IMG/VR virus record: IMGVR_UViG_3300025099_000112
Span: 1 to 26,569 of that record
Length of the DNA: 26,569 nt
Source of the DNA: a virus
Strand: one strand, 5' to 3'
Shown piece by piece: positions 1 through 26,569 of this stretch; positions within the stretch are counted from its first letter, which is position 1; each line of letters starts with the position of its first letter. Made by a program: the position numbers and the translations under genes. A model generated the notes under the pieces. That model had not been told where the DNA came from. It was given only the letters and a program-made list of their open reading frames with translations, and made no database searches.

Positions 1-48
1 TGCAGCAGCAGCCGCACCTGTATTAATTAGTCTTTTGCCTAAAGCCAT
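1..48 (-). CDS. N-terminal fragment of a fibre-like virion protein (cut by window edge)
   Basis: An ATG at 48..46 opens a frame that runs off the left edge after 16 codons, beginning MALGKRLINTG and then a run of alanines. This opening resembles, from memory, the N-terminus of LamG-type or adhesin-like tail proteins of flavobacterial phages; that is recognition, not a search result. The stop of the next upstream gene (51..53) lies just before it, so it is the last gene of the fibre block. If the window is circular, the frame continues in phase into the C-terminal fragment at the right edge (26456..26569). Only 16 residues are visible, so the function is tentative. Confidence 0.6.
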   Translation of the reverse strand, partial: MALGKRLINTGAAAAA

Positions 49-50
49 AT

Positions 51-602
51 TTATTCTTTTTCAGATGGAGGGAAAAATTGTACGTTGTATTGCAATGCAG
101 TCTTATAGGACTTCTTAGCATTTACTTCAGCTTCTAACCTATCGGCTTCTGTAAGTATTCCTGCTCTTTCTGTTGCAACATCCGAACTAATAGCAATATC
201 CCTCTCTGCTTTTCTTATAATTTGCCAATCGGTGGGTTGTAACAAACTACCTGCTTTAGATTTTATCTCTGCAATCTTACTTGCTTTGATGTCGGCTATC
301 TTATACCTTTTTTCTTTTTCGCCTGTTGGCTCTCCATCTTCTCCGATAACATCAAACTCCTGATTAAAGTCTATGTCGGTAACATCATAGGTTACTATCT
401 TATTCTTTTCATCAAAGTATAGACCTCCTTTGGTTTGGGTCTGTGGGTCATAGCTTGGTCTGACAACATCATAAAATCCCTCTGCCTCCAATACTTCTTT
501 AGATGCGTTTCTGAAATTTGTTATATGACCAGATTTACCATTAAATGTTTCTGGTAATAATTTTGTAGGATAAATTCCTGTATTAGTTACTTGTGCCTTC
601 AT
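51..602 (-). CDS. Phage protein with a tail-fibre-chaperone-like C-terminal region
   Basis: 183 residues starting MKAQVTNTG at 602. An ATG further upstream would overlap the preceding gene by 68 bases; the start at 602 places this gene directly behind that gene's stop (604..606). The N-terminal half is acidic and rich in beta-forming residues. The C-terminal part has a helical stretch (LLQPTDWQIIRKAERDIAI, then ATERAGILTEADRLEAE) that looks like the C-terminal region of DUF4376-type proteins and tail fibre assembly chaperones, where a P-T-D-W motif is followed by a charged helix. It sits among fibre genes, which fits a role in fibre assembly. The family link comes from motif recognition only. 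Confidence 0.72.
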   Translation of the reverse strand: MKAQVTNTGIYPTKLLPETFNGKSGHITNFRNASKEVLEAEGFYDVVRPSYDPQTQTKGGLYFDEKNKIVTYDVTDIDFNQEFDVIGEDGEPTGEKEKRYKIADIKASKIAEIKSKAGSLLQPTDWQIIRKAERDIAISSDVATERAGILTEADRLEAEVNAKKSYKTALQYNVQFFPPSEKE

Positions 603-603
603 A

Positions 604-1209
604 TTATTGTGGTTGTGCCGATGAATAAGTTGAAATTGAATAGTGATATTTTTTTGCACCTGATGCATCATCCGTGCAAACTATTTGAATCAAATTATCT
701 GATGACCCATCATAAGTGGTTGAACCTACCCTGTTAAATGTTGAGCCGGTTTCTGCAAATGTAAGGGCATAATTACCACTAACAATTAAGTCAATAACTT
801 GACCTTGTACGGCGTTTGAAAAAGTAAATGTTGCCGCCCCTGATGCCGTTGCCGTAAATGTACAACCGTTTAAAAAATTGAGGGCAAAGGATGTTCCACT
901 TCCAAGTGCTGAAAGTTCTGAATACCTATTTTCTAATTTTACAAACGTAACTGAATCATCAGCTAAAAAACCGGATGAAAGTGTTGTGGCAACCGTACCG
1001 TCCGCCAAAAGGATTTGACTTGATGATCCACTTGTTTTGACAAACGATGTTGCCTCCAATCTTCCGGTGGTGTCAACTTGTATATTTAAGTCATTACCAA
1101 CACCATCAGTCAGTTCTTTTGTTGAACCCGATGCGGCGGCATTATCAGTTAATTTGATAAGACCTTGATAAGTATCTTTTATTTTTAATCCCGATAGTGT
1201 AGTACCCAT
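604..1209 (-). CDS. Tail fibre-like structural protein
   Basis: 201 residues, start MGTTLSGLKIKDTYQG at 1209. The composition is rich in Ser, Thr, Gly and Ala with almost no charged clusters, as in beta-structured fibre shafts. Visible pieces are an N-terminal segment (GLKIKDTYQGLIKLTDNAAA) of the kind found in marine phage tail fibres, a middle stretch like those listing sampled conditions (SGFLADDSVTFVKLENRYSE), and a C-terminal beta-rich segment with YDGSSDNLIQIVCTDD that resembles the terminal domain of small phage fibres. No receptor-binding pocket can be assigned. It is probably a short fibre or spike part. Confidence 0.72.
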   Translation of the reverse strand: MGTTLSGLKIKDTYQGLIKLTDNAAASGSTKELTDGVGNDLNIQVDTTGRLEATSFVKTSGSSSQILLADGTVATTLSSGFLADDSVTFVKLENRYSELSALGSGTSFALNFLNGCTFTATASGAATFTFSNAVQGQVIDLIVSGNYALTFAETGSTFNRVGSTTYDGSSDNLIQIVCTDDASGAKKYHYSISTYSSAQPQ

Positions 1210-1236
1210 AATTAATTTTTTACAAATTTAACAAAT

Positions 1237-1491
1237 TTATATTTCATCCCATAATTCACTTTCTGCATTCCAATTTTTATTTAGCACCTCCCAAGTTTCC
1301 GGCAACCTTTCATCATATCTGTCCCATACCTCGTTAATAGAATCCCAAGTAAGAGGAATTACATAATTATACGATTGCCATTTATCTTCCGTGGTATTCC
1401 ATAAATCTTCAAGATTATCTAAAAGATGTTTTTTTAGTATCTTTTTGGTTTTCTTAGACCTTGAAATTACGTTAAAAGAAAGACCAAGCAT
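1237..1491 (-). CDS. Small tryptophan-repeat protein, probable virion component
   Basis: 84 residues with a basic N-terminus (SRSKKTKKILKK, about residues 10 to 21), then an acidic repeat region. Tryptophans sit at residues 31/38, 49/56 and 67/74/81: seven residues apart within a unit, with units 18 residues apart, giving about three copies of an 18-residue repeat. The same W-x6-W-x6-W pattern occurs twice in the distal tail protein encoded at 21405..23273 (W76/83/90 and W127/134/141), with similar wording such as LWNTTEDKWQ here and LWDATEDQWQ there. The start directly abuts the stop of the preceding gene. I do not know a named function; the shared motif suggests a tail or virion role. Confidence 0.72.
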   Translation of the reverse strand: MLGLSFNVISRSKKTKKILKKHLLDNLEDLWNTTEDKWQSYNYVIPLTWDSINEVWDRYDERLPETWEVLNKNWNAESELWDEI

Positions 1492-1785
1492 TTATTTTGG
1501 TTTTCGTAAGTAGCAGATGACTTGACCTTGACTTATTGAAACATCAGTAAAATTGCCGTATATTATATGTCCTTCTTTTATTGAAAAACTTGAAAGACCG
1601 CTATCACCCCCGGAAGTGTCATTTGTAAGTGTGATTGTGGTGTTTTCTGTGCATTCTATTGAACCAAAAAATTCACCACTTGGCGTTGATGAATTACCGT
1701 GTGTATTATCTAAAACCCTAAATCCATAATCACCGAATGACATTCGATAAAAATTATTAGCGGAATACAAGTCACGAGTTGCCAT
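1492..1785 (-). CDS. Small beta-rich structural protein
   Basis: 97 residues beginning MATRDLYSANNFYRMSFGDY. The second half (SLSSFSIKEGHIIYGNF-like wording, then ISQGQVICYLRKPK) has the pattern I associate with a small beta-barrel protein common in marine phage tail and head modules. The gene stops one base before the start of the tryptophan-repeat gene and begins two bases after the stop of the basic 42-residue gene, so the three form a tight translational chain. No enzymatic motif is visible. Role: probable minor virion protein. Confidence 0.7.
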   Translation of the reverse strand: MATRDLYSANNFYRMSFGDYGFRVLDNTHGNSSTPSGEFFGSIECTENTTITLTNDTSGGDSGLSSFSIKEGHIIYGNFTDVSISQGQVICYLRKPK

Positions 1786-1787
1786 AT

Positions 1788-1916
1788 TTATCTTTTTTTA
1801 CCTTGACCACGAGATTTTTTTTTCCACCCTTTTTGATTTATTGATGCATTCTTTGAATGAACACCGGGGCGTTTTCTTTTCGTGGCTTTTACAAAATTAG
1901 TAATATTTTTCGCCAT
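1788..1916 (-). CDS. 42-residue highly basic phage protein
   Basis: A short frame translated directly from the sequence: MAKNITNFVKATKRKRPGVH then a Lys/Arg/Gly-rich tail ending GQGKKR. The ATG overlaps the stop of the holin gene as TAATG (1918..1914), a standard translational coupling arrangement, and the stop lies just before the start of the next gene. About 17 of 42 residues are Lys, Arg or His with almost no acidic residues. Small proteins of this type (KRKRPGVH followed by a basic tail) recur in marine phage genomes, usually unannotated. It could bind nucleic acid or act in the virion. The coupled position and composition make it very likely a real gene. Confidence 0.75.
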   Translation of the reverse strand: MAKNITNFVKATKRKRPGVHSKNASINQKGWKKKSRGQGKKR

Positions 1917-2326
1917 TATTTATGGAGTTTATTTCCAAACACCTTCTCGACCCCACGACTGCCGAAATAGCCTCCCAAAATCACTTGCATAAGCCCCGTG
2001 ATTGTTGTTAGATCATAGTCCATATACCATCCAATGATATAAGAAATTGTAAAAAAACATAAAGTCAAAGGGCGAACATTTTGCGCCAACCATCCACTTC
2101 TGCTATCTGCCACCCACCTTCGGGTCACTCCGTCCATTTCGGCACGTTCTAATCTTAGCTTTTCTAAAGCGACCTCCTTATCCTCGGATGACATATCTGA
2201 GCCGCCAATAATTGCTTCAATTACGTTTCCAATGGGGGTATCTTCGGCAATTGCACCGACCACCTTTGGAATCTTTTGCAGTAGAAAAGAACCTACCGCC
2301 GTATCTTTAAATTTCTTTTTAGGCAT
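1916..2326 (-). CDS. Holin of the 3TM GTA type
   Basis: 136 residues. After a charged N-terminal half (EDKEVALEKLRLERAEMDG) comes the characteristic core RRWVADSRSGWLAQNVRPLT, followed by hydrophobic segments near residues 84 to 100 and 107 to 120 and the closing GGYFGSRGVEKVFG. This matches the family called holin of 3TMs for gene-transfer-agent release (PF11351). Such proteins form membrane lesions that let the endolysin reach the cell wall. The gene lies right after the M15 peptidase gene, which supports the lysis role. A second candidate holin lies at 2736..3146. Confidence 0.85.
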   Translation of the reverse strand: MPKKKFKDTAVGSFLLQKIPKVVGAIAEDTPIGNVIEAIIGGSDMSSEDKEVALEKLRLERAEMDGVTRRWVADSRSGWLAQNVRPLTLCFFTISYIIGWYMDYDLTTITGLMQVILGGYFGSRGVEKVFGNKLHK

Positions 2327-2344
2327 ATTGTACTCCCTACTGTA

Positions 2345-2746
2345 TTAGTAAATCCAAATAACGTTGGATGATTTTTGTCCTCCATATTCTTTGCAGTCAT
2401 TGTCAACGTGAATAAATCCTGATTTTCCTGAAATACCGATTCTATTAAATCCGGCTTTGATAAGTGCATTAACGATGTTAAATCTATCTCTTGATGTTGT
2501 TGCCAATATATCTGCCGCCCTTCCGTATAAATGAGATGATTTGATTTCTGTCTTGCCAAGATTTTTGTATATGGCTCGGTTTTTTTCTGGTGTACGATAC
2601 CCCGAAGTGATTTTAAAGGGTGTCCCATTACTATAACCTCGAGCCGTGTCGAGCATCCTAAGAAAATCCCTATCCATATACAAATCAGCAGAACCGGCAT
2701 AGTCCGGCGAATCAAATTCCTCAATATTAAAATATTTAAGATTCAT
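2345..2746 (-). CDS. Peptidase M15A-type endolysin
   Basis: 133 residues from the start [15 protein letters not shown]. An in-frame ATG 15 codons upstream exists but would add residues outside the family pattern and lengthen the overlap with the preceding gene; with the chosen start the overlap is 11 bases. The zinc peptidase signature is intact: SGYRT (48 to 52), [10 protein letters not shown] with His72 and Asp79, and FIHVD with His113. Members of Peptidase_M15_3 (PF08291) cleave peptide cross-links of peptidoglycan. The position between two membrane protein genes marks this as the lysis cassette. No signal peptide is seen, so export depends on a holin. Confidence 0.9.
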
Positions 2747-3146
2747 TACTGCAATCATTTTTACAACCGCACTTACCGCTTTTGCAGTCATCGTGTTGAA
2801 GTGTTTTGTTCAATAGTAATCGGTCAATGGTATCATCTTGAACTTTGATAAGCATATTTTCAAGCATATCTTTCGATTGAACAAGCATTTCAATTTTCAT
2901 TTCAAGATTTGATATTTTCTTTTTTGCCGCATCCAAATCATCAGGGTTTCTCCCGGTAATACTTGCAATGACCATCGCAATTGATGCCGCAATCATACCT
3001 ATAAGGGTATTTACTATTTGTGCGTTTTCACTTGGTATTTGATACTTTGAGAGATATAATAATATCAAAACAACCAAGAAAAATACAAGTAAACTTCCTG
3101 CAAAGTGTCTTATGTCTTTCGCTACTCCGTTTGTTGGCATTTTCAT
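2736..3146 (-). CDS. Two-TM coiled-coil membrane protein, candidate holin or spanin-like
   Basis: 136 residues. Two hydrophobic segments are visible, about residues 18 to 33 ([14 protein letters not shown]) and 46 to 62 ([18 protein letters not shown]), followed by a predicted coiled coil ([18 protein letters not shown]) and a cysteine-rich tail [12 protein letters not shown]. The gene is next to the M15 endolysin and overlaps it slightly. The start codon overlaps the stop of a 33-residue ORF as ATGA. Membrane topology and context suggest a holin or inner-membrane lysis partner; the long soluble coiled coil is unusual for a simple holin. The cysteine-rich tail could bind a metal or form disulphides. 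Confidence 0.75.
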
Positions 3147-3244
3147 CTGCTTAATGGTCTAAATAGTTGTTGAAATCTTTGTCTTATCTTGGTAATTCTA
3201 ATCCCTTCAATTTGGCTTTGGGTAGGTTTAATACTGTTGTACAT
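3143..3244 (-). CDS. 33-residue basic micro-ORF in the lysis block
   Basis: Translated by eye: [20 protein letters not shown] then [13 protein letters not shown]. The start overlaps the stop of the upstream 50-residue gene as TAATG, and the stop overlaps the start of the two-TM gene as ATGA (3146..3143). Double coupling of a short frame between two plausible genes is strong positional evidence for translation. The peptide is positively charged and amphipathic, without a membrane segment. Function unknown; it may serve mainly to couple translation, or be a small phage protein of the kind found beside holins in flavobacterial phages. Confidence 0.6.
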
Positions 3245-3396
3245 TATTTTTTAAGGGCTTTATATATTGAAATACAGGTGAACGTAAGGGTTGCAGTTAA
3301 CACGAAAAATTGAATCACAGAATTGACTTCCGATACACTAACTGCAAATGCACCTATGTTTAGTCCATATACACTAAAAATCTTTAAATCATCCAT
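3244..3396 (-). CDS. 50-residue single-TM protein, holin-like
   Basis: Translated by eye: starts MDDLKIFSVYGLNIGAFAVS and continues with a hydrophobic segment from about residue 24 to 44 before the end YKALKK. Short, single-membrane-segment proteins with this layout (acidic start, aromatic-rich amphipathic stretch, TM, basic tail) are frequent in flavobacterial phage lysis blocks. It begins ten bases after the tail terminator gene stop and its stop overlaps the next start (TAATG). A small holin or antiholin is possible; no family is certain. Confidence 0.68.
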   Translation of the reverse strand: MDDLKIFSVYGLNIGAFAVSVSEVNSVIQFFVLTATLTFTCISIYKALKK

Positions 3397-3406
3397 AGAT
3401 CATCCA

Positions 3407-3844
3407 TTATATTTTTTCTATTTTATTTGATATTTCGACAATCGCTCGGAAATATGTTTTATCCTCCAAGTCATCCTCAAAATATGTCACACCGTTATTT
3501 GTGCAAGTTATAACATTAAATCCATCGCTTGATAAATCGTAATACCCACTTGATCTTGTACGGACTAAATTTAAAATACTGCTTACAATTTGATTCGACT
3601 GCAATTCACCACCGGAATCGGAATCAAATGCCGTGACAACTTCCAATCTCGTAACGCATTCAGAAATGAAACTTGTTCCGTTAAAATCACTTTCGTTATT
3701 ACTTACAGAAAACACCCTTATATATGGCTCAGATGCATCAGATGGCACTCTATTATAAACCGGGACATAACTGCCACCAATAGAAATTGCATCCGTTAAA
3801 CGGCTTAAAATGGCTTTTCTAATAAACTGTAATGCCTCGTTCAT
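3407..3844 (-). CDS. Tail terminator / DUF3168-like tail completion protein
   Basis: 145 residues. The start overlaps the stop of the gp10-like gene (3841). The layout is typical of the DUF3168 or gp17-type tail completion group: an N-terminal helix (EALQFIRKAILSRL), a PVYNRVPSDASEPYIRV segment, beta strands with ISECVTRLEVVTAF, and a C-terminal YFRAIVEISNKI strand. Such proteins cap the tail tube and join it to the head. Its place right after the HK97 gp10-like gene is the standard siphovirus order. What is not standard is that the major tail protein does not follow directly; a lysis and fibre block intervenes. Confidence 0.78.
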   Translation of the reverse strand: MNEALQFIRKAILSRLTDAISIGGSYVPVYNRVPSDASEPYIRVFSVSNNESDFNGTSFISECVTRLEVVTAFDSDSGGELQSNQIVSSILNLVRTRSSGYYDLSSDGFNVITCTNNGVTYFEDDLEDKTYFRAIVEISNKIEKI

Positions 3845-4287
3845 CGTGTTAAATTATTTAATCGACCGTCAAGCCTATCTAAAAGGTTTTTTAATTCCAC
3901 CCTTACAGATGAAAAGAAAAAAGGTCTTGCGTTTTGATTGGTTTTCTTTTTTAGTGGATTTGCCTTGAATTGCTCAGCATAAGATTTTGGAATACCAAGT
4001 TCCAACATATCATTAAATTTAAGATTTCCATCCCTTGTTCCAAATTCAACAAATGGCGAATAAAAAGTCTTTGAAAACACCCTTGCCATTTTGCCCATTC
4101 TACCGAATCCAATACCTTGTTTTAAAGCCGATTTATCAGTTGGCACACTTTTTTTCATTCTTGCCGCCGAAAAAGCAGCAGTATCACCAATCTCTTTTGA
4201 AAGTCCTTCCTTAGAAAAACTTTTGAGTTGATTGAGTTTTCGGTTCAAATCATTTAAATCGCTCTGTTTGATTTTAACACTAATCAA
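3841..4287 (-). CDS. HK97 gp10-like tail completion protein
   Basis: 148 residues, with coiled N-terminal helix (LNDLNRKLNQLKSFSKEGL), then AAFSAARMKKSVPTDKSALK and the hallmark FYSPFVEFGTRD followed by NARPFFFSSV near the C-terminus. The YSPFVEFGT and RPFF pair defines the HK97-gp10 family (PF04883), minor proteins at the head-tail interface. It overlaps the head-tail joining gene by 8 bases upstream and the tail terminator gene by 4 bases downstream, as expected for a co-translated connector operon. Confidence 0.88.
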   Translation of the reverse strand: MISVKIKQSDLNDLNRKLNQLKSFSKEGLSKEIGDTAAFSAARMKKSVPTDKSALKQGIGFGRMGKMARVFSKTFYSPFVEFGTRDGNLKFNDMLELGIPKSYAEQFKANPLKKKTNQNARPFFFSSVRVELKNLLDRLDGRLNNLTR

Positions 4288-4606
4288 TTTTTGTGGCTTT
4301 TATCGTTGTATAATATTTGTATCCGGATTCGAATTTACCATTGATTCGGTATTCACCGGAAACGTTTTCTATTTTTAAAAGATCGGTGTTCAAGATAGTG
4401 TCGGCGGTTTTTTGTCTAATAATAAGTTCAATATCAAGTTCACGCCTACGCTTTCCATTCTCTTGGTTTATATCACCGCTTGTTTCCCTTTTATATGCCC
4501 ATATAGTCGATGCGGTTGCCGTTGTGGAAGTAAACCCTCCGAAAGTGTCGGCGGTTTTTGTCAATCGCCTTACTTCAACCCTTGTATCAAGTTTTCCCGC
4601 ATCCAT
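4280..4606 (-). CDS. Head-tail joining protein (head closure, SPP1 gp16-like)
   Basis: 108 residues: MDAGKLDTRVEVRRLTKTAD, then a WAYKRETSGD segment and a beta-rich end with GEYRINGKFESGYKYYTTIK. The D-x-R-V-x-x-x-R opening, the W-A-x-x-x-x-x-S-G core and the closing strands are typical of the phage head-tail joining family (PF05521). The protein closes the portal channel and offers the tail docking site. Its start overlaps the stop of the connector gene by one base at 4606. Confidence 0.87.
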   Translation of the reverse strand: MDAGKLDTRVEVRRLTKTADTFGGFTSTTATASTIWAYKRETSGDINQENGKRRRELDIELIIRQKTADTILNTDLLKIENVSGEYRINGKFESGYKYYTTIKATKID

Positions 4607-5163
4607 TAAATAAACACGGTTTTATATGATGACAATAAGTCCATTGCACTTGTTGGAATTTCATTTATTGATTCCCCAACTACAAAGTCAGACCGATTGT
4701 CATAATAGGTCGTTACCATTTGCAACAACGCTTGTTTCAGGAAAGAATCATCAATCCCGGTAGTGACATAAGTGATTTTTACTTCCTTTGCCGGTAGTTC
4801 GTTCAATTCTATTATTTCATTATCCAATCCCTTTGCCGAATATGTTGCGGCAGTTCCATCAACGGTTGCAGATGAAATAGATGCAACTGGAGCAAAAGGT
4901 AATGCGATCCTCGTGTCAGCAAATGGCAAATAGTAAGTTCTATTTTTTGCCACAATATCTTTTGAAATATAATTTTCCGCCACGATTCTTGCTTGGGTGA
5001 TCATTTGCCCAATAATAGTATCATCTGCCGTGGTGTCAATTCTTGCAAAATCCTTGACATTTGCCGCCGTGATGATTTCACTTCCGGTTGTGGAATTGAT
5101 TTTAATTTGCGGTTGAAACGTAATTGGCGGGTCGCTGAAATAAGTGTTTTGTGTATATGGCAT
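4606..5163 (-). CDS. Head-tail connector protein (gp6-like adaptor)
   Basis: 185 residues. The N-terminal half has the helical ANVKDFARIDTTADDTIIGQ and QARIVAENYISKDI pattern of gp6-like adaptors (PF05135 group), followed by a beta insertion (PFAPVASISSATVDG) and a final helical DDSFLKQALLQMVTTYYDNR. These adaptors bind under the portal ring. It shares one base with the next upstream gene (5163) and with the joining protein gene downstream, so the connector genes are translated as one chain. Confidence 0.87.
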   Translation of the reverse strand: MPYTQNTYFSDPPITFQPQIKINSTTGSEIITAANVKDFARIDTTADDTIIGQMITQARIVAENYISKDIVAKNRTYYLPFADTRIALPFAPVASISSATVDGTAATYSAKGLDNEIIELNELPAKEVKITYVTTGIDDSFLKQALLQMVTTYYDNRSDFVVGESINEIPTSAMDLLSSYKTVFI

Positions 5164-5372
5164 TATTTGCTTCTTTTAGTAGTTCTTTTTTTTGCCACTT
5201 TGTTTTCCTTAGTTTCTTTAGCTTTTTTTTCCTCTTTTACCTTTTCAACAAATTCAACGCCGATTCCTTTTTTGATATAATCCGATGCGACCTTGTTGTC
5301 AATATCATAAACCTTTTCCTCCCAACGCCATCCATCAGAGGATAAAACGCTTTTTTTCATTAATATTTTCAT
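5163..5372 (-). CDS. Small lysine-rich protein at the head of the connector operon
   Basis: 69 residues from ATG 5372 (MKILMKKSVLSSDG...); a second ATG at 5360 would give 65. The first half is folded-looking (SDGWRWEEKVYDIDNK, then YIKKGIGVEFVEKV), while the last 25 residues are almost only Lys, Glu, Arg, Thr and Ala. Short proteins with a beta start and a charged tail often precede the connector gene in flavobacterial phages. A promoter-like element (5373..5385) abuts the 5372 ATG, so if transcription starts there, 5360 may be the real start. Function unknown; possibly a minor head protein. Confidence 0.68.
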   Translation of the reverse strand: MKILMKKSVLSSDGWRWEEKVYDIDNKVASDYIKKGIGVEFVEKVKEEKKAKETKENKVAKKRTTKRSK

Positions 5373-5390
5373 AATATATAATTTACACAA
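5373..5390 (-). promoter_or_regulatory. Possible promoter of the connector operon
   Basis: The 13 bases 5373..5385 (aatatataattta on the plus strand) are identical to the start-proximal part of the two near-identical promoter elements at 6943..6980 and 19986..20023, and TTTG follows on the minus-strand side at 5387..5390. The element lies between an intrinsic terminator (5395..5427) and the first gene of the connector operon, exactly where a promoter would be needed. The upstream half of the longer element is missing, so this is a weaker case than the other two. Confidence 0.4.
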
Positions 5391-5394
5391 AGAT

Positions 5395-5427
5395 AAAAAA
5401 AAAGGGTAACACTTAAATGCTACCCTT
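5395..5427 (-). terminator. Intrinsic terminator after the PD-(D/E)XK gene
   Basis: On the minus strand aagggta (5427..5421) pairs with taccctt (5408..5402), extended by gca/tgt with one wobble, giving a 10-bp stem and a 6-base loop, followed by a T-run complementary to the A tract at 5395..5403. It would stop transcription leaving the accessory block. Confidence 0.85.
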
Positions 5428-5452
5428 AATTAACCAAACTCACCTAAACAAT

Positions 5453-5848
5453 TTATGTAGGGGATTGAGAATCCCTCTTGAATACAAAGTTATTAAAATT
5501 TTTGGAATATTTACCCACAAGTGATAACCTAACCGATTGCATATTTCCATTGTTTTTAAATATAAAAAACCCCTCAAGATGATAAACATAAACGGCAAAG
5601 TAATCCACATCGCTTTTAGTATAAACCCTTTTTGAATTTTGAAGTGGCACTTGTATTGTTGTAATGGTGTCTTTTATGGGTAATTTTATGGTTGATTTGA
5701 TTTGTATTTTATATAAGTTTTTGCCATTATCAACTACGCAATCATAAATTGATGCATCCGATAAGGGCATTGAAACATTATATCCCCTTTTAATGCATTC
5801 GGTTGCGAAAAGGTATTCACTAAAACACCCCCTTTGATTATTATTCAA
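5453..5848 (-). CDS. PD-(D/E)XK endonuclease (PDDEXK_5-like)
   Basis: 131 residues. The first 55 match the PDDEXK_5 family (PF11645, group I intron-associated nuclease type): GCFSEYLFATECIKRGYNVS with Glu11, PLSDASIYDCVVD with Asp36, and YKIQIKST with Gln49 and Lys51, the form in which Q-x-K replaces E-x-K. The only usable start is TTG at 5848: an in-frame TAA lies just upstream and the next Met would remove the essential Glu11. A nearby ATG (5853) opens only a two-codon frame overlapping the TTG. The gene stands alone between two terminators inside the structural region, away from the replication genes. It may cut DNA as a homing-type or host-directed nuclease; the target cannot be told from sequence. 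Confidence 0.82.
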   Translation of the reverse strand: MNNNQRGCFSEYLFATECIKRGYNVSMPLSDASIYDCVVDNGKNLYKIQIKSTIKLPIKDTITTIQVPLQNSKRVYTKSDVDYFAVYVYHLEGFFIFKNNGNMQSVRLSLVGKYSKNFNNFVFKRDSQSPT

Positions 5849-5872
5849 TTCATTGGTTTAATGTAAAGGTAT

Positions 5873-5906
5873 AAAAAAATGCCCACCAAGTGAATGGCGG
5901 ACATTT
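5873..5906 (-). terminator. Intrinsic terminator in the accessory block
   Basis: The minus strand has an 11-bp stem (5906..5896 with 5887..5877; two wobble pairs) around an 8-base loop, followed directly by a T-run (complement of A 5873..5879). It closes the unit transcribed from the promoter at 6943..6980 and leaves the endonuclease gene downstream without an obvious promoter of its own. Confidence 0.82.
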
Positions 5907-5931
5907 CCCAACAATTATCAAACAAAAAAAA

Positions 5932-6015
5932 CTATCTTAATTTCTTTACTAATTTATTAAATTTTTTAATATTAACAATATTTTGATTTATGTTTATCTG
6001 CCGATGGATATGCAT
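5932..6015 (-). CDS. Possible 27-residue basic micro-ORF
   Basis: In the gap after the membrane protein gene, an ATG at 6015 preceded by a purine-rich AAAAAGGAT opens a frame MHIHRQININQNIVNIKKFN then KLVKKLR and TAG at 5934..5932, 26 bases before the terminator stem. The ATG lies inside a perfect 14-bp palindrome (ggatatgcatatcc, 6006..6019). The region is very AT-rich and short frames with many Lys, Asn and Ile arise by chance, so this is only a candidate. Otherwise the gap contains nothing but the palindrome and terminator. Confidence 0.3.
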   Translation of the reverse strand: MHIHRQININQNIVNIKKFNKLVKKLR

Positions 6016-6029
6016 ATCCTTTTTTTTGC

Positions 6030-6290
6030 TTAGGAAGTTATCTTTTTGAGCCATATTATTATATCAATTAAAAATATTTCAATGTGAAAGTTATTCCACC
6101 ATTCGATAATTGTTTCAAGATGTAAAAGAAAATTTGAACATAACCAAACCGATATAAAAACCGCCGACAATAATATTGCAAACGATTTCGCCGCCTCAAT
6201 TATGTTCTTGCGATTTTCCTCGTTGGTAATTCTTTTTACCATTATATATTCTGGTGTATCTTGTATTCTATATTCATTTTGATTTTTCAT
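6030..6290 (-). CDS. Small two-segment membrane protein of the accessory block
   Basis: 86 residues. A charged N-terminal cytosolic-looking part (MKNQNEYRIQDTPEYIMVKR, NEENRKNIIEAAK) precedes a hydrophobic segment from about residue 35 to 57 (FAILLSAVFISVWLCSNFLL) and a second one near 71 to 81 (IEIFLIDIIIWL), ending KKITS. No family recognised. It is the third gene of the unit driven by the promoter at 6943..6980. A phage membrane protein expressed from an early-type promoter outside the lysis block could act in superinfection exclusion or host membrane modification; this is inference. Confidence 0.65.
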   Translation of the reverse strand: MKNQNEYRIQDTPEYIMVKRITNEENRKNIIEAAKSFAILLSAVFISVWLCSNFLLHLETIIEWWNNFHIEIFLIDIIIWLKKITS

Positions 6291-6308
6291 AATTTAATTT
6301 TTGGTTAT

Positions 6309-6331
6309 AAAAAGGGGGTGTTGCCACCCCC
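6309..6331 (-). terminator. GCAA-tetraloop hairpin with T-run (copy 1), likely terminator
   Basis: On the minus strand gggggtg (6331..6325), loop gcaa, caccccc (6320..6314), then TTTTT. It lies 8 bases after the stop of the 81-residue gene. The stem-loop recurs at 6601..6618 and 19716..19733 with compensating base changes in the stem and the same GCAA loop and upstream CAACC/ACAAC context; only this copy has a T-run. Confidence 0.75.
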
Positions 6332-6339
6332 GGTTGTTT

Positions 6340-6585
6340 TTACTTTTCTTTTTTCCAAACTCTTATGTGAGATTGTTCTTGATATTCATTCCAAAACATT
6401 TTTTTAACTCTTGTTAAGTGTCCGTTTAATAAACACTCTGTTTTGCCATCTATTAACATTTCGTAATTCCAATCAATAATTTCGTTGTACTTATTTGTAG
6501 GTTTTGTGATAATATCTTTACCGGTCAATTTTACAAGTTCTCCTTTTAAACCTGAATAAGTTTCTGTTAATACTACTTTTCTCAT
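6340..6585 (-). CDS. Unknown 81-residue protein of the accessory block
   Basis: 81 residues starting MRKVVLTETYSGLKGELVKL. The beginning looks like a small beta-barrel (strands around VVLTETYSGLKGELVKLTG and a later YEMLIDGKTECLLNGHL), followed by a basic and aromatic end (RVKKMFWNEYQEQSH, WKKEK). No family recognised and no catalytic motif visible. The gene is second in the unit after promoter 6943..6980, and its start lies 15 bases after a GCAA hairpin. Hairpins on both sides of it suggest separate RNA processing or tuned expression. Confidence 0.68.
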   Translation of the reverse strand: MRKVVLTETYSGLKGELVKLTGKDIITKPTNKYNEIIDWNYEMLIDGKTECLLNGHLTRVKKMFWNEYQEQSHIRVWKKEK

Positions 6586-6600
6586 AATCTTGTTTTTAAT

Positions 6601-6618
6601 GGGGGCGTTGCCGCCCCC
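6601..6618 (-). promoter_or_regulatory. GCAA-tetraloop RNA hairpin (copy 2), no T-run
   Basis: Minus strand: gggggcg, loop gcaa, cgccccc, then ATTAAAAACAAG, so it is not a normal terminator. It sits 8 bases after the stop of the 95-residue gene and about 15 bases before the start of the 81-residue gene, the same spacing to the next start as copy 3 at 19716..19733. Possible roles are protection of the upstream 3' end, a processing site, or control of the next start codon. Confidence 0.65.
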
Positions 6619-6626
6619 TGTTGTTT

Positions 6627-6914
6627 TTATTTTATTATATCGCTGTTGTTATGTGCGTCAATTATTTCTTTTTTCATAAACTTTCCTGTAGTTTGAAATA
6701 TTTCTTCAACATCATTTCCCCAATGGTCTTTAACAATTTTGTATCCTATTAACTTCATTTCATTAATATGTGTTCCAACAAATTGTCCTATTTGAAACCA
6801 GAAATCTTTTGGTGATAATCTATCGGTTAGTAGAATTTGGTTTGGGTTTTGTCTTGACTTAACTGACCAAATGTAATATTTGTGTGGGTTTTTAAGTGTG
6901 TAATTAGTTTCCAT
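6627..6914 (-). CDS. Unknown 95-residue protein, first gene of the accessory block
   Basis: 95 residues, start METNYTLKNPHKYYIWSVKS, with several aromatic residues and a mixed alpha/beta look (DRLSPKDFWFQIGQFVGTHI, KLIGYKIVKDHWGNDVEEIF). No family, signal peptide or membrane segment is recognised. It is the first gene after the promoter element 6943..6980, which is almost identical to the one driving the replication operon, so early and strong expression is likely. A role against host functions is conceivable but unsupported by motifs. Confidence 0.68.
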   Translation of the reverse strand: METNYTLKNPHKYYIWSVKSRQNPNQILLTDRLSPKDFWFQIGQFVGTHINEMKLIGYKIVKDHWGNDVEEIFQTTGKFMKKEIIDAHNNSDIIK

Positions 6915-6942
6915 TGTGTTATTGTTTTATGTTTATGATGTA

Positions 6943-6980
6943 AATATATAATTTATTTTAGAATATAAAAAATATTTTAC
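6943..6980 (-). promoter_or_regulatory. Promoter element of the accessory block (copy A)
   Basis: The 38 bases 6943..6980 match 19986..20023 at 35 positions: 18 identical bases, 6 variable (3 shared), then 14 identical. On the minus strand the start-proximal side contains TATATTTA, close to the Bacteroidota -7 box TAnnTTTG. Both copies begin about 30 bases upstream of a start codon and follow an intrinsic terminator. Confidence 0.72.
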
Positions 6981-6998
6981 ATTTATTTTCTTAAACCC

Positions 6999-7027
6999 AA
7001 AAAGGGCAGTCGATATGACCACCCTTT
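6999..7027 (-). terminator. Intrinsic terminator after the major capsid gene
   Basis: On the minus strand aaagggtggtc (7027..7017) pairs with gactgcccttt (7011..7001) around a 5-base loop, with two wobble pairs, followed by TTTTT. It lies 24 bases after the capsid stop and separates head transcription from the accessory promoter. Confidence 0.83.
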
Positions 7028-7050
7028 CAAGTTCAAAATTAATCGTTAGA

Positions 7051-8265
7051 TTAAGGTGTTTCAAGTGCCGCTTTAGCAGTTGAGAACGTACCTTGTACGA
7101 TTGCATTAGGGGCATAATTACTCAAAGCCACCCGTTCTTGGGCTTTTACGGTCACAAACCCATCTCTGAAGTTGGTAGAATCTTCCCTTGAAAATTCGAT
7201 TCCAAGTCCATCACGAACCCAAAGTTGCGTTGCTTGTGCCAAGTTACCAACAAGGAATTTTCCGGCAGTCACGGCGGTGTTCAATGTAATTGGAACGCCA
7301 TTGATTGCAGGTTGAATACCTTGAACGATTTGATTTTTCAAATATTCGTTGGCAGTAGATTTCAATAATACTATTTTATGGAAATCAGTAGGATTCAAAA
7401 GAATCGTGTCGGCTTGATAGTTAGCAAGTGCCAATTGATTCAATGATGCAATAAGAACATCAAATTCATTAGCTGACTCAACCGCATCATCAAACGCCCC
7501 ACCTGAAGTGACAAAAGCCGCACCATCGGTGAAAAGACCATCAAGGTTTGGTGAAGAACCATCTCCGTTAAGGATTTCAGTATCCTCAACAGACAACACT
7601 TTTCCGGGTACTCTTGCCGATAAGTAAGAAGATAATCCGGGAGTATCATTAAGCATTTCCTCAGTTATTCTCATAAATGTCCCGATTTTCTCAACATTTA
7701 CGCTTGTTGCGGTAATGTCAAAGTCAGAGGCACCAAGAGTTGAACCTTGAGCAGTTGCTGCGGCACCATCATCATAAGCAGATTCTTTAGGGAATCTAAT
7801 TGTCTGGGAATCGGTGTTTCCGATAGGCAAAAGAGTTCTTACGTGAACGCTTCTTGAAGGGTCGAATTTGAAGTCTGTGATTACAGTTTCTCCGGCAACA
7901 ACTCCCGTGTAGGCATTCGCCATTGTCATATCACCCGCCTTGATTTCAAATCTTGCGGCGTTGGTGTTCCCTTTTACAAGTGCCTCGATTGCACCATCTT
8001 TGATGGCGGCTTCGATTTGACCTTTAAAGGTTTTTGTGTTTACTCCTGAAAGCGTTTTTTTGCTTTCCATTTCGATGGCATCCATTCGCTTTGTAGCGGC
8101 TTCCATCTTGTCATTATAGTCGTTAGTCAAATTAGTGATCTCGCTTTTAAGACTTGATTCAACTTCACCTTTTGCGTTTTCTTGCGCTTGGTTGAAAGCC
8201 TTTTCAATCTTAGAATCTACGATGTCACCGATTTGGTCTAACTGATTTTTTACTTCCTCGTTCAT
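7051..8265 (-). CDS. Major capsid protein, HK97 fold
   Basis: 404 residues. The first 100 or so are strongly helical and charged (QLDQIGDIVDSKIEKAFNQA, MEAATKRMDAIEMESKK), the delta/scaffold domain removed by the prohead protease in this family. The rest follows the HK97 gp5 pattern (PF05065): RTLLPIGNTDSQTIRFPKE, VEKIGTFMRITEEMLNDTPG, a short D-T-E-I-L-N-G-D-G stretch, LNPTDFHKIVLLKSTANEYL, and the C-terminal VWVRDGLG-like and RDGFVTVKAQERVALSNYAP segments. The adjacent upstream gene is the protease, 4 bases away. Cleavage near residues 95 to 110 is expected but the exact site is not visible. Confidence 0.93.
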   Translation of the reverse strand: MNEEVKNQLDQIGDIVDSKIEKAFNQAQENAKGEVESSLKSEITNLTNDYNDKMEAATKRMDAIEMESKKTLSGVNTKTFKGQIEAAIKDGAIEALVKGNTNAARFEIKAGDMTMANAYTGVVAGETVITDFKFDPSRSVHVRTLLPIGNTDSQTIRFPKESAYDDGAAATAQGSTLGASDFDITATSVNVEKIGTFMRITEEMLNDTPGLSSYLSARVPGKVLSVEDTEILNGDGSSPNLDGLFTDGAAFVTSGGAFDDAVESANEFDVLIASLNQLALANYQADTILLNPTDFHKIVLLKSTANEYLKNQIVQGIQPAINGVPITLNTAVTAGKFLVGNLAQATQLWVRDGLGIEFSREDSTNFRDGFVTVKAQERVALSNYAPNAIVQGTFSTAKAALETP

Positions 8266-8269
8266 TTTA

Positions 8270-8962
8270 TTATTTTTTAAGGATGTTAAACAAATAGTTA
8301 AATTCTTCAGTTGAATCTCCTTTCACGATTTCCGGCTTCGTAACCTCAATATCAGTTGGCGAAGTGGTCATATTCATAAAAATAGATTTCAATTTTAATA
8401 TTTCCGCCTCAAGAGTATATCCAAGTTCATCGGATATATTCCCTTTGCGGACTAATCTTGCGATATTATCATATCGCTTAATTACTTTATTTGGGTCAAC
8501 GTTGCCCTTGACATCCAAAATCATTGCTTGGTCATTAGCGGCAAGTGTAACGGCAGAAACCTCATAGAGTTTCACCTCATTAATCTCACGCCTACCATTC
8601 ACCATTTCTTTTTGGATGGGTAGAATCCCGACACTATTTTCGGTAATCACCCCGGCTTTGATTAGTTCAATGACATCCATTCCTAATTGGGTTTTGGCAA
8701 TCTCGGCTTCAAAGACAAGACCTTTCTCGTCCTCAACCAAGTTGACCATCTTGCCGATAGGTTTATCCATATCGTGTTGGTAAAGGTACTTGACCCTTCT
8801 ACCGTTTTCGGCAATGGTTTTCTTGTATGCCCCGGATTTAATTATATCATTATCCGAATCAACGTTGTTGAACACCGAGGCGTAACCTTTTACGATTCCC
8901 GCTTTTTCATCGGCATCAATTATCTCCCCCATTGGGGACTGCTTAAATATAATATTGTTCAT
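8270..8962 (-). CDS. HK97-family prohead protease
   Basis: 230 residues. Visible family features (PF04586): GIVKGYASVFNNVDSDND, then GAYKKTI, YLYQHDMDKPIGK with catalytic His63, VITENSVGI with the likely nucleophile Ser110, and LYEVSAVTLAAN (Glu134 to Ser136 region). The enzyme cleaves the capsid delta domain during prohead maturation. The C-terminal 60 residues are outside the core and may be a self-cleaved tail. It is co-transcribed with MuF upstream and capsid downstream. Confidence 0.92.
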   Translation of the reverse strand: MNNIIFKQSPMGEIIDADEKAGIVKGYASVFNNVDSDNDIIKSGAYKKTIAENGRRVKYLYQHDMDKPIGKMVNLVEDEKGLVFEAEIAKTQLGMDVIELIKAGVITENSVGILPIQKEMVNGRREINEVKLYEVSAVTLAANDQAMILDVKGNVDPNKVIKRYDNIARLVRKGNISDELGYTLEAEILKLKSIFMNMTTSPTDIEVTKPEIVKGDSTEEFNYLFNILKK

Positions 8963-8974
8963 ATTGCAAAGATA

Positions 8975-9826
8975 TTAAATTTCATCAATAACATTTTGTG
9001 CCACCATTTCACCGGCTAATCCAAACGCTAAACCTTCAAGTTGTGTTGTGGGTTGTGCATCCGGTTTTGGTAAGTGTGCAACCGCACACCGGCAGTTCAC
9101 AACATTTGCCGCCCTTCCTCTTGGGTCACCCGGCATCATTAACAGTTCGCCACCTACATTGAATGGTTTGTCCATATCTACCACTTGACCGTTAGTCATT
9201 CGATGGGCATCCCTTTCACGACCGTCAACGGAAGTCAACCATTCTTTTTGCAAACCACTTGCGCCAAACATATCAAGAGCAGACCTTTCGGCACCAAGAT
9301 TTGCGGCATAAGTTGCTTCAGTTCTCACAATTCTTTCCGCTTGGTATGCGGACAACTTATTAAACCTTGAACGTAAAATGCGACCCCTCTGGTCAGCACC
9401 TAATGCCATAAACTCCGGGTCTTGCATAAATCGTTGTAAGTTTTTTATCACCTCCGCCTTAGCGGTGCCTTGTAATAAAACAATCCTTTGCCCGGCAACC
9501 TTTCGACCCGCTTCGGCAAACCCCTCGCTCCATACATCATCAAACCCGGAAACATCTTGTCGTTTGGATATTAGGCGGTCATAAGTCTTGGCGTACCACT
9601 TAGCAAATCGTAACCCGATATTGGAATAAAGTCCAACGTAAAGGTTTTCAAGTTCGTTTGACTTGAATAAATTATTGCCACCTCTTGGATTGTTGTCCAA
9701 TAGAAAACCATCAATGGCGGTTTTGTACTGTTCATTGTAATATCGTTTGAATTTCGCAACCTCGGCTTTTTCTCCAATGTCGAGTTGTTGGGAAAATTCG
9801 TTTCTCCAAGTTTCCCTTTCGAACAT
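8975..9826 (-). CDS. MuF-like minor head protein (SPP1 gp7 family)
   Basis: 283 residues. The C-terminal MuF domain (PF04233) runs about residues 150 to 250: AERIVRTEATYAANLGAERS, WLTSVDGRERDAHRMTNGQV, PFNVGGELLMMPGDPRG and the final ANVVNCRCAVAH with the paired cysteines at 245 and 247. The N-terminal half is helical and variable, as usual. MuF proteins bind the portal and are packaged in small numbers; some are injected. The gene starts 2 bases after the portal stop, the usual pairing. No extra toxin or effector domain is seen. Confidence 0.9.
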   Translation of the reverse strand: MFERETWRNEFSQQLDIGEKAEVAKFKRYYNEQYKTAIDGFLLDNNPRGGNNLFKSNELENLYVGLYSNIGLRFAKWYAKTYDRLISKRQDVSGFDDVWSEGFAEAGRKVAGQRIVLLQGTAKAEVIKNLQRFMQDPEFMALGADQRGRILRSRFNKLSAYQAERIVRTEATYAANLGAERSALDMFGASGLQKEWLTSVDGRERDAHRMTNGQVVDMDKPFNVGGELLMMPGDPRGRAANVVNCRCAVAHLPKPDAQPTTQLEGLAFGLAGEMVAQNVIDEI

Positions 9827-9828
9827 AT

Positions 9829-12129
9829 TTAGTCGTTTTCAGAAATACGCTTTGCCCAAGATACCATCGCCGCACCGCCCCAAAGGTTATAAGCCACATA
9901 TCCACGGTCTTTCCACGGCTCATCTTTATATTGTGGGTCAATCTTTGCGTTGTCTTTGTGTCTTGCTAAAAAGGAGTTGACACGCCTTACGGTGTCCAAT
10001 GATAATGCCTCACGACTTGCAAGTTGATTGGCTCTCTCCCAACCGACTCTTGTTCCGCCTTTTACAACATCCCGACCATATTTCTCACGCCATTCCAACA
10101 TTCGCTTGGCGTTGTTGGTTGCGCCTTGCGGGTAGTCAGAATAAGTTTCTGCCTTTTGGCTTTTTTTGTCTGATGACAATGGGTGTTCCTCCGGTAACAA
10201 ATCGGTGTCGTATGCCCTTCTTTTGAATTTACCAGTTCTTAGTGCATAAAGTAACCCGTTAACCCTACCTAATGCCCATTGATCTTCGCTCGATACATTT
10301 GGTCTTACGGATGATGGGTTTGTGCGATATGCGCCGATCCCCCTTACAAATGACCTTGCCAACATTGAATAAGTTGCTCTTTTTGCCGGGTTGTCACCAT
10401 ATTCCTCATTATGGTCTTTTACTTTATTACGCAACGCCGTTTCCATCGCCCCACGGATTTGTGGTGCTTTTTGGATAATTTCTTCTTCGTTGATTGTATC
10501 GGTATCTTCATCATCATCATATCGACTATCAAGTTCGAAATTGTATTCAAAAGAATCGGCATCCATTTCGCCGTAAAATTCATCAAGGCGATTGTCTTTT
10601 GCCGCCTCATATTCCTCGTGGGTTTCAAATGGCATATATATAGTATAACCATCATAAATATGGGAATGATAACCATCCCCACCCATTTCTCTTGCTCTAC
10701 TTTGTGCCTCACTTATTGTTGTAAATACATCATTCATCCCCGGCACTTGTCTTTTCTCTGCCGGTTCAATTTCTATTGGTTCGGGTGTCATATCGGGCAT
10801 ATCTGAATCACCAAGTGGCAAAAGATTAGCCGGGATATAATATTCATCCATTCTTTCGTTCTCCTCATCCTTACCGTAAGACATTGCCGCACGTTTCTCG
10901 TTTGGTGTAAGCCACCACGCTTGGGACATCTGAGCGACAACCTTGTCGGTTTCCTCTTGCAGTTCCGGGATGGTAGTATAATCAAAATCAATAAACACCT
11001 TTTCGCCATACTTGGGTGCTAACCAACGATTCAGTTCATCCCTTATTTTCATAAGTTCGGGGATCACCGCATTGGTGTATAGCATTTTTCGTGCCTCTTT
11101 TATATTGTTGTACGTTGCCGATTCAACATTGTTAAGCAGCACCGCCGGGACATTGTAAACGTTGCAAAGGTCTTTGATGGTGCCATTGTATTGTTCGATA
11201 AGGGAAAGGTCGGCGGCATTCAGTCCAAAATTAACCCACGACAATTTTTTAGGGGTAATGATAACATCCCCGGCATTGCCTGAACCTTGGTATTGTTGTC
11301 TGAATTTTTCCTTGAGTTGTTTGGCTTGTACTTCATTCAAATCCCCTTCCTCGGACATTAAAACACCCCTTGCCGTTTGGTTTTGTAAATATTTGACCCC
11401 GGTGGTAAGTGCCTCATTGTTGGCATCCATTGAACGGAGTCCGGCTCGTAGTGGTGACATACCATAAAGGTTTTGCCCTGACCCATCGAAATAAGGATTG
11501 AAATCTTTGATATGACAAACATCATCGGCATCGATTTGAAACGTTCCATTATATTCCAAGGTATAATGGTCAACCGGTTTCATAAAGCCACCGGAATGGA
11601 TTTCCATCGCTTGACTTGGTAGAACATAAAGTTCGCCATACTTGGATTGGTTTGCACCCCTCTCCGGTGTGATTCCGTAGATGTAACGGTTTCCGGTTAG
11701 CTTACCAAACGCAATTACCTCACTTAAAAATGATGCGTAAGATTGTGCCGGGTTTGGTCGGTTCAATAGTTCGTGGATTTCAGTTCCCTCTAATTCGACC
11801 ATTGAATTTTTTAAAATAACTTGTGCCTTATGGGTTGCATTGGCATCGAATCCGTTTGATGTTAGTGCCTTATATCTTTTTAGTGAGTTTTCACTTTTGA
11901 CCTCATAAACTTGGAACGGAACCGTTGACGCAGCCTTTGTTATAAGATTGACAATCGAATAAACGGTCGAGTTGAAACGATACCCTTTATTAATATACGA
12001 ATCATCATTCTCTGCGCTTGTAATGATTGTATCGCCTAAAAAGTTGTAAATCGCCCGATTAAATTGTGAACTTGTGGCTTGACTGTTTTTAGTCATTAGC
12101 CTTTTGAAATTATCGAATATTGATGCCAT
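9829..12129 (-). CDS. Portal protein with a long multi-domain C-terminal extension
   Basis: 766 residues, against about 400 to 450 for ordinary HK97-type portals (PF04860). Residues 1 to about 440 are portal: STVYSIVNLITKAASTVPFQ, HELLNRPNPAQSY, GNRYIYGI, HIKDFNPYFDGSGQNLYGMS, and NVYNVPAVLLNNVESATYNN. Beyond it are three unrelated-looking parts: 463 to 511 (TTISEAQSRAREMGGDGYHS, YMPFETHEEY), an acidic linker (DDDEDTDTINEEE, 538 to 550), 556 to 652 (YSMLARSFVRGIGAYRTNPS, WALGRVNGLLYALRTGKFKR, DTDLLPEEHPLSS) and 665 to 760 (NNAKRMLEWREKYG, GTRVGWERANQLA, GYVAYNLWGGAAMVSWAKRI). I have seen similar segments attached to phage head proteins, but their function is unknown to me. The single frame is uninterrupted. 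Confidence 0.92.
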   Translation of the reverse strand: MASIFDNFKRLMTKNSQATSSQFNRAIYNFLGDTIITSAENDDSYINKGYRFNSTVYSIVNLITKAASTVPFQVYEVKSENSLKRYKALTSNGFDANATHKAQVILKNSMVELEGTEIHELLNRPNPAQSYASFLSEVIAFGKLTGNRYIYGITPERGANQSKYGELYVLPSQAMEIHSGGFMKPVDHYTLEYNGTFQIDADDVCHIKDFNPYFDGSGQNLYGMSPLRAGLRSMDANNEALTTGVKYLQNQTARGVLMSEEGDLNEVQAKQLKEKFRQQYQGSGNAGDVIITPKKLSWVNFGLNAADLSLIEQYNGTIKDLCNVYNVPAVLLNNVESATYNNIKEARKMLYTNAVIPELMKIRDELNRWLAPKYGEKVFIDFDYTTIPELQEETDKVVAQMSQAWWLTPNEKRAAMSYGKDEENERMDEYYIPANLLPLGDSDMPDMTPEPIEIEPAEKRQVPGMNDVFTTISEAQSRAREMGGDGYHSHIYDGYTIYMPFETHEEYEAAKDNRLDEFYGEMDADSFEYNFELDSRYDDDEDTDTINEEEIIQKAPQIRGAMETALRNKVKDHNEEYGDNPAKRATYSMLARSFVRGIGAYRTNPSSVRPNVSSEDQWALGRVNGLLYALRTGKFKRRAYDTDLLPEEHPLSSDKKSQKAETYSDYPQGATNNAKRMLEWREKYGRDVVKGGTRVGWERANQLASREALSLDTVRRVNSFLARHKDNAKIDPQYKDEPWKDRGYVAYNLWGGAAMVSWAKRISEND

Positions 12130-12158
12130 TAAAGTCTATATTTTTACAAAAATAATAA

Positions 12159-13355
12159 TTAAATAACAAAGAAGTCATTTCGCTTGGAGTATTGCGAATA
12201 AACTCCGTATCGAAGGCAGTCCATTTGGTGGTTCAACCGGTCTTGTGGCTTGTTTATGATTGTGCCATCTTTTAACTGTTCCCAATAGTATCCATTGTAC
12301 TCCTTAAATATATTTTTTGATTCTTGGCTTACGATGACATCGTATTCCTTGAGTAATGAAATCCCGGCGGTGATTGACCCTTGACCTTTGATTGCCGGTT
12401 TGCATAATAATCCCGCCCTTCGGAGTTCCTCACCGGACTTGGGTTCGGCACTATCATAAAACGTTAATACTTGATCATATCCATTTGCCTTGAAATATTC
12501 AGCGATGTCACCGTTGGTCATTCCGGTGTTGTATAATATTTCGTGAACATATAATTTATCTGATTTTCGGAAAATTATTGATGCCGCTGAGGGATCGTTG
12601 CTAAATCCAAAATCTAATCCAATTACCGCCTCGGTATGCAAATCAAATTCCGGGAAATCTTTGTGGGGAATAAAGTTCCAATTATTGAATATCTGCCGGG
12701 CGGAAAAGACTGCCTTTTGACCTTCACCAAACACCCTCCAATAATCCGGATCACGCTCACGCATCCTTTCAATCTCATAAATAAGATCATCGGACAAAAA
12801 CATATTGTCTTTGTAGGTTGTAATCCAAGTATCACAATCCTCCCTTGGGATGATGTCATCATATATCCAATGCACCGGGTCGGATGGATTGAAGTCCATA
12901 ATGATGTTGTCTGTGGTACGCATATTGATTTGTCGGAAGTCCTCGAGTAATAATTCGTTTGCCTCATTCAACACGGCGATGTTTCTTTTTCTTCCTCTGA
13001 TTTTCTGTGGCTCATCTACCGATAAAAACTCCACAAGGTGTTTACCATACCTAAAAGTGTTCTCCGCTTTATTATGATTTCCATCGAAATACATCCCGGT
13101 CTGTTCTAATATAGAAATAAAGTCCCTTTGAATAGAGCCTTTTAAAGCCGGTAATGTTTTTCTGATAAGGGAAATGGTCAATGGTTCTTTTGCAGTCGTT
13201 AGAATGTACGCCACATACTGACATATAGCGTATGTCTTTCCTGACCTTGTGCCACCCTGTAAAACATTAAATCTTTTATTTGAATTTATTAAATCGTAGA
13301 ATTGTCGATTGCACTTTTGTTCTACGACTCCGATTCCTTTTTTGCCGGTTTCCAT
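12159..13355 (-). CDS. terL: Terminase large subunit
   Basis: 398 residues with intact ATPase and nuclease parts. Walker A is QGGTRSGKT (33 to 41), Walker B with the catalytic Glu is IAVLNEANEL (Glu131). The RNase H-like nuclease carries Asp248 in GLDFGFSNDP, Asp301 in FYDSAEPKSGEE and Asp379 in LNHQMDCLRY, the expected acidic triad. The overall form fits the SPP1 G2P / Terminase_3 class (PF04466). It pumps DNA into the prohead and cuts it. Its start overlaps the TerS gene by 34 bases. The SPP1-like class suggests headful packaging, but sequence alone cannot prove it. Confidence 0.94.
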   Translation of the reverse strand: METGKKGIGVVEQKCNRQFYDLINSNKRFNVLQGGTRSGKTYAICQYVAYILTTAKEPLTISLIRKTLPALKGSIQRDFISILEQTGMYFDGNHNKAENTFRYGKHLVEFLSVDEPQKIRGRKRNIAVLNEANELLLEDFRQINMRTTDNIIMDFNPSDPVHWIYDDIIPREDCDTWITTYKDNMFLSDDLIYEIERMRERDPDYWRVFGEGQKAVFSARQIFNNWNFIPHKDFPEFDLHTEAVIGLDFGFSNDPSAASIIFRKSDKLYVHEILYNTGMTNGDIAEYFKANGYDQVLTFYDSAEPKSGEELRRAGLLCKPAIKGQGSITAGISLLKEYDVIVSQESKNIFKEYNGYYWEQLKDGTIINKPQDRLNHQMDCLRYGVYSQYSKRNDFFVI

Positions 13356-13690
13356 TCAATTAGTGTTGACTTGATTCCGCCATCGTGTTTAATTTCTTGC
13401 CTTGTTCCATTTAATCTATGAGCCTCGTGTTCCTCAGAAATCATTTTCATCGCCGCAATTTGTAGTGATGGCGTTTCCGAATCAATCCAATTGGAAAGCA
13501 TTTTAGTTTTTTTAGAAACCCTCATTTCCTCAACCGCCTTTTTTATAGTGTCCGATTGGTTCAATTCAAGATCATAAAAAGTAGTTTTACCACAAGGTAA
13601 AAATGCCACGATATGCTCCATAAACATAAGTTTATGTTTTTCGATAGCAATCAACGCCTTTTTTTCAAGTTCTTTTTTATCGTATGCCAT
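13322..13690 (-). CDS. Terminase small subunit (probable)
   Basis: 122 residues. The N-terminal half reads as a DNA-binding helix-turn-helix region (KALIAIEKHKLMFMEHIVAF, then CGKTTFYDLELNQSDTIKKA), followed by a helical middle (WIDSETPSLQIAAMKMISEE) and a polar tail. This plan (HTH, then oligomerisation helices, then a short peptide) and the overlap with terL identify it as TerS. It would recognise the packaging site and recruit TerL. The start overlaps the stop of the next upstream gene by one base (TAATG). Confidence 0.8.
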   Translation of the reverse strand: MAYDKKELEKKALIAIEKHKLMFMEHIVAFLPCGKTTFYDLELNQSDTIKKAVEEMRVSKKTKMLSNWIDSETPSLQIAAMKMISEEHEAHRLNGTRQEIKHDGGIKSTLIEWKPAKKESES

Positions 13691-13851
13691 TATTTATCAA
13701 TGTACCAATTAATGTTGAATCCAAATATTCCAATGAACACTTGGATGGTGTGTTTAAAATCTTTTTCCTCATCGATTCCTAAAAGGTCATCATTAGAATA
13801 ATTAAAACCAACCGTAAGTCCATAAAGGGTAAAAAATTCAATTTCAAACAT
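13690..13851 (-). CDS. Small aromatic-rich unknown protein
   Basis: 53 residues from ATG 13851, MFEIEFFTLYGLTVGFNYSN, ending FIGIFGFNINWYIDK. Starting further upstream at 13902 would overlap the preceding gene by 59 bases, so the internal ATG is preferred. Two hydrophobic beta-like stretches surround a charged centre (DDLLGIDEEKDFKH). Similar small proteins, with an FFT-x-YG start and an I-F-G-F end, occur upstream of terminase genes in flavobacterial phages as far as I recall. Function unknown. Confidence 0.62.
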   Translation of the reverse strand: MFEIEFFTLYGLTVGFNYSNDDLLGIDEEKDFKHTIQVFIGIFGFNINWYIDK

Positions 13852-14053
13852 CTTTAAATTTTTTGTAAAGGTAAATATAAAATTCTTTCCACTTGGTGTC
13901 ATATTCTTTTTTGGAATATGTTTTGCCGGATGTTTTAGGGTTGCCGTTTATCTCATAGACTAAAATAAATTCCTTGCCTTGGGGTTTTGGATAACATCGT
14001 ATGGAATTGTTTTCGCACCATCGAAAAGCATCAAAATACTCATTTAGATTCAT
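13844..14053 (-). CDS. Unknown 69-residue protein
   Basis: 69 residues, start MNLNEYFDAFRWCENNSIRC, with a basic, Lys- and Tyr-rich second half (SGKTYSKKEYDTKWKEFYIY, LYKKFKDV). No family recognised. It shares its first base with the last base of the primase-helicase gene (14053) and overlaps the next gene by 8 bases, so it belongs to the replication operon. The composition would suit a small nucleic-acid-binding or replication accessory protein, but nothing specific is visible. Confidence 0.65.
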   Translation of the reverse strand: MNLNEYFDAFRWCENNSIRCYPKPQGKEFILVYEINGNPKTSGKTYSKKEYDTKWKEFYIYLYKKFKDV

Positions 14054-15726
14054 TAAAAAGGTATTGTGTCTTTTACGACTGTGATTCTGTTTTTCTTTTC
14101 ATCTATGGGTTTATATACGCCACCATTTTTAAAATCAGGTGCCACGGTGAAATATCCTTGTTTTCCGTTTTCTTTTCTCTTTACCTTTTGGATATGTACT
14201 TGAACCGAATCCGATTCATACATCGTACGTTCTCCAATTGACCGGTAAACGGTAAGACAATTATAAGACTTATTAAAAAAGTCAGATGACCCACTAATAT
14301 CATAGGGCGTTGGTATTTTAAAAATACCATTGTCTGATTCCATTTTTCTTGGGTGTGCAACCAAAAAAAGATGGGTGTTTGTCTGTTGTACGAATTGCGT
14401 TATTTCTGAAAGTACCCGACCAACGTATGAATGGTCTTTTTGTGCCGAATGGTCAAGCATATTCCAAGGGTCGATTGTTAAAACATTGACACCTTTTTGA
14501 AACACTAATTCCCGGAATTTATCAAGGATTGATTTTAGTGTAAGATTCTGAAGGTCTATTTTCACAAAGTAAAAGTGTTCTTCAATAAAATTTTTTGTTT
14601 TGTTAAGATCATCCGTTGTGCAATGCTTTTCATTAAGTTTATTTGCCAATCGTTTTATGTGGCTTTCATAGGGAAACGATTCAGGGGAAAAGTACGCCGT
14701 TCTAAACCCATATTTAAGGGCAAGATTGCAAGATATTTGATCAACAAAGTCTGATTTCCCCGAATTGGGTATTCCGGTAATGGTTGACCACTCCCCAAAA
14801 GCCATTTTAAACCATTCATCAGAGTCCGCAAGTTGAATTGAGTAGTTGACTATACCTTTTTCATTATAATTGATTACATCTTGCCAAATGTCGTTTATAT
14901 TTATAACCCCCTCAAGTGGAAATGACTTGGTTTCTTTTAATATTGACCGAAGTGTTTCAGCACCTTTTTCCGTTAATACCTCGTTAGCATCTTTATATTC
15001 TCCAAAGTCAACATATTTACAACGGTAATTTCCAAACCTTCGAGCGAGTTCATTTCTAAGTGATAACCCGGCATCATCGTTGTCGGTGCATAACACTATT
15101 TCTTTTTTTTCTGTAAAGTATTCAAAGCAGTTGTCAAGATATTCAAGGCGTTGATTTCCTTTTGATGCACCATTTGGAACACTACAAACGGAATAAATAC
15201 CCGCTTCCGATAATGACAATGCATCCATTTCACCCTCGACAATATAAATCGTGTCCATTTCTTTTATGTTGTCAATACCATAAAATATTAGTTCGGCACC
15301 GCTCACCATTTTAAAATTCTTTTCCCCATCACGAAATTTGGTGTTGATTAGTTCCCCATTTCTGTAATAATTGAAATTGATAGCTTTGCGCCTTTTATCT
15401 ACTTGGGGAAAATATTCAGTTGATTCGCCAATTTTCCAATGCGATAGTGTTGCGGTGGATATACCTCTTTTAGAAAACCATCCAATTGTCCGGTCTGATA
15501 ATTCAACTTTTGTTTCAACTGGTTTAATATATTCTTTTTTAGGCTTAAATTTTACATTGCCCGACCAATTACAATGATGGCAATTATAGACACCCTTTTC
15601 AATGTTTACCGACAAACAAGGGTCGGATTTGTTTTTTCTTGTGTGAGAACACTTTGGGCATTTTGTTTTTTGTACGTTGGCGTTCGATTTAAGTTCAATG
15701 CCAAGGTTTAGAAATTCATCGATCAT
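14053..15726 (-). CDS. Primase-helicase, T7 gp4 type
   Basis: 557 residues with all three modules. Zinc ribbon: CPKC (23 to 26) and CHHC (49 to 52). TOPRIM primase: IVEGEMDALS with Glu164 to Asp168 region, and CTDNDDAGLS (213 to 222). RecA/DnaB-type helicase: Walker A GIPNSGKS (318 to 325), Walker B VNVLTIDPWN (413 to 422). This combined architecture makes RNA primers and unwinds the fork, as T7 gp4 and Twinkle do. No replicative DNA polymerase gene is present in the window, so the host polymerase probably copies the genome. The gene overlaps the PD-(D/E)XK-like gene upstream by 11 bases. Confidence 0.93.
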   Translation of the reverse strand: MIDEFLNLGIELKSNANVQKTKCPKCSHTRKNKSDPCLSVNIEKGVYNCHHCNWSGNVKFKPKKEYIKPVETKVELSDRTIGWFSKRGISTATLSHWKIGESTEYFPQVDKRRKAINFNYYRNGELINTKFRDGEKNFKMVSGAELIFYGIDNIKEMDTIYIVEGEMDALSLSEAGIYSVCSVPNGASKGNQRLEYLDNCFEYFTEKKEIVLCTDNDDAGLSLRNELARRFGNYRCKYVDFGEYKDANEVLTEKGAETLRSILKETKSFPLEGVININDIWQDVINYNEKGIVNYSIQLADSDEWFKMAFGEWSTITGIPNSGKSDFVDQISCNLALKYGFRTAYFSPESFPYESHIKRLANKLNEKHCTTDDLNKTKNFIEEHFYFVKIDLQNLTLKSILDKFRELVFQKGVNVLTIDPWNMLDHSAQKDHSYVGRVLSEITQFVQQTNTHLFLVAHPRKMESDNGIFKIPTPYDISGSSDFFNKSYNCLTVYRSIGERTMYESDSVQVHIQKVKRKENGKQGYFTVAPDFKNGGVYKPIDEKKNRITVVKDTIPF

Positions 15727-16162
15727 TTAATTTAAGTTTTAGTAAGTTTAGTTGGTGGTGAAAATTAATAATTTCTTTTCTGATTTTTATGTTTGATTGC
15801 GGAAAATCTTTTGATGTTTGTTTATTCATTCGGATTCGCTCTATTTTACCCATTTCAAATATATCATCAACCTTGAAAAGAAATCCATCATTTTTAACTA
15901 CAATCAAAAGGTAAATTCTCAAGGGGTCTTTCGTTTTGTGTTTTAGTTTTCTAAGATTGTCAATCTTTTGTTTTTCGATATACCATCGATCCCACATTTC
16001 GGAACGTTCCTTGACTTCAACAAGAGTTTTAATATTGTTTGTGTATCCATAAATATCGAATGGCGAAAACTCGTTTTCAGACAATTTAAAGTCACCATAT
16101 TTTGAAAGTGCATCCAAACACCTTTTTTCGGTTTCTCTTGTTTTATTTTTATCGTAATGCAT
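15716..16162 (-). CDS. PD-(D/E)XK-like protein of the replication operon
   Basis: 148 residues from ATG 16162 (MHYDKNKTRETEKR); an ATG six codons earlier would extend the overlap with the initiator gene from 14 to 32 bases. The N-terminal half carries a nuclease-like motif: a helix with Glu, then SPFDIYGY with Asp36, then KTLVEVKER with Glu49 and Lys51, spacing typical of the PD-(D/E)XK fold. Helical, basic C-terminal half. Such small nucleases can resolve recombination intermediates or process forks. It directly precedes the primase-helicase in the operon. Motif-level evidence only. Confidence 0.7.
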   Translation of the reverse strand: MHYDKNKTRETEKRCLDALSKYGDFKLSENEFSPFDIYGYTNNIKTLVEVKERSEMWDRWYIEKQKIDNLRKLKHKTKDPLRIYLLIVVKNDGFLFKVDDIFEMGKIERIRMNKQTSKDFPQSNIKIRKEIINFHHQLNLLKLKLNDR

Positions 16163-16841
16163 CAAATTCCCTCCCTCCAAGTTTTTGGATTAATTGTTCT
16201 AATTTTGCCAATCTACCCTCTTTTGATTTTCTAATTTCCGGAATGCTTAAAACATTCTTTTGCCAAAACGAGTCCTTTCTTGCTTTATTTATTATCCACC
16301 AGAGTTGCCTTGGGTTGCAATTATCTTTTTCATCTGCCAATCGAATGGTATCAAGCCATTTTATTTTTTGTGCCGTTGTTTTTGGTCTTGTCCTTTGTGG
16401 AAATAATTCAATTATGGCATCATAACATTTAATATAGTTGTCCGCATAATCAGACACTTTTTTGCTTGTTTTTGATTTGCGGTTATTTATATTTATATTA
16501 TTATTATTATATACTATACTATTATCCATTAACTTTTCTTTAATACCCCCTTTAAGTTTTCTTTGTGGGGGGTTTAAGAAAAGTTTACGGGTGCTAATTC
16601 TGTTTTCATCTAATTCATAATGGGCATTTAAATAATCAAATTCAATGAGTTGGTTTATCCATTTTGATATTGATACTTTCGAAACTTTATAGAGTTCAGC
16701 AAAATATTTATTAGTGGCAAAACAAAATCCTTTTTTATTAGATAGGGCGGTTATTTCACCATAAAGCAACTTGGCATTGGGGGTTAGTCGGTCATCATAC
16801 CGAACATCTGCCGGGATGATTGCATAGTAGTTTGGTTTCAT
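16149..16841 (-). CDS. HTH replication initiator-like protein
   Basis: 230 residues. The N-terminal part (PNYYAIIPADVRYDDRLTPN, KLLYGEITALSNKKGFCFAT, KVSKVSISKWINQLIEFDY) is a winged helix of the HTH_36 type (PF13730). An Asn/Ile-rich linker (NNNNININN, about 112 to 120) leads to a helical C-terminal part with TTAQKIKWLDTIRLAD and FWQKNVLSIPEI, resembling the DnaD-like region of phage initiators. The linker is encoded by TTA/ATT repeats that form the AT-rich half of a possible origin. The gene sits just upstream of the fork enzymes, as lambda O-type initiators do. Confidence 0.83.
   Translation of the reverse strand: MKPNYYAIIPADVRYDDRLTPNAKLLYGEITALSNKKGFCFATNKYFAELYKVSKVSISKWINQLIEFDYLNAHYELDENRISTRKLFLNPPQRKLKGGIKEKLMDNSIVYNNNNININNRKSKTSKKVSDYADNYIKCYDAIIELFPQRTRPKTTAQKIKWLDTIRLADEKDNCNPRQLWWIINKARKDSFWQKNVLSIPEIRKSKEGRLAKLEQLIQKLGGREFDALR
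16478..16585. other. Possible replication origin inside the initiator gene
   Basis: A nearly pure A/T stretch (about 16482..16530, including ttattattattat) is followed by a long inverted repeat: aacttttctt (16531..16540) with aagaaaagtt (16576..16585), and inside it ccccc (16546..16550) with ggggg (16567..16571) around a 16-base loop. AT-rich unwinding DNA next to an inverted repeat inside an initiator gene is the arrangement known from lambda O and several phages of Gram-positive hosts. No iterons are clear, so this is a candidate. Confidence 0.45.
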
Positions 16842-16843
16842 TT

Positions 16844-17098
16844 TTAGTCCTCGGTTATGTCTTTAAGTTGATTTGAAAAACTTCTTAATTCAACAAAAAT
16901 ATTTCTAAATTGTTTTATTGTGATTTTATCATCATCAAAAAGTTCGAAAAGTATTTCAAGAAAAAATTCAAATTCAGCCTCGGTCATCCTGCCAACGTAA
17001 TCATACCTAATAGATATGTCGCCAATTGATGTATTAGTTCGCCAAACACGTTGGTCGATCTCGTTCCAAAATACGTTTTTAAATTCGTGAAAACTCAT
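16844..17098 (-). CDS. Unknown acidic 84-residue protein
   Basis: 84 residues, MSFHEFKNVFWNEIDQRVWR, then TSIGDISIRYDYVGRMTEAE and an acidic helical end (FELFDDDKITIKQFRNIF). The DDDKI piece followed by a helix loosely recalls an EF-hand-like turn, but the loop is too short to claim one. No family recognised. It lies 2 bases upstream of the initiator gene and its ATG overlaps the stop of a 29-residue membrane micro-ORF (ATGA), so all three are probably co-translated. Confidence 0.66.
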   Translation of the reverse strand: MSFHEFKNVFWNEIDQRVWRTNTSIGDISIRYDYVGRMTEAEFEFFLEILFELFDDDKITIKQFRNIFVELRSFSNQLKDITED

Positions 17099-17184
17099 TT
17101 GCTAAACATTATAATTAAAACCGTAATGCTCATAATTAAAGCATATATTCCACTAATATATTCAAATGTTTCCAAAATACTCAT
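17095..17184 (-). CDS. 29-residue single-TM micro-protein
   Basis: Translated by eye: MSILETFEYISGIYALIMSI then TVLIIMFSK. The start (17184) lies inside the last codons of the DnaA/VRR-NUC gene in another frame, and the stop overlaps the next ATG as ATGA (17098..17095). Residues 10 to 27 form one hydrophobic helix, with an acidic N-terminus and a lysine at the end. It exactly fills the gap between two replication genes and is too short for usual gene callers. Its role is unknown; membrane tethering of replication or simple translational coupling are possible. Confidence 0.55.
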   Translation of the reverse strand: MSILETFEYISGIYALIMSITVLIIMFSK

Positions 17185-17812
17185 CAATTAATTGTTTACA
17201 ATCATCAAAGTCATAAGAAACAGATGTTTTCCAATTCTTGTTTTTAAGCGTTTTAAGGCACTTTTCTTGGTTTTCGGTAGGTTTATTAGGTTTAATCTTT
17301 AATTCGATTGCTAAGCCGTTAAAATCGCCCTTAGAATCAAAACAAAGAACATCCGGGACACCGGCAACCCCTCCGAGTTTTTTAAACTTAAATCTTTCAA
17401 ATGGTGTTCGTTTGCCCTCATTTGGACAATGGATCACAAATGCATCCGGATATTGCATCTTAAAATACTGCATTACGGCGTTTTGGAATTGATCCTCTTT
17501 GGTGAGATACTTGTTAAAATTATTAGGCATAATATTTTTTTCTATTGATTCAAAATTTTCTTTAAGAAAGGGGTCTTGATTGTACTGAAAAATGTTCTCA
17601 ATTGTTTTGATGCCGTGCATCACGGTTGCGTGATTTACTTTTACTTTTTCGCCAATAGCACTATATGAGATAGGGCGAACGTGATCCCTTGATAATTTAT
17701 AATAAATTGACCGGGCATCAATGAATTTTCTCAATCTTGTTTTTCTTCCGATGTCAAATCCAAAATAGTAATCGACTTCTTTTTTAATAAATTCGGTTGT
17801 AAGTGTTTCCAT
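17162..17812 (-). CDS. Fusion of DnaA domain IV-like HTH with a VRR-NUC nuclease
   Basis: 216 residues in one frame. Residues about 25 to 73 resemble the C-terminal DNA-binding domain of DnaA: RKFIDARSIYYKLSRDHV, YSAIGEKV, and VNHATVMHGIKTIEN, the last close to the DnaA signature D-H-T-T-V-x-H. Residues about 103 to 200 form a VRR-NUC domain (PF08774): KEDQFQNAVMQYFK, GVPDVLCF with Asp154, and GLAIELKIKPNKPTENQ with Glu170, Lys172 and Gln182. The catalytic residues look complete. There is no AAA+ domain. The protein may bring a structure-specific nuclease to DnaA-box-like sites. In other phages I would expect the two domains as separate proteins. Confidence 0.87.
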   Translation of the reverse strand: METLTTEFIKKEVDYYFGFDIGRKTRLRKFIDARSIYYKLSRDHVRPISYSAIGEKVKVNHATVMHGIKTIENIFQYNQDPFLKENFESIEKNIMPNNFNKYLTKEDQFQNAVMQYFKMQYPDAFVIHCPNEGKRTPFERFKFKKLGGVAGVPDVLCFDSKGDFNGLAIELKIKPNKPTENQEKCLKTLKNKNWKTSVSYDFDDCKQLIDEYFGNI

Positions 17813-17813
17813 A

Positions 17814-18581
17814 CTATAAAATTAATGAACCATCCTTTGCCATTTCACTTGTTTCGTATCCATAAGCAATTCCGGTTTTTAAATAATGATTCCATTGTTC
17901 TAAAGCGTTTTGATATGCCAATCTACCCTTTTCGATCATATCATCGCTTAATCCATAAACAACCACCGAAAATGGATGCTTGGTTTCTATTGCTATAAAA
18001 CGAAATCGCTTTGGGTCAAATCCTAATGCATCAGAATAAAATGCCGCTTGTAGGTGATAGCCATAGTTGTAAACATCCCTTAAAAACGCCCTTGGCGAAT
18101 TATCCTGACAAGTTTTGATGTCACTAATCCAACCATTACCTTTGACATCCGGTCGAACACGAACCGGTACTTTGTTATGAATACCATAGTGTGATAACTC
18201 AACATCACCCTTTGTGTAAAATATTGCCAAATCATTTTGCATAAATTGGCGTTTAATATTTAAGATAATATTCCCCGGTTGTTCCTTGTCATTACTGATG
18301 TATAAAAGTTCCTTCCCCTTGTGATCTTCTTGTTGCTCTTTTCTTTTTTTCATATACCCTTCCCCCCTTGGTATATAATCAACAATCGCATATTTCTTGT
18401 CAAATTCCTTTGGCTCAAGTATCGCCTCGTGTACTGCCGTACCAAGTGCCAATGAATCACTTGAAAAAGGTCTTTGATTTAGAAAATGATAAACCGATTT
18501 CTTGTGAATCGTTTTCAATCCGGATGCGGAGATTTCCGGTCTGGAATGATAGTTTTCATTTGAGTCCTTTTGTGTTTTCAT
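17814..18581 (-). CDS. RecE/Cas4-like PD-(D/E)XK exonuclease
   Basis: 255 residues. Motifs in order: ALGTAVHEAILEP with His51, VPVRVRPDVKGNGWISDIKT with Asp145 and Asp154-Ile-Lys156, and YGYHLQAAFYSDAL (173 to 186). This is the pattern of the PDDEXK family PF12684 and RecE-type 5'-3' exonucleases. It would resect double-strand ends to give single strands for the ERF annealing protein two genes upstream. The set exonuclease, SSB-like and ERF forms a phage recombination module. The gene lies one base upstream of the DnaA/VRR-NUC gene. Confidence 0.88.
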   Translation of the reverse strand: MKTQKDSNENYHSRPEISASGLKTIHKKSVYHFLNQRPFSSDSLALGTAVHEAILEPKEFDKKYAIVDYIPRGEGYMKKRKEQQEDHKGKELLYISNDKEQPGNIILNIKRQFMQNDLAIFYTKGDVELSHYGIHNKVPVRVRPDVKGNGWISDIKTCQDNSPRAFLRDVYNYGYHLQAAFYSDALGFDPKRFRFIAIETKHPFSVVVYGLSDDMIEKGRLAYQNALEQWNHYLKTGIAYGYETSEMAKDGSLIL

Positions 18582-18769
18582 TTCTTTGATTGTAGTACAA
18601 TGATTTTTGTGGTTAATTTAGCGTTTTCGGTTTTCCAATAGTCGACCCGGCATTCCAAGTTTTCTATTTTTTCGTTCTTTTCCTTGACTATATTTTCAAA
18701 GAATTTGATACGCTCTTGCATAAAAGATGTGTCAGATTCGGGGGTTTCATCGACTATAAAATGCATCAT
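18578..18769 (-). CDS. Small coiled-coil protein
   Basis: 63 residues; MMHFIVDETPESDTSF then a long predicted coiled coil (ERIKFFENIVKEKNEKIENL, KTENAKLTTKIIVLQSK). Its stop overlaps the start of the exonuclease gene by 4 bases. It begins 4 bases after the T-run of a terminator-like hairpin (18773..18802), so it is the first gene behind a possible attenuation point. It may be an oligomerisation partner of the exonuclease. No family is recognised. Confidence 0.65.
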   Translation of the reverse strand: MMHFIVDETPESDTSFMQERIKFFENIVKEKNEKIENLECRVDYWKTENAKLTTKIIVLQSKK

Positions 18770-18772
18770 AAT

Positions 18773-18802
18773 AAAAAAATAAAAGCACCCCCGAAGGGGT
18801 GC
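18773..18802 (-). terminator. Intrinsic terminator or attenuator inside the replication operon
   Basis: Minus strand: gcacccc (18802..18796), stable ttcg loop, ggggtgc (18791..18785), then TTTTATTTTTTT. The stem is perfect. It splits the operon between the SSB-like gene and the coiled-coil/exonuclease genes. No promoter is seen downstream, so read-through or antitermination must supply the later genes. Confidence 0.83.
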
Positions 18803-18811
18803 GGTTAGTGT

Positions 18812-19087
18812 TTAAAACGGTAAATCGTTTTCTTCTTTTACCACTTGGGTTTTTGTTTCGCCACCCTTATAGGTATCAAGTTGAAAATAAAGTCCCTTGT
18901 CCCCTACCTTTATGTCAAATGCCAATTGCTTTTGACCATTGTAGTCCTTAAAATACTCAGATTGAGTTTTTGCCCACTCGACAAATTCGTTCAAGGTAAT
19001 TATCATTTTACCTTTTACAAAATCCGGTGCGCCTTCCCTTGGTGGAAATGTGATTAAACCTTTTGGATAAATCTTCTCGTTAGTCAT
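18812..19087 (-). CDS. SSB-like single-strand DNA-binding protein (probable)
   Basis: 91 residues. The body has short beta stretches (YPKGLITFPPREGAPDF, KQLAFDIKVGDKGLYFQLDT), and the protein ends in an acidic tip NDLPF that is the standard SSB C-terminal protein-interaction peptide. The length is shorter than bacterial SSB, and the OB fold cannot be confirmed by eye. Its place between ERF and the exonuclease supports a role in coating single strands during recombination and replication. It ends 10 bases before a strong terminator-like hairpin. Confidence 0.72.
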   Translation of the reverse strand: MTNEKIYPKGLITFPPREGAPDFVKGKMIITLNEFVEWAKTQSEYFKDYNGQKQLAFDIKVGDKGLYFQLDTYKGGETKTQVVKEENDLPF

Positions 19088-19089
19088 AA

Positions 19090-19512
19090 TTAAAAAATAT
19101 TAGTGTTAGAATTAAAATTTGATTTTGGTGTTTGGGGTTTTCTGTTTGATGCGGAGTTGGCATCATCATCTACTGATTGCAACGCCAATAATGATGCTAA
19201 AGTATAACGCCTGAAATATGTTATTTCTGAGCCTTTCTTTTGGGCATCTAATCCTTGGGATAGTGGAATGGCTGAAACCTCCTCCTCGCCGGTTTCCGTG
19301 CATCTAAGAACGGTTTGAACCTCATTCTCAATAATGGGTTGTAATATGACAACCTTATTCTTTTGGAGTATCGGCAAAGTGTGTTCCAACAATTGATTGA
19401 TGTCAAAATACTTTGATTTGAAAAAAGGATTGTTTGCGCCCTTTGTTATTTTACCAATTTCCTTTTGAATTTGGAATAGTTTGGTTGAAATGGATTTGTT
19501 TTCACTTATCAT
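19090..19512 (-). CDS. erf: ERF-family single-strand annealing protein
   Basis: 140 residues. The family core (PF04404) is clear: FFKSKYFDINQLLEHTLPIL, then GSEITYFRRYTLASLLAL (94 to 111) and VDDDANSAS, with the closing DDD typical of ERF. The protein anneals complementary strands in recombination-dependent replication and circularisation. The Ser/Asn/Pro-rich tail (residues 118 to 140) is a flexible end as in other ERFs. It overlaps the small HTH gene by 4 bases (ATGA) and is followed by the SSB-like gene after 2 bases. Confidence 0.9.
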   Translation of the reverse strand: MISENKSISTKLFQIQKEIGKITKGANNPFFKSKYFDINQLLEHTLPILQKNKVVILQPIIENEVQTVLRCTETGEEEVSAIPLSQGLDAQKKGSEITYFRRYTLASLLALQSVDDDANSASNRKPQTPKSNFNSNTNIF

Positions 19513-19700
19513 AAGTTTAGCGGTTTTAGATTAATGTTTAATTTTTTGAGTTTGTTTAGGTCATCAACGGTAAACCTTCCCGGTTCTTTTATCTTAGAAT
19601 TTAGCGTTGGCAATGTAATATCAAGACATTCTAAAACATCCAATTTGCGAATATGCAAACGCTTTATTTCATTGATAAAATGGATTTCAAATTCGTTCAT
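19509..19700 (-). CDS. Small HTH-like protein
   Basis: 63 residues, MNEFEIHFINEIKRLHIRKL and then ECLDITLPTLNSKIKEPGRF, FTVDDLNKLKKLNINL. The pattern helix, turn, helix (residues about 17 to 35), then a basic turn and a third helix fits a small Cro/XRE-type DNA-binding fold, and the E-P-G-R-F-T-x-x-D-L-x-K-L piece is typical of such HTH proteins. It is the second early gene and could regulate the early promoters at 19986..20023 and 6943..6980. Its start follows a GCAA hairpin by 15 bases. Confidence 0.7.
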   Translation of the reverse strand: MNEFEIHFINEIKRLHIRKLDVLECLDITLPTLNSKIKEPGRFTVDDLNKLKKLNINLKPLNL

Positions 19701-19715
19701 ATAGAATATTTAAAT

Positions 19716-19733
19716 GGGGGCATTGCTGCCCCC
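19716..19733 (-). promoter_or_regulatory. GCAA-tetraloop RNA hairpin (copy 3), no T-run
   Basis: Minus strand: gggggca (19733..19727), loop gcaa, tgccccc (19722..19716), then ATTTAAATATTC. The stem differs from the copies at 6309..6331 and 6601..6618 by paired changes. It lies 8 bases after the first early gene and about 15 bases before the next start, matching copy 2. Confidence 0.65.
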
Positions 19734-19741
19734 GGTTGGTT

Positions 19742-19954
19742 TTAGATTTGTTCAGGTTCTGTACTGTCTTTTATATCACGAAAAGACCTATAATCATCAC
19801 CGTGTATTCCGGTTCCATAAAGAGCAATACCGTTGACAATATTGTCACTATAAACACCATCAAAAAATGCTTGTAATTGATTTTTGATTTCGTCTCTTTC
19901 AATACCTTTAGAGATTTCAAATTTTGCGATTAATTCTTTAATTGAGATTACCAT
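19742..19954 (-). CDS. Unknown first early protein, 70 residues
   Basis: 70 residues, MVISIKELIAKFEISKGIER and then DEIKNQLQAFFDGVYSDNIV, ending in an acidic, polar tail (FRDIKDSTEPEQI). Helical first half, no membrane segment, no motif recognised. It is the first gene behind the early promoter 19986..20023, so it is likely made soon after infection. Its counterpart behind the other copy of the promoter (6627..6914) shows no obvious similarity. Confidence 0.66.
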   Translation of the reverse strand: MVISIKELIAKFEISKGIERDEIKNQLQAFFDGVYSDNIVNGIALYGTGIHGDDYRSFRDIKDSTEPEQI

Positions 19955-19985
19955 AATTCTTGTTTTTTGTTTTTAAATATACTGC

Positions 19986-20023
19986 AATATATAATTTATT
20001 TTACAAACTAAAAAATATTTTAC
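19986..20023 (-). promoter_or_regulatory. Early promoter element of the replication operon (copy B)
   Basis: Nearly identical (35 of 38 bases) to 6943..6980. It lies 32 bases upstream of the first early start codon and 11 bases after the terminator of the tail operon. On the minus strand it reads as two AT-rich blocks separated by a variable 6-base spacer, with TATATATT at the start-proximal end as a plausible -7 region. Confidence 0.72.
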
Positions 20024-20033
20024 TAAATAATTT

Positions 20034-20070
20034 AAAAAACCCCCCACGATTCAAGAGAACCAATAGGGGG
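20034..20070 (-). terminator. Intrinsic terminator of the tail operon
   Basis: Minus strand: ccccc (20070..20066) pairs with ggggg (20045..20041), and an inner ggttc/gaatc stem closes a 4-base loop; GTTTTTT follows (complement of A 20034..20039). It lies 21 bases after the stop of the last tail gene. Confidence 0.82.
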
Positions 20071-20091
20071 AAGGAAACAAAAGGGGACTTT

Positions 20092-21405
20092 TTATTCGAA
20101 TTTAATCTGAAAATCGGTATTTACATCATCATCCTGATTTGGTATGTGGCTAACAATTTTGTATTCATTTTTTTTAACCGAGTAGGACATACTATCTATT
20201 ATAGATGAAACTGGTTCTTGGTTTGTTCTGAAATTCACCCACAATTTATTATGTAGTGAAATCGGAATCGGTTCGGGATTTGTGTTGAAAAACGTTCCTT
20301 CAAACCTTTTAATGTATTCACGATAGTCATTAATCATTTCTTGCGTAATTAATTGGTCAATAGGTTTCGCCGTATTAGGATTTAATCTATTTACAAAATC
20401 GCCCAAAATACGACCATCGTGTTTTGAATTTTTTAGTGCGTTTGACAATATATTATCTTTTGATTGGTAAAAGTTCGAAATCACACTTGTAGTCCTTGAC
20501 TTGTTTTCCATTATCGCCGTTGACCTTGTTTGAACTGCCTCGGATATTTTAACGTTGTCGACATATAGTCGATTAAAATCGGCAGTAGTGCCAGTGACTA
20601 TTGGTTGTCCTAATCTAAAATCAACATATAATTTATCAGTATATTGCCCAATGGTTGTTGCATCAACTTCCCCGGCTTTGTAAGGCGGTACATCAATAGT
20701 GAATTTCTGCCATTGATTGTTAGAAATTACGCTTGTGTAATTCCTTTCGGGATATGAATTATTAATATAGGTATTTTCAACAAATTCGTTTGATTGTGCA
20801 TTATACTCAACATCATATCCAGTACCTGAATAAAAGAAACGATATGTTAATTCAAATCTAAATTCAATTTCAACATCATCTGAATCAGTATCGGCAAAAT
20901 ATTCAAATTCAAGTTTAACGGGCATTTTTTGATTTACTTGGGGCAATGCGATAATTTGTGATTCAAGAAATATACCGGACACCAAAGTTGTTCCAATTAA
21001 TCCAAGGTTTCCTGTTCTTGATGAATTGGTTGTTGTAGTTTCAAGATATACGTTTTTACTTAAAGGGAAAGTTTTCGGATTACTTCCTGATGTTGGTGAT
21101 ACAAAATTACAAGTACCTATATCCCACTTATATGATGCCGTTGTTGTAGAATACATAAAATGACTGTTCGGATGAACATCTTCAAGTTGATCAACCTTTG
21201 TAATATATTCCGCCTTTTTTATAGGCGGCAAATATTCAACGGTCATATCATTATTAATTGGTATTACAACATCAGGTGCGGTCAGAAGGACATTTTCAAC
21301 TAATGTTTCTTTATAAACACCATCCTTGTCATACCTTTTGAATTTAATAAATTCCTGATTGGTATTTTGTAATAAATCTAATTGTGCGTTTCTAATCGTT
21401 CCCAT
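20092..21405 (-). CDS. Distal tail protein, flavobacterial phage type
   Basis: 437 residues, MGTIRNAQLDLLQNTNQEFI. The middle has a beta-rich segment of carbohydrate-binding-module appearance (KLEFEYFADTDSDDVEIEFR, WQKFTIDVPPYKAGEVDATT, DKLYVDFRLGQPIV, FNRLYVDNVKISE, about 180 to 290). The C-terminal part (LHNKLWVNFRTNQEPVSSII, DSMSYSVKKNEYKIVSHIPN, about 380 to 425) matches my memory of the last tail gene of flavobacterial siphoviruses. It shares its first base with the stop of the preceding tail gene. A tail tip or receptor-binding role is likely but not proven. Confidence 0.78.
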   Translation of the reverse strand: MGTIRNAQLDLLQNTNQEFIKFKRYDKDGVYKETLVENVLLTAPDVVIPINNDMTVEYLPPIKKAEYITKVDQLEDVHPNSHFMYSTTTASYKWDIGTCNFVSPTSGSNPKTFPLSKNVYLETTTTNSSRTGNLGLIGTTLVSGIFLESQIIALPQVNQKMPVKLEFEYFADTDSDDVEIEFRFELTYRFFYSGTGYDVEYNAQSNEFVENTYINNSYPERNYTSVISNNQWQKFTIDVPPYKAGEVDATTIGQYTDKLYVDFRLGQPIVTGTTADFNRLYVDNVKISEAVQTRSTAIMENKSRTTSVISNFYQSKDNILSNALKNSKHDGRILGDFVNRLNPNTAKPIDQLITQEMINDYREYIKRFEGTFFNTNPEPIPISLHNKLWVNFRTNQEPVSSIIDSMSYSVKKNEYKIVSHIPNQDDDVNTDFQIKFE

Positions 21406-23273
21406 TATTCATTTGCGAATTGATACCTTTCGGTAATAAAGTCATCTTGTATTCTTACAACCACAATATATTCATCTAATGTACTTGTTAGTCCTAAATC
21501 AGTTAAATCATTTGGAAAATCACTAATATTAGTAAATGTTGGTAATGTAGGTTGTCCATTTATATTTTGACTGTAATTTGTTTTGACCGTGTCGTACCTT
21601 CTTGCATTTCCAATAAATGGCAAAACATAGAAAGCATAATAACCATTTTTAAATGAATAAACAAAATTACTTGAATCCGGCGTCCTTGGCAATTTAGTTG
21701 CAAATTGAGGCGTTGGATCAACGGTATTATTTGATGGAGCATATAGGATTGATGAATAGAATACTGATTTTGTGCCTAATCCAAACAACCTCCAACTTTT
21801 ATTGTCTGATGAATCCAATTGACCGGCACCAATAGAAATATTGTGTGACCTCAATATACCAAGTGATGTTGCTTCATTAACACCTATTGTTGTTCTTATA
21901 TAATCAATTTCCGTAAATGCAAATAAATTGCTTTGCAAACTACTTTTTGCCCTTGATAATGCTTGTTGAGTTGTTGTGCCGTAAAATATATTGCCTAATC
22001 CATTACTAAATGCGTAAAGATTAAATGGTGGCACAAGTGTCAACGAACCGCTTGGTTGTATTTGTGCCGCTTCTCTAACTATAATATTGACAAAAGCGGC
22101 GGTCGATGTATTCGTGCCATTATTTGCAGTAAAGAAGAATTTGTCGGTTCCTATAAATCCATTAGTTGGCGTATATGTAACCGTGTTTCCGCTAATGCTT
22201 GTGATACCATTATCAACATCATCTGTGATTGCAAAAGTCAGAGATAACCCATCGGCATCAAAACCATTTAATTGAAATACACTTGCAACATTTTCCGTTG
22301 TTGTTATAAATATGTTTTGAACTATTGGAGTTGATACTGGTGTTGTTTCCTCTGATTGGTAAATTCTATCATCAAGTAAATTTGAGTTTGACATTATATA
22401 CCATCTTCCTTGACTTTGGAAGATTCTTGAATTTATTGACCTTAATATTTTCACCAATAAATCCTTTGAATTTAGATTTAAATTTGAATTTGTTAAAACA
22501 CCATATTCAAAAAGTTCGATATCGTTTAATATGGTTTTATCATCTGAATCAGAAAACCCTTGACCTCTCAAAGAATTTGCAACAAATATGTCAAAATCAA
22601 GTCCGGTGTTTTGTAGTATTTTATACACATAGTAAAACGCCTCATCAAAATTCGATTGGAATGTTTGACTTGGTAATGACCCACTTAATACAATATTGGA
22701 ATTAGGTGCATCATAACCATCCAAAAGACCAAGACCATCAGACGCTACAAGTTTAATTGGATATGGCGTTGTGGTAAATGCCTCTTGAAAACGGTCAACA
22801 ACAATAAAACCTTGCCAATAAAACTCAAATCCTTGTCCACCCGGATCATCCCAATCAAAACCGGATGTCTGCCATTGATCTTCTGTGGCATCCCAAAGGG
22901 GTGAACCACTTACATCACCGGTTGATATTTGAACCTTGTATTCCCGTTCATCCGCATCATACCAATCATCATAATTAGTTCCGGATTCACCGGTTGTTTC
23001 ATTCCATTCAACCTCACTAAGATTCCAATTTTCATCAAGGTCATCCCAAGCAGTCCCACCGGCGGTTTCAGTTACGAAAAGATTAATTTCGCAAGTTGAA
23101 CCAATTATTGGATTGTAAAAATCATCATTATTGTCCCACTTAATTACAACCGGATTGTCTGTTCCAATAAGTGGAAAAACTGTTCCGGAATAGTTTTTTT
23201 GTAGGATTGAAAGTTTCCGTGGATTATTATATACATCGGAAAACAACAAAGAAAACTTCTCGCCGTATGCCAT
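21405..23273 (-). CDS. Large distal tail protein with tryptophan repeats and an Ig-like domain
   Basis: 622 residues, MAYGEKFSLLFSDVYNNPRK. Residues 70 to 145 hold two W-x6-W-x6-W units (W76/83/90; W127/134/141) in an acidic region. About 150 to 300 is a tail-tip-like segment (FYWQGFIVVDRFQEAFTTTP, LVASDGLGLLDGYDAP, DLLVKILRSINSRIFQSQGR). About 318 to 400 is an Ig/cadherin-like domain of the Big_9 style (FDADGLSLTFAITDDVDNGI, VTYTPTNGFIGTDKFFFTAN). The gene starts at the last base of the tape measure gene, the normal place for a Dit/Tal-type protein. The Ig-like insertion may bind surface glycans. Confidence 0.82.
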   Translation of the reverse strand: MAYGEKFSLLFSDVYNNPRKLSILQKNYSGTVFPLIGTDNPVVIKWDNNDDFYNPIIGSTCEINLFVTETAGGTAWDDLDENWNLSEVEWNETTGESGTNYDDWYDADEREYKVQISTGDVSGSPLWDATEDQWQTSGFDWDDPGGQGFEFYWQGFIVVDRFQEAFTTTPYPIKLVASDGLGLLDGYDAPNSNIVLSGSLPSQTFQSNFDEAFYYVYKILQNTGLDFDIFVANSLRGQGFSDSDDKTILNDIELFEYGVLTNSNLNLNSKDLLVKILRSINSRIFQSQGRWYIMSNSNLLDDRIYQSEETTPVSTPIVQNIFITTTENVASVFQLNGFDADGLSLTFAITDDVDNGITSISGNTVTYTPTNGFIGTDKFFFTANNGTNTSTAAFVNIIVREAAQIQPSGSLTLVPPFNLYAFSNGLGNIFYGTTTQQALSRAKSSLQSNLFAFTEIDYIRTTIGVNEATSLGILRSHNISIGAGQLDSSDNKSWRLFGLGTKSVFYSSILYAPSNNTVDPTPQFATKLPRTPDSSNFVYSFKNGYYAFYVLPFIGNARRYDTVKTNYSQNINGQPTLPTFTNISDFPNDLTDLGLTSTLDEYIVVVRIQDDFITERYQFANE

Positions 23274-25219
23274 TATAAAATTCTTGTTCTGTTCCTATCG
23301 GCTCTCTGTAATGCCAAGACTAAATCTTGACCCTCTAATTTAAAGCCTCCGGTAATATTCACGTTTGTTTGACCTCCGCCAATCATTGATTTTAATTTAT
23401 CAAGTGGGGCAATCACTTCCGGGTTTGACCTTGCGCCGGTATATTCACCCATAAGTCCAAGAGTTGGTGCCGACACGATACCGCCGTTTGCGAATGCCGT
23501 AACGCCTCCACTTTGCATTTTTCCGGCTAAACCTTTGATGATAGTACCCAATGCAATAGCGGCAAGACCGGCGGCGGCACCAACAATCGGAATTGCAAAT
23601 GTTTTCGCCAAATTTGATGCGGCAACTGCGGCGACACCCATTTGGATGATCAAATCACCTATTATTGATAAAATAGTTTTGCTTAAATCTGCAAAAACAT
23701 TACCACCGGAAACCAATGATTGACCAAACGTTTGGGCAATTGTTGCGCCTATTTGACCGAAATCGGCGGTAAATGTGTCTTTTAAAGATTTTGTTTGTTT
23801 TTTTAATCCATCAAAATTAGTTTTTATTTTTTCAAAATTAAATCCAAATGCCGCTTTTTTGCTTGGGTCAAATAAAGAAACTAATCTTTTACCTGAAAAT
23901 TCCATAACGGATTCAACTTCTTTTCGAGTTTGTTGAATCGTATTATTAGACTTTTCTTGTTCTTTATTGTTTTCGGCAATTGCCTTTGTTTCTTTTTCGG
24001 TTTCTTTTTTATTTTCTTTCTTAGTGTTTAAAAGTTTTAATTCATTTTTTGTTGCCTCTTTTATCGCTTTAGATTGCTCGTCGAATTTTTTATTTATTGA
24101 ATCTATGTCGGCACTAAAACCCTTGCTTAAAACCTCTCTAAATATTGAACCAAGGCGATTTACTTGTCCACCTAAAAGTTCAAATTTTTCCTTTGCCTTA
24201 ATTAAAAATACATTTAATTTATTTTGCAGAAAATCCCTTAAACGTTCACCGGCTTCGACTATATCATCAAAAAATATTATTAATGTTGAAATTGCCACAA
24301 CCGCAATGGCAACCGGGGCAGATATTGCACCAATCGCCGTTGCAATGCTTCCAATAATTATAAGTAAAGGCGGTAATATTGCAGCTAATGCACTAAATCT
24401 CAAAATACCTACTTTCAATCTTGGGGATAGTTCTTTAAATTTTTGTATAAGACTTGTAATGTCAGCCAATAAGTTTTTTAATATTGGCAATAAAATTTTA
24501 CCTAAATCAGCCAATGCAATGTTTAAATTATCTTTTAGAGTCGAAAACTGACCGGCAAAAGTTTGTGAAAGTTTTTGCATACCATTCTCAAACTGACCGC
24601 CTTCGGATGTTGCCTTTTCAAATCCCTTTTTAAGTAGTTCAAAAGTGATTTTTCCCTCACTACCCATTTTTCTTAATTGGTCAACACTTGCACCGGTAAC
24701 GCCATTTAATATCTTGTAGATTGGAATACCGTTGTTAATGAACTGATTTATGTCTTGTTGCATAACCCTTCCGGCGGCGGCAGATTGTCCAAAGGCAACC
24801 GCCACTCTTGTAAGGTCGGCACCGGCAACGGCTGAAACATCACCAAGTAATTTTAACGAATTAAATGCATCATCAGTGGACATTCCAAAACCAATCAATT
24901 GATTATTTACTGCCGCTAAATCTCCCAATTGGAATGGTGTTTTTGCCGAAAATTGTACAAGCCTTTCAAATGCTTTTGCACCTTGTTCCGCCCCTCCGGT
25001 CAATACGTTTAATGATGTTTGTAGTTTTTCAAAATCACTTGCGGATTTTACCGCAGCCGCACCGGCAAGTCCGATGGGCAAAGTTAACCTTGTAGACAAA
25101 CGCTTTCCAATGTCGGTGGTTTGCTTCCCAAATGCTTTAAGTTTCGATGATGCGGATGAAAGTGATTTATTTAATCCTTTTGCATCCCCATTTATTATTA
25201 CTTCTAAAATGTTTGCCAT
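23273..25219 (-). CDS. Tape measure protein
   Basis: 648 residues. The N-terminal TMP domain (PF20155-like) covers about 55 to 240: AAVKSASDFEKLQTSLNVLT, FSAKTPFQLGDLAAVNNQLI, GDVSAVAGADLTRVAVAFGQ, INNGIPIYKILNGVTGASVD. Next are hydrophobic stretches (AAILPPLLIIIGSIATAIGA; APVAIAVVAISTLIIFF), a Lys/Glu/Asn-rich coiled coil (about 385 to 435), and a second hydrophobic, Ala/Gly-rich part near 530 to 570. At about 1.5 angstrom per residue a 648-residue ruler suggests a tail near 100 nm. It follows the chaperone genes, as expected. Confidence 0.92.
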   Translation of the reverse strand: MANILEVIINGDAKGLNKSLSSASSKLKAFGKQTTDIGKRLSTRLTLPIGLAGAAAVKSASDFEKLQTSLNVLTGGAEQGAKAFERLVQFSAKTPFQLGDLAAVNNQLIGFGMSTDDAFNSLKLLGDVSAVAGADLTRVAVAFGQSAAAGRVMQQDINQFINNGIPIYKILNGVTGASVDQLRKMGSEGKITFELLKKGFEKATSEGGQFENGMQKLSQTFAGQFSTLKDNLNIALADLGKILLPILKNLLADITSLIQKFKELSPRLKVGILRFSALAAILPPLLIIIGSIATAIGAISAPVAIAVVAISTLIIFFDDIVEAGERLRDFLQNKLNVFLIKAKEKFELLGGQVNRLGSIFREVLSKGFSADIDSINKKFDEQSKAIKEATKNELKLLNTKKENKKETEKETKAIAENNKEQEKSNNTIQQTRKEVESVMEFSGKRLVSLFDPSKKAAFGFNFEKIKTNFDGLKKQTKSLKDTFTADFGQIGATIAQTFGQSLVSGGNVFADLSKTILSIIGDLIIQMGVAAVAASNLAKTFAIPIVGAAAGLAAIALGTIIKGLAGKMQSGGVTAFANGGIVSAPTLGLMGEYTGARSNPEVIAPLDKLKSMIGGGQTNVNITGGFKLEGQDLVLALQRADRNRTRIL

Positions 25220-25236
25220 AATGCAAATTTAACAAT

Positions 25237-25958
25237 TTAAAAAACAACCTCCCTTTTAATGTCTTTCATTGATTCAAGTAAATCTTCAAATTCTTTTAAT
25301 TTCTGTGGGGTTGACCTTGGGGCGTTCCTTTTTAGATAAACATCTTGTGGCAAAGGGAATAAATCCGGGGGTTTAACGGTTTGACTTTTCTTGGTGCAAT
25401 TTACGTTGTGGATGAGAGTTGCCAAATATCGCAAACGTTCCCACTCAAGGTTTTGTTTGATGATATGGCTTTCACCCAATAGTTGATTTTCCTTCCAAGT
25501 GTTAATCCAAAAATTACCCGGCGGAATACCGCATTGCCCAATAAAATAGTCAGCTAATGAATCCCAAGTTACTTGCTCGGGTTCGCTTGTGTTTTTTTTT
25601 CCTCGGTGGGATTCCTTTGGATTCCCATATTTAAATCATTACCGAGTATTCGTGATTCGGTCATTGCCGTAACAATCTTTTCAAGTTCATTAGCATCAAC
25701 ATCCTCCAACCACGCACCGACTTTAAATTTATTATAGTCAATTTCGTTGCCTTGTTCTTGGTCGTTTGCCAATAAGCCACAATAAATGATTTCACGAATT
25801 ACACTCAATGATATTCCACCCTCAAAAATTTCCCCCAATTGGTCAAGTGAAATGTTTAATTCATCGGTGAATGCACTCCAAAAGTTCATTGAGAAGTGCA
25901 TAGTCCTATTTTTACCACCAATTTTTAGGTCGTGGTAACCCCTCCTTTTGTTCCCCAT
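25237..25958 (-). CDS. Tail assembly chaperone G-T fusion made by -1 frameshift
   Basis: The T frame (25237 up to about 25593) has no convincing start: the first candidate is a TTG at 25479, but the frame is open and protein-like well upstream of it, reading TWDSLADYFIGQCGIPPGNF then WINTWKENQL. It lies in the -1 frame relative to the G gene, and the two overlap at an A9 run. Slipping at A-AAA-AAA (25599..25593) would join 122 residues of G to 118 of T, giving about 240 residues. This copies the gpG/gpGT arrangement of lambda: chaperones that load the tape measure for tail tube assembly. Position between major tail protein and tape measure fits exactly. Confidence 0.82.
25569..25958 (-). CDS. 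Tail assembly chaperone G-like protein
   Basis: 129 residues, MGNKRRGYHDLKIGGKNRTM, then FSMNFWSAFTDELNISLDQL and a helical middle with ISLSVIREIIYCGLLANDQE; the end (PTEEKKTQANPSK) is polar and encoded over the slippery A-run. This fits small tail chaperones of the type found between the major tail and tape measure genes. The unshifted product ends at 25569; the shifted product continues into the T frame. Confidence 0.82.
   Translation of the reverse strand: MGNKRRGYHDLKIGGKNRTMHFSMNFWSAFTDELNISLDQLGEIFEGGISLSVIREIIYCGLLANDQEQGNEIDYNKFKVGAWLEDVDANELEKIVTAMTESRILGNDLNMGIQRNPTEEKKTQANPSK
25592..25600 (-). other. Slippery A9 frameshift site
   Basis: Nine A residues on the minus strand, read in the G frame as GAA AAA AAA ACA. 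The heptamer A-AAA-AAA fits the X-XXY-YYZ rule for -1 slippage, and the -1 frame is the T frame. No strong downstream pseudoknot was worked out. Confidence 0.7.
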
Positions 25959-25970
25959 TATGTATTAAAA

Positions 25971-26393
25971 TTACGAGTTGACCGCAGTTGTAATTGATCC
26001 GGTAGTTACGATAGTACCTGAATAGGTAACCGCACTTTCCATTTCGCCGCTTGTTTCAATTGAAGTGATAAAACCTTCACCTGAAAAAACAGTATCTCCG
26101 GTGATGGTAGTCCCAAAAGACCAATCGATTTTTGAACGACCTTCCATAAGCGTAGCCATTTGAGGTACGTTTTGGGAGTCGGTATAATCGACAAGTCCTT
26201 CAAAGCTAATCTCTCCGCTTCTAAGACCTCCAATCACTTCTTGATAACCGGCTGAATCCTTGCTCGTTGCTTCCGGGGCATCCATAGACAACGAAAGGGT
26301 CGCACTTGTTGAATGACCAATGGTTGCTAAAGTACCCCCATCAGCGATAAATTTTAATAATAAATTTGTTCCGTTATAAACAGTAGATGCCAT
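25971..26393 (-). CDS. Major tail tube protein (TP901-1 type)
   Basis: 140 residues. Features of the TP901-1-like tail tube family (PF06199): GTNLLLKFIADGGTLATIGH at the start, TLSLSMDAPEATSKDSAGYQ, EVIGGLRSGEISFEGLVDY, a central WSFGTTITGDTVFSGEGFIT, and final AVTYSGTIVTTGSI. It forms the stacked hexamers of the tail tube. It is the first gene behind the consensus promoter at 26410..26437, suiting high expression. Confidence 0.92.
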   Translation of the reverse strand: MASTVYNGTNLLLKFIADGGTLATIGHSTSATLSLSMDAPEATSKDSAGYQEVIGGLRSGEISFEGLVDYTDSQNVPQMATLMEGRSKIDWSFGTTITGDTVFSGEGFITSIETSGEMESAVTYSGTIVTTGSITTAVNS

Positions 26394-26409
26394 AATTCTT
26401 TATTTTTTA

Positions 26410-26437
26410 CAAATATAATACTTTTTAATTTTTCAAA
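26410..26437 (-). promoter_or_regulatory. Bacteroidota-type promoter of the tail operon
   Basis: Minus strand: TTTG (26437..26434), 16-base spacer, TATATTTG (26417..26410). This matches the Bacteroidota consensus TTTG / TAnnTTTG, with a spacer slightly shorter than the usual 17 to 23. It lies 17 bases upstream of the major tail protein start and after the stop of the fibre-like gene. Confidence 0.72.
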
Positions 26438-26455
26438 ATATTTTCAAATCGTCCA

Positions 26456-26569
26456 TTATTTAAATGCCATATATATGAATGTATCTCCTGAACCATTTAT
26501 AGAAGTTGCGCTTATATCCAATTTAAAACCATCATTTTCCATAACAACGCCATTTGACCCTGAGTTAGA
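26456..26569 (-). CDS. C-terminal fragment of a fibre-like virion protein (cut by window edge)
   Basis: The last 37 codons of a gene entering from the right edge: SNSGSNGVVMENDGFKLDIS, then ATSINGSGDTFIYMAFK and TAA at 26458..26456. The ending D-G-F-K-L, then N-x-S-G-D-T-F-I-Y-M-A-F, is the usual C-terminus of LamG-like or SPRY-like phage virion proteins that close with a T-Y/F-I-Y-x-A-F strand. If the contig is circular it is the end of the protein whose N-terminus is at 1..48. A direct join would give only 53 residues, so a middle part may be missing from the assembly. Confidence 0.7.
   Translation of the reverse strand, partial: SNSGSNGVVMENDGFKLDISATSINGSGDTFIYMAFK

Follow-up and report, generated by a model that had tools for sequence, protein, structure and literature searches.

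Lambdoid morons are additional genes within a structural operon that bring a promoter and a terminator of their own, and integron cassettes form arrays of genes and structured hairpins behind one promoter, in which new combinations arise. Promoter early stem-loops (PeSLs) of T4-type phages were reportedly described by Arbiol in 2010 and by Comeau in 2014. In T4-type phages, a terminator-promoter composite and stem-loops flank small early genes, which are intensely shuffled between related phages (PMC4503421, PMC3950731). PeSL-like motifs, consisting of a TATA-like motif and an inverted repeat, were also described before many ORFs of the archaeal virus HGTV-1 and were proposed to regulate and shuffle them (PMC3950731). 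The locus studied here shares with the T4 PeSLs a terminator-promoter composite, stem-loops and small genes that differ among close relatives. In HGTV-1, the motifs precede the majority of the ORFs on one side of the genome (PMC3950731), whereas in the phage studied here they were found at two slots only.

The analysed stretch of DNA (the window) comprised positions 1–26,569 of the IMG/VR virus record IMGVR_UViG_3300025099_000112. This 26.6-kb phage has almost all of its genes on the minus strand and an HK97-type capsid (Phage_capsid PF05065), and it is not a T4-like myovirus. Its TerL was closest to those of Bacteroides phages (37–38% identity), and the capsid proteins of cultured phages were at most about 30% identical to that of the window. 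No relative of the capsid protein was found in the 84,980 bacterial and archaeal genomes searched; therefore, neither a host nor a prophage was identified, and the host phylum was assigned from the promoter type, considered below, and the TerL kinship, which together point to Bacteroidota. For comparison, 80 relatives were fetched via the capsid protein. About 65 had an intact slot (defined below), namely 21 close relatives, in which the capsid was at least 90% identical, and 44 more distant loci. All of the compared sequences were metagenomic contigs, among which single chimeras are possible; the swaps described below recurred in independent samples.

Along the direction of transcription, the capsid gene is followed by a terminator, a promoter, p95, a hairpin, p81, a hairpin, p86, a micro-ORF, a terminator, a nuclease gene and a terminator. 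The features of this block were as follows:

6997–7031, minus strand: terminator 3' of the capsid gene that forms the left border of the head slot (fold -18.3 kcal/mol, z -4.4)
6943–6980, minus strand: head-slot promoter, a copy of the early promoter (35/38 identical to 19986–20023)
6627–6914, minus strand: p95, cargo gene 1, 95 aa
6601–6618, minus strand: GNRA (GCAA) hairpin after p95 (fold -17.4 kcal/mol, z -5.2)
6340–6585, minus strand: p81, cargo gene 2, 81 aa, absent or replaced in relatives
6314–6331, minus strand: GNRA (GCAA) hairpin after p81 (fold -16.7 kcal/mol, z -2.9)
6030–6290, minus strand: p86, small membrane protein of 86 aa, fixed right neighbour of the head slot, with one strong hydrophobic stretch at about residues 30–62
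5932–6054, minus strand: conserved micro-ORF of 40 aa, overlapping the end of p86
5876–5907, minus strand: internal terminator at the border of the small genes and the nuclease (fold -18.9 kcal/mol, z -5.4)
5453–5848, minus strand: PD-(D/E)XK nuclease, 131 aa, core gene of the phage group (PDDEXK_5 PF11645, E 4.6e-16)
5402–5427, minus strand: terminator that closes the block on the right (fold -14.4 kcal/mol, z -5.2)
5388–5395, minus strand: TATCTTTG, read from the sequence as a candidate -7 box before the next structural gene or unit (motif from PMC6847099)

The initial annotation had described a terminator-bounded block between the capsid and connector genes, containing a promoter nearly identical to the early promoter, two GCAA hairpins like that of the early operon, genes for small proteins of 95, 81 and 86 residues, the last being a membrane protein, and a PD-(D/E)XK gene. 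All of these elements were found at their places, and both bounding terminators folded well; the terminator at 5876–5907 is a third one, which had been missed. A block was present in all 59 relatives that spanned this place and therefore is not an intrusion peculiar to the window phage.

A second slot lies at the start of the early operon, between a tail gene (20092–21405) and the gene at 19509–19700, and its content varies as that of the head slot does. In the window, it contains the following elements:

19986–20023, minus strand: early-slot promoter, pairing with 6943–6980
19742–19954, minus strand: e70, early-slot cargo, with a homologue (43%) in the L061 head slot and replaced or absent in other phages
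19716–19733, minus strand: early-slot GNRA hairpin with the early-type A-U closing pair (fold -15.8 kcal/mol, z -3.6)

The resemblance of the block to the head of the early operon, which the annotation had pointed out, was thus borne out: the early slot is of the same build, and genes that open the early operon in some phages were found in the head slot of others, and the reverse. By comparison of the loci, the head slot was shown to extend from the terminator-promoter behind the capsid gene to the hairpin before p86.

The two promoters were 92% identical over 38 nt and represented the best 38-mer pair of the window; in 40 dinucleotide shuffles, the best pair reached at most 31/38, versus 35/38 in the real sequence. 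At both slots, the early-type promoter directly follows a terminator (6997–7031 and one ending near 20040). There were only two copies of this promoter in the genome, rather than one before each small gene or group of genes as in the T4 PeSLs. The likeness between the promoters of the two slots was strong or clear in the clade of the window and in G009 and G010, was present in G016, G020 and G021, and was weak or absent elsewhere, being absent in G017 and G024. The -7 region of the promoter repeat reads TATATTTA in the window and TATATTTG in relatives, which fits the TAnnTTTG type and not sigma-70. TAnnTTTG is the -7 promoter type of Bacteroidota (PMC6847099). Sites matching the sigma-70 consensus were no more common than in shuffled sequences, and therefore this consensus is the wrong model here. 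In close relatives, the head-slot promoter was kept while the gene behind it changed. The leaders of head slots were nearly identical before different genes, as in ...AAAAACAAGATT|ATG, which was found before four unrelated ORFs, and they carried adenine at position -3. Adenine at this position favours initiation in Flavobacterium (PMC6847099).

The initial annotation had proposed that the content of the locus swaps while the flanking genes stay. This was found to hold for p95 and p81, with 13 different gene orders in the 21 close loci (and 34 in the 44 more distant ones), whereas p86, the micro-ORF and the nuclease were constant. The same four genes were thus not conserved in all relatives, p95 and p81 being replaced. 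Cargo genes combined freely; the combinations observed were p95 with p81, p95 with a 61-aa gene, an 85-aa gene with p81, p81 alone and the 85-aa gene alone. The clearest single swap was found in L004, in which the capsid and p95 were identical to those of the window and a 61-residue gene, with a hairpin on each side, stood in place of p81. In the 197 pairs of loci that differ in their first cargo gene, the median identity was.92 at the 3' end of the capsid gene,.89 in the terminator-promoter and.85 in the 20-base leader, fell to the random level in the cargo (.54, versus.53 after shuffling), and returned to.88 in p86 and.91 beyond. At the level of these comparisons, it was shown that ORFs are exchanged almost exactly from start codon to stop codon, while the promoter, the start context and, in the window clade, the hairpin type mostly stay. 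Considering the sequences compared, p95 and p81 are the only genes of the block that behave as swappable cargo. The pN/pS ratio was.13–.24 for p95 (0.13), p81 (0.18) and three other cargo families and.83 for a 49-residue family, so that selection, as judged from these ratios, acts on the cargo as protein, the 49-residue family being the exception. The head slot is probably an exchange slot for early accessory genes that are swapped by short-homology recombination, and the T4 PeSLs are the closest described system.

Cargo was traded between the slots. The protein encoded by p95 was 100% identical in the early slot of G006, where 387 nt were shared at 94.8%. In this case, p95 had carried its own 5' leader along into the other slot, and therefore the start codon does not always mark the left joint. 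The gene p81 was also found in the early slots of L194 and L195. In total, seven cargo families occurred in both slots, namely p95, p81, the e70 family and f45, f51, f91 and f114, which are families of 45, 51, 91 and 114 residues, respectively.

The same cargo was found in a second lineage, at a slot on the side of terL. Behind terL in L168, L171 and L172, p95 was present at 94–100% identity; the TerL proteins of these phages were 31–34% identical to that of the window, and no capsid relative was found in them. Relatives of p81 (75–83% identical) occupied the terL-side slots of L185–L190. The order in these slots is promoter, cargo, hairpin and a protein of the p86 family, and the cargo changes. 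Thus, sequence comparison showed that the two slots and a second lineage, whose terminase differs, have cargo families in common. Genes of the lysis region were common to G027, a member of the terL-side lineage, and the window (up to 87% identity), and therefore the terL-side phages are mosaic relatives rather than strangers. The 136-aa protein encoded at 1916–2326 of the window has an 87% identical counterpart in G027, a phage with unrelated terminase and head genes; this protein and its neighbours belong to the lysis region, which the lineages share. In addition, the portal protein of the window (9829–12129) has a C-terminal extension; portal residues 658–759 are matched at 42% by a free-standing protein in the terL-side lineage.

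Small uncharacterised genes with a promoter and a terminator inside a structural operon also fit the picture of ordinary morons, i.e., occasional illegitimate insertions that bring their own promoter and terminator and whose location reflects chance and selection against insertion elsewhere. However, in most cases only the ORF changes and the promoter, leader and hairpin remain in place, the same families fill two defined slots, and the hairpins are confined to these slots. Moreover, the promoter did not come and go with the gene, as it would in a moron; in the empty early slot of L133 and the empty terL-side slots of L206 and L207, it was kept without cargo and without hairpin. In contrast to lambdoid morons, the signals are part of the slot and persist beyond its cargo, and an origin of the block from morons is unlikely. 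Only these three slots were counted as empty; L200 and L201, which had been considered as such, both hold cargo. In L200 and L201, about 130 bases before the p86-like gene, the GNRA hairpin is replaced by a longer element that is perhaps branched and has GGGGGTAC/GTACCCC as its closing sequences.

The hairpins start a few bases 3' of the stop codon. The motif GGGGGnnGCAAnnCCCCC occurred only three times in the genome, at the two head-slot hairpins and behind the first early gene, and the reversed-pattern control gave 0 sites. In a scan of nine genomes, all GC-rich GNRA hairpins lay within the two slot blocks; one copy in G011 resembled the terminator before the nuclease. As a description of copies that are in part related and hence not independent, the GNRA loop was present in 27 of 29 distinct hairpin copies, the other two having its exact inversion, and in the window clade the A-U closing pair was found in 7/7 early-slot and 0/17 head-slot copies. 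The hairpin structure was kept while its sequence varied; because the search had required a paired stem, this is no independent proof of covariation. A search of Rfam at the hairpins revealed no known RNA family. The hairpin pattern had 8 scattered matches in the 84,980 bacterial and archaeal genomes, mostly outside Bacteroidota, and these were taken as chance; the viral matches L153 and L155 were unrelated contigs without a slot. With the stem unchanged, loops of either orientation occurred (GCAA/TTGC and TCAT/ATGA), as if the palindrome had been flipped, in the head slots of L005, L009, L010 and L014 and also behind the 49-aa gene (L005, L018 and L023 versus L019).

The closing pair follows the slot, and the supposition that each gene brings its hairpin along was therefore rejected. 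This bears on an integron-like or other site-specific system, in which the hairpins would be recombination sites folded from single strands and some recombinase would insert units of a gene and a hairpin. Arrays of one gene and one hairpin behind one promoter in changing combinations, a layout shared with integron cassettes, the empty slots without a hairpin, the structure conserved despite variable sequence and the inverted loops would all agree with such a system. However, attC travels with its cassette, whereas here the hairpin type follows the slot and not the gene in families found in both slots. The joints vary, with no sign of a fixed crossover point, and no integrase or transposase, including a tyrosine integrase, was detected in Pfam searches covering most of the window proteins. 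Site-specific insertion is therefore regarded as highly improbable.

The neighbours on the right of the head slot were stable. Both p86 (pN/pS 0.17) and the micro-ORF were present in all 21 close relatives, and the p86 family also adjoins the slot of the terL-side lineage; its alignment was too diverse for a pattern search. The micro-ORF, which the initial annotation had mentioned as a possibility, is a real coding gene, judging from its pN/pS of 0.18 over 10 distinct sequences. It starts inside the last codons of p86 (6030–6054), and this overlap is kept in relatives, which suggests that translation of the two genes is coupled. The nuclease was found at the same place in 59/59 relatives spanning the region and is located behind its own terminator; therefore, it is a core gene and not cargo. 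Thus, the four genes do not form one accessory cassette, and the nuclease, p86 and the micro-ORF are, in the sequences compared, stable neighbours of the slot. The initial annotation had described a real and unusual layout and guessed the swapping rightly but had drawn the borders too wide.

The structural model of the nuclease (pLDDT 88) was closest to I-Ssp6803I (PDB 2ost, E 6e-8) and then to archaeal Holliday-junction resolvases, and it shares the fold and the D...QxK active-site pattern with I-Ssp6803I but does not lie in an intron; residues E11, D36, Q49 and K51 were invariant in 35 sequences. An active homing nuclease that cuts rival phages near the slot, followed by repair that copies the flanking cargo, might account for the hypervariability, and the closeness of the fold to a homing endonuclease, the invariant residues and the adjacency to the slot in all relatives agree with this. 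However, a homing gene would be expected to be patchy, whereas this nuclease is fixed in the whole group. In addition, swapping is as free at the early and terL-side slots, and beside the latter no relative of the nuclease was found. Homing is thus a quite improbable cause of the exchange.

With regard to short-homology exchange, the early operon of the window encodes two candidate agents:

19090–19512, minus strand: ERF single-strand annealing protein, candidate swap agent (PF04404, 2.8e-20)
17814–18581, minus strand: PDDEXK exonuclease-like protein (DUF3799), candidate partner of ERF (PF12684, 1.2e-19)

These two proteins would be enough for single-strand annealing. Exchange may occur by homologous or single-strand-annealing recombination during co-infection between two anchors, the promoter and leader before the ORF and the GNRA hairpin behind it, and the presence of the ERF annealase and the exonuclease suggests that the phage's own enzymes probably perform it. 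Positions 17162–17812 encode a protein in which a DnaA C-terminal domain (E 1.1e-8) is joined to a nuclease domain resembling VRR-NUC (E 3.4e-4, which does not reach the curated cut-off).

Judging from the likeness of the promoters, the cargo would be transcribed early from the slot promoter, and the terminator in front would shield it from late read-through. Because the hairpin lies only a few bases behind the stop codon, its most likely role is to protect the short cargo mRNAs or to separate them. The cargo might encode accessory functions that are directed early against the host or against rivals. Among 51 cargo proteins searched, none matched a family of known function; therefore, a role in counter-defence is a guess, as are the roles in host takeover or superinfection exclusion that the initial annotation had inferred. 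No match to p95, p81 or p86 was found among cultured phages, and the structural model of p81 was of low confidence (pLDDT 62).

Compared with the T4 PeSLs, the slots have one promoter each, followed by cargo that is divided by GNRA hairpins without promoters of their own. There are two defined gene-trading slots, one of them inside the head genes; the phages are small, of Bacteroidota type and with TAnnTTTG promoters, and the exchange includes a lineage whose head genes are unrelated. The system is a variant of T4-type promoter/stem-loop shuffling. In the literature searched, no described counterpart of two trading slots with a GNRA hairpin was found.

Phages gain and lose small genes fast, and how the arrivals come to be correctly expressed is seldom visible. 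The slot supplies the promoter, the start context and the transcript end, and therefore a bare ORF would be usable at once. A broader and rather doubtful extension is that marine Bacteroidota phages, including lineages with unrelated heads, share a pool of bare early ORFs that move between standardised slots, that the GNRA hairpin both matures the mRNA and serves as a joint, and that this pool is largely devoted to counter-defence. The slots provide a simple rule to collect dozens of uncharacterised early-type phage proteins, and their cargo may be a good hunting ground for anti-defence and host-takeover proteins.

Follow-up and report, generated by a model that had tools for sequence, protein, structure and literature searches.

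What does the DNA-binding domain of a replication initiator do in a phage protein that has no AAA+ part, and why does it share one reading frame with a nuclease? The question is raised by a single gene in the window, that is, the whole stretch of 26,569 nucleotides of a marine phage analysed here (Table 1). The gene joins DnaA domain IV to a VRR-NUC nuclease in a real single frame; a sequencing or frame error was rejected, as 9 further IMG/VR contigs have the same uninterrupted 216-aa frame at 89-95% identity. The first-pass annotation had considered both that relatives might have two separate genes and that the frame here might be an error; separate genes do occur in close relatives, but the fused frame is found in many lineages and is not an error. 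Domain IV is the sole DnaA part of the protein, with the AAA+ domain III, as noted from the start, and domain I absent.

Table 1. Features of the window around the fused gene (positions in the window)
Feature	Position	Strand	Evidence or remark
Fused gene, DnaA domain IV-like domain then VRR-NUC nuclease	17162..17812	(-)	216 aa; profiles and predicted structure
DnaA domain IV-like part, residues 1-94	17531..17812	(-)	Pfam 1.1e-8; alignment to 1j1v; Z 15.6-15.9 to 1j1v/3pvp
VRR-NUC part, residues 95-216	17165..17530	(-)	end-to-end counterpart of the separate 122-aa gene in L011/L018
PD-(D/E)XK active site: D154, E170, K172 (PD...ELK), Q182	17267..17353	(-)	invariant in alignments A5 and A3
ATG of Met95 with A-rich upstream stretch gaaaaaaatattATG	17528..17545	(-)	likely internal start, nuclease alone; start-type codon kept 25/25
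ExoVIII-like PD-(D/E)XK exonuclease, directly upstream in transcription	17814..18581	(-)	phrog_412 1.4e-57, DUF3799 1.2e-19
ERF single-strand annealing protein	19090..19512	(-)	Pfam ERF 2.8e-20
Conserved 84-aa protein directly after the nuclease	16844..17098	(-)	82-95 aa proteins in the same place in distant relatives
HTH_36 replication initiation protein	16149..16841	(-)	Pfam HTH_36 3e-14; phrog_270 3.8e-23
Primase-helicase	14053..15726	(-)	phrog_239 1.4e-90

Profiles and predicted structure agree on the two parts, as the initial reading of a DnaA-like domain joined to VRR-NUC within 216 residues had it. Pfam Bac_DnaA_C (PF08299) matched residues 9-71 above its cut-off (E 1.1e-8; 35.3 bits against 31.5), and TIGR00362, the DnaA initiator family, covers the fused protein at profile positions 346-437 only. 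Residues 124-198 were matched by Pfam VRR_NUC (PF08774) with E 3.4e-4 and 21.1 bits, slightly below the curated cut-off of 23.8; all 14 fused relatives matched this family at E <= 0.01 (best 4.7e-9), and both families were matched by all 14 fused sequences of alignment A5. The nuclease half also matched phrog_824 (3e-28), phrog_5702 (Holliday junction resolvase, 2e-7) and phrog_93, and its top PDB sequence match was the solved VRR-NUC 4qbl (5.6e-7). In an AlphaFold model of the fused protein built with 22 window and locus sequences (mean pLDDT 84; about 95 across most of residues 11-90), the first 96 residues superpose on the DnaA domain IV-DNA-box complex 1j1v with Z 15.6 and an rmsd of 1.2 over 90 residues, and the N-terminal part matches the domain IV-DNA complex 3pvp with Z 15.9, bearing out the domain IV fold predicted at first pass. 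Residues 101-216 resemble VRR-NUC structures (4qbl, Z 12.8; 4qbn, 10.3; 4qbo, 10.0), with archaeal Hjc ranking next at Z about 7. With its pTM of 0.53, the model does not tell how the two domains sit relative to each other.

The nuclease has the PD-(D/E)XK active site plus the extra conserved Gln of VRR-NUC enzymes, and the active site, earlier described as complete, indeed looks so, with D154, E170, K172 and Q182 unchanged across 14 diverse fused relatives and a Lys-to-Gln spacing of 10, the same as that of K47/Q57 in the VRR-NUC protein of PMC4103454. Stand-alone VRR-NUC proteins (psNUC 4qbl, stNUC and saNUC; Pennell et al. 2014, PMC4103454) have the fold, the active-site residues, the nuclease size and the phage setting in common with it, but they consist of the nuclease alone, whereas the phage fused protein has DnaA domain IV ahead in the same frame. 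Such bacterial and viral proteins are dimers that cut four-way junctions (PMC4103454). The closest known case of a DnaA-type DNA-binding domain attached to a nuclease is the TIRYT group; Y1 HuH TnpA-REP/TIRYT subclass 2.1 proteins have a C-terminal Bac_DnaA_C domain and flanking sequences unlike DnaA boxes (PMC6006769). However, their HuH tyrosine nuclease is unrelated, their DnaA domain is C-terminal, and they are transposon-related, in contrast to a phage recombination module; the fused protein has VRR-NUC as its nuclease and no HuH/tyrosine nuclease domain of the Y1 HuH TIRYT type. No paper on the combination of a DnaA domain with VRR-NUC was found in the literature searched, most subscription journals being outside its scope, in line with the earlier remark that the fusion is not known as a described system.

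The setting of the gene suggests what the nuclease might work on. The order of annealase, small acidic-tailed protein, ExoVIII-like exonuclease, DnaA domain, VRR-NUC, 82-95 aa protein, initiator and primase-helicase is kept in divergent phages, even where nuclease identity is only 50-60%. Given this recombination and replication module and the junction-cutting dimers among known stand-alone VRR-NUC proteins, a recombination endonuclease with a DnaA-derived arm is the most economical reading, and we consider it fairly probable that the protein is a phage Holliday-junction-type resolvase whose DNA-binding arm derives from DnaA domain IV and which is made as long and short forms. The 91-aa protein at 18812-19087 has an acidic EENDLPF tail at its end and matched no Pfam family; an acidic C-terminal tail is a trait of single-strand-binding proteins. 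Between initiator and primase-helicase, the window has at 15716-16180 a gene with a weak Hjc match (E 0.008) that could encode a second resolvase, and this slot is filled by different proteins in L018, L060, L061 and L087. A 95-aa protein is identical letter for letter at 6627-6914 of the window, near the capsid genes, and at 1377-1664 of L012, before the recombination module; this gene has moved.

Two scans of 80 loci each gave 155 distinct related IMG/VR contigs by contig name. Of these, 31 are fused and 119 adjacent, the DnaA domain gene immediately preceding the nuclease gene with an overlap or a gap of at most 60 nt; 3 have no DnaA domain and 2 are cut. Among the best 80 loci of the nuclease-alignment scan, 31 were fused (216-245 aa), 44 had a DnaA domain gene overlapping the nuclease start, 3 had none and 2 were cut; the second scan, with a query from a different branch of the family, yielded 75 loci with two genes (overlapping or at most 60 nt apart) together with 2 fused and 3 DnaA-less loci, all five being repeats of the first set. 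The close relatives L011/L012 and L018 have two genes, for a DnaA-domain protein of 122-127 aa and a VRR-NUC of 122 aa, which overlap by 11-20 nt. In the first 80 loci, every overlap between the two genes is 2 mod 3, from 8 to 116 nt (two-gene loci among L123-L192), and in these loci the DnaA-domain protein has at its C-terminus a conserved basic tail that extends across the nuclease start. L196, a phage contig that was assigned to a gammaproteobacterial MAG by binning, has a different HTH-like protein of 99 aa (4715-5014) in the slot before VRR-NUC, with a 17-nt overlap. L191 has no DnaA domain, and in L187/L189 it has apparently been lost, with a junction-like remnant kept; the domain is thus dispensable in some phages. 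No cultured phage with both parts was found in the phage collection searched; a first genome-contig scan with the DnaA domain gave no matches, and a second one a few MAG contigs.

These counts bear on the alternative that the two parts are independent neighbours that became one gene when a stop codon was lost, with the DnaA-type domain acting as a phage repressor or origin-binding regulator, the nuclease working alone and the fusion being neutral. Most relatives have two genes, some lack the DnaA domain, the nuclease start codon is kept, and many other phages have a DnaA-domain gene standing alone, in most of those sampled with no VRR-NUC found nearby. Stand-alone DnaA domain IV proteins are indeed frequent among phages, with at least 434 loci in one viral-contig scan; they have the same domain and have likewise lost AAA+ (e.g. 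the 'DnaA protein' of Olleya phage Harreka_1) but are not fused to a nuclease, and several have long C-terminal tails, helical or coiled-looking, such coiled-looking tails being seen in many of those in loci L038-L113. Against this alternative, the pair stays adjacent despite strong divergence, and the nuclease tree (67 rows, 119 columns) shows fused forms repeatedly. Fused and split forms interleave on it, the fused label takes 7 changes, at least 4 of them forced by well-supported branches, and a topology with all fused forms in one clade is rejected (p-AU 0.00025), ruling out a single origin of all fusions there. Thus fusion has been tolerated or favoured repeatedly, and we regard independent neighbours as unlikely. 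The DnaA-domain tree (77 rows, 85 columns) also takes 7 changes and, with its few columns and long branches, does not reject a single fused clade (p 0.06). Support of 100/98 places the DnaA domains of L011/L018 with the split type, whereas their nucleases fall within the fused group of the window; phages have thus exchanged the DnaA-type part.

The junction itself points to more than one product. The junction codon is ATG, GTG or TTG in every one of the 25 distinct fused genes, and where it encodes Leu it is always TTG, a codon that makes up 18% of Leu codons in these genes; six fused relatives with 63-77% mutual identity have 14 conserved Leu, and the junction one alone is TTG in all six. The separate nuclease of L011/L012 and L018 starts exactly at Met95 of the fusion, and AAATATTATG, before and at Met95 in the window, recurs identically or almost so ahead of the separate nuclease gene in L011/L018. 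Conservation of a start-type codon, with Leu always written TTG, makes internal initiation of the nuclease alone likely; judged by codon use, the junction start codon is likely to be under selection, and a nuclease-only product would hence be made beside the full-length one. Programmed frameshifting, considered for the overlapping two-gene forms, is not needed, since a stop in the nuclease frame usually lies within one or a few codons ahead of the nuclease ATG, an argument that bears on the sequence upstream of that ATG and not on the overlaps.

How the arm might meet DNA was approached through its residues and through DnaA boxes. It has the whole-domain fold, the minor-groove Arg and the recognition-helix His in common with DnaA domain IV (1j1v, 3pvp), but differs from DnaA in having no domains I-III. 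In the alignment to 1j1v, the conserved Arg26 takes the place of E. coli Arg399 and His61 that of His434, whereas Asn60 and Ala62 stand at the positions of Asp433 and Thr435. We take His434 to be a box-binding residue of the recognition helix in 1j1v, and Asp433 to have a role beside it. In E. coli DnaA, R399 is a minor-groove contact and T435 matters for box binding (PMC5742627). The form NHATVIHA is also seen in the complete DnaA of locus L201, thus Ala at the T435 position does not by itself exclude DnaA-box binding.

It had been suggested earlier that the protein may cut or nick at DnaA-box-like sites, and a site-specific nickase starting phage replication, or recombination-dependent replication, at such sites would fit the DnaA-type DNA-binding fold with its conserved Arg and His and a nuclease lying within a replication module. 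The boxes do not support it: TTWTNCACA occurs 2 times in the window against 5.5 expected and 18 times in 256 kb of non-redundant related loci against 31-40 expected (31 under a third-order model), and the perfect box TTATCCACA is absent from these 41 non-redundant related stretches. DnaA boxes as origin or target were thus rejected for want of enrichment in the window or relatives. As the VRR-NUC enzymes described so far recognise DNA structure (PMC4103454) and the phage has its own initiator gene, a nickase of this kind seems highly improbable. An AT-rich stretch lies at 16478-16590 inside the initiator gene, with an imperfect inverted repeat (16526-16549 / 16567-16590, 79%) and no DnaA box within it; by likeness to lambda gene O it is a possible phage origin. 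The low box counts might instead suggest an anti-host nuclease or competitor, whose arm binds DnaA boxes of the host oriC, with the origin blocked or cut and boxes avoided in the phage genome, and loci with stand-alone DnaA domains are likewise somewhat poor in TTWTNCACA (22 against 38 expected). However, 14-25% of letter permutations of TTATNCACA are equally low, thus the shortfall is not specific to DnaA boxes, and we hold an anti-host role to be very unlikely.

We therefore return to the resolvase with a DnaA-derived arm. Most likely, the VRR-NUC halves would dimerise, and the dimers would cut branched DNA arising from ERF- and exonuclease-driven recombination and replication, with the DnaA-type arms tethering the enzyme to duplex DNA or placing it at preferred sites. 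The internal start at Met95 would probably give the nuclease alone as well, so that one gene yields long and short subunits, which would parallel the two proteins of two-gene relatives. Several observations count against the resolvase with an arm, namely that E. coli-type DnaA boxes are not enriched, that Ala replaces T435, that L191 and L187/L189 do without the DnaA domain, that the VRR_NUC score is below its curated cut-off, and that the gene at 15716-16180 may be a second resolvase. More tentatively, and with some doubt, phages may repeatedly join a DnaA-derived arm to VRR-NUC as a DNA-targeted resolvase, the internal start giving tethered and untethered subunits and possibly mixed dimers; if true, the ratio of tethered to untethered subunits in mixed dimers could set where and how the enzyme acts.

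The locus presents the DNA-binding domain of a replication initiator reused without its AAA+ motor as the partner of a junction-cutting-type nuclease. The pairing of the two parts in 150 related phage contigs points to a functional link between DnaA-type DNA binding and phage recombination, a link that is directly testable through split and fused relatives and through the conserved start codon at the junction.
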